In this document: positions 1 through 64,000 of the stretch, one piece after another | Layout: each line of letters opens with the position of its first letter | Numbering within the stretch: position 1 is the first letter of the stretch | Assembly (NCBI RefSeq): GCF_014206815.1 | Contig: NZ_JACHNP010000001.1 | Span: 400,456-464,455, forward strand | Source of the DNA: Xanthomonas sp. F10 | GTDB lineage: Bacteria > Pseudomonadota > Gammaproteobacteria > Xanthomonadales > Xanthomonadaceae | DNA length: 64,000 bases | Direction of reading: 5' to 3' | Position numbers and translations under genes: made by a program | Notes under the pieces: model-generated | What the model was told of the DNA's origin: nothing | Databases searched by the model: none | Seen by the model: the letters and a program-made list of their open reading frames with translations, nothing else

Positions 1-1072
<1,072 letters not shown>

Positions 1073-1516
1073 AGAAAATCCTGCAATTGGTGGTGGATTG
1101 AGGACGTCTTCGCGTCCGTCGAGCCGCGGAATTATAGCAATGGGACAATTTGCGAGACAACCGCCAAGGGTCCTGATGGCGTCAGCAGGCCCGTCCGCTC
1201 GTAGACGATAGCACGGCGGCCGCCCGCCACCGGCACCGAATGCGGCGTCGCAGCACGTCTTTGCGGGGGAACTTTCTGTCCACTGCCCTGTCTGATCGGA
1301 CAGGGACTGCGCCCATCCTCGTCGGCCCACAGCGCAGACCCGCCGAGCCCCGGTCCTTGCCGGGGCTCTTTTGTTGCGCGTTCTGGGACGCGTGTGCCGG
1401 GTCGAGCCACCATACTTTCACGAATGGTGGACGCAGATTTAAGGATAGTGGCGCCACGCGCTGGCATTGCCATCGACGCCCTATCCAAAATCCCAAGACG
1501 ACGGAGCTTGTCCCCC
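1073..1516. other. Divergent intergenic region between atpI and an outer-membrane gene
   Basis: No protein-coding frame here looks real. The region must hold the leftward promoter of the atp operon and the rightward promoter of the gene at 1517. It also holds three plus-strand hairpins: 1286-1305 (stem CCCTGTC/GACAGGG), the intrinsic terminator at 1345-1372, and 1407-1430 (stem CCACCAT/ATGGTGG). A terminator with no coding gene before it on that strand suggests either a small RNA ending at about 1373 or attenuation of the downstream leader. Confidence 0.6.
1345..1372 (+). terminator. Orphan intrinsic terminator on the plus strand
   Basis: A perfect 9-bp stem (GAGCCCCGG/CCGGGGCTC) with loop TCCTTG is followed directly by TTTT and then GTTG. 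No plus-strand protein gene lies upstream within the window, so the transcript it ends is unknown. Confidence 0.8.
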
Positions 1517-2329
1517 ATGAAACACCTGCTTGCCCTGGCGCTGCCCTGCGCGCTCGCCGCCGCTTATGCCCTGCCCGCCCACGCCGAAGACGGCGACGAC
1601 CGCTTCACCCTGCGCGTGGGCGCGATGAACGTGGACAACGACAACACCCTGCGCGGCAATGCCGTGATCAACGGCAACGCCATTTCCGGCTCGCAGGACT
1701 TCAACTTCGGCGGCAAGGAATGGGAGCCGCGCGTGGACGGCGTGTTCCGCCTCAGCACCCGCCAGCGCCTGATCTTCGACTACTTCAAGTTCGACAAGGA
1801 CCGCCGCGAGGAACTGGGTCAGGACGTCAGCCTGGGCGGCGTGACCGTGCCGTCGGGCAGCTTCGTCAAGGGCGAGCTGAAGTACCAGGTGGCGAGCCTG
1901 GTGTACGACTACTCGGTGATCGACAACCCGCAGTTCAGCATGGGCCTGCAGATCGGTGCCGAGTGGGCCAAGGTGGAGTCCAATGCCTACGCCGACCTGG
2001 GCCCGGTCTACACCGGCACCTTCCTGGACGAGAGCGAAGACGGCGCCGCGCCGGTGGTCGGCCTGCGCTTCACCGCGCACCCGAGCGAGCACTGGCTGTT
2101 CAACATCCAGGGCCAGTACCTCAACACCAAGTGGGGCGATTTCGGCGACTACGACGGCGACCTGAGCCGCGCCAACGCCATCGTCGAGTACCGCTTCACC
2201 CGCAACTTCGGCATCTTCGCCGGCTACGACTGGTTCAAGCTGGACGTGGACCGCAAGCGCGACAACGCCAGCGTCGGCCTGAAGCAGGAGTTCAAGGGCC
2301 CGGTCGCGGGCGTGACCTTCGCGTTCTGA
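1517..2329 (+). CDS. Outer-membrane beta-barrel protein, uncharacterised
   Basis: The 270-residue product begins with a clear signal peptide (MKHLLALALPCALAAAYALP, cleavage after AHA). The rest is alternating polar and aromatic strands typical of a porin-like barrel. It ends in VTFAF, with the terminal phenylalanine recognised by the BAM machinery. Size and composition resemble small outer-membrane barrels, but I cannot assign a specific family or ligand. The ATG at 1517 is chosen because it opens the signal peptide. The gene ends in a strong terminator at 2373-2400. Confidence 0.85.
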   Translation: MKHLLALALPCALAAAYALPAHAEDGDDRFTLRVGAMNVDNDNTLRGNAVINGNAISGSQDFNFGGKEWEPRVDGVFRLSTRQRLIFDYFKFDKDRREELGQDVSLGGVTVPSGSFVKGELKYQVASLVYDYSVIDNPQFSMGLQIGAEWAKVESNAYADLGPVYTGTFLDESEDGAAPVVGLRFTAHPSEHWLFNIQGQYLNTKWGDFGDYDGDLSRANAIVEYRFTRNFGIFAGYDWFKLDVDRKRDNASVGLKQEFKGPVAGVTFAF

Positions 2330-2335
2330 TTCTTT

Positions 2336-2357
2336 CGGGACCCGGGACCCGGGACCC
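2336..2357. repeat. CGGGACC short tandem repeat
   Basis: Three tandem copies of a 7-base GGGACCC unit lie just after the barrel gene stop. The same unit recurs as an inverted pair at 36534-36665, so it is probably a small dispersed intergenic repeat. Confidence 0.6.
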
Positions 2358-2372
2358 GCGAGCAGCTTCATG

Positions 2373-2400
2373 CAGAACCCCGCAGCGATGCGGGGTTCTG
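2373..2400. terminator. Strong hairpin terminator between convergent genes
   Basis: A perfect 12-bp stem (CAGAACCCCGCA pairing with TGCGGGGTTCTG) closes a GCGA tetraloop. It is followed by TCGTTT on the plus strand. It lies between the barrel gene (+) and the small gene ending at 2469 (-), and can serve the plus-strand gene. Confidence 0.85.
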
Positions 2401-2468
2401 TCGTTTAACGGGTACGCGTGGCCGATGGCCAACGCGGTGGCAGCCGCGTTGCGGCAGCCGAAACACGC

Positions 2469-2756
2469 TCAAGGCGGCTTGGTCGCACCGGCCACCAGCA
2501 GGTGCCGGTGCGTCGTGCAGTAGCACTCGTCGTGCCAGCCGTAGTGCGGGTCGGTGCAGATCGCATGCTGCACCGACGCCGGCAGCGACGCCACGTCGCT
2601 GCGCAAGTCGCGCTTCAGCGACACGAAGACCGAGCCGGGATGCGGCCAGTCGGTCCGCCGCGGCGGCTCGGCGATGCGGTTGCCGCCGGCCAGTTCGCGT
2701 TGCAGCAGCGCCTGCAGTTCCGGACATAGCGTGCCCTGCCCCACCTCGACCTCCAT
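2469..2756 (-). CDS. Small conserved hypothetical protein
   Basis: I do not recognise a named family. The product is about 95 residues from the ATG at 2756. A GTG at 2777 would add seven residues, and neither start has a clear ribosome binding site. It is soluble, with a proline- and tryptophan-containing middle (RRTDWPHPGSVFVSL) and a cysteine/histidine-rich end (CTDPHYGWHDECYCTTHRHL) that might bind a metal. It follows the E3 gene by about 60 bases in the same direction and is probably transcribed with it. Confidence 0.65.
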   Translation of the reverse strand: MEVEVGQGTLCPELQALLQRELAGGNRIAEPPRRTDWPHPGSVFVSLKRDLRSDVASLPASVQHAICTDPHYGWHDECYCTTHRHLLVAGATKPP

Positions 2757-2814
2757 GCGTCGGTCCACCACGGCCACGACCGCACCGCGCGCGGCGGCGC
2801 GGTCGCTCAGGGCA

Positions 2815-4614
2815 TCACTTCTTCTTGGGGATGTACAGATCGGTGATGGTGCCGTCGTAGACCTCGGCGCTCATGCCGACCGACTCGCTCAGGGTCGGAT
2901 GCGCGTGGATGGTGTGGCCGATGTCCTCGGCCTCGGCGCCCATCTCGATCGCCAGGCCGATCTCGGCCAGCAGGTCGCCGGCGTGCACGCCGACGATCGC
3001 GCCGCCGATGATGCGGTGCGTCTCCTCGTCGAAGATCAGCTTGGTGAAGCCCTCGGTACGGCCGATGCCGATGGCGCGGCCGCTGGCCGCCCACGGGAAC
3101 TTGGCCACGCCGACCTTCAGCCCCTTGGCCTTGGCCTCGGTTTCGGTGACGCCGACCCAGGCGATTTCCGGGTTGGTGTAGGCCACCGACGGGATCACCC
3201 GCGCCACCCACTCCTTCTTCTCGCCAGCGGCCACTTCCGCGGCCAGCTTGCCCTCGTGGGTGGCCTTGTGCGCCAGCATCGGGTTACCGACGATGTCGCC
3301 GATGGCGAAGATGTGCGGCACGTTGGTGCGCATCTGCCGGTCGACCGGAATGAAACCGCGCTCGGTGACGTTGATGCCGGCCTTGTCGGCGCCGATCTTC
3401 TTGCCGTTGGGCGCGCGGCCCACCGCGACCAGCACGCGGTCGTAGGTGGTGGCGGCCAGCGCCGGGGTCTCGCCCGCGGTAGCGGCCTCGAAGGTCACGG
3501 TGATGCCCTTCTTGTCGGCCTTGACCTCGGCCGCCTTGGTCTTGAGATGGACCTCCACGCCCTGCTTCTTCAAGCGGTCGGCCAGCGGCTTGACCAGGTC
3601 CTTGTCGGCGCCCGGCATCAGCTGGTCCATGAACTCGACCACGGTCACCTTGCTGCCCAGCGCGCTGTACACGGTGGCCATTTCCAGGCCGATGATGCCG
3701 CCGCCGACCACCAGCAGGGTCTTGGGAATCTCCTGCAGTTCCAGCGCGTCGGTGGAGTCCATCACCCGCTTGTCGTCCCACGGGAAGTTCGGCAGCTTCA
3801 CCGCCTGCGACCCGGCGGCGACGATGCAGTGCTCGAAGCGCAGCAGCTGGGTCTTGCCGTCGGCACCGACGATTTCCAACTCGTTCGGCGACACGAACGA
3901 CGCCACACCGGTGACGGTGCGCACCTTGCGCTGCTTGGCCATGCTGGCCAGGCCGCCGGTGAGCTTGCCGACCACCTTCTCCTTGTACTCGCGCAGCTTG
4001 TCCAGGGTGATCTTGGGCTTGCCGAAGTCCACGCCGAAGTCGCCGGCATGGGCGACCTCGTCGATCACCGCGGCCGCGTGCAGCAGCGCCTTGGACGGAA
4101 TGCAGCCGACGTTGAGACAGACGCCGCCGAGGCTGGCGTAGCGCTCGATCAGCACCGTGTCCAGGCCCAGGTCGGCGGCGCGGAACGCGGCGGTGTAGCC
4201 GCCGGGGCCGGCGCCGAGCACCACCATCTTGCACTCGATGTCGGCGGGCTTGCCGCTGGCCAGCGCCGGCTTGGGCGCCGGCGGCTCGGCCGGCGCGCGG
4301 TGCGACGGCGCCACCGGCGGCTTGCTGGCCGGCACCTCGGCCGGAGCCGCGGCGGGCGCGCCTGCGGCGGCGCCATCGGCGGTCTCCAGCAGCGCGATCA
4401 CCGCGCCCTCGGACAGGGTGTCGCCGAGCTTGACCTTCAGCTCCTTGATCACGCCGGCGGCCGCGGACGGCACTTCCAGCGTGGCCTTGTCCGACTCCAG
4501 CGTCACCAGGCCCTGATCCTTCTTCACCGTGTCGCCGACGGCGACCAGCACCTCGATGACCGGAACGTCGCTGTAGTCGCCGATATCCGGGACCTTGACC
4601 TCAATGACCGCCAT
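2815..4614 (-). CDS. lpdA: Dihydrolipoyl dehydrogenase (E3) with N-terminal lipoyl domain
   Basis: E3 reoxidises the dihydrolipoyl group of pyruvate dehydrogenase and passes electrons to NAD+. The 599-residue protein starts with a lipoyl domain (residues 1-80; lipoyl lysine K43 in ESDKATLEV). An Ala/Pro linker (about 81-125) follows. Next come the FAD motif VVLGAGPGGY (131-140) and the redox disulfide C166/C171 in GGVCLNVGCIPSK. The C-terminal HAHPTLSE segment holds the catalytic histidine. The ATG at 4614 has AGGAGA 7 bases upstream. Most E3 enzymes lack the lipoyl domain; versions with one are known in some bacteria. It lies directly downstream of E2. Confidence 0.96.
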   Translation of the reverse strand: MAVIEVKVPDIGDYSDVPVIEVLVAVGDTVKKDQGLVTLESDKATLEVPSAAAGVIKELKVKLGDTLSEGAVIALLETADGAAAGAPAAAPAEVPASKPPVAPSHRAPAEPPAPKPALASGKPADIECKMVVLGAGPGGYTAAFRAADLGLDTVLIERYASLGGVCLNVGCIPSKALLHAAAVIDEVAHAGDFGVDFGKPKITLDKLREYKEKVVGKLTGGLASMAKQRKVRTVTGVASFVSPNELEIVGADGKTQLLRFEHCIVAAGSQAVKLPNFPWDDKRVMDSTDALELQEIPKTLLVVGGGIIGLEMATVYSALGSKVTVVEFMDQLMPGADKDLVKPLADRLKKQGVEVHLKTKAAEVKADKKGITVTFEAATAGETPALAATTYDRVLVAVGRAPNGKKIGADKAGINVTERGFIPVDRQMRTNVPHIFAIGDIVGNPMLAHKATHEGKLAAEVAAGEKKEWVARVIPSVAYTNPEIAWVGVTETEAKAKGLKVGVAKFPWAASGRAIGIGRTEGFTKLIFDEETHRIIGGAIVGVHAGDLLAEIGLAIEMGAEAEDIGHTIHAHPTLSESVGMSAEVYDGTITDLYIPKKK

Positions 4615-4746
4615 GCAGCTTCTCCTGTGACCCCTCGCCGCGGCGAGAGGCATTTGCAGTTCGTCGGCGCGACCGCGCAAACAGGCGGCGCGCGCAGGTG
4701 GGGGAAAACCGGCGCCGCGACGGACGCGGCGCCGTGACGACAGGGC

Positions 4747-6501
4747 TTACAGCAGCACGCGGCGCATGTCCGCCAGCACCTGGCTCAGGTAGGTGGTGAA
4801 CCGCGCCGCGGCAGCGCCGTCGATGACCCGGTGGTCGTAGCTCAGCGACAGCGGCAGGAGCAGCTTGGGCGCGAATTCCTTGCCGTTCCAGACCGGCTGG
4901 ATCGAGGACTTGGACACGCCCAGGATCGCCACTTCCGGCGCGTTGACGATCGGGGTGAAGGCGGTGCCGCCGATGCCGCCGAGCGAGCTGATCGAGAAGC
5001 AGCCGCCGCTCATGTCGGCCGGGCCGAGCTTGCCGTCGCGGGCCTTCTTGGCCAGCTCGCCGCTCTCGCGCGCCAGTTCGACCACGCCCTTCTTGTCCAC
5101 GTCGCGGATCACCGGCACCACCAGCCCGTTCGGGGTGTCGGCGGCGAAGCCGATGTGGAAGTACTTCTTCAGGGTCAGGTTCTCGCCGCTGGCGTCGAGC
5201 GAGGCGTTGAACTCGGGGAACTGCTTCAGCGCCGCGGCGCTGGCCTTAAGCAGGAAGGCGAGCATGGTCAGCTTGATGCCGGCCTTCTCGTTCTCCTTGT
5301 TCAGCGCCACGCGCAGGGCTTCCAGGTCGGTGATGTCGGCCTGCTCGAACTGGGTGACGTGCGGGATCATCGCCCAGTTGCGCGCCAGGTTGGCGCCGGA
5401 GATCTTCTTGATCCGCGACAGCGGCTTGACCTCGACCTCGCCGAACTTGGCGAAGTCCACCTTCGGCCACGGCAGCAGGTTCAGGCCGTTGCCGCCCGCG
5501 GCAGGCGCGGCCCCGGTAGCGGCCGGCGCGGCGCCGGACAGCGCGGCCTTGACGTAGCGCTGCACGTCGTCCTTGGTGATGCGGCCGCCCTGCTCCGAGC
5601 CGCTGACCTGGAACAGGTCCACGCCGAGTTCGCGGGCGAACACGCGCACCGCCGGGCTGGCGTAGGGCACCTTCTGCGGCAGCACGCTGTCGGCGTCGAA
5701 TGCCACCGGCGGGCTGCTCTGGGTGGCGGACGGCGCGGCCGCCTTGGCCGGCGCCGTGGCCTGGACCTGGGCGATCTCGCGCTGGGCCAGCTTGTCCGGC
5801 GCGGACGAGGCCGGCACCGGCTCCACGCCGCCGCCGGTCTCGGCGCTGGGCTGGACCGCGGATGCGGACGGCGCGTCGGCATCGCTGCCGGTCACTTCGA
5901 TCAGCGCCACCACCTTGCCCTCGGACAGGCTGTCGCCGACCTTGACCTTGAGTTCCTTGACCACGCCGGCCACCGACGAGGGCACTTCCATCGTCGCCTT
6001 GTCCGACTCCAGGGTGACCAGGCCCTGGTCCTTCTTGACCGTGTCGCCGACCGCGACCAGCACCTCGATCACCGGCACGTCGCTGTAGTCGCCGATGTCC
6101 GGCACCCGCGCCTCGACCACGCCGGCGGGCGCGGCAGCGGCCGGGGCAGGCTTGACCGCGTTCTGCGCGGGCGCAGCGGCCGGGGCGGCGGCCTGCTGGG
6201 CCGGCGCGGGCGTGGCCTTGGCGGCCGCAGGCGCGGCGGGTGCGGCACCGGCACCGCCGTCTGCCACTTCGATCAGCGCCACCACCTTGCCCTCGGACAG
6301 GCTGTCGCCGACCTTGACCTTGATCTCCTTGACCACGCCGGCGAACGGCGACGGCACTTCCATCGTCGCCTTGTCCGATTCCAGGGTGACCAGGCTCTGG
6401 TCCTTCTTCACCGTGTCGCCGACGGCCACCAGCACTTCGATTACCGGGACGTCGCTGTAGTCACCGATATCGGGGACAAGTGCTTCCTTGATTTCGGCCA
6501 T
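4747..6501 (-). CDS. aceF: Pyruvate dehydrogenase dihydrolipoyl acetyltransferase (E2)
   Basis: E2 transfers the acetyl group from lipoate to CoA and forms the core of the pyruvate dehydrogenase complex. The 584-residue protein has two lipoyl domains (lysine K44 in the first; both carry VTLESDKATMEVP), joined by Ala/Pro linkers. A peripheral-subunit binding domain (VPYASPAVRVFARELGV) and the catalytic domain follow, ending with the SYDHRVIDG motif (H557). I chose the ATG at 6501; the open frame continues upstream but loses all family similarity. Its partner E3 starts 132 bases downstream. No E1 (aceE) is visible in the window. Confidence 0.96.
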   Translation of the reverse strand: MAEIKEALVPDIGDYSDVPVIEVLVAVGDTVKKDQSLVTLESDKATMEVPSPFAGVVKEIKVKVGDSLSEGKVVALIEVADGGAGAAPAAPAAAKATPAPAQQAAAPAAAPAQNAVKPAPAAAAPAGVVEARVPDIGDYSDVPVIEVLVAVGDTVKKDQGLVTLESDKATMEVPSSVAGVVKELKVKVGDSLSEGKVVALIEVTGSDADAPSASAVQPSAETGGGVEPVPASSAPDKLAQREIAQVQATAPAKAAAPSATQSSPPVAFDADSVLPQKVPYASPAVRVFARELGVDLFQVSGSEQGGRITKDDVQRYVKAALSGAAPAATGAAPAAGGNGLNLLPWPKVDFAKFGEVEVKPLSRIKKISGANLARNWAMIPHVTQFEQADITDLEALRVALNKENEKAGIKLTMLAFLLKASAAALKQFPEFNASLDASGENLTLKKYFHIGFAADTPNGLVVPVIRDVDKKGVVELARESGELAKKARDGKLGPADMSGGCFSISSLGGIGGTAFTPIVNAPEVAILGVSKSSIQPVWNGKEFAPKLLLPLSLSYDHRVIDGAAAARFTTYLSQVLADMRRVLL

Positions 6502-6711
6502 GCGGGCAACTCCGGCAACTAATGAGGGGGAAACCCCTATTGTGGCGGCCCGCAGCCGCAGCGCCAACCTTTGCCGGACAAAAAAGCCCGATCGCCTGCA
6601 CCCGGCGCCGCTGCCGGCGGACAGTACGCCGGCGCATGTTGCGCACCAGCGCCGGTGCGCCGCCTTCACGGCGCCGCGGCTAGGCTCGCCGCAGATTTCC
6701 GGAGGGCAGGC

Positions 6712-7455
6712 ATGCGGATCCTGGTGCTGTTGATGGCGTTGGCGATGCCGCTGGTCGCCTGGTTCGGGCAACGCGGTGCGTTCGGCCCCACCAATGGCGC
6801 CATCTCCGACCGCTACCCGACCCTGATCGTCGCCGCCGGCTACGCCTTCGCGATCTGGGGCGTGATCTTCCTGCTCGACCTGGCCTTCGGCCTGTGGCAA
6901 TGCAGCGCGCGGCGCCGCCGCGGCAGCGCGCTGGCACAGGTGCGGGCACCGGCGGCGCTGGGCTTTGCGCTGACTGCGGCGTGGATGCCGGTGTTCTCCC
7001 AGCAGCACTTCCTGCTGGCGCTGGCGGTGATCTGGACCGCGCTGGCGGCGATGCTGCTGGCCGCGCTGCGGCTGTCGCGCGATCCGGCGGTCGAACCCGG
7101 CCAGACCCTGTGGGCGTGGCTGCCGCTGTCGCTGCACGCCGGCTGGCTGTCGCTGGCGGCGTTCCTGAACACCGCACAGGTGATCGTGGCCTACCGCTGG
7201 CTGCCGACCGAGCGGATGCTGCCGTGGAGCCTGGTGCTGTTCGCGCTGGCGGCGGCGCTGCTGCTGGGCATGAACCGGGCGATGCGCGGCAATCTCGCCT
7301 ATGCGGCGGCGGCGCTGTGGGCGCTGGCCGCGGTCTACGTCAAACAGGCCGGGAGCACGCTGGCCGGTGCGCAGACCGCGGCATGGGTGGCCTTGCTGCT
7401 CGCCGCGCTGTTGGCGCTGCAGACGCTGTGGTTGCGCCTGCGCGCGCGCCGCTGA
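6712..7455 (+). CDS. Multi-pass membrane protein, TspO/MBR-like
   Basis: The 247-residue product has about eight hydrophobic helices. The segment GYAFAIWGVIFLLDLAFGLW resembles the tryptophan-containing helix of TspO/MBR-type (tryptophan-rich sensory protein) families, but overall it is longer than classic TspO (about 160 residues). No ligand can be assigned. The ATG at 6712 is preceded by GGAGGG at 6701, which decides the start. It is transcribed away from the E2 gene and ends before a REP-type palindrome. Confidence 0.72.
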   Translation: MRILVLLMALAMPLVAWFGQRGAFGPTNGAISDRYPTLIVAAGYAFAIWGVIFLLDLAFGLWQCSARRRRGSALAQVRAPAALGFALTAAWMPVFSQQHFLLALAVIWTALAAMLLAALRLSRDPAVEPGQTLWAWLPLSLHAGWLSLAAFLNTAQVIVAYRWLPTERMLPWSLVLFALAAALLLGMNRAMRGNLAYAAAALWALAAVYVKQAGSTLAGAQTAAWVALLLAALLALQTLWLRLRARR

Positions 7456-7518
7456 TCCAGCGGCGTGACGCCAGGGCAGCTCCAATCACCTGTTTTTGCC
7501 ACACAGCGCGCCGTCTCG

Positions 7519-7590
7519 CGTAGGAGCGGCTTCAGCCGCGACGAGGCGCTCTCTCGACAACGCGCTGTCGCGGCTGAAGCCGCTCCTACG
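7519..7590. repeat. REP-type palindrome between convergent genes
   Basis: Two 23-base arms at 7520-7542 (begins GTAGGAGCGGCTTCAGCC) and 7567-7589 are exact reverse complements, separated by 24 bases. The same arm recurs across the window. This is the usual form of repetitive extragenic palindromes, and here it sits between two convergent genes, where it could act as a transcript end or stabiliser. Confidence 0.9.
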
Positions 7591-7620
7591 CAGGTGCCGC
7601 CTGTGGGCGGCGCCTTTCAA

Positions 7621-8157
7621 TCACCCGCCCGTCGGCGCGCGCAACCAGTGCTGCAGCGGCGACCACGCCTGCAGCAGGCGCGGCCAGGCGAAGGCGGCAT
7701 TGGCCGGGCTGCTGGACGGCAGCGACAACAGCTCCAGTGGCGGATCGCGCAGCGGCAACTGCGGCTGCACGAAGCGCGCGAACGCCTGCGCCGCCGCCGC
7801 GCCGTTGCAGGCGATGGCGCGCAGCTGCGGCAACTGCGCGATGCGTTCGGGCAAGGCGTTGGGCACTTCGCTGCCGCGCACGATCGCCGCGTCCAGGCTG
7901 CCGCGGCGGCGGCACTGGCCGATCACGTCCCACAGGCCCACGCCGGCCGCATGCAGCGCCTGCACCCGCGCTGCAGCGTCCAGCGCCGGATCGACGTCGC
8001 ACAACGCCGCCATCAGTGGCCAGAATCGGTTGCGCGGATGCGCGTAGTAGCGCGACTGCTGCAACGACGCCGTACCAGGCATGGAGCCGAGCACCAGCAC
8101 TCGGCAATCGTCGCGTATCTGCGCGGGCAGCCCCTGCAACAGCGGCTGCGTCGTCAC
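7621..8157 (-). CDS. DNA-deoxyinosine glycosylase (UDG superfamily)
   Basis: The product resembles the hypoxanthine-DNA glycosylase branch of the uracil-DNA glycosylase superfamily, which removes deaminated adenine from DNA. Motif 1 is RVLVLGSMPGTASL, followed by YYAHPRNRFW. The C-terminal motif is LPSSSPANA, as in this branch. No ATG exists in frame. I chose the GTG at 8157 (178 residues) because the conserved block begins soon after it. A TTG at 8184 with GAGG upstream is the alternative. The gene is alone, between a REP element and a divergent OmpW-type gene. Confidence 0.85.
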   Translation of the reverse strand: MTTQPLLQGLPAQIRDDCRVLVLGSMPGTASLQQSRYYAHPRNRFWPLMAALCDVDPALDAAARVQALHAAGVGLWDVIGQCRRRGSLDAAIVRGSEVPNALPERIAQLPQLRAIACNGAAAAQAFARFVQPQLPLRDPPLELLSLPSSSPANAAFAWPRLLQAWSPLQHWLRAPTGG

Positions 8158-8339
8158 GTCGCGCGCATCAGGATGAACGGCCAAAAGTCTTAAAACCTCG
8201 TTATTTCAAGCATCAAGCGCAAGTGCCTGAACGTCGCCTGCATTCGTCCGACGAGGGTCGGCGACGATTCATCTTCTCATCGATACGGTGTGCGCGCCCA
8301 CTCCCGTGGCCCCACAAGAAAAAGATGAGGAGATACCCC

Positions 8340-8969
8340 ATGCGGTCCATTCAGATCCTGAGCCTGGCTGTCGTGTCCGCCCTTGCGTTTGCGCCCGCCG
8401 CATTCGCACAGGATGCCGATACCGCTTCCGGCAAGCACTTCTCCGTCGTCGGCAGCGCGACCCTGCTCGACCCGCATTCCAAGCCGGCCGCCGGCCTCGA
8501 CGTCGATGGCGGCCCGGCGCCGACCATCAGCGCCAGCTGGCTGATCGACGACAACTGGGCGGTCGAACTGTGGGGCGCTGCCGACAAGTTCAACCACCGC
8601 GTCAAGGCCGATGGCATCGGCAAGGTCGGCACCGTCGAGCAGCAGCCGATCGCGCTGAGCGGCCAGTACCACTTCGGCCAGGCGGACAACGTGTTCCGTC
8701 CGTTCGTCGGCGTCGGTTACTACGAGTCCAACTTCAGCAACGAGAAGCTCGCCGGCCTCGACGCCGACCAGCACATCAGCCTGGACACCGCCAAGGGCGC
8801 CATCGGCACCGTCGGCGTGGACATGAACATCAACTCCACCTGGTTCGCCCGTGCCGATGCGCGTTACATGCACTCGCGTCCGGAGCTGAAGGTGGCCGGC
8901 GAAGGCACCGGCGAAGACCTGAAGCTGGATCCGTGGCTGTTCAGCTTCGGCGTCGGCGCGCGCTTCTAA
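8340..8969 (+). CDS. ompW: OmpW family outer-membrane protein
   Basis: OmpW forms an eight-stranded outer-membrane barrel with a hydrophobic channel. The 209-residue product has a signal peptide ending AFAQDA. The barrel shows FSVVGSATLLDP near the start, PTISASWLIDDNWAVEL, FRPFVGVGYY and a final SFGVGARF with terminal phenylalanine. The length matches the family. The ATG at 8340 follows GAGGAG with suitable spacing; an in-frame ATG at 8325 would place extra charged residues before the signal peptide. A terminator follows at 8994. Confidence 0.93.
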   Translation: MRSIQILSLAVVSALAFAPAAFAQDADTASGKHFSVVGSATLLDPHSKPAAGLDVDGGPAPTISASWLIDDNWAVELWGAADKFNHRVKADGIGKVGTVEQQPIALSGQYHFGQADNVFRPFVGVGYYESNFSNEKLAGLDADQHISLDTAKGAIGTVGVDMNINSTWFARADARYMHSRPELKVAGEGTGEDLKLDPWLFSFGVGARF

Positions 8970-8993
8970 GCGTTCCGTCTCCAGTGCTTGCGC

Positions 8994-9024
8994 AAACGGG
9001 CCCGACAGGGCCCGTTTGTTTTTG
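8994..9024 (+). terminator. Intrinsic terminator after ompW
   Basis: A perfect 10-bp stem (AAACGGGCCC/GGGCCCGTTT) with loop GACA is followed by GTTTTTG. It lies 25 bases after the ompW stop and before the convergent membrane-protein gene. Confidence 0.92.
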
Positions 9025-9076
9025 TGCGTGCGTTACTTGCAACAACACCAGCGAAACTGCATCGCGTACGCAGCCC

Positions 9077-9640
9077 TCAGCGCGGCGAGCGATCGAAACT
9101 GCGGTAGCGGGTGTAGCGACGCAGGCGACGCCGCAACAGCCAGGCGTAGGCGCAGGCATAGCCGAGCAACAAGGCCGCGGCCGCCAGCAGGCTCGCATGA
9201 CTCATCCAGCCCTCGGTCGGCCAGGCGGCGCCATCGACCAGGCTGCGCCAACCCTGCCACACCCCGGCACCGATGCGGATCGCCACCAGCGCGGTCATGC
9301 CCAGCGCCAACCACAGGTTCGGCGTGTAATGCAGGCCGTGCGGCAGCGGTTCGAAGCGGGTGGCGACACTGCCGAGCGCACCCAGCAGCACGCCGATGCC
9401 CCAGCCGACCAACGCATGCGTGGCTGCTCCGGCCCACCAGTGCCCGGCGATCAGCGCGAAGACCAGCAGCACCACGCTGGACAACAGCGCCGACCACAGT
9501 TGCACTGCGACCAGCCAAGCGCGCGCCTGGCGCCGCGCCGTGCCCACGCGGAAGCGCTGCAGCAGCGACAGCGGCAACAGCACCGCGGTCACCGCCAGCG
9601 CGATCACGATCGCCAGCGGAATGGCCAGCAGCAGCGGCAT
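9077..9640 (-). CDS. Membrane protein, DUF1453-like
   Basis: The 187-residue product is almost all hydrophobic helices (about five), with a basic tail (RRRLRRYTRYRS). The pattern LPLSLLQRFRVGTARRQARAW, then GHWW, then FEPLPHGLHYTPNLWL matches my memory of DUF1453-type proteins. Their function is unknown, so the family label is tentative. The gene starts 13 bases after metQ ends in the same direction, so it may be read through from the methionine transporter operon. Confidence 0.7.
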   Translation of the reverse strand: MPLLLAIPLAIVIALAVTAVLLPLSLLQRFRVGTARRQARAWLVAVQLWSALLSSVVLLVFALIAGHWWAGAATHALVGWGIGVLLGALGSVATRFEPLPHGLHYTPNLWLALGMTALVAIRIGAGVWQGWRSLVDGAAWPTEGWMSHASLLAAAALLLGYACAYAWLLRRRLRRYTRYRSFDRSPR

Positions 9641-9653
9641 GCGCGCGGGCCGA

Positions 9654-10457
9654 TCAGAACGCCGGCAGCACCGCGCCCTGGTACTTGCGCTGGATGAAGG
9701 CCTTCACTTCCGGGCTGGTCAGCGCCTTGGCCAGCTTCTGCACGCGCGGATCGTCCTTGTTGTCGGGACGCGCGACCAGGAAGTTCACGTAGGGCGAATC
9801 CTTGCTCTCGATCGCCAGTGCGTCGCGGGTCGGATTGAGTCCGGCGTCGAGCGCGTAATTGGTGTTGATCAGCGCCAGGTCGACCTGGTCCAGCACCCGC
9901 GGCAGCATCGCCGAATCCAGCTCGCGGAACTTCAGCTGCTTGGGATTGGCGACGATGTCGCGCTGGGTGGACAGCGCGTCGCTCGGATCCTTGAGCTTGA
10001 TGACCCCGGCCTTGTCCAGCAGGATCAGCGCGCGGCTGTTGTTGCTGGGGTCGTTGGGGATCACCACGTCGGCGCCCTGCGGCAGCGCGTCCAGCGACTT
10101 GTAGCGGCGCGAATAGGCGCCGAACGGCTCGATGTGCACGCCGACCACGGTGACCAGGTTGCTCTTGCGGTCGCGGTTGTAGGCCTGCAGGTAGGGCTCG
10201 GTCTGGAAGTAGTTCACGTCGATCTGCTTCTGCACCACCTGGTCGTTGGGCTGCACGTAGTCGTTGAACACGCGCACGTCCAGGGTCACGCCCTGCTGCT
10301 CCAGCATCGGCTTGACCACCTCCAGGATCTCAGCGTGCGGCACCGCGGTGGCGGCGACGCTGAGGTGGTCGCTGCCGGCACCGGCATCGGGCTTGCCGCA
10401 GCCGCCGAGGACGAGCACGGCGCTAGCGAGCAGGAGGCGGAACGGGAATCGGGTCAT
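9654..10457 (-). CDS. metQ: D-methionine ABC transporter substrate-binding lipoprotein
   Basis: MetQ captures methionine in the periplasm and delivers it to MetNI. The 267-residue product has a lipoprotein signal with lipobox VLGGC. The NlpA/MetQ domain follows, with conserved segments PHAEIL, DYVQPN, NYFQTEPYL and VVIPNDPSNNSRAL. The ATG at 10457 opens the signal peptide; in-frame codons upstream are not protein-like. It is the third gene of metN-metI-metQ, after a 229-base gap that contains a REP-type element. Confidence 0.95.
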   Translation of the reverse strand: MTRFPFRLLLASAVLVLGGCGKPDAGAGSDHLSVAATAVPHAEILEVVKPMLEQQGVTLDVRVFNDYVQPNDQVVQKQIDVNYFQTEPYLQAYNRDRKSNLVTVVGVHIEPFGAYSRRYKSLDALPQGADVVIPNDPSNNSRALILLDKAGVIKLKDPSDALSTQRDIVANPKQLKFRELDSAMLPRVLDQVDLALINTNYALDAGLNPTRDALAIESKDSPYVNFLVARPDNKDDPRVQKLAKALTSPEVKAFIQRKYQGAVLPAF

Positions 10458-10629
10458 GGCAGGTATCCGGGAAACGTGGGGAAGGAGAAGGGCAGCAGCC
10501 AGGTCTGTCAGCACGCTAGCAGACCCGGCCTCGCGCTGCGGCGAAAGGCCGGGGATTGGCGCCCTGGCGCAGGCGCGGCGCTCGTCCCGGGGTGTGCGAT
10601 CCGGCACCGCGCCCGCGCTGGCGGCAGCG

Positions 10630-10671
10630 GTCGCGGCTGATCCCGCAAAGGGGGCAAGCGCCGCTCCTACG
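10630..10671. repeat. Single-arm REP variant with internal insert
   Basis: The element reads GTCGCGGCTG at one end and CCGCTCCTACG at the other, interrupted by an insert of about 20 bases ending GGGGGCAAGCG. The same inserted variant occurs, inverted, in the left arm at 13539. It lies between metI and metQ. Confidence 0.7.
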
Positions 10672-10686
10672 CCGGCACGCGGGACA

Positions 10687-11382
10687 TCAGCGCCGGCTGT
10701 AATGCGCGACCAGGCGATCGCCGAGCATCTGCAGCGCCTGCACCAGCAACAGCAGGATCACCACCGTCACCAGGGCCACGTCGGCATGCGAGCGCTGGTA
10801 GCCGTCGCGGTAGGCCAGGTCGCCGAGGCCGCCGGAGCCGATCGCGCCGCCCATGGCGGTGAAGCCGATCAGGGCGATGGTGGTCACCGTGGCGCCGGCG
10901 ATCAGGCCCGGCCGCGCCTCCGGCAGTAGCACGCGCGTCACCAGTTGCCAGGTGGTCGCGCCCATCGCCAGGCTGGCCTCGACCACGCCGCGGTCCACTT
11001 CGCGCAGCGCGGTCTCCACCAGCCGCGCGTAGAACGGCGCCGCGCCCACCACCAGCGGCAGGATCGCGCCGCGCACGCCCAGCGAGGTGCCCATCGCCCA
11101 CAGCGTCAACGGGATCATCGCGATCATCAAAATGATGAAGGGCACCGAGCGCAGCACGTTGATCACCAGCGCCAGGCTGCCGTACAGCAACGGCTTCTGA
11201 TGCGTCTGGCGCGGGCCGGTGAGGAACAGCAGCACGCCTAGCGGCAGGCCGATCAGCAGGGTCAGCGGCAGCGAGCCGCCGAGCATCAGCAGCGTATCGA
11301 CGGTGGCGCGGCCGATCTCGCTCCACTTGCCGGCATCGAGATTGCGGAAGAAGCCGCTGGCGGCGGTGGCGAACGGCATCAT
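10687..11382 (-). CDS. metI: Methionine ABC transporter permease
   Basis: MetI is the membrane channel of the MetNIQ importer. The 231-residue product has five to six membrane helices. It carries the permease coupling loop [25 protein letters not shown], shown here only as its core [11 protein letters not shown], which contacts MetN. The ATG at 11382 overlaps the metN stop as ATGA, so the two are translationally coupled; a second ATG follows at once. Confidence 0.95.
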
Positions 11383-12386
11383 CGGCGCAACTCCTGCACG
11401 TGCACGCCGGCAGCGACGAACTCGGCCTGCGCCGCATCCATGTCGCCACCGACCAGGGCCACGGTGAGCTGGCCGTAGGGGATGTCCTTGATCCGGTCGA
11501 TGCGCCCGGACAGGATGTTGTAGTCCACCGCCGTGGCGCGGGCGATGCGCCCGAGCAGCGGCGCGTAAGTGTCGGCGCCGAGGAAGGTCAGGCGCAGGAT
11601 GCGCCCGTCCACCGCGGTGAGGTCGCGGTGCAGGTCGCCCTCGTCGACGTGCTCGGCTTCGGAGACGAAGCGCTTGGTGGTCGGATGCTGCGGATGCAGG
11701 AACACCTCGGTGACCGGCCCGCTCTCGACCAGGTGCCCGGCATCGAGCACCGCCACGCGGTCGCAGACCCGGCGGATCACTTCCATCTCGTGGGTGATCA
11801 GCACGATGGTCAGGCCCAGCTCGCGGTTGATCTGCGCCAGCAGCGCCAGCACCGAGGCGGTGGTCTGCGGATCCAGCGCGCTGGTGGCCTCGTCGCACAG
11901 CAGGATCCGCGGCCGCGTGGCCAGAGCGCGGGCGATGCCGACGCGCTGCTTCTGCCCGCCCGACAGCTGCGCCGGGTACTTGCCGGCATGCGTGGCCAGC
12001 CCGACCCGCTCCAGCAGCTCGGCCACCCGCGCGTCGATCTCGGCGCGCGGCGTACCGGCCAGTTCCAGCGGGAAGGCGACGTTGCCGGCGACCGTGCGCG
12101 AGGACAGCAGGTTGAAGTGCTGGAAGATCATACCCACGCGCTGGCGCAGGGTCCGCAGCCCGGCGCGGTCCAGCGCGGTGACGTCCTCGCCGTCGATGAG
12201 CAGGCGCCCGCCGCTGGGCTCCTCGAGCCGGTTGATCAGCCGGATCAGGGTCGACTTGCCGGCACCGGAATGGCCGATGATGCCGAACACCTCGCCGGCC
12301 TCGATGCGCAGGTCGAGCGGATGCAGCGCCACGACCGGCTGGCCGGCGACGGAATAGGACTTGTGCAGGCGCTCGAACTGGATCAA
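11379..12386 (-). CDS. metN: Methionine ABC transporter ATP-binding protein
   Basis: MetN hydrolyses ATP to drive methionine uptake. The 335-residue product shows Walker [10 protein letters not shown], the Q-loop FQHFNLL, signature LSGGQKQR, Walker [13 protein letters not shown] and H-loop LITHEM. A C-terminal NIL-type regulatory domain (about residues 255-335) follows, which in MetN binds methionine for feedback inhibition. The start appears to be TTG at 12386 (reads [11 protein letters not shown]), where homologues begin; I see no in-frame ATG. It is first in the operon, so a promoter should lie in 12387-12486. I see no MetJ-box array or SAM riboswitch there. Confidence 0.93.
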
Positions 12387-12486
12387 CGCGCGGGACCGGC
12401 AGCGACGGGGGGCGCAAAGCCTAGCAGGCCAAGGTGGCGTGCGTTATTCCATTCGATTCTAACGTAGGCGCGCATTGCGGAGTGGG

Positions 12487-13383
12487 CTACGGCCGCGCCT
12501 GCGGCGGCGGGTGCGCCACCGCGCGGATCCGCTCGCGGTGCAGCAGGTACAGGCCGCTGGCGACGATGATCGCCCCGCCCACCCAGGTCCAGGCATCGGG
12601 CAGCTTGCGCCACAGCAGCCAGTCCCAGGGGATCACCCACAGCAGGCCGCTGTATTCCAGCGGCGCCACCAGCGAGGCGTCGCCGCGGCGGAACGCCTGG
12701 GTCAGCGCCACCTGGCCCAACGCCCCGGCCAGGCCCATGCCGGCGATCCAGCCGGTGTCGGCCGGGCGCAGCGGGGTCCAGTCCGGGAGCGCCAAGGCGC
12801 CGGCACCCAGCGCCATGAGCAGCAGAAACCACACCACCAGCGACTGCGGCGTGTCGGTGCGCGCCAGCAGGCTGACCAGCACCGAGGCCACCGCGTACGC
12901 GACGGCCGCCAGCAGCACCATCAACCCCGGCAGCGAGACGAACCCGTCCATGCCGGGGCGCAGCACCACCAGCACGCCGACCAGGCCGACGCCGATCGCC
13001 GCCCAGCGCCGCGGCCCCACGTATTCGCCCAGCAGCGGCACCGACAGCGCGGCCACCAGCAGCGGCGCGACGAAGTAGATGGTGTAGGCGGTGGACAAGG
13101 GCAGGCTGCGCAAGGCCCAGGCGAAGCAGCCGATCATGACGATGCCGAGCACGCCCCGCAGCAGATGCAAGCCCCAGCGCACCGGCCAGATCGCGCGCGG
13201 CCCGGCGCTGGCCAGCACCCACACCAGCACGAACGGCAGCGAGGCGCCGCCGCGCAGCGCCGCGACCTGCAGCGCCGGATAGTGCGCGCTGAGTTGCTTC
13301 ATCGACGCATCCATCAGCGAAAAGAACGCGACCGCGGCGATCATCCACGCAGCGGCGGCGGCATTGGAACGGGAACTGGGCAT
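12487..13383 (-). CDS. DMT superfamily (EamA) transporter
   Basis: The 298-residue product has ten predicted helices in two EamA repeats. The first carries SLMDASMKQLSAHYPALQ and LRGVLGIVMIG. The second carries PLEYSGLLWVIPWDWLLW and the tail GGAIIVASGLYLLHRER. Such proteins export amino acids, drugs or other small molecules; the substrate cannot be read from sequence. The ATG at 13383 is clear. It precedes metN in the same direction by 100 bases and is probably a separate unit. Confidence 0.9.
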   Translation of the reverse strand: MPSSRSNAAAAAWMIAAVAFFSLMDASMKQLSAHYPALQVAALRGGASLPFVLVWVLASAGPRAIWPVRWGLHLLRGVLGIVMIGCFAWALRSLPLSTAYTIYFVAPLLVAALSVPLLGEYVGPRRWAAIGVGLVGVLVVLRPGMDGFVSLPGLMVLLAAVAYAVASVLVSLLARTDTPQSLVVWFLLLMALGAGALALPDWTPLRPADTGWIAGMGLAGALGQVALTQAFRRGDASLVAPLEYSGLLWVIPWDWLLWRKLPDAWTWVGGAIIVASGLYLLHRERIRAVAHPPPQARP

Positions 13384-13538
13384 CGGCGCATTATCGCCGC
13401 GATCGGCGATGTGCGTGGCGCCGGAGCGCGTCGCGTCGGGACTGAAGTCCCTCCCACATGGCTCCAGCCCCGGCTGCAGCGGCTGACACAGCCTTCTGTG
13501 AGAGCGGCTTCAAGACATCTCCGCGCATCGCGCTGTCT

Positions 13539-13625
13539 CGTAGGAGCGGCTCTTGTCCCCTTTTGCGGGATTAGCCGCGACAGGGCCTTCCTGGCACAGC
13601 AGTCGCGGCTAAAGCCGCTCCTACG
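13539..13625. repeat. REP-type palindrome, variant with insert
   Basis: The outer ends are CGTAGGAGCGGCT and AGCCGCTCCTACG. The left arm carries an insert of about 22 bases (core CTTGTCCCCTTTTGCGGGA). The surrounding 354-base gap (13384-13737) holds further degenerate half-arms near 13440 and 13500, and a GAATCCCCAATCCCGAATC motif at about 13663. I see no gene in it. The yajQ promoter must lie at its right end. Confidence 0.85.
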
Positions 13626-13737
13626 ACGGCGCCTGTCGTGTCGGCGCAGGGCACTTCTGCGAATCCCCAATCCCGAATCTCCGCCCCATGCACGACCCGC
13701 ACGTCTTACGATAGGCATCTTTGCCGAGGACTCGCCC

Positions 13738-14220
13738 ATGCCTTCCTTCGATATCGTTTCCGAAGTCGACAAGCACGAACTGACCAATGCCGTCGACCAG
13801 GCCAACCGCGAACTGTCGACGCGCTTCGACTTCAAGGGCGTGGAGGCCAAGTTCGAACTGGACGACCAGGTCATCACGCAGTCGGCGCCCAGCGACTTCC
13901 AGGTCAAGCAGATGACCGACATCCTGCGCGCGCGCCTGCTGGCACGCGGCATCGACGTGCGCTGCCTGGAGTTCGGCGACGTGGAGACCAACCTGGCCGG
14001 CGCGCGGCAGAAGATCACCGTCAAGCAGGGCATCGAGCAGAAGCTGGGCAAGAAGATCGTGGCCACGCTCAAGGAGGCCAAGCTCAAGGTGGAAGCGCAG
14101 ATCAACGGCGACAAGCTGCGGGTCAGCGGCAAGAAGCGCGACGATCTGCAGGATGCGATCGCGCTGCTGAAGAAGAGCGATTTCGAGCTGCCGCTGCAGT
14201 TCGACAACTTCCGCGATTGA
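13738..14220 (+). CDS. yajQ: YajQ family nucleotide-binding protein
   Basis: The 160-residue product is a full-length YajQ (DUF520) protein: MPSFDIVSEVDKHEL at the start, then STRFDFKGVEA, then SGKKRDDLQDAIALLK. The fold is two ferredoxin-like domains. In Xanthomonas campestris, YajQ is established as a cyclic di-GMP binding effector that influences virulence gene expression through a LysR-type partner. The match in family and lineage makes the same role likely here. The window also encodes cyclic di-GMP turnover enzymes near 57-61 kb. The ATG at 13738 is unambiguous. Confidence 0.96.
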   Translation: MPSFDIVSEVDKHELTNAVDQANRELSTRFDFKGVEAKFELDDQVITQSAPSDFQVKQMTDILRARLLARGIDVRCLEFGDVETNLAGARQKITVKQGIEQKLGKKIVATLKEAKLKVEAQINGDKLRVSGKKRDDLQDAIALLKKSDFELPLQFDNFRD

Positions 14221-14456
14221 GCGCAGTCCGCCGCCCCTCGGATCGGAGCAGAACGCAAGACGGGCCGGACACCTGCCCCGCCGCGCCCGCCTGACGGCGA
14301 CGCCTCGGCCTTGCGACTCGACAGCGTGGGCCAGGCGACAGCCACGCTGCTGTCGCAGGCCCGCGATGGCCACGCGCTGCACGGCATGCCGGGGTGGCCG
14401 CACAGCACCCGCAGGGTCAGCTTCGATGCCCTGCGTTCGTCGCGCATCACGCCACC

Positions 14457-14524
14457 TGCAGGAGCGGCTCCAGCCGCGATGGCGTTCCAGAAAAGGCCGC
14501 GTCGCGGCTGAAGCCGCTCCTGCG
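14457..14524. repeat. REP-type palindrome, degenerate
   Basis: Arms TGCAGGAGCGGCTCCAGCCG and CGGCTGAAGCCGCTCCTGCG flank about 30 bases. It is the only clear feature in the 368-base gap between yajQ and the DUF1415 gene (14221-14588). Confidence 0.85.
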
Positions 14525-14588
14525 CATGCGCCAACCGGGATGATTCGGGGTGTCCTACAATCGCCTGCCTTTCCAAGCCAGCCCCGCG

Positions 14589-15158
14589 ATGATGCACGAC
14601 GAAATCCCCGGCGACGCGCCCGACTACCTGGGCGACACCCGCCGCTGGCTGGAACGCGCGGTGATCGGCCTGAACCTGTGCCCGTTCGCCAAGGCGGTGC
14701 ACGTCAAGCAGCAGATCCGCTACGTGCTCAGCGACGCGAGCACGCCCGAGGCGCTGCTCGAACAGTTGGCCGAGGAACTGGTGCTGCTGCGCGACACCCC
14801 GGCCGAGCAGATCGACACCACGCTGATCGTGCACCCGGACGTGCTGCAGGACTTCCTCGACTACAACGACTTCCTCGACAACGCCGACGCCGCGGTCGAG
14901 GCGCTGGACCTGCAGGGCATCCTGCAGGTGGCCAGTTTCCACCCGCAGTACCAGTTCGCCGGCACCGCGCCGGACGACATCGGCAACTACACCAACCGCG
15001 CGCCCTACCCCACCCTGCACCTGCTGCGCGAGGACAGCGTGGAGCGCGCCGTGGCCGCCTTCCCGGACGCGGACGTGATCGTCGAGCGCAATCTCCAGAC
15101 CCTGGAGAAGCTGGGGCTGGAGGGCTGGAAGCGGGCGGTTGAGGGGCGGGATTCGTGA
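14589..15158 (+). CDS. DUF1415 family protein
   Basis: The 189-residue soluble product matches the DUF1415 pattern: TRRWLERAVIGLNLCPFAK near the start, then TTLIVHPDVLQDFLDYNDF, then FHPQYQFAGT and NRAPYPTLHLLRE. One conserved cysteine sits in NLCPFAK. The function is unknown. Two adjacent ATG codons (14589 and 14592) can serve as start. Its 3' end runs into the GGGATTG repeat arm that begins at 15161. Confidence 0.9.
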   Translation: MMHDEIPGDAPDYLGDTRRWLERAVIGLNLCPFAKAVHVKQQIRYVLSDASTPEALLEQLAEELVLLRDTPAEQIDTTLIVHPDVLQDFLDYNDFLDNADAAVEALDLQGILQVASFHPQYQFAGTAPDDIGNYTNRAPYPTLHLLREDSVERAVAAFPDADVIVERNLQTLEKLGLEGWKRAVEGRDS

Positions 15159-15160
15159 TC

Positions 15161-15484
15161 GGGAATTGGGGATTGGGGATTGGGGATTTGCAAAGGCAGG
15201 ACGCGTGGTCGTTGCCGTTGCCAATCCGCATTCCACACATCCCGCGTAGGAGCGGCTTCAGCCGCGACCAGCCGTTACCGGTAACGCCCGGTCGCGGCTG
15301 AAGCCGCTCCTACGAGAGCTGCGCTGCTCGCATCGTTGAAACGGCCCATGCGCGCGGTTCAAGACGCCATCGTCCAGCGCAATCCGTCAACCTGGCGACG
15401 CTGGGATCGAACCGACATCGGCAAAGGCACGGCGTCGCGACGCCACGCGCCTTTGCCAATCCCGAATCCCTAATCCCTAATCCC
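15161..15484. repeat. Composite repeat: inverted GGGATTG arms around a REP palindrome
   Basis: The left arm (15161-15197) has tandem GGGATTG units followed by GCAAAGGC. The right arm (15449-15484) is its imperfect reverse complement, starting GCCTTTGCC and running into tandem TAATCCC units. A full REP palindrome lies between them at 15245-15314. The right arm overlaps the stop codon of the next gene (15477). The layout resembles a small non-autonomous mobile unit. I see no gene in the 318-base gap. Confidence 0.65.
15245..15314. repeat. REP-type palindrome
   Basis: Arms CGTAGGAGCGGCTTCAGCCG and CGGCTGAAGCCGCTCCTACG flank a centre that is itself the palindrome CGTTACCGGTAACG. It lies inside the composite repeat 15161-15484. 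Confidence 0.9.
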
Positions 15485-16184
15485 GGCCCTCGAACAGCAC
15501 CGCCACGTCCGCCGCCTCAAGCACCCGCCACTGTCCTGAAGGCAGATCGCCCAGGCCGAAGCCGCCGATGCGGCTGCGGTGCAGCGCGGCCACGTGGTTG
15601 CCGACGGCGGCGAACATGCGCCGCACCTGGTGGTAGCGGCCTTCGTGCAGGGCGACGCGCACCTGACGCGGCCCCAGCGTCTCCAGTTCCACCGGCAGCA
15701 ACGGCGTGGTCTCGCCGTCGAGCATCAGCGTGCCGCTGGCGAATTGCGCCGCTTCGTCGCCGCGCAGGTCCTCGGCCAGGGTGGCCTCGTAGACCTTGGC
15801 CAGCCGCGCCTTCGGCGAGACGATGCGATGCAGCAGCGCGCCATCGTCGGTCATCAGCAGCAGGCCGCTGGTGTCGCGGTCCAGCCGCCCCACCGTGGAC
15901 AGCAGCGGCGAGCGCAGGCGGAAGCGCGGCGGCAGCAGGTCGTAGACGATGCGTCCCGGATCCTTGGTCGAGCAGGTGTAGCCGACCGGCTTGTGCAGCG
16001 CCAGGATCAGCCCGGGCGGCGGGTCCAGCGGCTCGCCGTCGACCCGGATCGCCGCGTGCGGCACCTGGTCGTCGGCGTACAGCACCTCGCCGTCGGCATC
16101 GGTGATGCGGCCTTCGCGGAACATCAACGCCACCTGCTTGCGGCTGCCGTAGCCCAGGTTGGCCAGGTGCTTGACCAGTTTCAT
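15477..16184 (-). CDS. rRNA pseudouridine synthase, RsuA/RluB/E/F family
   Basis: The 235-residue product has an N-terminal S4 RNA-binding domain (MKLVKHLANLGYGSRKQV), then the pseudouridine synthase domain. The catalytic aspartate is in VGRLDRDTSGLLL, and HEGRYHQVRRMF forms the conserved basic motif. Length and order suit 16S rRNA pseudouridine-516 synthase (RsuA), but RluE or RluF cannot be excluded without comparison. The ATG at 16184 overlaps the rsmC stop as ATGA, coupling two rRNA-modifying enzymes. The stop codon lies inside a repeat arm. Confidence 0.88.
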   Translation of the reverse strand: MKLVKHLANLGYGSRKQVALMFREGRITDADGEVLYADDQVPHAAIRVDGEPLDPPPGLILALHKPVGYTCSTKDPGRIVYDLLPPRFRLRSPLLSTVGRLDRDTSGLLLMTDDGALLHRIVSPKARLAKVYEATLAEDLRGDEAAQFASGTLMLDGETTPLLPVELETLGPRQVRVALHEGRYHQVRRMFAAVGNHVAALHRSRIGGFGLGDLPSGQWRVLEAADVAVLFEGRD

Positions 16185-17248
16185 CGGCGCGCTCCGCGGC
16201 TGCGCACCGCGTGGATCAGCTTGAAGCCGTCGCGGGTGGCGAGCACCTCGGTTTCGCCGAAACTGGCGTCGAGCACCGCCTCGTAGGGCAAATGCCGGTT
16301 GGCGACCAGGAACAGCCGCCCGCCAGGCGCCAGCGCCTGCGCCGCCACCGCGATGAAGCGCCGGCCGATGTCCGGCCGTTCCATCCGCCCCGGCGCATGG
16401 AACGGCGGATTGCTGACGATGACGTCGTACTGCCCCGGCAGTCCGGTGGTCACATCGTGCCAGTGGAAGCCCAGCGTCACTCCGGCCGGCGCCTGCGCCA
16501 GGTTGGCGCGCGCCAGCGCCAGCGCGCGCGCGTCGGCCTCGAACAGGTCCAGCGCGGTCAGCTGTGGACAGCGCGCCAGCAACTCCGCGGATAGATAGCC
16601 GTAGCCGGCGCCGAGATCGGCGGCACGGCCGCGCAGGTCGGCGGGCAGGTGCTCGGCCAGCAGCGCCGAGGCCGGGTCGATGCGGTCCCAGGCGAACACG
16701 CCCGGGCGACTGCGGAAGCGCCCGTCCAGGATCGGCCGCACCGCATCCAGTTTCGCCCAGCGCTGCTGCAGCGCGGCGTCGTGGCCGCCCTGCAGCGGCG
16801 CGGTCCAGTACACCCGGCAGTGGTGCTTGGTCAGCTTGCCGCCGAGACCGGCCAGTTGCTTCAGGTCGTCCTCGCCGGAGCGCGCGCCCTCGTTGTTGGC
16901 CTGGCAGGCCACCACCACACCGCCCGGCGCGGCCAGCGCCACCGCACGCGCCAGCAGCGCCCGCGCTTCCTCGCGCTGGCGCGGCGGCAGCACCAGCACC
17001 AGCGCGTAGCCGCCGGCATCGGCATCGCCGTCCTGCTCGGCGCGTACGGTCCAGCCACCTTGCTGCAGCGCACTGGCGAACGGTCGGTAATCCTGCTCGC
17101 AGACCAGTTGCGACGGCTGCGCGTGCTGGCGCAGCGCCCAACCGTCGCGGGCGCGCAGGAACAGCACCTTGCCGGCCGGCCAGCGCAGCACGCGCTGGGC
17201 GAACGGCAGGAACAGGGTCTCGAGAGGGGCGTCTTGCGCGGCCGGCAT
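16181..17248 (-). CDS. rsmC: 16S rRNA guanine-N2 methyltransferase, RsmC-like
   Basis: The 355-residue product has an N-terminal degenerate methyltransferase-like half and a C-terminal class I SAM domain. Motif I is AADLGAGYGYLS, and the catalytic motif IV is IVSNPPFH, diagnostic of N2-guanine methyltransferases such as RsmC (G1207 of 16S rRNA) and RlmG. RsmC is the better match by two-domain layout and the rRNA-modifying neighbour. I chose the ATG at 17248 (MPAAQDAPLETLFLP); a start at 17323 would add residues of no family character. Confidence 0.88.
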   Translation of the reverse strand: MPAAQDAPLETLFLPFAQRVLRWPAGKVLFLRARDGWALRQHAQPSQLVCEQDYRPFASALQQGGWTVRAEQDGDADAGGYALVLVLPPRQREEARALLARAVALAAPGGVVVACQANNEGARSGEDDLKQLAGLGGKLTKHHCRVYWTAPLQGGHDAALQQRWAKLDAVRPILDGRFRSRPGVFAWDRIDPASALLAEHLPADLRGRAADLGAGYGYLSAELLARCPQLTALDLFEADARALALARANLAQAPAGVTLGFHWHDVTTGLPGQYDVIVSNPPFHAPGRMERPDIGRRFIAVAAQALAPGGRLFLVANRHLPYEAVLDASFGETEVLATRDGFKLIHAVRSRGARR

Positions 17249-17392
17249 CGGGCGTTGTCTTCGGAACAGGGACGCGCATTCTACCGGCAGCGCGCGGTGA
17301 CCCTCGGTTTTGCGCGAATCCAACGCATCATTGATGTTTCGGCAACATCGCCGCGCCTAGGCTGCAAGGCACCCAACGACTGGAGAGGCAGC

Positions 17393-17656
17393 ATGCGCGC
17401 AGTGTTCATCGGCGGCGTCGTCGACAACAGCGAAGTGGACCTGGATGGCAGCCAGCCGCCGTTGCACTACCCGGAGAACACCGGCACCGGACGTCCGCGC
17501 TACCGCCTGCACCAGCGCGGCGCACGTGACGACGGCAGCGTGGTCTACGCCGTCTACGCGGCCCCGGAGCTGGGCGATACCGAAGTGGAGCGGGTGTTCA
17601 ACGAACGCGGCTACGCCCGCCGTTTCGGCGTGGAGCCGGCACCGGTGGAGCACTGA
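17393..17656 (+). CDS. Small conserved hypothetical protein
   Basis: I do not recognise the family. The product is 87 residues and soluble, without signal peptide or membrane helix. It reads MRAVFIGGVVDNSEVDLDG at the start, with many charged residues afterwards and the central stretch GSVVYAVYAAPELGDTEVER. The ATG at 17393 has GGAG about 8 bases upstream, and codon use matches the neighbours, so it is likely a real gene. It stands alone, divergent from rsmC and followed by REP elements. Confidence 0.75.
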   Translation: MRAVFIGGVVDNSEVDLDGSQPPLHYPENTGTGRPRYRLHQRGARDDGSVVYAVYAAPELGDTEVERVFNERGYARRFGVEPAPVEH

Positions 17657-17691
17657 TACCGGGCAGTAACCCAGTACACCCAGACGCGATA

Positions 17692-17763
17692 CGTAGGAGC
17701 GGCTTCAGCCGCGGCCGGGCCTCCCCAGGAGTGCCCGGTCGCGGCTGGAGCCGTTCCTACGAC
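17692..17763. repeat. REP-type palindrome
   Basis: Arms CGTAGGAGCGGCTTCAGCCG and GCGGCTGGAGCCGTTCCTACG pair with a few mismatches. It is the first of three REP copies in the 444-base gap 17657-18100, where I see no gene. Confidence 0.85.
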
Positions 17764-17836
17764 GGCCATGACAGGCTGTGTGAACGCGCGCCGGCATCGG
17801 CGCGATTTCGACGGTAGAAACGCCGAACAAGTCCAG

Positions 17837-17905
17837 TGCGGGAGCGGCTTCGGGCCGCGACGGAATTTCCGTGTGCCGCCGGTCGCGGCTGAAGCCGCTC
17901 CTACG
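17837..17905. repeat. REP-type palindrome, left arm degenerate
   Basis: The left arm GGGAGCGGCTTCGGGCCGCG has an extra GG. The right arm CGGCTGAAGCCGCTCCTACG is intact. Confidence 0.82.
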
Positions 17906-17990
17906 CGAGTGCATTCCGCAGGACACCGCTGCGCCTGCAGTGGGAGACGCGATCCTGGACCCTGGCGCCGCCACGTCGACCCAGTCTTTT

Positions 17991-18014
17991 GTAGGAGCGA
18001 CCTCAGCCGCGACC
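17991..18014. repeat. Solo REP arm
   Basis: One arm only: GTAGGAGCGACCTCAGCCGC, followed by GACC. No partner arm lies downstream before the gene ending at 18101. Confidence 0.75.
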
Positions 18015-18100
18015 GGTCTCCATCAGCCAGCCCCCGTCGCAACCAAGACGCCGCTACGATCGGTGCGGATTGGCGCAGCGGACGTCACGCCCGCTGCCGC

Positions 18101-19435
18101 TCATTTGCCCGGCTTCGGCGTCACCCGCCACACCACGTTGCCGACGTCGTCGGCGACCAGCAGCGCGCCGGGCTTGTCCACCGCCACGCCGACCGGGCGG
18201 CCCTGCGCGCGGCCCTCGGCGTCGAGGAAGCCGGTCAGCACGTCCTGCGGCTTGCCGCTGGGCTTGCCGTTGGCGAAGGGCACGTAGATCACCTTGTAGC
18301 CGGACGGCGGATCGCGGTTCCAGGAGCCGTGCTGGCCGATGAAGGCACCGCCGCGGTAGGTCGGCGGCAACAGGGCGCCCTCGTAGAAGGCCAGGCCCAG
18401 CGAGGCGGTGTGCGCGCCCAGCGCATAGTCGGGCTTGATCGCGCTGGCCACCATCTCCGCATTCTGCGGCTGCACGCGCTCGTCCACGTGCTGGCCGTAA
18501 TAGCTGTACGGCCAGCCATAAAAGCCGCCCTCGCGCACCGAGGTCAGGTAATCGGGCACCAGATCGCTGCCGAGCTCGTCGCGTTCGTTGACCACGGTCC
18601 ACAGCGTGTCGGTACCCGGCTGCCAGGCCAGGCCGACCGGATTGCGCAGGCCGCTGGCGAACACGCGGGTGGCGCCGCTGGCCGCGTCCACCTCGAGGAT
18701 CGCGGCGCGGTTGAGCTCCTGCTCCATGCCGTTCTCGGCGACATTGCTGTTGGAGCCGACGCCCACATACAGCTTCTTGCCGTCGCGGCTGGCCAGCAGG
18801 CTCTTGGTCCAGTGGTGGTTGATGCCACCGGGCAGATTGGCGACGAAGCTGGGCGCGGCGGTGATCTGCGTATCGCCGTCCTTGTACGGGAAGCTGACCA
18901 GGGCATCGGCATTGGCGATGTACAGGCGGTCGCCGACCAGGGCCATGCCGAACGGCGAATACAAACCCTTGAGGAACTGGGTGCGCACCTCGGCGACGCC
19001 GTCGCCGTCGGCATCGCGCAGCAGGGTGATGCGGTTGGCGCTGGGCACGGTGGCGCCGGCCTTGGACATCATCGCGCCCTGGATCTTGTCGCGCAGGCCG
19101 CTGCTCTCCTTTTCCGGCGCCGGCGGCTCGGCGGTCTCGGCGACCAGCACGTCGCCGTTGGGCAGCACGTACAGCCAGCGCGGATGGTCGAGATCACGGG
19201 CGAAGGCCTGCACCGCCAGGTCGGCGGCGGGCACCGGCGCGGCGCCATCGGCCCAGCGCTTGACCTCGGCGATCTTGACCGTGGGGATCATGCGCTTGAC
19301 CGGATCGGGCAGCACCGGATCCGGTCCCATGCCGTCCTCGATGGGGTGCTTGGCGGTGTCGCCGCAGGCGGCGAGCAGGGCGGCGCTGAGCGCACACAAC
19401 ACCCAACGGGCACGAATCGGCGAAGACATGGCCAT
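18101..19435 (-). CDS. PQQ-dependent sugar dehydrogenase-like lipoprotein
   Basis: The product (444 residues) resembles the soluble glucose / sorbosone dehydrogenase beta-propeller family, which oxidises sugars using PQQ. A lipoprotein signal ends in LLAAC. The propeller shows [59 protein letters not shown] and [13 protein letters not shown]. The histidine at the start of HWTK and the asparagine in GLRNP match family active-site blocks. I chose the ATG at 19435; an ATG two codons later is possible. I see no PQQ synthesis genes here, so the cofactor is inferred. Confidence 0.85.
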
Positions 19436-19509
19436 GCGTCTTGGATATCCGGGAACACGGGGGAACCCCGATGATGCCCAGCCATGGCCCGGAAAAAGTG
19501 AAAGATGCG

Positions 19510-19830
19510 TCAAGAGGCGTCGCCGCGCGGATCGATGTCCCAGGGCCGCGCCGGCAGCTGGCGCACGCTGCGGATTTCGTCCAGCCACAGGTAGTGGTGC
19601 TCGGCGGGATCGTCCAGCCCGTCGATGCGCACCTGCGCATTGCTGCCTTCCTGCTCGTTGGCATCGCGGAACAGCTGGATGCTGGGACGGATCGTCACCG
19701 TACCGAGGAAGGTGCTGCCGTCCTCGAGTTCGATGCGCACGTTGGACTGCTCCGGCAGTTGCTTGGCCAGTTCTTCCAGTGCCTGGATCTGCGCCTGGTC
19801 GGTGTGGACACGCTTGGCGTACTTGGTCAT
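19510..19830 (-). CDS. DUF3247 Sm-like fold protein
   Basis: The 106-residue product begins [20 protein letters not shown] and holds [16 protein letters not shown] followed by [12 protein letters not shown], which match DUF3247. A Xanthomonas campestris member of this family has a solved structure with a variant Sm-like motif; no RNA ligand is established to my knowledge. The ATG at 19830 fits. The gene lies between the sugar dehydrogenase and a hybrid kinase, all on the minus strand, with short gaps. Confidence 0.85.
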
Positions 19831-19903
19831 CGGTGGACTCCGTGCGAGGGACGTTCCACCGTAGCGCCGCCGGCGTGAGCCGGCGGGCAAGAGCGCAGCT
19901 GCC

Positions 19904-21907
19904 CTAGCGCTGCCGCGCGAAGCGTACCGCCGAGACCAGTTGCGCCACGCTGTAGGGCTTGGCCAGGTGCTCCTGGAAGCCGGACTGCAGCGCGCGCTGG
20001 CGATCATCGGCACGCGCCAGCGCGGTCACTGCCACCGCCGGCAGTTCGTCCGCGCCCAGACCCATGTTCTCGCGCACGGTGCGGATCAGGCCATAGCCGT
20101 CCATGCCCGGCATGCCGATGTCGGTGACCATCACATCGATCGCGGCATGGCCGCCGCCGTCGAGCACCTCCAGCGCCTCGCTGGCCGAGCCCACCGCGAC
20201 CACGTCGGCGCCCTGCTCCTCGAGCAGGCGCCGCAGGTAGTCGAGCATGTCCGGCTGGTCCTCCACCGCCAGCAGGCGCACGCCCTTGAGCGAATACGCC
20301 TCGACCACCTGCTCGGCCATCGCGAACGCGCGCACTTCGCGCAGCGGGCGCGAGCCCGGCGCGTCGCGGTGCAGCGGCAGGCGCACGGTGAACACCGAGC
20401 CGCAGCCACGGCCTTCGCTGGCCGCGCTGATCTGCCCGCCGTGCATCTCCACCAGTTGCTGCACGATCGCAAGGCCCAGGCCCAGGCCGCCGTGCAGGCG
20501 CGTGGTGGTGCTGTCGGCCTGGCGGAAGCGGCCGAACAGATGCGGCAGGAATTCCGGCGGGATGCCGTCGCCGGAATCGCGCACCGCCACGCTGACATGC
20601 TCGCCATCGTCCTCGAGGTCGATCGCCAGGGCAATGCGCCCGTGCGCGGGGGTGAACTTGATCGCGTTGGACAACAGGTTCCAGAACACCTGCTGCAGGC
20701 GCGTGGCGTCGCCCAGCACCATGCACGGCTGCGAGGGCGCCTGCAGGGTCAGTGCCTGGTCCTTGCCTTCGGCCACCGGCTCCTGCGCACGCATCGCCTC
20801 GCGCACCTGCTCGGCCAGGTCCAGCGCCTCCACTTCCAGTTGCACCTTGCCCAGCAGCATGCTGCTGAGATCGAGCATGTCCGAGATCAGCCGTTGCTGC
20901 GCGCGCGCGCTGCTGGCGATCACCGACAGGCCCTTGCTGCTCGGATCGCCCGGCGGCAGCCGCTGCAGCAGCAGATCGCTCCAGCCGAGGATGGTGGTCA
21001 GCGGCGTGCGCAGTTCGTGCGACAGCGTCGCCAGGAACTCGTCCTTGAGCCGCGCCATGCTCTCGGCGGCGTTGCGCGCGCTGCGCTCGGATTCCAGCAG
21101 TTGCTCCCGCGCCAGTTCGATGTCGCGGCGTTCGGTGACGTCCGGGCTGCTGCCGGCCAGGCCGATGAACTGGCCCTCGGCGGAATAGCGCGGCATCGCG
21201 GTCATTTCCAACCAGCGCCATTCGCCATCGTGGCGGCGCGCGCGCACCAGCGCGCGCAGGTTGCGCTGGTCGTGCAGCGCGCTGCGCAGCTCGTAGGCGA
21301 ACACGCCCACGTCCTCCGGATGCAGCACGTCGCCCCAGCCCGGGCGCGCCCCGTCGGTGTCCAGATCGATGCCGAAGAATTCGGCATAGGCGGTGTTGGT
21401 GAAGCGCAGTTCGCCATGAGCGTCCAGCACCCACACCGGCATCGGCAGGCCCTCGGCCAGTGCGCTGAAGCGCGCCTCGCTCTCGGCGAGGTCGCGCTCC
21501 ATACGCTTGCGCTCGGTGATGTCGAGGAACTGCACGGCGACCAGGTGCTGCTCGGGCGCGCCGATGCGGAAAGCATCCACCGTCCACCAACGGGCCAGCG
21601 GCGTGGAGAAATTCTCGAACTTGGCCGAGCGTCCGCTCAGCGCCACCTCGCCATACAGCCGGAACCAGTGCTCCTCATGGGTCGGCGCCAGGTCGCGCAT
21701 GCGTCGGCCGAACGCGTCGTGCAACCCGGTTTCGCGCTCGAACGCCTGATTGACCTCCAGAAAAACGTAGTCCACCGCGCGCTGAGTCTCGTCGAACAGA
21801 ACCTGGATCACGCAGAAGCCGGCGTCGATCTTGTCGAAGATCTCGCGGTAATGCAGATCCGTCGCCTTCACGAGCGGAGACGAGGTGGTGTCGGGGCTGG
21901 CATGCAT
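19904..21907 (-). CDS. PAS-containing hybrid histidine kinase with C-terminal receiver
   Basis: The 667-residue protein is predicted to be cytoplasmic, with no membrane helix. Domains in order: PAS 1 (about 20-135), PAS 2 (about 140-260, ending SSPDVTERR), dimerisation/phosphoacceptor domain with H297 in SHELRTPLT, ATPase domain with N box NLLSNAIKF and G box GLGLGLAIV, and a receiver (about 545-665) with phosphoacceptor D596 in VTDIGMPGMDG. Such proteins pass phosphate to a separate partner. No response regulator gene is adjacent, so the partner is unknown. Confidence 0.93.
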   Translation of the reverse strand: MHASPDTTSSPLVKATDLHYREIFDKIDAGFCVIQVLFDETQRAVDYVFLEVNQAFERETGLHDAFGRRMRDLAPTHEEHWFRLYGEVALSGRSAKFENFSTPLARWWTVDAFRIGAPEQHLVAVQFLDITERKRMERDLAESEARFSALAEGLPMPVWVLDAHGELRFTNTAYAEFFGIDLDTDGARPGWGDVLHPEDVGVFAYELRSALHDQRNLRALVRARRHDGEWRWLEMTAMPRYSAEGQFIGLAGSSPDVTERRDIELAREQLLESERSARNAAESMARLKDEFLATLSHELRTPLTTILGWSDLLLQRLPPGDPSSKGLSVIASSARAQQRLISDMLDLSSMLLGKVQLEVEALDLAEQVREAMRAQEPVAEGKDQALTLQAPSQPCMVLGDATRLQQVFWNLLSNAIKFTPAHGRIALAIDLEDDGEHVSVAVRDSGDGIPPEFLPHLFGRFRQADSTTTRLHGGLGLGLAIVQQLVEMHGGQISAASEGRGCGSVFTVRLPLHRDAPGSRPLREVRAFAMAEQVVEAYSLKGVRLLAVEDQPDMLDYLRRLLEEQGADVVAVGSASEALEVLDGGGHAAIDVMVTDIGMPGMDGYGLIRTVRENMGLGADELPAVAVTALARADDRQRALQSGFQEHLAKPYSVAQLVSAVRFARQR

Positions 21908-22071
21908 GACGGAGTAGCTCTGAAAGCGGCCTACGGCAACGGAGTGAAGACGGTGCCCGGCATCCGCGGCGCAACAACGGCGCGCGAGGAACGGCGAGGC
22001 GGAACCCCCATCTTGTTAAGCGACTCCGCCGCCGTCAAGCCGCGACTTCCGCCGCGCCTGCCCGACCCGGC

Positions 22072-22320
22072 TCACCAGAAGAAGGCGACCACCAAGACGA
22101 TGCCCAGCAGCGACAGGCCGATGCCGGCCAACACCATCCACTGGGTCAGGCGCGCATTGCGCAAGGCCTGTTCTTCCAGCCAGCGCTCGGCTTCCTCGCG
22201 CCACGCCGGCGGCGGCGAGGCCTCCAGCAACTGCTGCACGCGTGCCGCCCCCAACCGCCGGCATTGCCGGCGGCATTCTTCGGGAACCACGGTGCGCTCG
22301 GGCGCGCTGACGACGGACAT
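22072..22320 (-). CDS. Small tail-anchored membrane protein, unknown
   Basis: The 82-residue product has an arginine- and glutamate-rich soluble part (VPEECRRQCRRLGAARVQQLL) and one C-terminal membrane helix (TQWMVLAGIGLSLLGIVLVV). I do not recognise the family. I chose the ATG at 22320. It lies 19 bases downstream of the next gene in the same direction and is likely cotranscribed with it. Confidence 0.65.
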   Translation of the reverse strand: MSVVSAPERTVVPEECRRQCRRLGAARVQQLLEASPPPAWREEAERWLEEQALRNARLTQWMVLAGIGLSLLGIVLVVAFFW

Positions 22321-22339
22321 GACGACGTTCCTGAATTGC

Positions 22340-22810
22340 TCAGCCGAGCGTGAAACGCGGCGCGTCGCTGGCGAGCTCGTGTTCCACCGCCATCCGCGCC
22401 AATCGCGTGTAGTTGGCGCGCGGGCCGGCACCACGGCCGACGATCAGGCCGAGGTATTCCAGGCCCGTCCACACCCGCGCCTTCCACTCCACGCCGTGCT
22501 CGGCCAGCACCAGCGTCAGCGTGTAGCGGAAGCTTTGCCCCTGCGGACTGCGGTAGTGATAGCTGGGCGGGAACTGCACGGCCACATCGCGTGCCTCGCC
22601 GAGCGAGACCAGGTAACGCCGCAACAGCTGGCGCACGTCGTCGCCAGGGTTCAGGCGCAACTGCCGCGCGGCGTCGTCCAGGTTGGCCTGGTGCTCGACG
22701 AAGGCGGCCGCACCGCTGGCCGGGCTGTGCCCGTGGCGCTTGGCCCAGTCGATGAACTGCAGGCGCACATCGCTGCCGGTGTGGGCCTGGTGGAACAACG
22801 GCGTCTTCAT
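22340..22810 (-). CDS. Conserved hypothetical protein
   Basis: The 156-residue soluble product is unrecognised. It has no signal peptide. It contains SDVRLQFIDWAKRHGHSPASG, FPPSYHYRSPQG and VEWKARVWTGLEYLGLIVGR, with a mixed alpha/beta look. The ATG at 22810 has GGGGA about 7 bases upstream. It forms a probable two-gene unit with the small membrane protein after it. The 192-base gap to 23003 holds the divergent promoters. Confidence 0.65.
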   Translation of the reverse strand: MKTPLFHQAHTGSDVRLQFIDWAKRHGHSPASGAAAFVEHQANLDDAARQLRLNPGDDVRQLLRRYLVSLGEARDVAVQFPPSYHYRSPQGQSFRYTLTLVLAEHGVEWKARVWTGLEYLGLIVGRGAGPRANYTRLARMAVEHELASDAPRFTLG

Positions 22811-23002
22811 GCGATCCCCGCGTCACTCGAGTGGCATCCATCCTCGCGCGCGCACCGTGAAGCAGGCGGCGAGGCGATGTGAGCCGTCCGTCATGCCGCG
22901 GCGGATGAATCGGCGGCCAACGCTCGCCGCCGCGTGCCTCGCCGCGATTGCGGGCGCGCCGGCGCAGGCACACACTGGGCGTACGCCTCCTGGAGATCCG
23001 CC

Positions 23003-23572
23003 ATGAAGATCCGCTATGCCTGGACGGCGCTGGCTGCTGCCTGCCTGTGGGCGGGCGGCGCCTCCGCCGAGATCCGCAACGTCACCGACCCGCAGGCCCC
23101 GCGCAGCCTCACCAGCGACGGCCCGGTGCAGGTCAGTTGGGCCGATCCGGCCACCTTCAGCGAACTGCGGCAGAGCCGCAATCGCTGGGAAGCCGAACGC
23201 GGCGACTGGGTGCAGGACCTGGCCGCCTACCTGCAGAAGCAGGCCGCCAAGCAACTGCAGCCCGGCCAGCGCCTGGACATCAAGCTGACCGACATCAAGC
23301 GCGCCGGCGACTACGAGCCCTGGCACGGCCCGAACTGGAACGACGTGCGGGTGATGCGCGACCTGTACCCGCCGCGGATCAGCCTCGACTTCACCCTGTA
23401 CGGCGCCGACGGCCAGGTGCTGGCTCAGGGCCAGCCGAAGCTGATGGACCCGAGCTATCTGTACAACAGCTCGGTCGGCCTGAGCACCGATCCGCTGCGC
23501 TACGAAAAGCGCATGCTCGACGACTGGCTGCGCCGCCAGTTGCGCAAGGACAGCGCGGTCGCCGAACGCTGA
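23003..23572 (+). CDS. DUF3016 family periplasmic protein
   Basis: The 189-residue product has a signal peptide ending AGGASA. The mature part shows VSWADPATFSELR, then LQPGQRLDIKLTDIKRAGDYEPW, then DVRVMRDLYPPRISLDFTLY, which match DUF3016. The function is unknown. The ATG at 23003 follows TGGAG at 22991. It is convergent with alr, with a GC-rich hairpin between. Confidence 0.88.
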   Translation: MKIRYAWTALAAACLWAGGASAEIRNVTDPQAPRSLTSDGPVQVSWADPATFSELRQSRNRWEAERGDWVQDLAAYLQKQAAKQLQPGQRLDIKLTDIKRAGDYEPWHGPNWNDVRVMRDLYPPRISLDFTLYGADGQVLAQGQPKLMDPSYLYNSSVGLSTDPLRYEKRMLDDWLRRQLRKDSAVAER

Positions 23573-23583
23573 GGCAGCACGCG

Positions 23584-23608
23584 CGGCGCCGGTAGCGCGC
23601 CGGCGCCG
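23584..23608. terminator. GC-rich hairpin between convergent genes
   Basis: A 9-bp stem (CGGCGCCGG/CCGGCGCCG) with a 7-base loop and no T-run. Its place 11 bases after the DUF3016 stop and 12 before the alr end suggests a bidirectional terminator, but this is inferred from position. Confidence 0.55.
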
Positions 23609-23619
23609 TCAGGCACGGC

Positions 23620-24693
23620 TCACCCGCCGAGGTAGACCCGCGGCGCGCGCTTGAGGCCGCACAGCAGCCGATAGGCGCTGGACGCGCAGCGCCCGGCCAA
23701 CGCATCGATGCGCGGCTGTTCGCCCCACAACTGCACCTCGCTGCCGAGCCCCGCCTGCGGGTGCTCGGTCAGGTCCACGGTCAGCATGTCCATGGACACG
23801 CGCCCGATCAGCTCGCCGGGCGTGCCGTCGATCAGCACCGGCGTGCCGTTAGGCGCGAACTGCGGATAACCGTCGGCATAGCCGATCGCCACCACCCCGA
23901 CCCGTGTCGGCCGCGCCGCGACGAAGCGTGCGCCGTAGCCGACCGGCTCGCCCGGCGCGATGTCGCGCACGGAAATGACCTTGGACTGCAGGGTCATCAC
24001 CGGACGCAGTTCGCCGGGCAGCGTGGCCGCTGCGGCGAACGGGTCGGCGCCGTACAGCATCAGCCCCGGCCGCCCCCAGTCGTTGCGCAACTCTGGCCAG
24101 CCGAGCAGCGCCGGCGAGTTGCACAGGCTGGTCTCGCCGGCCAGGCCGGCGGTGGCCTGGCGGAATATCTCCACCTGCTCGCGCGTGCGTGCGCTGTCCA
24201 GTTCGTCGGCGCGGGCGAAGTGGCTCATCAGCACCAGCCGCTCGACCTGCGGCAGCGCGCTCAGCCGCGCATGCGCGGCGCGGAATTCGTCCGGCGCCAG
24301 GCCCAGCCGGTGCATGCCGCTGTCCAGCTTCAGCCACAGGCACAGCGGCTGCGGCGCGGCGAAGGCGGCGATCGCCTCCACCTGCCAGGGCGAGGCCACC
24401 GCGCACCACAGCCGGTGTGTGGCGACCAGCGGCAGTTCCTCGGCGTCGAAGATGCCTTCCAGCAGCAGGATCGGCGCGGCGATGCCGGCCTGGCGCAGTT
24501 CCAGCGCCTCCTCGATGCAGGCCACCGCGAAGCCGTCGGCCTCGCCGTCCAGCGCGCGCGCGCAGGCCACCGCGCCGTGCCCGTAGGCATCGGCCTTGAC
24601 CACCGCCAGCGCCTTGCCGCCGCTCAGCCGGCGGGCCAGGCGGTAGTTGTGGCGCAGCGCGTCGAGGTCGATCAATGCACGGGCTGGGCGCAC
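23620..24693 (-). CDS. alr: Alanine racemase
   Basis: Alanine racemase interconverts L- and D-alanine for cell-wall synthesis and catabolism. The 357-residue product has the PLP lysine K33 in [10 protein letters not shown] and the second catalytic base Y253 in [18 protein letters not shown] and the C-terminal [12 protein letters not shown] are also family blocks. The start is the GTG at 24693 (reads [17 protein letters not shown]), inside the end of dadA: the genes overlap by 22 bases, so translation is coupled. With dadA it forms the catabolic L-alanine route via D-alanine. Confidence 0.95.
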
Positions 24694-25979
24694 GCGACGG
24701 CCTCGGCAACGGACGCGGCGGAACCGCGGGAGTAACGGAAGATGTCCAGGCCCTCGCCGCTGATCTGCGGCTGCCGCGAGACCATCAGGTCGGCCAGGTA
24801 GCGGCCCGAGCCGCAGGCCATGGTCCAGCCCAGCGTGCCGTGGCCGGTGTTGAGGAACAGGTTGCGGTAGCCGGTGGCGCCGACCACCGGCGTGCCGTCC
24901 GGGGTGGCCGGGCGCAGCCCGGTCCAGAACTCGGCCGCAGCCAGGTCGCCGCCGCGCGGGTACAGGTCGTTGACCACCTTCTCCAGGGTGGCGCGGCGCC
25001 GTGCCGGCCGCGACAGGTCGAAGCCGGCCAGTTCGGCCATGCCGCCGACGCGGATGCGCTCGTCGAAGCGGGTGATCGCCACCTTGTAGCTCTCGTCGAG
25101 GATGGTGGAGGTCGGCGCCAGCGCCGCGTCGCGGATCGGCAGGGTCAGCGAATAGCCCTTCAGCGGGTACACCGGCAGGCGGATGCCCAGCGGCGCCAGC
25201 AGGCCGGGCGAATAGCTGCCCAGCGCGACCACGTAGCGGTCGGCACGCTCCAGCCGGCCACCGATGCGCACGCCGTCGATGCGGTCGCCGTCGGCCTGCA
25301 GCGCCTCGATGGTCTCGCCCTGGCGGAACTGCACGCCGGCCGCGGCGGCCATCGCGGCCAGGCGCTGGGTGAACAGGCGGCAGTCGCCGGTCTGGTCGTT
25401 GGGCAGGCGCAACGCGCCGACCAGGGTCGCCGGCGCGCTGGCCAGGGCCGGCTCGACCCGGGCGATGCCGGCGCGGTCCAGCAGTTCGTAGGGCACGCCG
25501 TACTCGCGCAGCACCTCGATGTCCTTGGCCGCGCCGTCCAGTTGCTGCTGGGTGCGGAACAACTGGGTGGTGCCGAGCTGGCGGCCTTCGTAGGCGATAC
25601 CGGTCTCGGCGCGCAACTGGTCCAGGCAGTCGCGGCTGTACTCGGACAGGCGCACCATCCGCGCCTTGTTGATCGCGTAGCGCTCGGCGGTGCAGTTGCG
25701 CAGCATCTGCGCCAGCCACAGGTACTGCTGCAGGTCGGCGGTCGGCGTGATCGCCAGCGGCGCATGGCGCTGGAACAGCCATTTCAGCGCCTTCAGCGGC
25801 ACGCCGGGCGCCGCCCACGGCGACGCATAGCCAGGCGAGACCTGCCCGGCATTGGCGTAGCTGGTCTCCAGCCCGGCCGCCGGCTGGCGGTCGACCACCG
25901 TCACTTCGCAGCCGCTGCGGGCCAGATACCACGCCGTGGCCGTGCCGATCACACCGCTGCCGAGAACCAGAACCCGCAT
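24672..25979 (-). CDS. dadA: D-amino acid dehydrogenase small subunit
   Basis: DadA is an FAD enzyme at the inner membrane that deaminates D-alanine to pyruvate. The 435-residue product starts with the dinucleotide motif [20 protein letters not shown]. Further blocks are [19 protein letters not shown] and, near the end, [21 protein letters not shown]. The length is normal. The ATG at 25979 is clear. It shares an operon with alr, and the 136-base gap upstream separates it from a divergent Lrp-type regulator, the usual arrangement for dad control. Confidence 0.96.
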
Positions 25980-26115
25980 GCGCCTACTCCGTTCGGATCA
26001 ATTCCCTGGCTGGATGGCGCCAGGGCAGAAGTTCGGTGCAGTATAGGCAGCACAACCCAGGATTTTCCCCTGATTTCCACCGGCCCAGCAGGCCAAACCC
26101 CTGAGACCCGCCCGC
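25980..26115. promoter_or_regulatory. Divergent dadA / lrp promoter region
   Basis: This spacer holds an inverted repeat CCCTGGC/GCCAGGG (26004-26010 and 26019-26025) next to an AT-richer stretch with TATAGG. By analogy with dad operons, the neighbouring Lrp-type protein probably binds here; the exact site is not proven by sequence alone. Confidence 0.5.
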
Positions 26116-26595
26116 ATGGCCGCACGCCTCCGCGAACTGGACAAGATCGACCGCAAGATCCTGCGCATCCTGCAGCAGGAAGGGCGCATCTCCTTCACCG
26201 AACTGGGCGAGCGGGTCGGCCTGTCGACCACGCCATGCACCGAGCGGGTGCGCCGGCTGGAACGCGACGGCGCCATCACCGGCTACTACGCGCGGCTGGA
26301 CCCGCACTACCTCAAGGCCAGCCTGCTGGTGTTCGTGGAGATCAGCCTGGCCTACAAGTCCGGCGACATCTTCGAGGAATTCCGCCGCGCCGCGCTGAAG
26401 CTGCCTAACGTGCTCGAGTGCCACCTGGTCTCGGGCGACTTCGACTACCTGCTCAAGGCCCGCATCAGCGAGATGGCGTCCTACCGGAAGCTGCTGGGCA
26501 GCACCCTGCTGACCCTGCCGCACGTGCGCGAATCCAAGAGCTACATCGTGATGGAAGAAGTGAAGGAAACGCTCAGCCTGCCGATCGCCGACTGA
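26116..26595 (+). CDS. Lrp/AsnC family regulator, probable dad regulator
   Basis: The 159-residue product has the N-terminal helix-turn-helix (LDKIDRKILRILQQEGRISF, then RVGLSTTPCTERVRRLE) and the C-terminal ligand-sensing domain (ASLLVFVEISLAYKSGDIF, then ECHLVSGDFDYLLKARI). It closely resembles Lrp/BkdR-type global regulators. Position, divergent from dadA-alr, suggests it senses alanine or leucine and controls that operon. The ATG at 26116 is well placed. Confidence 0.92.
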   Translation: MAARLRELDKIDRKILRILQQEGRISFTELGERVGLSTTPCTERVRRLERDGAITGYYARLDPHYLKASLLVFVEISLAYKSGDIFEEFRRAALKLPNVLECHLVSGDFDYLLKARISEMASYRKLLGSTLLTLPHVRESKSYIVMEEVKETLSLPIAD

Positions 26596-26616
26596 GCGTT
26601 TCGCGCGGGGTGCAGG

Positions 26617-26997
26617 TCAGGAGACCAGCAGCTTCTCCAGGTCGTCGCGCGAGGAATTGGCGTGGTTCTTGGCCAGTTCGGCCACCACCCGCTTCTGGAC
26701 CTCCTTGTGCAGCAGCGGCCGCAACTGCCCCAGCGTGTGCGGGTCGGCGACCAGCATCAGGTGCTCGACATCGCCGCGCAGGGCGTCCTGGTACAGGCGC
26801 TCGGCCACCTGCCGCACGAACCCGGCCTCATCCATGGTCATCGGCCGGTCGCCGTCCTCCACGCCTTCGATCGGCGCCGGGTTCAGCACCTCGGTCTGCT
26901 CCAGCAGCGCGGTCTCGCCCGCCAGGTTGACCCGGAACAGGCGCGCGCTGGCGCGGTCGGCGACGACGATCAGGGTGTTGTCGGGAAGCTTGCTCAT
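26617..26997 (-). CDS. Host attachment protein family (PF10116-like)
   Basis: The 126-residue product begins MSKLPDNTLIVVADRASARL and shows HLMLVADPHTLGQLRPLLHK, matching the family labelled 'protein required for attachment to host cells', which has an eRF1-like Rossmann fold. The name comes from early work in Agrobacterium; the biochemical role is uncertain. I chose the ATG at 26997 with AGGAG upstream. It is convergent with the Lrp gene. Confidence 0.85.
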   Translation of the reverse strand: MSKLPDNTLIVVADRASARLFRVNLAGETALLEQTEVLNPAPIEGVEDGDRPMTMDEAGFVRQVAERLYQDALRGDVEHLMLVADPHTLGQLRPLLHKEVQKRVVAELAKNHANSSRDDLEKLLVS

Positions 26998-27119
26998 CGG
27001 TTCTCCTGGCGAACATGGCGCCGCGCACATCGCGGCCGGTCCGCCAGTCTAGAAACCGATTTGTGAGGATGGCGGCCACGCGGCGTTCGCCACGCGTTCG
27101 CCGTCCGCGCGCCGGCACC

Positions 27120-27572
27120 TCAGTCCTGGATGCGCATTCCGTCGCCGCTGGGCACGGTGTCGTAGTAACGGCCGGTGCGCGTGTCCAGCGCGCGGTTCGG
27201 CCCGACCTGCATCGCCCCGGGGATCACCTGGCCGCTGCGATCGTAGAGGCGCACCGGGCGGCGCGCGGCCGGGTCGGCGACGCCGCCGGGCAGGGCAGGG
27301 CTGGCACGCTGATCTTGCGCCGGGGCCTGCGGCCGGTCGCCCAGGTTGGACGGGATCGGAGCGATCCTTGGCGCCGGAACGGGCGCTGGCTGCGGGCGCT
27401 GATCCAGGCCAGACGGTACCGGCGTCGCGCGTGGCGACGGCGGGAGCGCGCGCAGTGCGTTGGCGTCCCGGCTGGCAGGCGGCGTGCCCGGCACCGGTTG
27501 CAGGCCTTGTGCGACGGCCAGCGCTGGCGCGAGCAGGATGACGGCGGCGACAGGGAGGGAAAAGCGGGACAT
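27120..27572 (-). CDS. Secreted proline-rich hypothetical protein
   Basis: The 150-residue product has a signal peptide (SLPVAAVILLAPALAVAQG). A low-complexity Pro/Ala/Arg middle follows, with two near-repeats (ATPVPSGLDQRPQPAP and IAPIPSNLGDRPQAPA). It ends in a compact tail containing RPVRLYDRSGQVIPGAM and TGRYYDT. I do not recognise it. The ATG at 27572 is chosen because it opens the signal peptide; an in-frame ATG at 27587 adds five residues. Divergent from msrB. Confidence 0.7.
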   Translation of the reverse strand: MSRFSLPVAAVILLAPALAVAQGLQPVPGTPPASRDANALRALPPSPRATPVPSGLDQRPQPAPVPAPRIAPIPSNLGDRPQAPAQDQRASPALPGGVADPAARRPVRLYDRSGQVIPGAMQVGPNRALDTRTGRYYDTVPSGDGMRIQD

Positions 27573-27708
27573 GGGGCGGTCTCGCATGGACAGGGTGATC
27601 CCCACGCTACTCCAGTCGCCAGGTCGCGTCGATGCGACCGGCGGTGCGCTTGAAGCCGCGCCTGAAGCCCTCATGTTGTTTCCTCCTCCTCCAGCCCCGG
27701 GCCCCGCC

Positions 27709-28173
27709 ATGAGCCGATTCGACCTCTCGCCTCCCACTGCTGCCGAGCGCGAGCAGCTGATCGGCGCGCTGAACGCGGAGGAACGCCGGGTGTTGCTGCA
27801 GCACGGCACCGAAGCGCCGTTCTGCGGGGTGTTCCTGGACAACAAGCTGGAAGGCGTCTACACCTGCCGGCTGTGCGGGCTGCCGCTGTTCCGCTCCAGC
27901 GCCAAGTTCGATTCCGGCACCGGCTGGCCGAGCTTCTTCGCGCCCTACCACCCCGATCACGTGCGCGAGCTGCGCGACACCAGCTACGGCATGATCCGCA
28001 CCGAGATCGTCTGCGCCCGCTGCGACAGCCATCTCGGCCACGTGTTCCCGGACGGCCCGCCGCCGAGCGGCGAGCGCCACTGCCTGAATTCGGTCTCGCT
28101 GCAGTTCACCGAACAGGGCCAGGCGCTGCCCAACCCGCTGCACCGCGGCGGCGGCGAGACCGAACCGGCCTGA
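27709..28173 (+). CDS. msrB: Peptide-methionine (R)-S-oxide reductase
   Basis: MsrB repairs R-methionine sulfoxide in proteins. The 154-residue product has both zinc CxxC pairs (CRLC and CARC), the block KFDSGTGWPSFFAP, and the catalytic cysteine in ERHCLNSVSLQF. The ATG at 27709 begins MSRFDLSPPTAAER. It has no purine-rich ribosome binding site; the upstream sequence is instead TCCTCCTCCTCCAG. An in-frame ATG at 27673 would add a proline-rich leader and seems less likely. Confidence 0.94.
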   Translation: MSRFDLSPPTAAEREQLIGALNAEERRVLLQHGTEAPFCGVFLDNKLEGVYTCRLCGLPLFRSSAKFDSGTGWPSFFAPYHPDHVRELRDTSYGMIRTEIVCARCDSHLGHVFPDGPPPSGERHCLNSVSLQFTEQGQALPNPLHRGGGETEPA

Positions 28174-28211
28174 TTCCGGCGCAGACGCGCCGCCACAGGG
28201 AGACCACCGGT

Positions 28212-28613
28212 ATGCGAACCCCGTTGCTTCCCCTCCTGCTGCTGACGCTCGCCCTGGGCGCCTGCCAGCGCAGCTCCGCCCCGGCGCCGGCACAGGCCGC
28301 GCCCGCGGCGGCCACGCCGTCGCCCACCGCCGCCCCCGGCCTGCAGGCCGATGCCCTGCCCATGCAGTGGCGCTGCGGCGAGGAACTGGTGCAGGCGGCC
28401 GCCGATCCGGCGCGCGAGCGCCTGGCCCTGCAGGTGCGCGGGACCCGCCTGGACATGCAGCGCACCGACGCCGGCGCCGCCACCGGCGCGCGCTACGCCG
28501 ATGCCCTGGGCAATACCTTCTGGCAGTCGCAGCCGGACCAGGCCACGCTGACCCTGGCGGGCCTGGGCGAAACGCTCAAATGCGTCCGCCACGACAGCGG
28601 CATGACCGGCTGA
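28212..28613 (+). CDS. Lipoprotein with MliC-like lysozyme-inhibitor domain
   Basis: The 133-residue product has a lipoprotein signal with lipobox ALGAC. An Ala/Pro spacer follows, then a domain beginning MQWRCGEELVQAAAD and ending LAGLGETLKCV. The two cysteines and the strand pattern resemble MliC/PliC inhibitors of C-type lysozyme, which protect the envelope from host lysozyme. The match is by eye and the core is short. The ATG at 28212 lies 38 bases after msrB, so the two may be cotranscribed. Confidence 0.75.
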   Translation: MRTPLLPLLLLTLALGACQRSSAPAPAQAAPAAATPSPTAAPGLQADALPMQWRCGEELVQAAADPARERLALQVRGTRLDMQRTDAGAATGARYADALGNTFWQSQPDQATLTLAGLGETLKCVRHDSGMTG

Positions 28614-28727
28614 GCACCCGGCCCGCCGCCCGCGCCGCCAAAAACCCGGCACGGTTCACACCTTCAGAATGGCGCCGCGGGGCCGACATCTAGAGCGTCC
28701 CCGTTCCGGCCCGCAGGCTGCTCCGCC

Positions 28728-29582
28728 ATGCTCATCATCGTTGGCTTCATCGTCGTCATCATCAGCGTGGTCGGCGGCTACGTGCTGTCGCACGGCAAAC
28801 TTGGCGCACTGTGGCAGCCCTACGAGCTGATGATCATCGGTGGCGCGGCGCTGGGCGCGTTCCTGGTCAGCACCCCGGGCAAGATCGTCAAGGCCACCAT
28901 CGGCGGCGTGCTGGGCGTGTTCAAGGGCCCGCAGTACAAGGCCGACGACTACCGCAGCACCCTGACCCTGATCTACGAACTGCTGAACAAGGCGCGCCGC
29001 GACGGCTTCATGGCTTTGGAAGACCACGTCGAGCGCCCGGCCGACAGCGCGATCTTCGGCAACTACCCCAAGGTACTGGCCGACCACCACCTGCTCGACT
29101 TCATCACCGACTGCCTGCGCCTGATGATCGGCAGCAACATCGAGCCGCACGAACTGGAACCGTTGCTGGAACTGGAACTGGAGAAGCACCACCACGAAGC
29201 GATGGCGCCGGCGCATGCGCTGAGCAAGGTCTCCGACGGCCTGCCCGGCTTCGGCATCGTCGCCGCGGTGCTGGGCATCGTCATCACCATGGGCTCGATC
29301 GGCGGCCCGATCGAGGAGATCGGCCACCACGTCGGCGCGGCGCTGGTCGGTACCTTCCTCGGCATCCTGCTGGCCTACGGCTTCGTCGCGCCGCTGTCGG
29401 CGGCGATGGAAGCGCGCGCCGAGCAGGACAGCCGCATCTTCGAATCGGTGAAGACCGCGCTGCTGGCCTGCCTGCGCGGCTACAACCCGAAGATCGCCCT
29501 CGAATTCGCGCGCAAGACCCTGCCGACCGACGTGCGGCCGAGCTTCGCCGACTTCGAAACGCATCTGAAGACGATCAAGTAA
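28728..29582 (+). CDS. motA: Flagellar motor stator protein MotA
   Basis: MotA with MotB forms the proton-driven stator of the flagellar motor. The 284-residue product has four membrane helices: about 1-20, 33-53, 168-190 and 200-222. GFGIVAAVLGIVITMGS followed by GTFLGILLAYGFVAPLS is the conserved helix pair. The cytoplasmic loop carries charged residues for FliG contact. Length and start (ATG 28728) are normal. It is followed after 7 bases by motB. Confidence 0.95.
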   Translation: MLIIVGFIVVIISVVGGYVLSHGKLGALWQPYELMIIGGAALGAFLVSTPGKIVKATIGGVLGVFKGPQYKADDYRSTLTLIYELLNKARRDGFMALEDHVERPADSAIFGNYPKVLADHHLLDFITDCLRLMIGSNIEPHELEPLLELELEKHHHEAMAPAHALSKVSDGLPGFGIVAAVLGIVITMGSIGGPIEEIGHHVGAALVGTFLGILLAYGFVAPLSAAMEARAEQDSRIFESVKTALLACLRGYNPKIALEFARKTLPTDVRPSFADFETHLKTIK

Positions 29583-29589
29583 CGCAGTC

Positions 29590-30780
29590 ATGGCCGAGAC
29601 CAAGCCCACCGTCGTCATCCGCCGGGTCAAGAAGGTCCAGGGCGGCGGCCACCACGGCGGCGCGTGGAAGGTGGCCTATGCCGACTTCGTGACCGCGATG
29701 ATGGCGTTCTTCCTGGTGCTGTGGCTGGTCGCGGCCACCACCAAGGAACAGCGCGCGGCGATCGCCGAATACTTCCGCAACCCCAGCCCGCTGGCCGGCA
29801 AGAGCCCGGCGCCGAGCCCCGGCATGGCCGGCCCCGGCGGCGCCAGCACCTCGATGATCAAGCTCGGCGGCGCCGGCGAGATGCAGCGCGGCAACAACAA
29901 GGATCCGTTCGGCAGCAAGAGCCTGAAGGGCGACGACAGCAAGAGCAGCCAGCGCGAGAAGGAAAAGGAACGCCTGGAAACGCTGATGCAGGAGCTGAAG
30001 GAAGCCATCGACAAGAGCCAGGCGCTGGAGCCGTTCAAGGACCAGTTGCTGCTGGACCTGACCCCGGACGGCCTGCGCATCCAGATCGTGGACAAGGAGA
30101 ACCGGCCGATGTTCGACCTCGGCAGTGCGGTGCTCAAGCCCTACACCCGCGGCATCCTCCACGAGCTGTCCGGCTTCATCAACCAAGTGCCCAACCACAT
30201 CAGCATCACCGGCCACACCGACGTCACCCAGTACAGCACCAAGAACGGCTACAGCAACTGGGAGCTGAGCGCGGACCGCGCCAACGCCGCGCGCCGCGAA
30301 CTGGTCGCCGGCGGCATGGGCGAGGACAAGGTCTCGCGCGTGGTCGGGTTGTCCTCGTCGGTGCTGTTCGACAAGCAGGTGCCGAACAATCCGATCAACC
30401 GCCGCATCAGCATCGTGGTGATGACCAAGGATGCCGAGGACGCGGCCACCGCCGATGGCGACCACAGCGTCGCCCTTGGCACCGTGCAGCCCGACGCCGA
30501 CACCAAGGTGCCGGACCTGAGCGCGGCGGCGACGGAGGCGGCCGCGGCGCCGCCGCCCGGCAAGGCGGCGCCCGCCGCCGCACCTGCCGCCACCACCGGC
30601 GCTCCGTCGGCAGCAGCCCCGGCGGCGACGCCGGCCAAGGCCTCGGTGCGGATCGCCGAACCGCGCACCACCTCGCCGGAGGCGGCGGCCGCCGCCGCGC
30701 GCGACGCCTTGCGCAGCATCAACGGCGGGGCACCGGTGACGGCCGCCGCCGCCGGCACCGAAGCGGCCAGCGCACGCTGA
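29590..30780 (+). CDS. motB: Flagellar motor stator protein MotB
   Basis: The 396-residue product has one membrane helix just after the proton-carrying aspartate in YADFVTAMMAFFLVLWLV. A linker follows, then an OmpA-like peptidoglycan-binding domain (about 170-275) with ITGHTDVTQY and NWELSADRANAARREL. An unusually long Ala/Pro/Thr-rich tail of roughly 110 residues follows that domain; enteric MotB, at about 308 residues, lacks it. Pairing with motA is certain. The tail may be disordered periplasmic sequence. Confidence 0.94.
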   Translation: MAETKPTVVIRRVKKVQGGGHHGGAWKVAYADFVTAMMAFFLVLWLVAATTKEQRAAIAEYFRNPSPLAGKSPAPSPGMAGPGGASTSMIKLGGAGEMQRGNNKDPFGSKSLKGDDSKSSQREKEKERLETLMQELKEAIDKSQALEPFKDQLLLDLTPDGLRIQIVDKENRPMFDLGSAVLKPYTRGILHELSGFINQVPNHISITGHTDVTQYSTKNGYSNWELSADRANAARRELVAGGMGEDKVSRVVGLSSSVLFDKQVPNNPINRRISIVVMTKDAEDAATADGDHSVALGTVQPDADTKVPDLSAAATEAAAAPPPGKAAPAAAPAATTGAPSAAAPAATPAKASVRIAEPRTTSPEAAAAAARDALRSINGGAPVTAAAAGTEAASAR

Positions 30781-30885
30781 TCGCGGCGGCCCCCGGCGCG
30801 GCGCCGTGGCCGCGCGGCGATGGCCCGGCGGGACCGCATACGGCGCGGCGCTTACAATGGCCGCCACTTCGCCAACGAGACCGCC

Positions 30886-31410
30886 GTGTCCAAGCAATCC
30901 AAAGCCAAGCGCGACAAGCGCAAGAAGCAGCAGCCGTCGCGCCCCTTCGCCCGCCTGGGCCGCGAGCAGCCCATCGCCAACCACGCCGTGCTGCAGGACC
31001 AGAGCGGCCGCGTGCTGGCCGCGATCGGCCTGCAGGGCCGCCAGTGGCTGCTGGCGGTCGGCGGCCAGACCATGGGCAATGCCGACAATCCGGTGCCGAT
31101 GCTGGCGATGCTCAAGCACCTGGCCAACCTGCAGGAGCAGGAAGGCAACACCATCACCCTGGAATACTCGACGCAGCTGCAGCAGATGATCGACGCGCTG
31201 GCGGCCGAGGCCGGCCAGACCCCGGCCGAGTACCTGGACGCGCTGGTCGCCGAGTTCGCCGCGGGCGACGGCGCGACAGAGGATGCGGCCGAGGACGAGA
31301 CCGACGCGGACGCCGCGACGGAGACCGGCGATGCCGCGCCGGCGCAGGCCGACAGCAGCGCGGCGCCTGACACCGCGGCGGACGCCGACGGCACGCACAA
31401 GCCGGCCTGA
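30886..31410 (+). CDS. Hypothetical protein, basic N-terminus and acidic tail
   Basis: I do not recognise the family. From the GTG at 30886 the product has 174 residues: a lysine/arginine-rich start (SKQSKAKRDKRKKQQPSRPF), a globular middle (HAVLQDQSGRVLAAIGLQGR, then MLAMLKHLANLQEQEG) and a strongly acidic Ala/Asp/Glu tail. A TACAAT -10-like box lies at 30853-30858. It is followed after 9 bases by the DUF4031 gene, suggesting an operon. Confidence 0.7.
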   Translation: MSKQSKAKRDKRKKQQPSRPFARLGREQPIANHAVLQDQSGRVLAAIGLQGRQWLLAVGGQTMGNADNPVPMLAMLKHLANLQEQEGNTITLEYSTQLQQMIDALAAEAGQTPAEYLDALVAEFAAGDGATEDAAEDETDADAATETGDAAPAQADSSAAPDTAADADGTHKPA

Positions 31411-31419
31411 CCGGACCCG

Positions 31420-31704
31420 ATGGCGGTCTACATCGACGATGCGGTGCATCCCTGGCGCGGCCAGCGCTGGGGTCACCTGCTCGCCGACACCCTGGACGAA
31501 CTGCACGCCATGGCGGCGCGGCTGGGCATTCCCCGCCGCGCCTTCCAGAACAAGCTCAGCGGCGCGCACTACGACGTGCCGGCCGCCCTGCGCGAGGAAG
31601 CGATCCGCCTTGGCGCGGTGCCGGTCTCGCGGCACAGCGATCGCGAACTGCTGAAGGCGCTGATCCGCCACGCACGTGCGCAGGCGCGCGGCGAGGCCGA
31701 TTGA
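31420..31704 (+). CDS. DUF4031 family protein
   Basis: The 94-residue product matches DUF4031: MAVYIDDAVHPWRGQRWGHL at the start, then DELHAMAARLGIPRRAFQ, then HYDVPAALREEAIRLGAVPV. The function is unknown. The ATG at 31420 follows the previous gene by 9 bases. Confidence 0.9.
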   Translation: MAVYIDDAVHPWRGQRWGHLLADTLDELHAMAARLGIPRRAFQNKLSGAHYDVPAALREEAIRLGAVPVSRHSDRELLKALIRHARAQARGEAD

Positions 31705-32123
31705 AGCGTGATGGCGGCAGCGGCGTCCGGCGCAGTGCGGCGGCGCGGGCGTGCGGGTGCACTGGGCCAGCGCTTCCGGCAGCGGCCGGCACGGCTGCGT
31801 CTGACGGCTCTGCGCGTCGCGACTGAAGTCGCTCCCACAGGGAGCTGCAGATACGTTCTGGCGCACTGCAGGAGGGCTTCAGCTCCAACATTCACCATGG
31901 GCGGTGCGATCGCGACTTCGTTCGTCGCGGCTGAAGCCGCTCCTACAGGGCGCTGGCGGCAAGCTGCCGGGTGCACTATGGGAGGGACTTCAGTCCCGCC
32001 TGCATCCGGCGCCAGAACACCCAAACGCTGCACGCATCGCCACTGAAATCGCGCCCACAGGACGCTGCAGGTGCCTGACACGCAAGGCCGCAACACCAAT
32101 CACCGATGCGTAGCGAGGGATGC
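31705..32123. repeat. Intergenic region with several degenerate REP arms
   Basis: I see no gene in this 419-base gap between convergent genes. It holds an intact single arm at 31924-31946 (begins GTCGCGGCTGAAGCCGCTCC) and degenerate arms at 31816-31840 (GTCGCGACTGAAGTCGCTCC) and 31980-32000 (GGGAGGGACTTCAGTCCCGC), plus a weaker one near 32040. The variants differ by changes that preserve pairing, as in decaying repeat families. Confidence 0.75.
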
Positions 32124-32663
32124 CTAGAACGGATCGCTGCCCGGGCGCAGGTCGATGCCGAGGATCGCGGCCAGGCGCTGCATGTCCTGATCGTCGCGGC
32201 TGAGCGCCATCCAGCCGGCGCGGATCTCGCTGCCGGCGTCCCAGCACCAGATGCTGTAGCCGTGCTCGCGCAGGCGGTCGTAGGCCACCGCCAGCAGCGA
32301 GGCGCTGTCGTGCTCCTGCAGGAAGTCGGCATCGTCGATGTCGCCGCCCCAGTCGATGCGCAGGTTCCAGCGCGCGGCCAGTTCGTCGATCGCGCCGATC
32401 AGCGCCTCGCGGTCGTGGCCGTCGACGTAGAAGCCCGCCCGCCAGTCGATCGCGTCCTTCAGCGTCCACAGCCAGTCCGCGTCCTCGCGCTCGGCTTCGC
32501 CGGCGGCCTCGCGGTAGGCGTCGAACTGGCGCAGGGCGCTTTCCTCGTCGCCCGGGTTGATCAGCAGCAGCAGGTTCCAGATCAGGCCCTGCTGGGTGTC
32601 CGGATCGTCGTCGTCGTCGAACAGGTCGTCGGGATCGTCGTAGTCGGCGCTGTTGTCGGGCAT
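32124..32663 (-). CDS. Acidic conserved hypothetical protein (possibly DUF6630)
   Basis: The 179-residue product begins with an aspartate-rich stretch (YDDPDDLFDDDDDPD). A globular domain follows, with GLIWNLLLLINPGDEES, ADWLWTLKDAIDWRAGFYVD and RWNLRIDWGGDIDD. It resembles DUF6630-type proteins, but I am unsure of this label. I chose the ATG at 32663. No signal peptide is present. It is divergent from the DUF3297 gene. Confidence 0.72.
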   Translation of the reverse strand: MPDNSADYDDPDDLFDDDDDPDTQQGLIWNLLLLINPGDEESALRQFDAYREAAGEAEREDADWLWTLKDAIDWRAGFYVDGHDREALIGAIDELAARWNLRIDWGGDIDDADFLQEHDSASLLAVAYDRLREHGYSIWCWDAGSEIRAGWMALSRDDQDMQRLAAILGIDLRPGSDPF

Positions 32664-32809
32664 GGCGGCGCATCGGGCATCACGAGGGAGCGCCAGTGTG
32701 CCGCGCCCGGCGCGACGACGGAAGCGCGGAACTCGGCAACGGCGCCGCGGGCGTTTATCCTTCGCAGCCCGGAAGACGGCGCTGTCCGCCGCCACGCGAA
32801 GCCACCACG

Positions 32810-33052
32810 ATGTCCGACACGCCCCCCGACCGCCTGGCGGTCAGCCCGCAGAGCCCGTTCCACGATGCCGAGACGCTGTCGCGCGGCGTCGGCATCCGCT
32901 TCAACGGCGTGGAGCGCGACAACGTCGAGGAGTACTCGATCAGCGAAGGCTGGATCCGCGTGCAGGTCGGCAAGGCGCGCGACCGCCGCGGCAACCCGAT
33001 GACCATGAAGGTCAAGGGCCAGGTCGAAGCCTTCTGGCTCGACGCCAAGTAA
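32810..33052 (+). CDS. DUF3297 family protein
   Basis: The 80-residue product (MSDTPPDRLAVSPQSPFHD, then GVGIRFNGVERDNVEEYSIS, then TMKVKGQVEAFWLD) matches DUF3297, a short proteobacterial family of unknown function. The whole family length is present. The ATG at 32810 is clear. Confidence 0.9.
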   Translation: MSDTPPDRLAVSPQSPFHDAETLSRGVGIRFNGVERDNVEEYSISEGWIRVQVGKARDRRGNPMTMKVKGQVEAFWLDAK

Positions 33053-33060
33053 GCGCGGCC

Positions 33061-33085
33061 GCCGGCGGGCACAGCGCCCGCCGGC
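33061..33085. terminator. GC-rich hairpin between convergent genes
   Basis: A perfect 10-bp stem (GCCGGCGGGC/GCCCGCCGGC) with loop ACAGC lies 8 bases after the DUF3297 stop. No T-run follows. A terminator role is inferred from position. Confidence 0.6.
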
Positions 33086-33109
33086 ACATTGCGGTCCTCG
33101 GCGACCGCC

Positions 33110-33867
33110 TCAGGGCTTGAGCCGGTAGCCGCTGCGGAAGATCGCCCAGATCACGCCCAGGCACAGCGCCAGGAACCCCAGGGTCATGCCCACGCTGACC
33201 GCGATGTGCACGTCGGCCTTGCCGTAGAACGCCCAGCGGAAGCCGCTGACCAGGTACACCACCGGGTTGAACAGGCTGATCTTCTGCCACAGCGGCGGCA
33301 GCATGTTGATCGAGTAGAAGCTGCCGCCGAGGAAGGTCAGCGGCGTGATCACCATCAACGGGATCACCTGCAGCTTCTCGAAGCCGTCGGCCCACACGCC
33401 GATGATGAAACCGAACAGGCTGAAGGTCAGCGCGGTCAGCACCAGGAAGCCGAACATCCACAGCGGATGGGCGATCTCGTACGGCACGAAGGCGCGCGCG
33501 GTGAGCAGGATCAGCAGGCCCAGCAGCACCGACTTGCTCGCCGCCGCGCCGACGTAGCCGATCACCACCTCCCACCATGCCACCGGCGCCGACAGCACCT
33601 CGTAGATGGTGCCGGCCCAGCGCGGCATGTAGATGCCGAAGGAGGCGTTGGAAATGCTTTCGCTGAGCAGCGACAGCATCACCAGCCCCGGGATGATGTA
33701 GGCGCCGTAGCTGATGCCGTCGATGGCGCCCATGCGCGAGCCGATCGCCGCGCCGAACACCACGAAGTACAGCGAGGTCGACAGCACCGGCGAGGCGATG
33801 GACTGGGTCAGCGTGCGGAAAGTGCGCGCCATCTCGAAACGGTAGATGGCGGCGATCGCGTGCAGGT

Positions 33868-33871
<4 letters not shown>
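33110..33871 (-). CDS. ABC-2 type transporter permease
   Basis: The 253-residue product has six membrane helices and the ABC-2 pattern: [20 protein letters not shown] at the start, [20 protein letters not shown], then [20 protein letters not shown] and [14 protein letters not shown]. It is closest in type to the YadH/NodJ group of exporters. The ATG at 33871 overlaps the stop of the ATPase gene as ATGA, so the two are coupled. The exported substrate is unknown. Confidence 0.93.
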
Positions 33872-34815
<944 letters not shown>

Positions 34816-34986
34816 GGAAACTCCCGGGGTGGCGCAGCGGCTGCGGAAACGGCCCCCAGGGTAGAAGCCGGATCGTGATGGATAAATCCCGATCCGGCGG
34901 AAGCACTCTCCCGGATGCGGGACAGTGCGCCAGCCGGTGCCTGCAAACGCTGACGACGACGCCGTGGTTGCCGCGCCGAACGTCGG

Positions 34987-35952
34987 CTAGCGTTCGCCGG
35001 TGCCGAGGGTACCGGCGGCCGGCCGCGCAGGGCGCGGCCACGGCAGCACGCGCCAGCCGAAATTGACCCCGGCCGCCGCCAGCAGGATCAGCAGCGCCCC
35101 GAGCACCTGCGTCCACGCCAGCGACTGCCCGAAGGCAATGCGATCGACCGCGATCGCCACCACCGGATAGATGAACGACAGCGCCCCGATCATCGCCGTG
35201 GGCAGTTTCTGGATGGCGCCGTACAGCAGCACGTACATCACCCCGGTGTTGACCACGCCGAGCACCACCAGATCCAGCCACTGGGCGGGGCGGGACGGCA
35301 AGGCATCGAAGTGCGCGAACGGCGCCAGCAACACGATGCCGATGCCGAGTTGCAGCAGCGCCAGCAGGTGCGGCGGCGTGCCTTTCAGGTGCTTGGTGAC
35401 GATCGACGACACGGCGTACAGGAACGCCGCGCCCAGCGCCAGCGCGACGCCCTGCAGGTACTCGCCCGGCACCGCGAGCACCGCCGGCGCGATGCGCACC
35501 ACGCCCACCAGGCCGACGAAGGCCACCGCCAACCACGCCACGGTCGAGGCGGTGATGCGCTCGCGGAACACGATCGCGCCCAGCCCGACCAGCATGAACG
35601 GCTGCGTGTTGTAGACGGCGGTGGCCATCGAAATCGAGGCGCGGCCGTAGGCGGCGAACAGCAGCAGCCAGTTGCCCACGATCGCGACGCCGCCCAGCAG
35701 CACAAGCGCCAGCATCCGCGGCGAAAACGCCTTGCGGCGCAACAGGCCCAGCGCCGCGCAGACGATCAGCAGGGTGGCCGCGCCGAACAGGCAGCGGAAG
35801 AACACCACGTTGACCGGCGATTGCCGCGACGACACCACCAGCCAGCCGATCGTGCCGGACATGAGCATGGCCACGACCCCATCTCGGCCGCACCACGGCG
35901 GATCTCGCTGGACGCCATCCCGGTTCCTTTCAATGTGTCGGATGGCAGCCAT
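34987..35952 (-). CDS. DMT superfamily (EamA) transporter
   Basis: The product has about ten membrane helices in two EamA repeats, with [19 protein letters not shown] in the first and [20 protein letters not shown] in the second. I give the ATG at 35952 (321 residues), but the first 25 residues are hydrophilic and unlike homologues. A GTG at 35874 or ATG at 35868, just before the first helix, may be the true start. It is divergent from an Lrp-type gene, which probably controls it, as in amino acid exporter pairs. Confidence 0.85.
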
Positions 35953-36029
35953 TGTAGAAACCGCGGCTTCGCGAAAACATGCTTAAACTTAGGCTATCTA
36001 CAAATCTGGCCTCAGAAATTAAGCCCCTG

Positions 36030-36509
36030 ATGCATAACCACCTTTCCGCACCCGCCGTCGCCACGCTCGACGCGATCGACCGCGCCATCCTCGGCACGCT
36101 GACGCAGGACGCGCGCATGGCGACCAGCGAACTGGCCCGGCAGATCGGCCTGTCGGCGCCGGCCACCGCCGACCGCGTGCGGCGCTTGCAGCACCAGGGC
36201 GTGATCGCCGGGTTCACGGTCGAGCTCGACCCGCGCGCGCTCGGCTACACCTTGCAGGCGATCGTGCGGGTGAAGCCGCTGCCGGGGCAGCTGCACCTGG
36301 TGGAGGAGCTGCTGCAGCGCATCCCGGAAGTCGTCGAATGCGACAAGGTGACCGGCGAAGACTGCTTCATCTGCCGGCTGTACCTGCGCACCATCCAGCA
36401 TCTGGACAGCATCCTGGCAAAAGTCACCGATCGCGCCGAAACGAACTCCGCCATCGTGAAGTCGACCCCGGTCCGCAGGCGGCTGCCGCCGTTGGTCGAG
36501 GACGCCTAG
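36030..36509 (+). CDS. Lrp/AsnC family transcriptional regulator
   Basis: The 159-residue product has the N-terminal helix-turn-helix (LDAIDRAILGTLTQDARM, then QIGLSAPATADRVRRLQ) and the RAM sensing domain (YTLQAIVRVKPLPGQLHLVE, then VVECDKVTGEDCFICRLYL). It is divergent from the DMT transporter gene across a 77-base AT-richer spacer, so local control of that transporter is likely. The ATG at 36030 is chosen; an ATG at 35979 would extend into the promoter region. Confidence 0.92.
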   Translation: MHNHLSAPAVATLDAIDRAILGTLTQDARMATSELARQIGLSAPATADRVRRLQHQGVIAGFTVELDPRALGYTLQAIVRVKPLPGQLHLVEELLQRIPEVVECDKVTGEDCFICRLYLRTIQHLDSILAKVTDRAETNSAIVKSTPVRRRLPPLVEDA

Positions 36510-36533
36510 CGCGATGCGCCAGTCGCGGCGAAG

Positions 36534-36665
36534 GCCGGGACCCGGGACCCGGGACCCGCAAGAGCCTAGCAGCGACTCGTTGTCTACGATCAGCTGCCGT
36601 CACATTTCGCGGGTAGCGACGCGTCCGCCCTGCGAAGCCCACTTTTCCGGGTCCCGGGTCCCGGC
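36534..36665. repeat. Inverted GGGACCC repeat pair between convergent genes
   Basis: A 19-base arm at 36534-36552 (GCCGGGACCCGGGACCCGG) is the exact reverse complement of 36647-36665. About 94 bases of non-coding sequence lie between. The unit also occurs at 2336-2357. The transcript could fold into a long hairpin and end both converging genes. Confidence 0.75.
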
Positions 36666-36668
36666 CTT

Positions 36669-38306
36669 TCAGCTCTTGCGCCGCGCCTCCAGCAGATCCA
36701 GGTTGCGGATCAGCCGGCGCGCGATCTCGTCGGAGATCTTGCGCTGGCGGGTCAGCTTGAACAGTTCCTGGCGCTCGGCCTGCAGGCCAGCGTTGCGCAG
36801 TTGGCGCAGCACATTGTCCAGGCGCCGCGCCTCCTCCGGGTCGCTCTCCATCGCGTCGCCGTGGTCGAGGTGGCGCTGGTACAGCGCGCTGACCCGGTTG
36901 GCCGCCTCGTTGTACAGGTCGGCGTGCTCGCTGTCCTGCACCAGCCGCTGGCGCAGCTTCTCCACCGCGGCCAATGCCGCACGCGAGGACTCGCGCCGGG
37001 CCAGGTCTTCCTCCAGGCGGTCGCTCGGCTCTTCCGGCAGCTCCAGGCCGCGCAGCAGGCGCGGCAGCGCGATGCTGGCGACCAGCAGCGAGGTGACGAT
37101 CACCGCGCTGGCCAGGAAGATCGCCAGGTCGCGCGCTGGGAACGCGGCGCCGTTGGGCAGGGCCAGCGGCAGGGTCAGCACGCCGGCCAGGGTGATCGCG
37201 CCGCGCACGCCGGCCAGCGAGGTCGCCACCACGATCCGCCACGGCGGGCTCTGCCGGTCCTCGCCGCGACGGCGCGCCTTGAGCAGGGTCCAGCGCAGCG
37301 ACAGCCACACCCACAGGAAGCGCAGCAGCAGCAGGCCGACGTAGATGGCCAGCGCATAGCCCAGCAGCCACCACGGATCCAGGTGCCCGGCCTCGTCCAT
37401 GTTGTGCATGGCGCCCTGCACGATGCCCGGCAACTGCTCGCCGAGCAGCACGAACATGATGCCGTTGAGGGTGAACTGCACCATGTCCCACACCGCCGAG
37501 CGCTGCACGCGCATGCTGCCCGGGGCGCGGCCGCTCAGTTCCACGTAGCTCATGGCGATGCCGGCGGCGACCGCGGCGAGGATGCCCGAGGCGTTGATCG
37601 CCTCGGCCAGCAGGTAGGCGGCGAACGGCAGCAACAGGTTGACCAGGATCGCCGCGCCCGGCTCCTCGCCGACCTGGCGCCACACCCAGCGCTGCGCCAG
37701 GCTGGTGCCGACCACCACCGCGATGCCGGCGGCCACGCCGACCAGCGCCACCCACAGGAAGGTCAGCGAGGCGTCGGCCAGCGAGAACGCGCCGGTGATC
37801 GCCGCGGCCACCGCGAACTGGAAGCAGACCAGGCCGGACGCGTCGTTGAGCAGCGACTCGCCTTCCAGGATGTGCATCAGCCGCTTGGGGATGGGCGCGC
37901 GCGCGGCGATCGAGGACACCGCGATCGGATCGGTCGGCGACACCACCGCCGCCAGCGCGAACGCCACCGCCAGCGGCATGGTCGGGATCATCCAGTGGAT
38001 CAGGAAGCCGGCGCCGATCACCGTGAACACCACCAGGCCCAGCGCCAGTTCCAGGATCACGCCCTTGTCGCGGAACAGGCCCTGCTTGGGGATGCGCCAG
38101 CCGTCCAGGAACAGCAGCGGCGGCAGGAACAGCAGGAAGAACAGCTCCGGCTCCAGCGCATAGCCCTTCTTGAACACGCCGGCGATGATCGCGCCCAGGC
38201 CGATCTGCACCAGCGGCAACGGCAGCGAGAACGGCAGGACACGCACGAGATAGCCACTGGCCACCACCGCCAGCAACATCGCCAAGACCACTTCGATCGA
38301 ATGCAT
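36669..38306 (-). CDS. CPA1-type Na+/H+ antiporter
   Basis: The 545-residue product has about twelve helices followed by a cytoplasmic, charge-rich tail (about 420-545, with a likely coiled coil). Family blocks are FFLLFLPPLLFLDGWRIPK, ALAAVVSPTDPIAVSS and LMHILEGESLLNDASGLV, where the aspartates of SPTDP and LLNDASG are the ion-binding residues. It exchanges Na+ (or K+) for protons. The ATG at 38306 begins MHSIEVVLAMLLAVVA; the longer open frame upstream is not protein-like. Confidence 0.93.
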   Translation of the reverse strand: MHSIEVVLAMLLAVVASGYLVRVLPFSLPLPLVQIGLGAIIAGVFKKGYALEPELFFLLFLPPLLFLDGWRIPKQGLFRDKGVILELALGLVVFTVIGAGFLIHWMIPTMPLAVAFALAAVVSPTDPIAVSSIAARAPIPKRLMHILEGESLLNDASGLVCFQFAVAAAITGAFSLADASLTFLWVALVGVAAGIAVVVGTSLAQRWVWRQVGEEPGAAILVNLLLPFAAYLLAEAINASGILAAVAAGIAMSYVELSGRAPGSMRVQRSAVWDMVQFTLNGIMFVLLGEQLPGIVQGAMHNMDEAGHLDPWWLLGYALAIYVGLLLLRFLWVWLSLRWTLLKARRRGEDRQSPPWRIVVATSLAGVRGAITLAGVLTLPLALPNGAAFPARDLAIFLASAVIVTSLLVASIALPRLLRGLELPEEPSDRLEEDLARRESSRAALAAVEKLRQRLVQDSEHADLYNEAANRVSALYQRHLDHGDAMESDPEEARRLDNVLRQLRNAGLQAERQELFKLTRQRKISDEIARRLIRNLDLLEARRKS

Positions 38307-38720
38307 GCTCGTCCGGACGGCGGCGCCACGCGGCAGCGCCGCCCATGAATGGGGGAGCCTGCAAGCAAAGCGCACCGCGGCGGCGATGTCCAGTGGCACG
38401 ACGCAGCCGGCCGCTGATGTCGCGACGTTGCCGCCCGGACAGCTGGCCCACAACCGGGGTGCAAGATGGGCAGCGCTCGCCCTGGACCCAGCGGCGTCCA
38501 TCCAGCCGGATCTGGACGCCCCGGGTGCGTCGCCGATGGATGACGGCGCGGCTGGCATTGTCCGCTGGCTGCACTGCGGCGAGCGACGCTTGACCCGCCC
38601 ATGTTCCTGACTCTACACAGTTGTGGAACGGCAGCGCGTCGCTCCCTGCAATTCGCCAAGGGAGCGCACGAACGCACCGTGCCGCGAGCATGCCACGCGG
38701 CAGGCACGTAACCGGATCGA
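38307..38720. other. Non-coding gap upstream of the antiporter gene
   Basis: I see no credible gene, repeat or terminator in these 414 bases. Open frames on both strands are by-products of high G+C. The antiporter promoter should lie near 38320-38450. Confidence 0.5.
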
Positions 38721-39194
38721 CTACGGCGTGTAGGGTTCGAACACCTTGTCTTTCCCCGTGGCCGTGCTGATGGTCCATATTTGCGTGCAATACGCGCGAT
38801 TGATGTAGATGTAGTCGCTACGTGGATCCACGTCGTTATCGAGACTCGCGTCGTAGTCCTTTTGCTTGGTCAGAAACAGGGCGATTCCCTGCTTGCCTCT
38901 GTCCCCCTTGATGGGCGTGATCAGCACGGCAGCCCCTTTTTCCTCCCAGGCATCGGGCAAGTCCATCTCAAAGCACAGCCAGCGGTCGCCCGGCGTCGCC
39001 TTCAGGCCCAGCACCCGTGCTACCGGGCTACTGTTGTCGGCAAGTTGCTCCGGCGAAAGGCGCGTGACGTAGCACGCTTTCGGCTTTCCTTCCGACTGAT
39101 CCTGTGCGCTTTCGATGAACTCCCATCCCTTGCTGCCGCCCAGTCGCTTTACCTTGCTCAGAATCGACACCGGGCCGTAGTGGTAGTACTTCAT
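38721..39194 (-). CDS. Orphan hypothetical protein of lower G+C
   Basis: I do not recognise this 157-residue soluble protein. It begins MKYYHYGPVSILSKVKRLGG and contains ARVLGLKATPGDRWLCFEMD, DYDASLDNDVDPRSDYIYIN and a C-terminal CTQIWTISTATGKDKVF. There is no signal peptide or membrane helix. Its codons use far more A and T in third position than any neighbour, and the following 370 bases are similarly AT-richer, so recent transfer is likely. Small orphan proteins of this kind are sometimes immunity proteins, but nothing here proves it. Confidence 0.65.
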   Translation of the reverse strand: MKYYHYGPVSILSKVKRLGGSKGWEFIESAQDQSEGKPKACYVTRLSPEQLADNSSPVARVLGLKATPGDRWLCFEMDLPDAWEEKGAAVLITPIKGDRGKQGIALFLTKQKDYDASLDNDVDPRSDYIYINRAYCTQIWTISTATGKDKVFEPYTP

Positions 39195-39566
39195 GCCATC
39201 CTCTCTTTACGTGTGATCGTGCGGTTGATTGGCATGTCCCTGCATCCCGGTCGACGGCAGATGCCGATCGCGTTCCACTGGCAACAGCGGCGGCTTCCAG
39301 TTGATCGACAGGACCGGACCGTGATTGGCGAAGGGCCATGCACTCACAGAATCGGCCGACAGCGAAGCAAGAGATGCCGGGAAAAACCTGATTTGCGGCC
39401 AGTACCCGCCCTACTCTTCCCATCTGGCGTATTGCAGCGAGCGCGACGACATGGGGAGCACTCGTTCATCATTCTCTGGGCCGCGTGATGCAACCGCGCC
39501 GGCGCTGTGCGCGTAAAGGCAGGTGCACGGTCGACTGGCCGCGCATCCCTTTCAAGGAGCAAGCCC
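39195..39566. other. Lower-G+C non-coding gap
   Basis: These 372 bases share the AT-richer composition of the orphan gene. Frames on either strand do not look like proteins. It may be the remnant of the rest of an inserted segment. The fasciclin gene's ribosome binding site (AAGGAG at 39554) is at the right end. Confidence 0.5.
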
Positions 39567-40157
39567 ATGAAACTCCAGTTGCTGGCCCTGGCCCTCGCCG
39601 GCCTCGTCTCCCTGCCCGCTATGGCCGACACCGGCCAGGCCGCGGCGCACGACCGCGCAGCGATGAGCACGGCCAAGCCGAATCCGATGGTCGGCGGCGC
39701 GCCGATGTACGCCACCAAGGACATCATCGACAACGCGGTCAACTCCAAGGAGCACACCACCCTGGTCGCCGCGGTCAAGGCCGCCGGCCTGGTGGACACG
39801 CTGAAGGGCGCAGGCCCGTTCACCGTGTTCGCGCCGACCAATGCCGCCTTCGCCGCCTTGCCGGCCGGCACGGTGGACACGCTGCTCAAGCCGGAGAACA
39901 AGGAAAAGCTGACCCAGGTGCTGACCTACCACGTGGTCCCCGGCAAGCTCGATGCGGCGACGCTGCTGGCGCAGATCAAGGCCGGCGGCGGCAGCGCCAA
40001 GCTGACCACGGTGCAGGGCGAAACGCTGATCGCCAAGACCCGCGGCGGCAAGGTCACCCTCACCGACAGCAAGGGCAATACCGCGCACGTCACCACCGCC
40101 GACGTGATGCAGCGCAATGGCGTGATCCATGTGGTGGACAAGGTTTTGATGCCGTAA
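39567..40157 (+). CDS. Secreted fasciclin (FAS1) domain protein
   Basis: The 196-residue product has a signal peptide (LQLLALALAGLVSLPAMA). One FAS1 domain covers about residues 55-195, with TLVAAVKAAGLVDTLKGAGP, the H1 motif FTVFAPTNAAFAALP, the YH motif TYHVVPGKLD and the H2 motif GVIHVVDKVLMP. FAS1 proteins mediate adhesion or surface contacts; the bacterial role is poorly known. The ATG at 39567 has AAGGAG upstream. A terminator follows. Confidence 0.94.
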   Translation: MKLQLLALALAGLVSLPAMADTGQAAAHDRAAMSTAKPNPMVGGAPMYATKDIIDNAVNSKEHTTLVAAVKAAGLVDTLKGAGPFTVFAPTNAAFAALPAGTVDTLLKPENKEKLTQVLTYHVVPGKLDAATLLAQIKAGGGSAKLTTVQGETLIAKTRGGKVTLTDSKGNTAHVTTADVMQRNGVIHVVDKVLMP

Positions 40158-40182
40158 GCACATCGGGGGTGCATTGGCATCG

Positions 40183-40210
40183 CGGGGACGGCTGCGGCCG
40201 TCCCCGTTTT
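40183..40210 (+). terminator. Intrinsic terminator after the fasciclin gene
   Basis: A perfect 10-bp stem (CGGGGACGGC/GCCGTCCCCG) with a TGCG tetraloop is followed by TTTT. Confidence 0.92.
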
Positions 40211-40275
40211 GCGCCTCCATGCGCTCGACGACGGCAGCACGCCCCGACTGCGACGACCGCCTCGGGCGCAGGCCG

Positions 40276-41721
40276 TCAGTCGTCGGCACTGTCTCCATGC
40301 AGCATCGGCACCCGCTCCGCCAACACGCGCAAGTCGCGCACGAAGCCTTGATAGGCGGCCCCGCCCGCTTCGCCGCCGCGCTGGCGCAGCACCCACGACG
40401 GATGCACGGTGGCCAGGGCATGCGTGCCGTCGTCCAGCGCCTGCCACTGCCCACGCTGGGCCATCAGCGCGAACCCATTCCCCAGCACCGCGCGCGCCGC
40501 GGTCGCGCCCAGGCACAGCACGATGCGCGGGCGTACCCGCGCCAGTTCGCCAGCCAGCCACATGCGGCAGGCCTCGACATGGGCACGCTCGGGATTGCGG
40601 TGCAGCCGCGCCTTGCCGCGCTGCTCGAAGCGGAAATGCTTGACCGCGTTGGTGACGTACATGCCGGCACGTTCGACCCCCAGCTCCTGCAACGCGCGGT
40701 CGAACAGGCGCCCGGCCGGACCGACGAAGGGGCGTCCGCTCAGGTCCTCCTCGTCGCCGGGCTGCTCGCCGACCACCATCACCGCGGCATCCTGCGGACC
40801 TTCGCCGAACACGGTCTGGGTGGCCGGCTGCCACAGCGGACAGCGGCGGCAGTCGCGGGCCGCCGCGCGCAGCGCCTCGAGGCTGTCGTCGGCGGCCACC
40901 GCCGCCGGCGCCGGTGCCGGGGCGGGAATGCGCCGACGCACCGGCTCCGGCGCGCGCTCGGCCATCTCGCGCACGCGCTGCCCGGCGTCGCGGATCAGCG
41001 TGGGCAGCAACTGCGCCTCCGGCAGATGCTTCCAGTATTTCTGCGGCATCTCCTGGCGCATCATCGTCGGGTTGAGCCGCGCCGGGTTGAAGATGTTGGC
41101 GTAGTAGGTGCGCCACAGCGCGTCCTGCGCGTCGTCGGCCGGCGCATCGGCGCGCTGCGCACCGGCGCCGAACTGCAGCGTCTCGCCGTCCCAGCGCACG
41201 CTGCGGTACGGAGTGAGGATCGCCCAGCGCATGCCGGCGAAGCGCCGCGCAAAGAACGGCGCCACCCGATCGACGATGTGATGCTCCGGCTCGAACCAGG
41301 CAATGTAGGCCTCCTGCTCGCCCGGCACCTCGCGGAAGCGCACGAACGCCTTCATCTTGTGGCTGTCGCGGCGCACCGCCTGCGCCCATTGCTGGGCGCG
41401 GTGCACGTCGGCATCGGTGACCCGCTGCAGCAGCGCGCGCTCGCCGCCGGCGATGCGCCACAGCAGGCGGTACAGCAGCGCATGCCGCTGCGGATCGCGA
41501 TGGCACAGCACCGCGCCGGCCAGCGCCAGGAACTCGGCCGACACCCGCGGTGGCGGCACCTGCGCAGGCAGCGTCGCGACGTCGGTCCCGGCCAGCAGGC
41601 CGCCCTGCGCATCGCCATCCCAGGCCAGCGTCTCCGGCGCCGCCTGCGCGCACCATGCCGCCCGCGCCACCGCCCGCCACGCCTCCAGGCTCCACGGCGG
41701 CACCACCTCAGCCTGGAACAC
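40276..41721 (-). CDS. UdgX-type uracil-DNA-binding protein fused to DUF4130-like domain
   Basis: The 481-residue protein joins an N-terminal DUF4130/TIGR03915-like region (about 1-235) to a UDG-superfamily domain (about 280-470). The latter has four cysteines suited to an iron-sulfur cluster (C291, C294, C385, C403), motif 1 VMVVGEQPGDEEDLSGRPFV and the VHPS motif at H440. The insert KARLH (370-374) matches the KRRIH loop whose histidine lets UdgX bond covalently to uracil sites in DNA. The start is GTG at 41721 with GGGAG upstream. It follows a radical SAM gene by 56 bases; the two families are known to co-occur. Confidence 0.9.
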   Translation of the reverse strand: MFQAEVVPPWSLEAWRAVARAAWCAQAAPETLAWDGDAQGGLLAGTDVATLPAQVPPPRVSAEFLALAGAVLCHRDPQRHALLYRLLWRIAGGERALLQRVTDADVHRAQQWAQAVRRDSHKMKAFVRFREVPGEQEAYIAWFEPEHHIVDRVAPFFARRFAGMRWAILTPYRSVRWDGETLQFGAGAQRADAPADDAQDALWRTYYANIFNPARLNPTMMRQEMPQKYWKHLPEAQLLPTLIRDAGQRVREMAERAPEPVRRRIPAPAPAPAAVAADDSLEALRAAARDCRRCPLWQPATQTVFGEGPQDAAVMVVGEQPGDEEDLSGRPFVGPAGRLFDRALQELGVERAGMYVTNAVKHFRFEQRGKARLHRNPERAHVEACRMWLAGELARVRPRIVLCLGATAARAVLGNGFALMAQRGQWQALDDGTHALATVHPSWVLRQRGGEAGGAAYQGFVRDLRVLAERVPMLHGDSADD

Positions 41722-41777
41722 GGCCTGCTCCCTGCCTCGCGCCAGCGCGTCGAACGCGACGGGCAGCGCCCACCGCG

Positions 41778-43022
41778 TCAGTCAAACAAGCCACCCTGGC
41801 GCGGCGCCGGCGCCAGTTGCGCGCGCAGCCGCTGCGGATCGTCCAGCCGCTGCCGCGGATGGTGATCGAGCACGCTGACGAACGGCAGCAGCTTCTTCAG
41901 CGGCACCCGCAGCCGCGCCAGGTCCTCGACCCGCAGCCGCGCGTGCCGTCGCGCCAGCAGCAGCCGCTCGACGTTGCGCGTGCCCAGCCCCGGCACCCGC
42001 AGCAGCAGTTCGCGCGCGGCGGTGTTGAGATCCACCGGGAACCGCTCGGGGTTGCGCAGCGCCCAGGCCAGCTTGGGGTCCACGTCCAGGTCGAGCATGC
42101 CGCTGGTCGTGGGCGGGGCGATCTCCTCCACCGAGAACTCGTAGAACCGCAGCAGCCAATCGGCCTGGTACAGGCGGTGTTCGCGCTGCAGCGGCGGCGC
42201 CAGCAGCGGCAGCTTGGCGGAGGCGTCGGGAATCGGACTGAACGCGGAGTAGTAGACCCGGCGCAGGCGATAGTTGCCGTAGAGATTGTGGCTGGTGTGC
42301 AGGATCGCGCGGTCGTCCGCGCCGTCGGCGCCGACGATCATCTGCGTGCTCTGCCCGGCCGGGGCGAAGCGCGGCGGCTTGGCGCGCACCCGCGCCTCGG
42401 CCTTGCGCGCCTCCTTGCTCTCCTCGATGCGCCAGCGCAACTCGCCCATCGCCGCCCGGATGCCGCCGACGTTCTTCTCCGGCGCCAGTTGCGCCAGGCC
42501 GCCTTCGGTCGGCAACTCCACGTTGATGCTGAGCCGGTCGGCGTAGCGGCCAGCGGCGGCGAGCAGCTCCGGCGCCGCATCGGGAATGGTCTTGAGATGG
42601 ATGTAGCCGGCGAAGCGATGCTCCTCGCGCAACTGCCGCGCCACCTCGACCAGTTGCTCCATGGTGTAGTCGCTGTTGCGGATGATGCCGCTGGAGAGGA
42701 ACAGCCCTTCGATGTAGTTGCGCTTGTAGAAATCCAGGGTCAGCTTGACCACTTCGGCCGGGGTGAAGCGCGCGCGGCGCACGTTGCTGGACACGCGGTT
42801 GACGCAGTACGCGCAGTCGAACACGCAGAAGTTGGTCAGCAGGATCTTCAGCAGCGACACGCAGCGCCCGTCGGGCGTGTACGAATGGCAGATGCCCATG
42901 CCCTCGGTGCTGCCGATGCCGCCACTGCGCAGCGAATGGCGCTTGTCGGCGCCGCTGGAAGCGCAGGAGGCGTCGTACTTGGCCGCGTCGGCGAGCACGG
43001 CGAGTTTTTCGAGGGTATTCAC
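41778..43022 (-). CDS. Putative DNA modification/repair radical SAM protein (TIGR03916-like)
   Basis: The 414-residue protein has a radical SAM cluster motif CxxxCxxC (C66, C70, C73 in NFCVFDCAYC), preceded by KRHSLRSGGIGSTEGMGICH. The barrel includes GLFLSSGIIRNSDYTMEQ and YIHLKTIPDA. A helix-hairpin-helix segment near the end (LLLRVPGLGTRNVERLLLAR) suggests DNA binding. It matches the family named for genomic linkage to UDG-like proteins, whose reaction is unknown. The start is GTG at 43022, after a palindrome at 43040-43066. The next gene is its usual UdgX-type partner. Confidence 0.93.
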   Translation of the reverse strand: MNTLEKLAVLADAAKYDASCASSGADKRHSLRSGGIGSTEGMGICHSYTPDGRCVSLLKILLTNFCVFDCAYCVNRVSSNVRRARFTPAEVVKLTLDFYKRNYIEGLFLSSGIIRNSDYTMEQLVEVARQLREEHRFAGYIHLKTIPDAAPELLAAAGRYADRLSINVELPTEGGLAQLAPEKNVGGIRAAMGELRWRIEESKEARKAEARVRAKPPRFAPAGQSTQMIVGADGADDRAILHTSHNLYGNYRLRRVYYSAFSPIPDASAKLPLLAPPLQREHRLYQADWLLRFYEFSVEEIAPPTTSGMLDLDVDPKLAWALRNPERFPVDLNTAARELLLRVPGLGTRNVERLLLARRHARLRVEDLARLRVPLKKLLPFVSVLDHHPRQRLDDPQRLRAQLAPAPRQGGLFD

Positions 43023-43039
43023 CGGCCGACGATGCCGGG

Positions 43040-43066
43040 TCCGCGTCTCAAACGGTGAGACGCGGA
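43040..43066. promoter_or_regulatory. Perfect palindrome upstream of the radical SAM gene
   Basis: Eleven-base arms TCCGCGTCTCA and TGAGACGCGGA flank AACGG. The centre lies about 30 bases before the GTG start of the radical SAM gene and 50 bases after the end of the dioxygenase gene. No T-run follows on the minus strand, so it may be an operator rather than a terminator. It does not match a LexA box I know. Confidence 0.55.
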
Positions 43067-43116
43067 TGCGCTGCGGCCTTCACCGCCATGAATCGCTCAG
43101 GTCGACGCGCCGGCGT

Positions 43117-43923
43117 TCAGGCCGCTGCGCGCGCCGCGGCGCCATCGAAGCGATAGATGTCCATCGCCAGCAGGCCGGCGTCGATCCCGGCGTCGATGCG
43201 CTGCGCTCCCAGCCCCTCCGTGCCCGCCGCGCCCACCGCCACGTAGATCGGCAACCAGTGCTCGTCGGTGGGATGCGCACGCGCGGCGAACGGCGCCTGC
43301 CGACGGTAGTCGAGCATCGCCGGCACGTCGTCGCGGCGCAACGCCTGCTCGGTCCACTCGATGAACGGACGCACGTAGGGCACTTCCTTGCCCTCGGCGT
43401 AGCGGCCGAAGTCGTGCAGGTTGTGGGTGATGCTGCCCGAGCCGATCACCAGCACGCCGTCCTCGCGCAGCGGCGCCAGCGCGCGGCCCAGCGCCAGGTG
43501 GTGCTCCGGCCCCAGTTCCGGCTGGATCGACAGCGGCACCACCGGGATGTCGGCCTGCGGGTACAGCAGCGACAGCGGCACCCACACGCCGTGGTCCAGT
43601 CCGCGGCGCTCGTCCAGCACCGGCGCCAGCCCGGCCTGCGCCAGCAGCTCGGCGACCTGGTGTGCCAGCGCCGGCGCGCCCGGCGCCGGGTACTGCATCG
43701 CGTACAGCGCCTGTGGGAAGCCGCCGAAGTCGTGGATGGTCGGCGGCTGCGCCGCGGCGCCGACCAATGGCCGCCGGCCCAGCCAGTGCGCCGAGGCCAG
43801 CACGATGGCGCGCGGCCGCGGCAGCGTCTTCGCCAGTTCGGCCAGGCGGGTGCCGACCAGGCCGGGCTGCAGCGCGGTCATCGGCGAACCGTGCGAGATG
43901 TACAGGGAGGGCAGACGGGACAT
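43117..43923 (-). CDS. Class III extradiol ring-cleavage dioxygenase (DODA type)
   Basis: The 268-residue product matches the DODA/YgiD family: SLYISHGSPMTALQPG at the start, ASAHWLGRRPLVG, then DHGVWVPLSLLYPQADIPVV and VIGSGSITHNLHDFG. The histidines in ISHGSP, SAHW, LDHGVW and ITHNL are the metal and catalytic positions. Members open catechol-type rings; the E. coli homologue acts on DOPA in vitro. It is 34 bases downstream of a DoxX gene, forming a probable two-gene unit with a divergent LysR regulator. Confidence 0.92.
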   Translation of the reverse strand: MSRLPSLYISHGSPMTALQPGLVGTRLAELAKTLPRPRAIVLASAHWLGRRPLVGAAAQPPTIHDFGGFPQALYAMQYPAPGAPALAHQVAELLAQAGLAPVLDERRGLDHGVWVPLSLLYPQADIPVVPLSIQPELGPEHHLALGRALAPLREDGVLVIGSGSITHNLHDFGRYAEGKEVPYVRPFIEWTEQALRRDDVPAMLDYRRQAPFAARAHPTDEHWLPIYVAVGAAGTEGLGAQRIDAGIDAGLLAMDIYRFDGAAARAAA

Positions 43924-43957
43924 GACAGGTCTCCGGAAGGGACAGGAAACACCGCGC

Positions 43958-44359
43958 TCAGCGCGTGCGCAACGTGAAGCGGCCGTCGCCGATCAGGAAC
44001 AGCACCGCCAGCGCCAGCGCCCAGAACGCCGGGTACTCCCAGCCGCCGCCGGGATTGGCGAAGCCGAAGCCGTTGGCGCCGTGCACGCTGACGATGGTGC
44101 CGAGCAGCAGCGGGATGCCGAGCAGCCCCACCCAGCGCGCGTAGACGCCGAGCAGCAAGGCCGCGGCGAGGGTGAACTCCAGCGCCATGGCCACATAGCC
44201 CAGCGCGCCCGGCAACCCGAGCGACACGAAGTAGGCGGCGGTGCCGGCCGGGGTGAACACCAGCAGCTTGGTCAGTGCATGCACCAGGAACAGCGCGCCC
44301 AGGGCCAGGCGCAGCAGGGTGGCACCGTAGGGCGCCAGGCGGGAGACGGGAGCGGACAT
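43958..44359 (-). CDS. DoxX family membrane protein
   Basis: The 133-residue product has four membrane helices and DoxX features: LLRLALGALFLVHALTKLLV, then FVSLGLPGALGYVAMALEF, then GANGFGFANPGGGWEYPAFW. DoxX proteins are linked to thiosulfate or quinone metabolism and redox stress; the substrate is unclear. The ATG at 44359 is chosen. It heads a unit with the dioxygenase. Confidence 0.92.
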   Translation of the reverse strand: MSAPVSRLAPYGATLLRLALGALFLVHALTKLLVFTPAGTAAYFVSLGLPGALGYVAMALEFTLAAALLLGVYARWVGLLGIPLLLGTIVSVHGANGFGFANPGGGWEYPAFWALALAVLFLIGDGRFTLRTR

Positions 44360-44468
44360 GGGAGACCTCACGACGGACCATGGGATGGGGAACGCTGTAC
44401 AGGCTATTCCCGTCGCCGCCACGAATAAATTATCGTTATTTCGAGAATTCATTTCGGGATCCGCAACA
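44360..44468. promoter_or_regulatory. Divergent doxX / lysR promoter region
   Basis: This spacer holds an unusually AT-rich stretch (about 44423-44455). It contains the inverted repeat AATAA/TTATT with a 7-base spacer and a nearby GAATTC. That is the expected place for a LysR-type operator controlling both directions. The site is inferred. Confidence 0.55.
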
Positions 44469-45374
44469 ATGGATACGCTTGATGCGATGCGGGTGTTCGT
44501 CGCCGTGGTCGACCGCAACGGCTTCAACGCCGCCGCCGAGGCGCTGGGCATGTCCACGGCCAGCGTCACCCGCCAGGTGGCGTGGCTGGAGCAACGCCTG
44601 GGCTCGCGCCTGCTCAACCGCACTACCCGCCGGGTCAGCCCGAGCAGCGTCGGCGCCGCCTACTACCAGCGCTGCCAGATGTTGCTGGCCGAGTTCGACG
44701 ATATGGAGGCGGCGGTCGGCGAGCAGGCGCTGACGCCCTCGGGCACGCTGCGGATCAACGCCCCCTTCAGTTTCAGCATCGCCCGGCTCGGGCCGCGCCT
44801 GGCCGGCTACAGCGCGCGCTATCCGCAGGTGGCACTGGACCTGACCCTGTCCGACCGCCTGGTGGACATCGTCGAGGAAGGCTACGACCTGGCGATCCGC
44901 ATCACCCGTCAGGTGGCGCCGACCTTGATCGCGCGCAAGCTCGGCGAAGTGCAGGCCTTCCTGTGCGCGGCGCCGGCCTACCTGGCGCGCGCCGGCACGC
45001 CGCAGTTGGCGGCCGACCTGGCCGGCCACGCCTTCCTCAGCTACAGCTACGTGCAGGACGACCTGACGCTGCACGGCCCCGAGGGCGCGACCCAGGTGCG
45101 GGTGGCCGGCACCCTGCGCGCCAATTGCGGCGACGTGCTGCGCGAGGCGGCCATCGCCGGCATGGGCATTACCATGCAGCCGGACTTCATGGCCGAGGCG
45201 GCACTGGAAGATGGCCGCCTGGTACGGGTGCTGCCCGAGCACGAGGTCGGCCCGATCGGTGTCTACGCGGTGTACGCCAGCCGCAGCCACCTGGCGCCGA
45301 AGGTGCGCAGCTTCATCGACTACCTGGTCGAGGTCGGCATCGACCGCACCATGCGCTCCCCGGCCGAGAACTGA
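44469..45374 (+). CDS. LysR family transcriptional regulator
   Basis: The 301-residue product has the winged helix-turn-helix (MDTLDAMRVFVAVVDRNGF, then MSTASVTRQVAWLEQRLGSR) and a co-inducer domain (about 90-295) with PSGTLRINAPFSFSIARLGP. It is closest to the activator group that controls quinone- or electrophile-responsive genes. It is divergent from doxX-dioxygenase and upstream of a flavodoxin-type oxidoreductase, which probably form its regulon. The ATG at 44469 is chosen. Confidence 0.93.
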   Translation: MDTLDAMRVFVAVVDRNGFNAAAEALGMSTASVTRQVAWLEQRLGSRLLNRTTRRVSPSSVGAAYYQRCQMLLAEFDDMEAAVGEQALTPSGTLRINAPFSFSIARLGPRLAGYSARYPQVALDLTLSDRLVDIVEEGYDLAIRITRQVAPTLIARKLGEVQAFLCAAPAYLARAGTPQLAADLAGHAFLSYSYVQDDLTLHGPEGATQVRVAGTLRANCGDVLREAAIAGMGITMQPDFMAEAALEDGRLVRVLPEHEVGPIGVYAVYASRSHLAPKVRSFIDYLVEVGIDRTMRSPAEN

Positions 45375-45486
45375 ACCGAACCGCGGCGCGCGGTCGGACA
45401 CAACATCCCGCCGATGGCGCTGATCCGGGCGACCGGGCATGCGCACAATGCCCGCGCTTTCCCCCCTCACCCTCAGGAGTCCGCTT

Positions 45487-46056
45487 ATGAGCAAGATCGC
45501 GATCGTCTACTTCAGCGGCTACGGCCACACCGTCAAGCAGGCCGAGGCCGTGCACGCCGGCGCCGCCAGCGTCGGCGAGGCCACGCTGTACCGCATCGAC
45601 CAGGACGGGAACCTGCCCGACGGCGCCTGGGAGGCCATCGGCCAGGCCGACGCCATCATCTACGGCAGCCCGACCTACATGGGCGGCCCGGCCTGGCAGT
45701 TCAAGAAGTTCGCCGACGCCAGCTCGAAGCCGTGGTTCTCGCAGGTCTGGAAGGACAAGATCGCCGCCGGCTTCACCAACTCGGCCTCGGTCAACGGCGA
45801 CAAGTTCGCCACCATCGAATACTTCTGGACCCTGGCCCAGCAGCACGGCCAGATCTGGGTCGGCACCGGCCTGCTGCCGTCCAACACCAAGGCGCACGGC
45901 CCCAACGACGTGAACTGGACCGCCGGCTCCGGCGGCGCGCTGGCGATCTCGCCGTCCGACGCCTCGCCGGACGAGGCGCCGCGCAGCGGCGACCTGGAGA
46001 CCGCGCGCCTGCTCGGCAAGCGCGTGGCCGAGTTCGCCGCCAGGCTCAAGGGCTGA
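45487..46056 (+). CDS. Flavodoxin-like NAD(P)H:quinone oxidoreductase
   Basis: The 189-residue product has the FMN phosphate loop SGYGHTVKQAEAVHAG and the second flavin segment YGSPTYMGGPAWQFKKF, as in the WrbA/flavodoxin-2 group. GFTNSASVNGDKFATIEYFW and NDVNWTAGSGGALA are further family blocks. Such enzymes reduce quinones by two electrons. It lies 112 bases after the LysR gene and has AGGAG just upstream of the ATG at 45487. Confidence 0.92.
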   Translation: MSKIAIVYFSGYGHTVKQAEAVHAGAASVGEATLYRIDQDGNLPDGAWEAIGQADAIIYGSPTYMGGPAWQFKKFADASSKPWFSQVWKDKIAAGFTNSASVNGDKFATIEYFWTLAQQHGQIWVGTGLLPSNTKAHGPNDVNWTAGSGGALAISPSDASPDEAPRSGDLETARLLGKRVAEFAARLKG

Positions 46057-46064
46057 GCCCCCTC

Positions 46065-46089
46065 GGTGCCGCCCACGCCGGGCGGCACC
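46065..46089. terminator. GC-rich hairpin after the oxidoreductase gene
   Basis: A perfect 10-bp stem (GGTGCCGCCC/GGGCGGCACC) with loop ACGCC begins 8 bases after the stop. No T-run follows; a terminator role is inferred from position between convergent genes. Confidence 0.6.
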
Positions 46090-46254
46090 CAGCGCCGCGA
46101 CCGCCGCGGTGCCCGGGGCGATGCGATGCCCCCTTCGGCGCCCGGCCCCTGTCGGTCGGGCGCTTCCGCAGCACGACGCAATCGCGGCTGCGGCCCCCGC
46201 CTGGTCGCTCCCTCCCCTTTTCGCAACCGCCGGCCCTGGGCCAGCCTCGGCGAT

Positions 46255-47166
46255 CTACGCCGTGCCGCCCGCCGGATGCGCGGCACGCAGGTGGTCGATG
46301 AACACGCGCAGCTTCGGCGGCAGGTGCTCGCGCGCCGGGTAGTAGATGTGCCAGCCGGCGAACGGCGCGTGCCAGTCGTCCAGCACCCGCTGCAGGCGGC
46401 CGGCGGCCACGTCGGCGGCAACCTGCCATTCGAACGCTTGCCCCAGGCCCAGGCCGCGGCGCGCGGCGTCCAGGCCGACCGCGGTGTCGTTGACCACCAG
46501 CCGCCCGGTGACCTCGACCAGAAAATCGTGGCCGTCGCGGGTGAATTCCCAGGCCTGCAGGCGGCCGTCGGTGCGCCGCCAGCGGATGCAGTCGTGCTCG
46601 GCCAGCTCGGCCGGCGTGCGTGGCACCCCGTGCGCGGCGAAGTACGCCGGCGCGGCCACCACCGTCTGCCGCTGCGGCGGCCCCACCGGCACCGCGATCA
46701 TGTCGCGCGCCAGGCTCTCGCCCAGGCGGATGCCGGCGTCGAAGCCGCCGGCGACGATGTCGGCCAGGGTCCGGTCCGAATACAACTCCACGCTGACCTC
46801 CGGATAGCGCGCCAGGAACGCCGGCAGTTGCGGGCACACCAGTTGCTCGGCGGCCACCAGCGGCAAGTTGATGCGCAGCGTGCCGGCCGGGCGGTCGCGC
46901 AGGAAATCCAGGTCGGCGAAGGCCGCATCGATCTGCGCCAGGCCCGGCGCCACCCGCTGCAGGAAGCGCTCGCCGTGCTCGCTCAGGCCGACCCGGCGGG
47001 TGGTGCGGTTGAGCAGGCGCGCGCCCAGCTGCGCCTCCAGCGCGCGCAGCGTCTGCGACAAGGCCGAGGGCGAGACGCCCAGTTCGGCGGCAGCGCGGGT
47101 GAAGCTGCCGTGGTGGGCCACGCGGACGAAGGCGACGACGGCGGAGAGCGGCGGTGGACGGTGCAT
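46255..47166 (-). CDS. LysR family transcriptional regulator
   Basis: The 303-residue product begins MHRPPPLSAVVAFVRVAHHG, then has the recognition helix region LGVSPSALSQTLRALEAQLG and an effector domain with PAGTLRINLPLVAAEQLVCP and GGFDAGIRLGESLARDMIAV. The ATG at 47166 is preferred to an in-frame TTG at 47178. It is divergent from an operon of aldo/keto reductases (from 47312), which it probably controls. Confidence 0.92.
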   Translation of the reverse strand: MHRPPPLSAVVAFVRVAHHGSFTRAAAELGVSPSALSQTLRALEAQLGARLLNRTTRRVGLSEHGERFLQRVAPGLAQIDAAFADLDFLRDRPAGTLRINLPLVAAEQLVCPQLPAFLARYPEVSVELYSDRTLADIVAGGFDAGIRLGESLARDMIAVPVGPPQRQTVVAAPAYFAAHGVPRTPAELAEHDCIRWRRTDGRLQAWEFTRDGHDFLVEVTGRLVVNDTAVGLDAARRGLGLGQAFEWQVAADVAAGRLQRVLDDWHAPFAGWHIYYPAREHLPPKLRVFIDHLRAAHPAGGTA

Positions 47167-47311
47167 GGGAACGGGCAACAGCGGCAGGGCGGACGCGCGA
47201 TGTGGCGCCCGCCATTGTTTAGCACACCTTCAAAGCACATGCAGATTCCACCGATTTATCCGTGGCGACGCGGCGCCTACAGTGCCCGCACCCCACCTGG
47301 AGACCGCTGCA

Positions 47312-48379
47312 ATGGCCCTCGATCACTACCGCCTGCTCGGCCGCTCCGGCCTGCGCGTCAGCCCGCTGTGCCTGGGTACCATGACCTTCGGCGCCGACTG
47401 GGGCTGGGGCGCGGACGAGGCCGAGGCGCGCCGCCTGTTCGACCTGTACGTCGATGCCGGCGGCAACTTCCTCGATACCGCCAACATCTACACCAACGGC
47501 AGCGCCGAGACCCTGCTCGGCCGCTTCGTCGCCGGCCGCCGCGACCGCCTGGTGATCGCCAGCAAGTTCGCGCTCAATCCCTTCCCCGGCGACCCCAACG
47601 GCGGCGGCAACCACCGCAAGGCGCTGCTGCGCTCGGTCGACGCCAGCCTGGCGCGGCTGGGCACCGACTACCTGGACCTGCTGTACCTGCACGCCTGGGA
47701 CGGCACCACCGGCATCGACGAGGTCATGCGCGGTTTCGACGACCTGGTGCGCGCCGGCAAGATCCTCTACGCCGGCATCTCCGACACCCCCGCCTGGCAG
47801 GTGGCGCGCATGCAGACCCTGGCCGACCTGCGCGGCTGGACGCCGTTCGTCGCCCTGCAGATCGAATACTCGCTGGCGCAGCGCACGGTCGAGCGCGAAC
47901 TGGTGCCGATGGCCGAGGCGTTGGGCATGTCGGTGCTGGCCTGGTCGCCGCTGGCGATGGGCGTGCTCACCGGCAAGTACGGCGCCGCCGACCTGGCGCG
48001 GGTGCGCGCGGCCGCCTCCGGCGGCGCGCAGGTCGATGGCGTGGGCCGCGCCGAGGTCGCGCATTCGCAACGGACCTTCAACGAGCACGCGCTGGCGGTG
48101 GCCGAGGCGGTGGTGGCGCTGGCCGCCGACCTGCAGCGCTCGCCGGCGCAGGTGGCGCTGGCCTGGCTGCTGGCGCGTGGGGCGATGCCGATCGTCGGCG
48201 CACGCAGCGTGACGCAACTGCAGGACAACCTGGGCGCCCTGACCTTGCACCTGGACGCCGAGGCGCTGCAGCGGCTGGACGCGGCCAGCGCGATCGAACT
48301 GGGCTTCCCGCACGACTTCCTGGCCTCGCCGAATCCGCAGGCGCTGCTGAGCGGCGGCACCCGCATCCAGCCGCGCTGA
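47312..48379 (+). CDS. Aldo/keto reductase
   Basis: The 355-residue NADPH-dependent oxidoreductase has the complete catalytic tetrad D55, Y60, K85 and H127 (in FLDTANIYTNG, ASKFAL and YLHAWD). The C-terminal cofactor block is PIVGARSVTQLQDNLGAL. It is of the YajO/Tas type. Its substrate is unknown. The gene opens an operon with a CMD-like gene and a second aldo/keto reductase, divergent from a LysR gene. The ATG at 47312 lies after a TGGAG. Confidence 0.94.
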   Translation: MALDHYRLLGRSGLRVSPLCLGTMTFGADWGWGADEAEARRLFDLYVDAGGNFLDTANIYTNGSAETLLGRFVAGRRDRLVIASKFALNPFPGDPNGGGNHRKALLRSVDASLARLGTDYLDLLYLHAWDGTTGIDEVMRGFDDLVRAGKILYAGISDTPAWQVARMQTLADLRGWTPFVALQIEYSLAQRTVERELVPMAEALGMSVLAWSPLAMGVLTGKYGAADLARVRAAASGGAQVDGVGRAEVAHSQRTFNEHALAVAEAVVALAADLQRSPAQVALAWLLARGAMPIVGARSVTQLQDNLGALTLHLDAEALQRLDAASAIELGFPHDFLASPNPQALLSGGTRIQPR

Positions 48380-48416
48380 GCACGGCGACCGTCCCTTCGC
48401 ACACGAGGAGCGTTGC

Positions 48417-48836
48417 ATGGCATCCACCACGACCACACTGCCGAGCAGCATGACCCTGGCCGAGGCCGAAGCGGCCGGCATCGCGCAGATCGCCGCGCTG
48501 ATGGGTCCGCAGCAGGGTGCGGCGATCCGCGCCCTGGCCGACGACGCGGACACCGCACTGAGCGGCCGCGGCGCGGCCATCGCCTTCGGCGAGATCTATC
48601 GCGCCGACGGCCCACTGGACCTGCGGACCCGCGAACTGGTCACGGTGGCGGTGCTGGCCAGCCTCGGCCACGCCGCACCGCAGTTACGCCTGCATCTGCG
48701 CGCCGCGCAGGCGGCAGGCGCCAGCCGTGCAGAGATCTTCGCCGTGCTCGACCAGCTGTACGCCTACGTCGGCTTCCCCACCGCGCTCAACGCGCTCGCC
48801 ATCGCCCGCGAGGTGCTGGACGCGCCCTCACCCTGA
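48417..48836 (+). CDS. Carboxymuconolactone decarboxylase family protein
   Basis: The 139-residue product matches the CMD/AhpD-like helical family: [20 protein letters not shown], then [19 protein letters not shown], then [20 protein letters not shown]. The CxxC pair of redox-active AhpD is absent, so it is more like the decarboxylase branch or a binding protein. It lies between two aldo/keto reductase genes and is likely cotranscribed. The ATG at 48417 follows GAGGAG. Confidence 0.92.
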
Positions 48837-48894
48837 GCGAACCGGACACCGGCCACGCTTTCCCTCCCCTCCCCTCCCCCTCAGGAGCAGTTCC

Positions 48895-49890
<996 letters not shown>

Positions 49891-49954
49891 ACCGCGCCCC
49901 CGGCCGCGGCGCGGGTCGATTGCCCGCGCCGCGCCGGCCCCGCATGATGCGCGG

Positions 49955-50656
49955 GTGATCTCCTTCATCGTCCCCGCGCACGACGAAGCCGCCCTGATCG
50001 GCGACACGCTGGCCTCGCTGCACGTCGCCGCCCAGGCGCTGCGGCTGGACTGCGAGACGCTGGTGGTGGCCGACGCCTGCAGCGATGCCACCGCGGAGAT
50101 CGCGCGCCGGCATGGCGCGCAGGTGCTGGAGGTGGAACTGCGGCACATCGCCGCCGTGCGCAATGCCGGCGCCGCCGCCACCAGCGGCCGCCACCTGCTG
50201 TTCGTCGATGCCGACACCCGGGTCAATACGCCGCTGCTGGCCGCGGCGCTGCGCGCGCTGGGCACCGGCGCGGTCGGCGGCGGGGCGCAGGTGCGCCTGC
50301 TCGGCGACATCGCCTGGCACGAACGCCTGGCCCAGGCGCTGTTCGGCTGGCTGTTCCGCTGCACCGGCATCGCTCCCGGCTGCTTCCTGTTCTGCACGCG
50401 CAGCGCCTTCCTCGCCGCCGGCGGCTTCGACGAGCGCTACTACGCCGGCGAGGACGTCGCCCTGAGCCGCGCGCTGGCGCGGCAGGGACGCTTCGTGATC
50501 CTGCGCGAGCCGGTGCACACCTCCGACCGCAAGCTGCGCAGCTTCAGCAAGCGGGAGCACCTGGGGCTGTTGCTGCAGCTGCTGCGCCGCGGCCGCGGCC
50601 TGCTGCGCTCGCGCGACGGCCTGGGCTTCTGGTACGGGCAGCGCCGCGGGCGCTAG
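49955..50656 (+). CDS. Family 2 glycosyltransferase
   Basis: The 233-residue product has a GT-A fold: FIVPAHDEAALIGDTLASL at the start, VADACSDATAEIARR, the metal-binding DxD in LLFVDADTRVN, and GGFDERYYAGEDVALSRAL for the acceptor side. No membrane helices are evident. The start is a GTG at 49955 (reads VISFIVPAHDE). The sugar donor is unknown. It lies 64 bases after the aldo/keto reductase and may belong either to that operon or to the group that follows. Confidence 0.9.
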   Translation: MISFIVPAHDEAALIGDTLASLHVAAQALRLDCETLVVADACSDATAEIARRHGAQVLEVELRHIAAVRNAGAAATSGRHLLFVDADTRVNTPLLAAALRALGTGAVGGGAQVRLLGDIAWHERLAQALFGWLFRCTGIAPGCFLFCTRSAFLAAGGFDERYYAGEDVALSRALARQGRFVILREPVHTSDRKLRSFSKREHLGLLLQLLRRGRGLLRSRDGLGFWYGQRRGR

Positions 50657-50737
50657 GGCGTATCGTCAATTCCGCACAGGCGGCGTCGGGTCGGCAATGC
50701 GGTTGCGCCCAAGCGGGCGGCTTCCTACGCTCCGCAA

Positions 50738-51184
50738 ATGAGCGAGAACGGCACCCTGGAAATCAGGAACGCGGCGATGGCGGACCGGCAGGCGATCGTG
50801 GCGCTGATGGCGGCGCTGGACTATGCCGGAACCGAGGACTTCATCGAGGCCCGCCTGGCGCAACTCCTGGCGCACCCGGACGCGGCCTTGCTGGTGGCCG
50901 CCGCAGGTGACGACGTCTTGGGTGTGTTGTCGCTGCACTTTCTCCCGCAGTTGGCATTGGCCGGCGACATCTGCCGCATCAGCTATTTCTGCGTCGACGA
51001 TCGCGCGCGCGGCGCCGGGGTGGGACAGCGTTTGCTGGCGGAGGGCGAGGCGCTGGCGCGGCAGCGCGACTGCGACCGCCTGGAGGTGCACTGCCACAGC
51101 CGGCGCGAACGCGCGCACGCCTTCTATCGGCGGGAAGGCTTTGTCGAAGCGCCCAAGTATTTCGCCAAGTCGCTGCGCGATTGA
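50738..51184 (+). CDS. GNAT family N-acetyltransferase
   Basis: The 148-residue product is a single GNAT domain: LEIRNAAMADRQAIVALMAAL, then ISYFCVDDRARGAGVGQRLL with the acetyl-CoA loop RGAGVG, then AHAFYRREGFVEAPKYFAK. The substrate is unknown. Start ATG 50738. It is monocistronic by spacing: 81 bases after the glycosyltransferase and 112 before the ketosynthase. Confidence 0.9.
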   Translation: MSENGTLEIRNAAMADRQAIVALMAALDYAGTEDFIEARLAQLLAHPDAALLVAAAGDDVLGVLSLHFLPQLALAGDICRISYFCVDDRARGAGVGQRLLAEGEALARQRDCDRLEVHCHSRRERAHAFYRREGFVEAPKYFAKSLRD

Positions 51185-51296
51185 GGACTGTCTGAGGTCG
51201 CCAGCCGCAGACAGCGGCGGCGCGATCGTCCCAAGCGCGGTTGCCGGCGCCGACGTGCTGGCAGTACGCTGCGCGCCCCTTGTGCGAGCTTTACGG

Positions 51297-52313
51297 ATGA
51301 GCGTCCACACCAGCAGGCCCATTGCGCTGCGTCTCCTCGGCACGGGCGAGTATCTGCCCGCGCAGCAAGTGCCGGCGGAGACCTTCGACCGGCGCTGGGG
51401 CAAGCCCACCGGCTGGACCCTGCGGCATACCGGGGTGGCCACGCGGCACTATGCGAGCGCCGACGAGCCGGCCACCTTGATGGGCGAGCGCGCCGCGCGC
51501 GCGGCGCTGGAGGCGGCGCAGTTGCAGGCACACGAGGTGGATTGCGTGATCAGCGCCTGCAGCCTGATGGAACAGGCGATCCCGTGCAGCGCCGCGCTGC
51601 TGCACGCGCGGCTGGGCCTGCAGGGCAGCGGCATCCCGGCCTTCGACATCAACGCCACCTGCCTGAGCTTCATCGCCGCGCTCGACCTGGCCGCGGCCGC
51701 GATCGCCGCCGGCCGCTATCGCCGCGTGCTGATCGTCTCCAGCGAGATCGCCAGCGTCGGCCTCAACCCGGACGATGCGGACACCGCGCCGCTGTTCGGC
51801 GATGGCGCCGCGGCGGTGGTGCTCGGCGCCGACGCAGGCGACAGCGGTTCGCAATTGCTGACCGCGCGCCTGGAAACCTATTCCGAAGGCATCGACCACT
51901 GCCGCGTGCGCGCCGGCGGCACCCGCCTGCGCCTGGATCACGGTGTCGACGCGCTGCGCGCCGGCTCGCAGTTCGAAATGAACGGCCGCGCCACCTACCG
52001 CCTGGCCGCAGCGAAGCTGCCCGGCTTCCTGCAGCGGCTGCTGGCGCAGGCCGGGGTCGAGCTGGCGCAGCTGCGGCGGATCGTGCCGCACCAGGCCAGC
52101 GCCAAGGCGCTGCGCCACCTGCGCGTGGCGCTGGGGCTGGCGCCGGATGCGCTGATCGAGGTGATCGGCCACCGCGGCAACCAGATGGCCGCGTCGATTC
52201 CCGCCGCGCTGCACCAGGCGATCGCCAGCGGCCGCATCGTCCGCGGCGACCTGATCGGCCTGGTCGGCTCCGGCGCCGGGCTGGCGTTCGGCGGCGCGGT
52301 GTTGCGCTACTGA
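51297..52313 (+). CDS. KAS III-type 3-oxoacyl-ACP synthase family protein
   Basis: The 338-residue thiolase-fold enzyme has the complete condensing triad C122 (in DINATCLSF), H265 (in IVPHQAS) and N295 (in HRGNQMAAS). It should join an acyl-CoA or acyl-ACP starter to a second acyl unit. It is not the housekeeping FabH type by its N-terminus (LRLLGTGEYLPAQQVPAE) and by its operon. The ATG at 51297 is chosen; the open frame further upstream overlaps another gene. It is first in a five-gene coupled operon and stops 1 base before the next start. No acyl carrier protein gene is nearby. Confidence 0.92.
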   Translation: MSVHTSRPIALRLLGTGEYLPAQQVPAETFDRRWGKPTGWTLRHTGVATRHYASADEPATLMGERAARAALEAAQLQAHEVDCVISACSLMEQAIPCSAALLHARLGLQGSGIPAFDINATCLSFIAALDLAAAAIAAGRYRRVLIVSSEIASVGLNPDDADTAPLFGDGAAAVVLGADAGDSGSQLLTARLETYSEGIDHCRVRAGGTRLRLDHGVDALRAGSQFEMNGRATYRLAAAKLPGFLQRLLAQAGVELAQLRRIVPHQASAKALRHLRVALGLAPDALIEVIGHRGNQMAASIPAALHQAIASGRIVRGDLIGLVGSGAGLAFGGAVLRY

Positions 52314-52314
52314 C

Positions 52315-53292
52315 ATGGCCCGCGTCCTGGTCACCGGCGCGTCCGGCTTCATCGGCGCCTACATCGTGCGCGCCCTGGCCGAGGCCGGCGTACCGGTGCG
52401 TGCCAGCGGCCGCGACGCCGCCAAGCTGGCGGCCTTCGCCAACGATCCGCGCATCGAGGTGCAGCGCGCCGACCTCTGCCACGACGCGTTGGCGCCGCTG
52501 CTGCAGGGCTGCGATGCGGTGATCCACTGCGCCGCGCTATCGGCGCCGTGGGCCAGCGCCGAGACCTTCCGCCTGGCCAACGTGGTCGCCACCGAGCGCC
52601 TGCTCGCCGCCGCGCTGGCCGCGCGCGTGCGCCGCTTCGTGCACTTCAGTTCGCCGAGCATCTACTTCCGCTTCGCCGATCAATACCAGATCACCGAAGA
52701 CTTCACCCCACCGGCACGCTGGATCGGCGGCTACCCGCAGACCAAGTGGGAAGCCGAGGAGAAGGTGCGCGCGGCGGCGGCGGCCGGGCTGCCGGCGGTG
52801 GTGCTGCGCCCGCGCGCGGTGTTCGGCCATGGCGACAACGCGATCGTGCCGCGGCTGCTGGCGGTGGCGCAGCGCGGCTGGTTCCCGCTGGTCCACGGCG
52901 GCCGCGCGATGATCGACGTGTGCTGCGTGGAGAATGCGGTGGCCGCGGCGCTGGCCGCGCTGCGTGCCGAGCACATCGGCGACGGCCGCGCCTACAACAT
53001 CAGCAACGGCACCCCGATCGCGGTACGCGACCTGCTGACCGAGTTGTTCGCGGTGCTGCGCCTGCGCGTGCGGCTGCTGCCGGTGCCGCGCGGGCCGGCG
53101 CTGGCCCTGGCCACGCTCGGCGAACAGATCGCGCTGCGCCGACGCGGCCAACCCGAGCCGCGGCTCAGCCGCTACGGCATCGGCGTGCTCGGCTATTCGC
53201 AGACGCTGGACATCGGCCGCGCGCGCCGCGAACTCGGCTATGCGCCGGTGCTGTCGACCGAGGCCGGGCTGGCCGCACTGGGGCAGCCATGA
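52315..53292 (+). CDS. NAD(P)-dependent epimerase/dehydrogenase (extended SDR)
   Basis: The 325-residue enzyme has the cofactor motif VLVTGASGFIGAY (residues 4-16) and the catalytic Y140-x-x-x-K144 (in GGYPQTKWEAE) with serines at 112-113. The middle block VLRPRAVFGHGDN is typical of the 3-beta-hydroxysteroid dehydrogenase/OleD group, which reduces 2-acyl-3-ketoacids. Reduction of the ketosynthase product is a reasonable inference. It begins 1 base after the ketosynthase stop and overlaps the next gene by 4 bases. Confidence 0.93.
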   Translation: MARVLVTGASGFIGAYIVRALAEAGVPVRASGRDAAKLAAFANDPRIEVQRADLCHDALAPLLQGCDAVIHCAALSAPWASAETFRLANVVATERLLAAALAARVRRFVHFSSPSIYFRFADQYQITEDFTPPARWIGGYPQTKWEAEEKVRAAAAAGLPAVVLRPRAVFGHGDNAIVPRLLAVAQRGWFPLVHGGRAMIDVCCVENAVAAALAALRAEHIGDGRAYNISNGTPIAVRDLLTELFAVLRLRVRLLPVPRGPALALATLGEQIALRRRGQPEPRLSRYGIGVLGYSQTLDIGRARRELGYAPVLSTEAGLAALGQP

Positions 53293-54137
53293 GCGCGCCC
53301 CGGCTGCGCTGGCGGCTGTACGAAGCCGGCCACTGCACGCATCCCGAACGCGCCACGCGCCGCGGCGCGCCGCTGGCGCCGTGTCCGTTCCCGGCGCTGG
53401 CGGCACTGCTGCAGCATCCGCAGCACGGCGACCTGTTGTTCGATACCGGCTACGCGCGCCACTTCTTCGACGCCACCGCGCGCTTTCCCGAGCGCCTGTA
53501 CCGCTGGCTGACCCCGGTGCAGCTGGCGCCCGGGCAATCGCTGCGCGAGCAACTCGCACGCGACGGCGTGGAGCCGGACCGCATCGGCTGGATCGTGCTG
53601 TCGCACTTCCACGGCGACCACGTCGGCGGCGTCGCCGACTTCCCGCAGGCGCGCCTGGCCTGCGCGCAACAGGCCTGGGACGACCTGCAGCGCCGCGGTC
53701 GCCTGACCGCGTTGCGCGAAGGCTTCCTGCCGGCGCTGCTGCATGGCGCGCGCCCGCGCATGCACTGGATCGAGGCGCTGCCCGCGACGGTGCCGCCCGC
53801 CGCGCTGCGCGACTTCGGCACGCTGCGCGACCTGTTCGGCGACGCCAGCGTGCTGCTGGTGCCGCTGCCCGGGCATGCGCCGGGCCACTACGGCCTGTGG
53901 TTCGAGGACGCGCAGGGCCCGGTGTTCCTGATCGCCGATGCGGCCTGGTCCAGCGCCGCGCTCGCCGACGGCACGCCACCGCCGGCGCTGGTCACCCGCC
54001 TGCTCGGCGAGCATCGCGTGTACCGCGACACGCTGGCGCGGCTGCATGCGCTGCGCCAGGCCGAGCCGGGCTTGCGGCTGGTGCCCTCGCATTGCCGGCA
54101 GTGGCGGCCGGCGCCGCAGGCGCGCGCCGATGGCTGA
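53289..54137 (+). CDS. Metallo-beta-lactamase-fold hydrolase
   Basis: The 282-residue product has the full metal-binding set: H106, H108, D110 and H111 in LSHFHGDHVGG, H196 in LPGHAPGH, D217 in IADAAW and H268 in VPSHCR. Glyoxalase II-like, lactonase or thioesterase activity is possible; the overall plan resembles the quorum-quenching lactonase group. In this operon it may release an acyl thioester or open a lactone. The ATG at 53289 overlaps the previous stop (ATGA), and the end overlaps the next gene by 8 bases. Confidence 0.93.
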   Translation: MSAPRLRWRLYEAGHCTHPERATRRGAPLAPCPFPALAALLQHPQHGDLLFDTGYARHFFDATARFPERLYRWLTPVQLAPGQSLREQLARDGVEPDRIGWIVLSHFHGDHVGGVADFPQARLACAQQAWDDLQRRGRLTALREGFLPALLHGARPRMHWIEALPATVPPAALRDFGTLRDLFGDASVLLVPLPGHAPGHYGLWFEDAQGPVFLIADAAWSSAALADGTPPPALVTRLLGEHRVYRDTLARLHALRQAEPGLRLVPSHCRQWRPAPQARADG

Positions 54138-55311
54138 GGCGCCCGGCGTCCTGATCACCGGCGCGCGCGCGCCGGTCGCCCTGGACCTGGCGCGCCGTTT
54201 CGCCGCGCAGGGCTGGCGGGTGCATCTGGCCGACAGCGTCGCCAGCCGCATTTCCGGCTGGTCGCGCGCAGTGGCCGCGCATCACCGCGTGGCGCCGGCA
54301 CGCGATGCGCCGCGCGCCTGGCTGGCCGACCTCAATGCCCTGCTCGCGCGCGAGCGCATCGACGTGCTGGTACCGACCTGCGAGGAGGTGTTCTACCTGG
54401 CCCGCTACCGCAGCGCGCTGCCGGCGCAGTTGCACCTGCCGCTGCACGACTTCGACACGTTGCGTACGCTGCACAGCAAGTACCACTTCATGGAACTGGC
54501 GCGCGGGCTCGGCAGCGACGTGGAGGTGCCCGCCGGCGTGCGCGTGCGTAACCTGGCGCAGGCGCGCGAATGGGCAGGCAGCGCCCCGCTGGTGCTCAAG
54601 CCGGAATTCTCGCGCTTCGGCGTGCATGTGCGGCTGTACCCGGACGGTGTGCCCGCCGATGCCGCGCCGCTGCCCGCGCAGGGCGACTGGGTCGCGCAGC
54701 GCTACTGTGCGGGCGAGGAGCGCTGCTCGTACGCGCTGGCGCGCGACGGCGTGTTGCTGGCGCATGCGGTGTACCGACCGCGCTACCGCCTGCGGCGCAG
54801 TTCCAGCTATTACTTCGACGCGGCGCCGGATCCGCAGATCGAGCGCTTCACCGCGCAGCTGGTGCAGGCACTGCGCTTCACCGGACAGATCTCCTTCGAC
54901 TGGATGGTGTCTTCGGAAGGGCGCTGCAGCGTGATCGAATGCAATCCGCGCGCGACCAGCGGCCTGCACCTGTTCGCCGCGGCCGATCCGCTGGTGGCAT
55001 TGCTGTGCGGCGACGCGGGCGCGGCGCAGGCACCGCTGCGCCCGGCCGACGACCGCGCGGCGATGCTGGGCGTGCTGATGCTGGGCGTGGCCTTGCCGGC
55101 GGCGCTGGCCCAGGGCCGGCTGCGGCAGTGGCGCCAGGACTACGCGCGCGCCGAGGACGTGCTGGCGCCGCGCGGCGACCGCTGGCCGCTGGCCGGCACG
55201 CTGTGCGACCTGGGCAGCCATGCGCGGCTGGCGCTGGCGCAGCGCTGCAGCGTCCGCGAGGCCGCCACCCGCGATACCGAATGGGACGGCGAGGCGCTGC
55301 CGCCGCCATGA
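54130..55311 (+). CDS. ATP-grasp domain ligase
   Basis: The 393-residue enzyme begins with a Rossmann-like preATP-grasp domain (GVLITGARAPVALDLARRFA). K117 and K157 (in TLHSKYHFM and LVLKPEFSRFG) fit nucleotide binding, and E270-x-N272-x-R274 (in VIECNPRATSG) fits magnesium binding. ATP-grasp enzymes activate a carboxylate as acyl phosphate and join it to an amine or thiol. It is full length with catalytic residues intact. The substrate is unknown. The ATG at 54130 lies inside the previous gene and the stop overlaps the next start. Confidence 0.9.
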   Translation: MAEAPGVLITGARAPVALDLARRFAAQGWRVHLADSVASRISGWSRAVAAHHRVAPARDAPRAWLADLNALLARERIDVLVPTCEEVFYLARYRSALPAQLHLPLHDFDTLRTLHSKYHFMELARGLGSDVEVPAGVRVRNLAQAREWAGSAPLVLKPEFSRFGVHVRLYPDGVPADAAPLPAQGDWVAQRYCAGEERCSYALARDGVLLAHAVYRPRYRLRRSSSYYFDAAPDPQIERFTAQLVQALRFTGQISFDWMVSSEGRCSVIECNPRATSGLHLFAAADPLVALLCGDAGAAQAPLRPADDRAAMLGVLMLGVALPAALAQGRLRQWRQDYARAEDVLAPRGDRWPLAGTLCDLGSHARLALAQRCSVREAATRDTEWDGEALPPP

Positions 55312-56423
55312 CCGGCGCCGATGCCGAGGCCGCGGCGGCCGATTACGCCGCGCAGCTGCAGCGTTTCGCCACACTGCATGCCGGCGGCGACGCGCAGCAA
55401 CTGGCCGACAATGCGCATGCACGCATCGAGGTGCTGCGCGCCGGCGCACTGGCGCTGCCGGTGACGGTCGGCGAGCGCCACCCGGGCAATGCCTGGGTCT
55501 GCTCGCCGCGCACCACGTATGCCGACTATGCCGCCGAGGAAGCGGCGCGGCTGCTGCCCGGCGCGCTGTCCGCACCGGTGCGCGGGCTGTGCGGCGGCAT
55601 CGGCGCGTGGCTGGACTGGGCGAGGATCGATCGCGCGGTCACCCTCAACAACTGGCTGCTGTCCACCAACCTGTATCCGCCGCTGCCGCCGAGCGGCCTG
55701 CGCACGCTGCTGGACGCCGCACGCACGCGCTGGCCCGACCACGCGCTGTGGTTCCGCTCGCTCAACGCGGTGGACACGCCGCAGTGGCTGCACGCGCTGC
55801 AGGCCGAGGGCTTCACCCTGATCGCCAGCCGCCAGGTGTACCTGTACGAGGACTGGCCGCAGCTGCTGCGCCACCGCGACCTGGCGCGCGACCTCAAGCT
55901 GGTCGACCGCCGCGACCTGCAGCGCTGCGGCAACGACGCCATCGGCGAGGCCGATTACCCGCGCATCGCCGCGCTGTATGCGCAGCTGTATCTGGAAAAA
56001 TATTCGCATTGCAATCCGGCCTACCACGCCGGCTTCCTGCGCGCCTGGCACCGCGCCGGGCTGCTGCGCTTCGATGGCTTCCGCGACGCCACCGGGCACC
56101 TGGTGTGCATCACCGGCCTGTTCGGCATCGGCGGCACCGTCACCGCGCCGATCGTCGGCTACGACCTGCGCCTGCCGCAGCGGCTGGCGCTGTACCGCAC
56201 CCTCACCGCCTGCGGCATCGACCATGCGCGACAGTACGGCCAGCGCCTCAACCAGAGCGCCGGCGCCGCCAGCTTCAAGCGCCAGCGCGGCGGCGTGCCG
56301 GTCATCGAATACAGCGCGGTCGATGCGCGCCACCTGCCGTTGCGGCGACGCCAGCCGATCGCCGCGCTCGGCGCGCTGACCCGGGGCATCGGCGTGCCGC
56401 TGATGCGCCGCTACCGGCTGTGA
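55308..56423 (+). CDS. GNAT/FemAB-fold acyltransferase-like protein
   Basis: The 371-residue product has no exact family I can name. The second half (about 200-340) has the look of an acyl-CoA N-acyltransferase fold: ALYAQLYLEKYSHCNPAYHA, GLLRFDGFRDATGHLVCITG and GYDLRLPQRLALYRTLTACG. The first half includes NNWLLSTNLYPPLPPSGL. It may attach an acyl or aminoacyl group to the ligase product. The ATG at 55308 overlaps the ATP-grasp stop by 4 bases, so it is the last gene of the coupled set. Confidence 0.8.
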   Translation: MTGADAEAAAADYAAQLQRFATLHAGGDAQQLADNAHARIEVLRAGALALPVTVGERHPGNAWVCSPRTTYADYAAEEAARLLPGALSAPVRGLCGGIGAWLDWARIDRAVTLNNWLLSTNLYPPLPPSGLRTLLDAARTRWPDHALWFRSLNAVDTPQWLHALQAEGFTLIASRQVYLYEDWPQLLRHRDLARDLKLVDRRDLQRCGNDAIGEADYPRIAALYAQLYLEKYSHCNPAYHAGFLRAWHRAGLLRFDGFRDATGHLVCITGLFGIGGTVTAPIVGYDLRLPQRLALYRTLTACGIDHARQYGQRLNQSAGAASFKRQRGGVPVIEYSAVDARHLPLRRRQPIAALGALTRGIGVPLMRRYRL

Positions 56424-56564
56424 GCGGCGCCGCGCCGCGCGTTTTGCATTCCGTAACCGTTTTCAGCGCAAAACCCGCGTGTTTTGCCGAATGCCGGACG
56501 CACCCGCTGCCTTATACTTTGCTGCACCTGCAACACCCCATCGCCGCTGTGGCCCGGGACATCT

Positions 56565-57752
56565 GTGGAATGGATTGCGCATCTGGCCCATGCCGGCACC
56601 TTGCTGATCGTCAACGCGTTGCTCGCGGCAGTGTCCTCGGCGATGTTCCTGGCGGTGTACGTCACCGGCCGCAAGGAACGTCACGCGCGCAGCCTGTTGC
56701 TGCTGGCGCTGAGCTACGGCGTGTTCGCCCTGGGCTTCGGCACCCTGCTGGCGCCGGCCTGGCACTACATGGCGGACTGGGTCGCGCCCGCCGGCAACGT
56801 CACCCTGGACGTGGCCACCGTACTGACGCTGGTCGCGGTGAACGCCTACCTGCAGCGCCCGCTGCTGCAATGGACGTTGCTGGTACCGGTCACACTGCTG
56901 TGCGCACTGGAACTCTACAGCCTGCACTACGCCGGCCTCGATCACCGGATCATGGTGATCTTCGGCGGCCTGTTGCGCGGCATGCTGACCGTGGCCACGG
57001 CGGTGGTGCTGTGGCGACATGCCGACAGCACGGTGCGCGCGGCGGCGCGCTTCACCGCCGTCTTCCATTTCCTGTGGGCTGGCATGGTGGGACTGCGGGT
57101 GGCCTGGTGGGCCTTCCATCCCGACGTCGACACCAGCTTCGACCCGACCACCAACTTCGGCCTGCTCTCGCGCATCGTGCTGACCGCCAGCATCACGCCC
57201 GGCTTTCTGTGGATGCTGACCCGCGAAATGAACGCGGAACTGACCCGGCACGCCTCGCAGGATCCGCTGACCGGGGTCACCAACCGCCGGGTGATGTGGG
57301 AGCGCGGCGAGGCGGCGACCCTCGATGCCGCACGCCGGCAGGCGTCGATCGCGGTGCTGATGATCGACGTGGACCATTTCAAGTCGATCAACGATCGCTT
57401 CGGTCACGCCGTCGGCGACCAGGTATTGATCGCCATCGCGCAGACACTGGCGCAGCAGATCCGCGTGCCCGACCTGCTGGCGCGCATCGGCGGCGAGGAG
57501 TTCATGGTGCTGGTTCCGCAGGCCGACGAGGCGGGCGTGCGCGATCTCGCCGAACGCCTACGGCGACGCATCGAACAGCAACAGATCGGCGCCGCGCAGG
57601 AGGCGCCGCTGGTGTGCACGGTGAGCATCGGCTATTGCCTGTCGCCAGGCGCGCAAGCGTCCTGGCAGGCCCTGGTGCTGGCGGCGGACCAGGCGCTGTA
57701 CGCGGCCAAGCGCGCCGGCCGCAACCGGATCGCCGGCACCGCCCTCGCATGA
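56565..57752 (+). CDS. Membrane-bound diguanylate cyclase (GGDEF)
   Basis: The 395-residue product has about six N-terminal membrane helices (about 10-215), then a GGDEF domain. It carries the active site GGEEF (309-313), the inhibitory I-site RVPD (R300-D303) five residues before, and LMIDVDHFKSINDRFGHAVGD. It should make cyclic di-GMP under product inhibition. The start is probably GTG at 56565 (reads VEWIAHLAHAGTLL). It follows the five-gene operon by 141 bases and precedes the Rieske gene by 43. Confidence 0.93.
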   Translation: MEWIAHLAHAGTLLIVNALLAAVSSAMFLAVYVTGRKERHARSLLLLALSYGVFALGFGTLLAPAWHYMADWVAPAGNVTLDVATVLTLVAVNAYLQRPLLQWTLLVPVTLLCALELYSLHYAGLDHRIMVIFGGLLRGMLTVATAVVLWRHADSTVRAAARFTAVFHFLWAGMVGLRVAWWAFHPDVDTSFDPTTNFGLLSRIVLTASITPGFLWMLTREMNAELTRHASQDPLTGVTNRRVMWERGEAATLDAARRQASIAVLMIDVDHFKSINDRFGHAVGDQVLIAIAQTLAQQIRVPDLLARIGGEEFMVLVPQADEAGVRDLAERLRRRIEQQQIGAAQEAPLVCTVSIGYCLSPGAQASWQALVLAADQALYAAKRAGRNRIAGTALA

Positions 57753-57795
57753 TCGCTTGCCGTGGACCACACACGATCGCGGCGCTGCGCGCGGC

Positions 57796-58809
57796 ATGAG
57801 CGCCTGGCATCCGTCCCTGTATCGGCAGTGGTTCGCCGTCGCGCCCGCCACGGCGTTGCGACGGCGGCCGCTGGCGGTGTCGGTGATGGACCGGCATGCG
57901 GCGATCGCACGCTGCGCCGACGGCCGCCTGCTGGCGCTGGAAGACCGCTGCCCGCACCGGCACGCGCCGCTGTCGGCCGGCTGCGTCACCGGCGACGGCC
58001 TGTCCTGCCCGTATCACGGCTGGCGCTTCGACCATACCGGCGCCCTGCGCGAGATCCCCGGCCTGCCGCCCGGGCAGACGCCGCCGGCGGTGCGGGTGCG
58101 CGCCTTCGCCGCGCGCGAGCACGACGGGCTGATCTGGCTGCGCCCCGATCCCGAGGGCGCGGACGCGCCGTCGCAGCTGGTGCAGGCACTGCAGCCGTCG
58201 GCGCGTCGCTTCCTGTGGCGCACGCGCTGGGACGCGCACGTGGTCGATGCGCTGGAGAACTTCCTGGATCCGCTGCATACGCATCTGCTGCATCCGGGGC
58301 TGGTGCGACGCGGCGGCGCGCGCACCGCCATGCGCGCCGAACTGCGCCACACCGACGAAGGCTTCCACGTGGACTACCGCGGCGCCGCGGCGCAGAGCGG
58401 CTGGCTGTACCGGCTGTTCGAGTCGCCGCGCATCCTGGAACGCGCGCATTTCGCCGCGCCCGGCAGCGCGCAGATCGAGTACCGCTACGCGCGCGGCGGC
58501 CGCGTGCGGATCAGCCTGCACTTCACCCCGCTCGGCGTACGCAGCACCGATGTCTTCGCCAGCCTGCACGTGGAGGGGCGCTGGGCGCCGGCGTGGGCGG
58601 TGCGCCTGCTGGTGTGGCCGCTGCTGCACCGGGTCGGCGAGCAGGACCGGCGCATGCTCGCGCTGCAGTCGCGCAACCTGCAGCGCTACCCGGGCGCGCG
58701 CGGCGCCTCCACCGCGCTGGACCTGGTGCGCGAACCGCTGCGCCGCTACTGGGAAGGCGACGCGCGACCGACGCCCGGCAGCGGCCACGACGTGGAGATC
58801 ATGCTGTGA
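57796..58809 (+). CDS. Rieske non-heme iron oxygenase
   Basis: The 337-residue enzyme has the Rieske cluster ligands C52/H54 and C71/H74 (in DRCPHRHAPLS and LSCPYHGWRFDH). The mononuclear iron motif is N155-x-x-D158-x-x-H161-x(4)-H166 (in DALENFLDPLHTHLLHPG). It resembles the VanA/PaO/KSH-type monooxygenases, which hydroxylate or demethylate ring compounds. No ferredoxin or reductase gene is adjacent. The ATG at 57796 is chosen. Its 3' end overlaps the convergent EAL gene by 11 bases. Confidence 0.93.
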   Translation: MSAWHPSLYRQWFAVAPATALRRRPLAVSVMDRHAAIARCADGRLLALEDRCPHRHAPLSAGCVTGDGLSCPYHGWRFDHTGALREIPGLPPGQTPPAVRVRAFAAREHDGLIWLRPDPEGADAPSQLVQALQPSARRFLWRTRWDAHVVDALENFLDPLHTHLLHPGLVRRGGARTAMRAELRHTDEGFHVDYRGAAAQSGWLYRLFESPRILERAHFAAPGSAQIEYRYARGGRVRISLHFTPLGVRSTDVFASLHVEGRWAPAWAVRLLVWPLLHRVGEQDRRMLALQSRNLQRYPGARGASTALDLVREPLRRYWEGDARPTPGSGHDVEIML

Positions 58810-61774
58810 CCGCGCCGAGCCGCTGCAGCACCTCCGCCAGCGGGGCCGGACGCCCGAGCAGATAGCCCTGCACGCCGCCGCAGCCGTGCGCACGCAGCCA
58901 GCGCAACTGGCTGTCGGTTTCCACGCCCTCGGCGACCACGTCCAGCCCCAGGCAATGGCCCAGGGTCAGCAGCGCCTGGCAGATCGAGGCGTTGCGCGGA
59001 TCGCGGTCCACCTCGGCGACGAAACTGCGGTCGATCTTCAGCGTGTCCAGCGGCAGATCGCGCAGATACGCCATGCTGGAGAAGCCGGTGCCGACATCGT
59101 CCAGGGCCACGCGCACACCCAGCGCGCGCAGTTGTCGCAGCACGTCGCCGGCCTGCTGCGGCTGCCGCATCAGGCTGCTCTCGGTCAGCTCCAGCTGCAG
59201 GCCGTTGGCGGCCAGCCCGGCCTCGGCGCAGGCCTGTGCCAGATCGGCGACCAGGTCGCCATCGAAGAACTGCAGCGCCGACACGTTCACCGCCACCGGC
59301 AGGTCCGGCCATCCGTGGTCCACCAGTGCGCGGCGCGCGCGCGCCGCGGCGCGCAGCACCCAGCGCCCGAGCGGCAGGATCAGCCCGGTGTCCTCGCACA
59401 ACTGGATGAACGCATCCGGCGCAATGAAGCTGCCATCGGCCTGCGGCCAGCGGACCAGGGCCTCGAGTTCGCGCGGCGCACTGTTGCCGGCCTGCATGAT
59501 CGGCTGGAAATACAGCTCGAATTCCTGGCGCTCGATCGCCTGCTGGAGACGTCCGGCCAGGCGAAGGCGTTCGGCGGTGCGTGCCGCCATGCCGCGGTCG
59601 AAGCGCACCAGGCTGCGCCCCTCGGCCTGTGCCGCGTGCGCGGCCTGCGCGGCGCTGCCGATCGCCTCGTCGGCGTCGGCGGCATCGTCCGGACACAGCG
59701 CCACGCCGATGTGCGCCTGCAGTTGCTGGGCGAACTCGCCGCCCTGCACCGGCGCGTGCAGCGCCTCCTGCAGCGCCTGCAACGCCTGCGGCAGGGCCTG
59801 CGGGTCCAGGATCGCCAGCACGAAGTCCTGCGCCGGCTGATGCGCACTCAGGCCGAAGCACTCGCCAAGCGCGCGAATGCGCGCGGCCACCGCGTTGCGC
59901 ACCGCATCGCCCGCGGCGCGCCCCAGGGTGTCGCCGATCAGGGCCAGGCCACGCACCTGCACGTAGGCGATGGCATAGCCCGCCCGCTGCGCGCGCAAGG
60001 CGTCGGCCAGCGCGTTCGGCTTGAGCAGGCCGGTGCTGAAGTCGTGGCGCGCCAGGTAGGCCAGTTCGCGTTCGTGGGCCACGCGCTCGGTGACGTCCTC
60101 GGCCAAGATCAGCCGCGCCGGCACGCCGCCGAACTCCAGGTCGGCACTGTGGACGCACACCGACAGCAGGCTGCCGTCCTTGCGCCGATGGGTCCACACG
60201 CTCGGCGCGTCGAAGCCCTCGCGCGGCTTGCGCACGTCCTGCAGCAAGCGTTCTGCATCCTCCGCCGGACGCAGATCGCGCAGATCCATCGCCAGGAATT
60301 CCTCGCGGCTGTAGCCGTACTGGCGCACCGCGGCCTGGTTCACTTCCAGGAAGCGCAGGCTATCCACCGCGAACACCCAATACGGCAGCGGATTGCGATC
60401 GAACACCAGCCGGAACTGGCGCTCGGCATCGAGCAGGCGCGCCTGCGCATGCAGCCGGTCGCTGACATCCTGTACCGCACCGGTCATGCACATTCCTGTG
60501 CGGGTACGCACCAGCGCGCCACGCGCGGCCAACCAGCGCAGGCGCCCATCAGGCAGATGCATGCGGTAGACGGTGTTGTAGTCCGCGCGGCCCTGCGCGG
60601 CGTCCTCGAACAGCTGCGTCACCCGCGCGCGATCGGCGTCGTGGATCCGCTCCAGGAACGCCTCGATCGGCAACTGCATGCGCTGCAGGCCGAACATCGC
60701 GCCGGTCGGCTCGGACAGGCGCAGCACGCGCTCGGCGATGTCCACGCGCCAGGTCCCGATGCCGCCCATGCCGTGGGCCAGGCGCAGATCCTCGTCGCCG
60801 CGGCGCAGGCGCTGCAGCAGATGGCGCTGGCGCCGCTCGGCACGGCGCAGGCTGCCGAGCAGATAGGCCAGGCCGAGCAGGTACAGCACGTACACCAGCG
60901 CCGCCGCCGCGGCGAACCACCACCAGCCGGACAGCGTTTCGCGCAGCCCCACGCCGGCCACCGCCAGCAAGGGATGCGCGCCGCCACCACTCAGCGCCAG
61001 AATCCGCGGCGTGCGGTCGAAGACATCGCGGTGCAGACCCAGCGCGCCGCCGTGCGGCATCGGCTGCGCGAGTGCCGGCGGCAGCCGCGGCTGGCTGGCC
61101 GCAAGCGGGCGGCTGGCGGCCAGCAGCCTGCCCTGCGCGTCGGTCAGGGCGACGATGCCGTCGCGCCCGCTGTCGGTGCCTTGCACGATGCGCTGCAGCG
61201 CGGCCACCCGCCATTGCGCCTCCACCCAGCCGTCCGTTCCCCAGGGCACGGCCACCCGCACCACTGCCGTGCCGTCGGCCAGGCGCAGCGGCGGGCTCAC
61301 GCAGATCCGATCGCCGCAGCGCCCACGTTGCCGCCAGGCGCGCAGTTGCGCATCGCCGGCGCCACCGAAGCGGCGTTGGCCAGTCGCATCCAGCAAGGCC
61401 ACGTCGCGCAGTTCCGGGTGCCGTGCCAGCAGGCCGTGCAGCGACGCGGCAATCAGTTCTGGCGCGCGCACCGGCGCCTCCGTCAGCAGCGCTTGCGCGC
61501 TCAAGCCTTCGCCATGCAGGGCCTGGCCAAGATTGTCCAGTTGCAACTGCAGCAGGCGGTCGGTGCCGGTGGCCAGCGCCAGGCTCTGGCGCTGCGCCGC
61601 GGCCAGGCGGTTGTGGCGGTCCTGCGCCAGCACCAGTACCAGCCCAACGGCCAGCAGCACCGCCAGCGCCAGGCCCCAGGTCGCGATCGCCCGCAGTGGC
61701 GCGCGCGTGACGCGCCGCAGGCTGTGCCGAAAGCGACGGTCGCGCTTCCTGTCGGCGAGCGGCTTCTGCAGCAT
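58799..61774 (-). CDS. Membrane PAS-GGDEF(degenerate)-EAL phosphodiesterase
   Basis: The 991-residue sensor has a membrane helix (about 30-50), a periplasmic sensing region (about 51-283), a second helix (284-306), two PAS domains (about 335-440 and 450-565), a GGDEF domain lacking its signature (HQPAQDFVL in its place), and an EAL domain (about 740-985). The EAL domain keeps ELEALVRW, VNVSALQF, ELTESSL, DDVGTGFSS and VAEGVET, so cyclic di-GMP hydrolysis is likely. The ATG at 61774 is clear. It is convergent with, and overlaps, the Rieske gene. Confidence 0.93.
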   Translation of the reverse strand: MLQKPLADRKRDRRFRHSLRRVTRAPLRAIATWGLALAVLLAVGLVLVLAQDRHNRLAAAQRQSLALATGTDRLLQLQLDNLGQALHGEGLSAQALLTEAPVRAPELIAASLHGLLARHPELRDVALLDATGQRRFGGAGDAQLRAWRQRGRCGDRICVSPPLRLADGTAVVRVAVPWGTDGWVEAQWRVAALQRIVQGTDSGRDGIVALTDAQGRLLAASRPLAASQPRLPPALAQPMPHGGALGLHRDVFDRTPRILALSGGGAHPLLAVAGVGLRETLSGWWWFAAAAALVYVLYLLGLAYLLGSLRRAERRQRHLLQRLRRGDEDLRLAHGMGGIGTWRVDIAERVLRLSEPTGAMFGLQRMQLPIEAFLERIHDADRARVTQLFEDAAQGRADYNTVYRMHLPDGRLRWLAARGALVRTRTGMCMTGAVQDVSDRLHAQARLLDAERQFRLVFDRNPLPYWVFAVDSLRFLEVNQAAVRQYGYSREEFLAMDLRDLRPAEDAERLLQDVRKPREGFDAPSVWTHRRKDGSLLSVCVHSADLEFGGVPARLILAEDVTERVAHERELAYLARHDFSTGLLKPNALADALRAQRAGYAIAYVQVRGLALIGDTLGRAAGDAVRNAVAARIRALGECFGLSAHQPAQDFVLAILDPQALPQALQALQEALHAPVQGGEFAQQLQAHIGVALCPDDAADADEAIGSAAQAAHAAQAEGRSLVRFDRGMAARTAERLRLAGRLQQAIERQEFELYFQPIMQAGNSAPRELEALVRWPQADGSFIAPDAFIQLCEDTGLILPLGRWVLRAAARARRALVDHGWPDLPVAVNVSALQFFDGDLVADLAQACAEAGLAANGLQLELTESSLMRQPQQAGDVLRQLRALGVRVALDDVGTGFSSMAYLRDLPLDTLKIDRSFVAEVDRDPRNASICQALLTLGHCLGLDVVAEGVETDSQLRWLRAHGCGGVQGYLLGRPAPLAEVLQRLGAVTA

Positions 61775-61876
61775 CGGGAGTGGGAACGGGCGGAAGATGC
61801 TGGTTACAGCGGCCTGGGACCGGCGATCTTGACCACGTGTGACGCGATGCTGGGTTCAGCGATGCGGATAAACCAT

Positions 61877-62803
61877 TCAGTCCACTACGGGCCACTGCGC
61901 CAACTGCTGCGTCGGCAGGCCGACGCGGCGGCAGGCACGCGCGGCGATGCCGTCGTGCAGCGCGACGCGGAACAGCGGCGCCACCTGCTGCAGCAACCAG
62001 GCCGGGACCGCCGGGCCGGTGCGCTGCAGCCGCGCCTGCCGCAGCATGGCGCTGGCCCACGGCGGCAACAACGCCGCGCCGGCGCCCAGGAACAGTTCGC
62101 GCGACAGTCCGGGGGCGGGCACCGGCAGGCGCAGGCCGGCCAGCACCGCCAGCACCTCGCGCGACCGCGCATCCACCCGCAACTGCGGCCGCTGCCGGTC
62201 GAAATAGGCCAGCACCGCCGCCTCGCTGGCCGGGACTTCGCATGCGCCCAGCGCCTCGGCGACGCGCCGCCCTTCGTCGTAGTAGCGGTCGGCGATCGCG
62301 ACGGGGACCGCGCGGCAGTAGCGGCGGTAGCCCTGCAGGAAGCCGTAGGCCTCGGTCACGTGCACCCAGGTCAGCAGCGCCGGATCGTCGGCGGCATAGG
62401 CGCGCCCGTCGGGTGTGTGGCCGCGCACGCGGGCATGGATCGCGCGGACCCGGGCGATCTGGCGCTGCGCCGCGTCCGTAGGCGCGTAGCTGGTGGCGGC
62501 GACGAACTGGGTGGTGCGGCGCAGGCGCCCGACCAGGTCCTCGCGGAAGTTGGAATGGTCGTAGACCCCGGCCAGCGCCAACGGGTGCAGGGTCTGCAGC
62601 AACAACGCGCACAGCCCGCCGGCCAGCATCCCGGGAAACTCGGCATGGATGCGCCAGGTGACGCTGTCCGGGCCGAACAGACCGATGTCGCCGAGCGGCT
62701 GGTCGTAATCGATGGCATCGCGCTCGCGCGGGAACGCGCCCAGCACCCAGCGACGGAGCTGGGTGGTGGCCGGAGCGGAGAGGGTGCGCAGCAACGAAGG
62801 CAT
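61877..62803 (-). CDS. MpaB-like oxygenase (DUF2236)
   Basis: The 308-residue product matches the DUF2236/oxygenase MpaB family: DSVTWRIHAEFPGMLAGGLC near the start, then LQTLHPLALAGVYDHSNF, then LLTWVHVTEAYGFLQGYRRY. The histidines in TLHPLA, YDHSNF and TWVHVTEA are the heme-ligand candidates of the family. Members cleave or oxidise polyisoprenoid and other lipid substrates; the specificity here is unknown. The ATG at 62803 is chosen. It lies 102 bases upstream of the EAL gene in the same direction. Confidence 0.9.
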   Translation of the reverse strand: MPSLLRTLSAPATTQLRRWVLGAFPRERDAIDYDQPLGDIGLFGPDSVTWRIHAEFPGMLAGGLCALLLQTLHPLALAGVYDHSNFREDLVGRLRRTTQFVAATSYAPTDAAQRQIARVRAIHARVRGHTPDGRAYAADDPALLTWVHVTEAYGFLQGYRRYCRAVPVAIADRYYDEGRRVAEALGACEVPASEAAVLAYFDRQRPQLRVDARSREVLAVLAGLRLPVPAPGLSRELFLGAGAALLPPWASAMLRQARLQRTGPAVPAWLLQQVAPLFRVALHDGIAARACRRVGLPTQQLAQWPVVD

Positions 62804-62977
62804 GCGCCGATGCTAGCGGAGACGGCGCGAGCGCCGTGCGATGGCGTATGGCGCACACCGGCCGCGCCGCATGTGCGACCGCAGCATGCACTTTGCGGCC
62901 GCTGTGCTAGAAAGAAGCTGCCTCAAGATCGCCCGCCGACGTTCCGCGTCCGTCACCGCATCTGCAAGGAGCCCGTC

Positions 62978-63595
62978 ATGTTCGCATTGTTCAAAGGCTT
63001 GGGATTGCTGCTCGAGGACAACGCGCTGCACCAGCGCTCGTTTCCCGAACAGGTCGCGCACTGGCAGCACAAGAGCGAGGCGCAGATCCGCGACGAGGTG
63101 GCATTGCTGGCCAAGGCCAAGCAGCAGTGGCTGGTGGCCTCGATCATCGGCTGGCAGGCGATCTCGCTGATCCTGCTCGGCGTGATCACCGCGCAGCTGT
63201 GGCAACACGACTACCACCTGACCTTCTCGCGCATCGTCATCGTGGTCACCTCGTGGGTGGCGATCCTGTTCGTGATCTGGTTCATCGCCAACATGTTCGA
63301 CCGCACCGCCGGCTTCGAGCGCTGGCTCACCGCGTTCAACAGCCGCGAGCCGCTCTCCGCCGATGCCGACACCGTGGAATGCGTGGCCGACGCGTTGAAC
63401 ATGGCACGCAAGTACCCGGAGATCCTCGCCTACAAGCGCGAGGTGGTGGCCAACCGCGAACTGCGCCACGAGGACATCCGGATCATGCGCGAGATGGGCC
63501 GCATCCGCCTGCATGCCGAACTGGTCGCCTCGCTGATCCAGTTCGAAGGCACCCCGCCCGGCGGCCAGCCCGGCGTGTTCCGCGTCGCCGGCTGA
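62978..63595 (+). CDS. Conserved membrane protein, unknown
   Basis: The 205-residue product has a soluble start (ALHQRSFPEQVAHWQHKSEA), two adjacent membrane helices (SIIGWQAISLILLGVITAQL and SRIVIVVTSWVAILFVIWFI) and a helical cytoplasmic tail (DALNMARKYPEILAYKREVV). I do not recognise the family. The ATG at 62978 has AAGGAG upstream. It is divergent from the MpaB-like gene. Confidence 0.78.
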   Translation: MFALFKGLGLLLEDNALHQRSFPEQVAHWQHKSEAQIRDEVALLAKAKQQWLVASIIGWQAISLILLGVITAQLWQHDYHLTFSRIVIVVTSWVAILFVIWFIANMFDRTAGFERWLTAFNSREPLSADADTVECVADALNMARKYPEILAYKREVVANRELRHEDIRIMREMGRIRLHAELVASLIQFEGTPPGGQPGVFRVAG

Positions 63596-63946
63596 GCCCG
63601 CGCCGCACGCACGCCACGCGCGCCATCTGCTCGATGGCGCGGCGAAGATCTGCGACCAACGCGACCGCATTATGCGGTCGCCGTCGCGCACACGAGTGGC
63701 CAAGCATCTGCGGCGCACGCTGCTGCGCATCCCACTGGCGCCCATGAGCGCCAGGCTGTACTGGCGTGCAGCATCACCGCGATGCCGGCCGCCTGCCGCG
63801 TCTCCATCCCTGACCATCGACCACCGGGTCACCGCGACACGCCCGATGCGGCCGGCGGAGGCCCGAGTTCGCGGCCACGGGCATTCCCAACGATCGCTTC
63901 GCGAAATATAATCATTCTCGATTAGAACTTTCAGCCCCCGGTCTCG
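63596..63946. other. Intergenic region with two hairpins
   Basis: I see no gene in these 351 bases. Two perfect 9-bp hairpins follow the membrane-protein gene: 63619-63641 (CGCGCCATC/GATGGCGCG) and 63661-63681 (GCGACCGCA/TGCGGTCGC). Neither has a T-run, but together they may end transcription. The right end is AT-rich and holds a Fur-box-like sequence. Confidence 0.6.
63907..63925. promoter_or_regulatory. Fur-box-like operator
   Basis: The sequence TATAATCATTCTCGATTAG resembles one and a half units of the Fur consensus (GATAATnATTATC type) within an AT-rich stretch. It lies 22 bases before the ATG at 63947. Iron repression of that gene is inferred. Confidence 0.5.
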
Positions 63947-64000
63947 ATGACACTGCCCCCCCTCTCCTGTGCCTGCCTGCTGGGCATGGCGCTGTCCCTG
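63947..64000 (+). CDS. Start of a secreted or outer-membrane protein (partial)
   Basis: Only 18 codons lie in the window: MTLPPLSCACLLGMALSL. This looks like the start of a signal peptide. With the Fur-box-like site upstream, an iron-regulated TonB-dependent receptor or similar iron protein is plausible, but the sequence is too short to name it. Confidence 0.5.
   Translation, partial: MTLPPLSCACLLGMALSL

Follow-up and report, generated by a model that had tools for sequence, protein, structure and literature searches.

A conserved Xanthomonas operon with a CorB/MxnB-like ketosynthase as a candidate Ole-like lipid-backbone pathway

The described systems closest to the locus analysed here are OleABCD, in which a ketosynthase (KS) of the KAS III fold is accompanied by the alpha/beta hydrolase OleB, by OleC and by the SDR OleD, and the ketosynthases MxnB and CorB of myxopyronin and corallopyronin, which act on PKS carrier proteins to give a pyrone. 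In PMC4578411, CorB and MxnB are described as lacking the glutamate base and PpyS as needing no SDR partner; the position of the KS base glutamate in our alignments was taken from the same paper.

We analysed a 64,000-nucleotide stretch of the Xanthomonas sp. F10 genome (the window), in which five genes had been predicted to form one operon. Re-computation gave exactly the predicted order, strand, coordinates (51297-56423) and gaps: the spacings are +1, -4, -8 and -4, and all five genes start with ATG (Table 1). As also predicted, there is no carrier protein or modular synthase within the operon. A literature search, mostly by narrow terms and aimed at forms other than those of E. coli and Fusobacterium, found no characterised pathway with this gene set in titles and abstract starts, in agreement with the original prediction. 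No tRNA was found in the window and no Rfam model matched it at gathering score; no sigma-70-like promoter pattern was found in 50600-58900, a result that is uninformative at the genome's G+C content of about 70%.

Table 1. Positions of the operon genes and downstream neighbours in the window
Feature	Position	Strand	Remarks
KS, KAS III-fold ketosynthase, CorB/MxnB-like	51297..52313	+	338 aa; C122/H265/N295; Ile95 at OleA base-Glu position
SDR, extended type	52315..53292	+	nearest named family OleD; Y140/K144
MBL-fold hydrolase	53289..54137	+	closest to the AHL lactonases among named families; retains HxHxDH and further metal ligands
MBL/ATP-grasp 8-bp overlap	54130..54137	+	site of a TIGR02304-type gene in Dyella, Rhodanobacter, Oleiagrimonas and Duganella; none here
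ATP-grasp ligase, PRK06849-like	54130..55311	+	from profile score and relatives
GNAT-like acyltransferase, Acetyltransf_6 type	55308..56423	+	assigned through relatives only
GGDEF gene	56484..57752	+	between GNAT and Rieske genes; neighbour, outside the pathway
Rieske oxygenase, VanA_C domain	57796..58809	+	sixth pathway gene

The KS carries the N and C domains of ACP_syn_III above the Pfam cut-off, the SDR matches Epimerase / 3Beta_HSD and the MBL protein Lactamase_B. The ATP-grasp and GNAT proteins of the window match no Pfam family at E 0.01, so both were assigned through relatives. PF02655 ATP-grasp_3 is passed by two ATP-grasp relatives from Bacillota, at 38.2 and 35.6 bits against a cut-off of 23.2. 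Of five GNAT relatives, two exceed the PF13480 Acetyltransf_6 cut-off of 22 (29 and 23.8 bits), one falls below it and two, from Deinococcus, have no match to this family; nor have the window GNAT and that of Rhizobium pMK-2. When the GNAT and ATP-grasp alignments were searched as profiles against PDB sequences, all hits were marginal, the best being a designed protein (E 0.0011) and carbamoyl-phosphate synthase (E 0.0099). Against named families, the KS scores 221.8 bits with FabH (TIGR00747; cut-off 292.1) and 361.8 with PRK07204 (cut-off 402), the SDR 184.1 with the OleD equivalog NF042422 (cut-off 580; the resident OleD scores 636), the MBL protein 61.5 with the AHL lactonase NF045700 AttM, far under its cut-off of 390, and the ATP-grasp protein 316.6 with PRK06849 (cut-off 406, under which the Bacillota ATP-grasp proteins also stay, at 339-392). 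The PRK07204 cut-off is exceeded by three Bacillota cluster KSs and that of TIGR02304 by two Bacillota ligases. None of the five proteins has a PADLOC match, and a role in anti-phage defence was rejected.

The predicted catalytic residues are intact and conserved: C122/H265/N295 in 33/33 KS rows (31 cluster KSs, the window's included, and two resident paralogues, L139 and L140), Y140/K144 in 31/31 SDR rows (one of them the resident OleD, L140), H106/H108/D110/H111/H196/D217 in 32/32 MBL rows, and E270/N272/R274 across 40 ATP-grasp rows. A C-terminal MBL histidine, His268, is found in the window protein and in 26 of the 32 rows; the remaining six are gapped there. From the KS, SDR and MBL alignments, 14 Xanthomonas rows were excluded as near-identical or broken (L026-L030, L032-L036, L038, L041, L083 and L084); an earlier protein set left out the broken SDR of L079 and KS of L090, as well as the GNATs of L076 and L077 (out-of-frame query; the L076 frame is open).

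At the position of the OleA/PpyS glutamate the window KS has Ile95, and all 31 cluster KSs have I or L; only the resident OleA has E. In the KS tree, the cluster KSs and CorB/MxnB form a group apart from the resident FabH-like and OleA proteins (UFBoot 93), with the placement of CorB/MxnB inside this group poorly supported (56-60). On this grouping and the sub-cut-off TIGR00747 score we rejected a pure FabH duplicate. One way to read the KS is as the maker of a pyrone or butenolide signal, joining two beta-keto chains head to head and cyclising them by itself like MxnB/CorB, with the other enzymes decorating the ring; CorB and MxnB are indeed its best solved relatives and share its lack of the glutamate (PMC4578411), and the MBL protein is weakly lactonase-like. 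We think this quite unlikely, however, since MxnB and CorB work with PKS carrier proteins, which are absent here, since PpyS is described in PMC4578411 as needing no SDR partner and beta-keto reduction would be expected to block pyrone formation, and since 30 of the aligned loci retain the SDR and 32 the MBL gene.

The five genes are not, as the original prediction had it, the whole unit. By ATP-grasp match and locus order, 14 of 19 Xanthomonas genomes hold an intact locus; the set is broken in one of the remaining five and missing in four. The downstream Rieske gene is present in all 14 intact loci, broken in the genome in which the five genes are broken and, in the four genomes without them, missing or reduced to a fragment (fragments in two). 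Because it is retained, broken or lost together with the five genes, it belongs to the set, and the Rieske oxygenase is the sixth pathway gene. Its frame is open from 57757; we set the start at 57796 because this methionine, Met14 of the open frame, is invariant in 27 rows. The intervening GGDEF gene was rejected as a pathway member: it went undetected in 2 of the 13 relatives that bear the cluster, its frame is open in the genome whose pathway is broken, and two genomes without the cluster have it.

The fullest form among relatives has seven genes: the Xanthomonas six and, directly after the MBL gene in relatives outside Xanthomonas, a gene for a TIGR02304 "F390 synthetase-related" adenylate-forming enzyme. 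No TIGR02304 match was found in any of the 19 Xanthomonas genomes, that of the window included, an absence that is invisible from the window alone and for which the relatives were needed. It could mean that the Xanthomonas operon is a fading remnant, on its way out after losing the activating enzyme of a seven-gene pathway; the five broken or missing sets, and the Rieske fragments in two of the four genomes lacking it, are in keeping with this. Yet 14 of 19 genomes are intact, the catalytic residues are preserved in the window and in both sampled Xanthomonas groups, and dN/dS is 0.12-0.46 for all six pathway genes (window versus seven Xanthomonas loci), which makes such decay improbable.

The KS-SDR-MBL-TIGR02304 core recurs in Pseudomonadota, Bacillota and Fusobacteriota, and the window locus has KS, SDR and MBL adjacent in core order. 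Among 398 phylum genomes, all six TIGR02304 genes above cut-off adjoin KS, SDR and MBL genes, and of 5426 complete E. coli genomes, 672 carry one version of the core. The partners vary: ATP-grasp/GNAT/Rieske, PAP2/fatty-acid hydroxylase/desaturase, DUF3419/GNAT, sulfotransferase or GT21. Two Deinococcus plasmids carry ATP-grasp and GNAT without the core nearby, and in Rhizobium pMK-2 DUF3419 separates the TIGR02304-type gene from GNAT, while the 19-kb stretch gave no ATP-grasp match; we see signs of sub-modules in the ATP-grasp/GNAT and DUF3419/GNAT arrangements. All seven proteins have mutually correlated distance matrices (r 0.82-0.975, reached by 0 of 2000 permutations for any pair), partly through shared ancestry. 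That the genes stay together across phyla bears out the view of one conserved biosynthetic unit; the refuting condition set with the original prediction, a lack of joint conservation in relatives, was checked and does not hold. Plasmid records examined comprised 10 of 17 in one search and 9 of 26 in another (one as a 2-kb stretch; seven more of the 26 were records already covered).

Some loci look damaged or misassembled. A Stenotrophomonas MAG has an in-frame stop in the KS and no GNAT or Rieske match at the locus, the Paraburkholderia Rieske match is split over two frames, as are the SDR matches of L079, L150 and L153, and the core genes of Leaf58 (L153) are scattered. In the stretches examined, a lone GNAT relative was seen in G250 (L082) and lone ATP-grasp relatives in G433, G689, G038 and G049.

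ATP-grasp enzymes form their own acyl phosphate. A small N-acylated amino-acid amide could be made in Xanthomonas with no adenylate step, by FabH-type extension, reduction, thioester hydrolysis by the MBL enzyme and coupling of the acid to an amino acid by the ATP-grasp ligase, the product being unlike that of the seven-gene relatives. The full CHN triad of the KS and the lack of a TIGR02304 enzyme in the window genome suit this route, as does the acyl phosphate chemistry, but many relatives keep both a TIGR02304-type enzyme and ATP-grasp, so that ATP-grasp alone is not a general solution, and the desaturases and fatty-acid hydroxylase found elsewhere imply long chains; we consider it unlikely. 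Another candidate for activation is OleC, which is present in all 14 intact Xanthomonas carriers (all without TIGR02304) and in none of the 15 tested TIGR02304-type carriers. In the window assembly it lies in the ole locus (L140) on another contig, above the NF045786 cut-off. The Stenotrophomonas MAG is the one further case without a TIGR02304-type enzyme and with OleC, but with the stop inside its KS frame. Since all 19 Xanthomonas genomes have OleC, with or without the cluster, this pattern may reflect a single evolutionary event, one gene loss in one lineage.

Starting from the operon with its intact sites, the co-inheritance of its six genes and the missing seventh, we infer each chemical step and the product of an Ole-like, carrier-protein-free lipid-backbone pathway, a reading to which we give a probability of about 40%. 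The CorB/MxnB-type KS would join an acyl unit to a second acyl or to a malonyl unit; lacking the OleA/PpyS glutamate, it is not assured of non-decarboxylative joining of plain acyl chains, and may instead carry out FabH-type malonyl extension. The OleD-like SDR would reduce the beta-keto product to a beta-hydroxy acyl, whose thioester or lactone the MBL enzyme would hydrolyse. In most bacteria the TIGR02304 enzyme would then turn the acid into an acyl-AMP, perhaps a beta-lactone; in Xanthomonas, where its gene is gone, resident OleC or ATP-grasp alone might take over. The ATP-grasp ligase would couple the acid to an amino acid or amine, GNAT would acylate that head group and the Rieske oxygenase would oxidise the chain. 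The "small acylated product" first proposed is not supported: the desaturases, fatty-acid hydroxylase, PAP2, GT21 and DUF3419 that occur as partners elsewhere suggest a lipid. Enzymes of the MBL and Rieske types often serve in catabolism, and an operon of lactonase, oxygenase and transferase might accordingly degrade or detoxify rather than synthesise; the KS and the two ATP-dependent ligases of the family, however, favour synthesis, and in the loci examined neither a transporter nor a regulator is a recurring member of the set, so that we hold this to be highly improbable.

More tentatively still, and with rather less conviction, we suggest a second, undescribed family of Ole-like lipid pathways, spread over at least three phyla and present in roughly one complete E. 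coli genome in eight, in which MBL and TIGR02304 ligase would replace OleB and OleC to give a hydroxylated backbone finished by swappable modules; the Xanthomonas form would bear an amino-acid head group added by ATP-grasp and acylated by GNAT, with a Rieske-oxidised chain and OleC borrowed for activation. If so, many bacteria, some E. coli included, would make a lipid class for which we found no described structure; the compact gene set would give direct access to it, and the mosaic of tailoring modules would offer a ready-made series from which each step could be worked out. The TIGR02304/OleC pattern likewise makes a specific prediction of function for an uncharacterised ligase family.

Among known systems, the NCBIfam entries PRK07204, PRK06849 and TIGR02304 are family names without a pathway; the window KS and ATP-grasp proteins fall below the cut-offs of the first two, and the gene for the third is missing. 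The E. coli narI-purU operon has the same core quartet (KS, SDR, MBL, F390-related), but with PAP2, sterol desaturase and acyl-CoA desaturase in place of ATP-grasp, GNAT and Rieske. MxnB and CorB share 34-35% identity, the CHN triad, the missing glutamate base and the QA.P and NA.CLSF stretches with the window KS, whereas the cluster has no PKS for it to serve and adds a reductase, a hydrolase and a ligase. OleABCD resembles the cluster in its KAS III-fold KS, its OleD-type SDR, (in the relatives) an adenylate-forming enzyme, its four-function core and the lack of a dedicated carrier protein. The predicted Ole-type KS/SDR logic with other partners is supported, the SDR being nearest to OleD and the MBL and ligases differing: the cluster KS lacks the OleA glutamate and is 24% identical to the resident OleA, an MBL enzyme stands in place of OleB with no alpha/beta hydrolase among the operon genes, TIGR02304 replaces OleC in the relatives with no OleC in the operon, and the cluster has ATP-grasp, GNAT and Rieske enzymes in addition.

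The original prediction of five coupled genes held at every junction, with gaps of +1, -4, -8 and -4 bases between successive frames and ATG as the start of all five. The genome that carries them measures 4.78 Mb. The ketosynthase (KS), SDR and MBL have direct Pfam support, the ATP-grasp and GNAT assignments only support through relatives, and the best named families all score below their cut-offs, namely PRK07204 for the KS (361.8 bits; cut-off 402), OleD for the SDR (184; 580), AttM for the MBL (61.5; 390) and PRK06849 for the ATP-grasp (316.6; 406). No named family matched the GNAT. Relatives conserve the gene order too, the five genes lying in identical order in 13/13 cluster-bearing relatives fetched. 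Among 19 same-genus genomes, its own included, the ATP-grasp gave a full-length match in 14, lay in pieces in one (G017) and was absent from four.

Coordinates of the features, in the window or in fetched genomic stretches (L)
Feature	Position	Strand	Remark
KAS III-fold KS, extended SDR, MBL-fold hydrolase, ATP-grasp ligase, GNAT-like	51297-56423	+	five coupled genes
Rieske gene	57796-58809		sixth pathway gene
Small separate GNAT gene	50738-51184		upstream of KS
Second KAS III-type KS and the frames after it	L139:6435-10818		window genome, contig C1, ~1.26 Mb
Rieske fragment, Xanthomonas relative	L146:3958-4068		no cluster
Rieske fragment, Xanthomonas relative	L149:4880-5104		no cluster
ATP-grasp/GNAT pair, Deinococcus plasmid	L129:7992-10249		overlapping
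ATP-grasp/GNAT pair, Deinococcus plasmid	L130:7992-10240		overlapping
Autoinducer synthase/regulator pair, pectinesterase	L135:2745-4113		adjoin lipid-type core operon
E. coli operon, KE48 plasmid	L151:9191-16072		between narI and purU

The presence, breakage and adjacency of the downstream genes across genomes show that the Rieske gene is a member of the set and the GGDEF gene is not. The Rieske gene occurs in 13/13 cluster-bearing Xanthomonas relatives, 11 of which have the GGDEF gene between it and the GNAT; in Duganella, Rhodanobacter, Dyella and Oleiagrimonas it lies directly 3' of the GNAT. G017 carries only broken versions of the five genes and of Rieske, around an open GGDEF frame (396 aa). 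Among the four cluster-less Xanthomonas genomes (G001, G002, G008, G016) there is no intact Rieske orthologue: G001 and G002 keep fragments, which are marks of former pathway sites, and G008 and G016 have none, leaving aside distant matches of 30-31% identity. The GGDEF gene still occupies the site in G002 and G016; it was undetected in G001 and G008. We place the Rieske start at the fourteenth residue of the listed frame, a methionine shared by all 27 rows of the alignment. The small GNAT gene upstream is found in some relatives; because it was undetected in others (L029, L030, L035, L038), we leave it outside the unit. All six Xanthomonas genes, Rieske included, are under purifying selection (dN/dS 0.12-0.46, seven loci).

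The wider distribution points to a gene that Xanthomonas lacks. Duganella (L085), Rhodanobacter (L086, L088), Dyella (L087) and Oleiagrimonas (L089) carry a further gene of 1.3 kb, placed after MBL and before ATP-grasp, which encodes an “F390 synthetase-related” adenylate-forming enzyme (TIGR02304; Dyella 426 bits, Thermoflavimicrobium 548 and the stretch L076 266, cut-off 251.9; the remaining genes were assigned by tblastn similarity). It directly follows MBL in every core locus where it was found, save on two plasmids (L153, L154), where it stands apart from the other core genes. A search of all 19 Xanthomonas genomes gave no match to it, and the 8-base MBL/ATP-grasp overlap in the window leaves no room for the gene. 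A Stenotrophomonas MAG with KS-SDR-MBL-ATP-grasp is likewise without a TIGR02304 match; it has a stop inside the KS frame and no GNAT or Rieske match at the locus.

OleC, from the separate ole locus of the window genome, fits as a substitute for the TIGR02304 enzyme in Xanthomonas. That locus encodes OleC (1033 bits, cut-off 900), OleD (636, cut-off 580) and an OleA assigned by position and PRK09258 score. OleC is present in 19/19 Xanthomonas genomes, among them every one of the 14 intact cluster carriers that lack TIGR02304; the Stenotrophomonas MAG has it too. At E 1e-60 OleC was found in 0/15 genomes with a TIGR02304-type gene in the cluster, six of them of unstated completeness. A single loss may underlie this pattern, since every Xanthomonas has OleC, cluster or not, and we therefore give it modest weight.

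TIGR02304 exceeds its cut-off in 6 of 398 phylum genomes, each time beside KS, SDR and MBL, as are the below-cut-off matches in G777, G423 and G540. ATP-grasp matches over 200 bits occur in seven genomes besides the window's; five have a cluster, and in G433 and G689 the gene stands alone within the stretch fetched. All seven genes occur in plasmid records of Shinella, of Rhizobium and of one labelled Roseateles (ATP-grasp on the opposite strand), and of Paraburkholderia (Rieske match split over two frames), and the order KS-ATP-grasp-SDR-MBL-TIGR02304 in those of Paenibacillus (plus GNAT) and Pontibacillus. On large Pseudomonas plasmids (L155 and L133, the same plasmid; L153; L154) core and ATP-grasp genes are partly scattered among many hypotheticals, and L153 has its ATP-grasp match, and likewise its SDR match, divided between two annotated frames. 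The seven proteins have correlated pairwise distance matrices (r = 0.82-0.975 over 21 pairs, 10-31 loci per pair), values reached by 0 of 2000 permutations for any pair; shared ancestry contributes part of this correlation.

Elsewhere the quartet has other, lipid-acting partners: desaturases, a fatty-acid hydroxylase, PAP2 phosphatase, GT21, DUF3419 and a sulfotransferase. Four stretches taken as enteric (L135-L138) have the quartet and no ATP-grasp match in the stretch; it is followed in L135 by PAP2, fatty-acid hydroxylase and desaturase, and accompanied in L137 by two desaturases. The same kind of operon, KS-SDR-MBL-F390-related-PAP2-sterol desaturase-acyl-CoA desaturase under generic names only, was matched in 672 of 5426 complete E. 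coli genomes, with query coverage of 80% or more in 671. In the two records opened, the KE48 plasmid and the UPEC 26-1 chromosome (L159), it lies between narI and purU. Fusobacterium vincentii has SDR-MBL-TIGR02304-like-KS adjoining a glycosyltransferase of GT21, to which ceramide glucosyltransferases also belong. In Paracoccus and Ketogulonicigenium the quartet adjoins a divergent TetR/sulfotransferase pair (sulfotransferase checked in Paracoccus, as annotated in Ketogulonicigenium), and on Rhizobium pMK-2 it precedes DUF3419, which includes BtaA-type aminocarboxypropyl transferases of betaine lipids, and then a GNAT-like gene.

We infer all chemical steps of the pathway: the core would make a hydroxylated acyl backbone, which swappable modules would finish. 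An amino-acid head group, acylated by the GNAT, is suggested by the two Deinococcus plasmids, whose ATP-grasp/GNAT pairs have no core in 17-kb stretches, and by the GNAT beside DUF3419 in Rhizobium.

For the first step, the best solved KS relatives are CorB (2e-55) and MxnB (5e-55), which PMC5724707 describes as making alpha-pyrones by joining a pair of polyketide chains. The cluster KS retains the CHN triad, and the column of the resident OleA's catalytic Glu is Ile or Leu in 31/31 cluster KSs; CorB and MxnB have Val there (PMC4578411). A tree of 25 KSs sets the cluster KSs with CorB/MxnB apart from the resident FabH-like and OleA proteins (UFBoot 93), the placement of CorB/MxnB among the cluster KSs being poorly supported. 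Together these suggest, without assuring it, that the KS joins two chains; it may instead perform a FabH-type extension. The second KAS III-type KS of this genome shares 25% identity with that of the window and is followed by frames resembling, by eye, an SDR and a ring-hydroxylating oxygenase.

A literature search made before the E. coli form was recognised turned up no pathway already characterised that uses these genes together. The operon shares the overall logic of Ole, but the four Ole features that we tested all fail in it, and so we class it apart from the Ole pathway.
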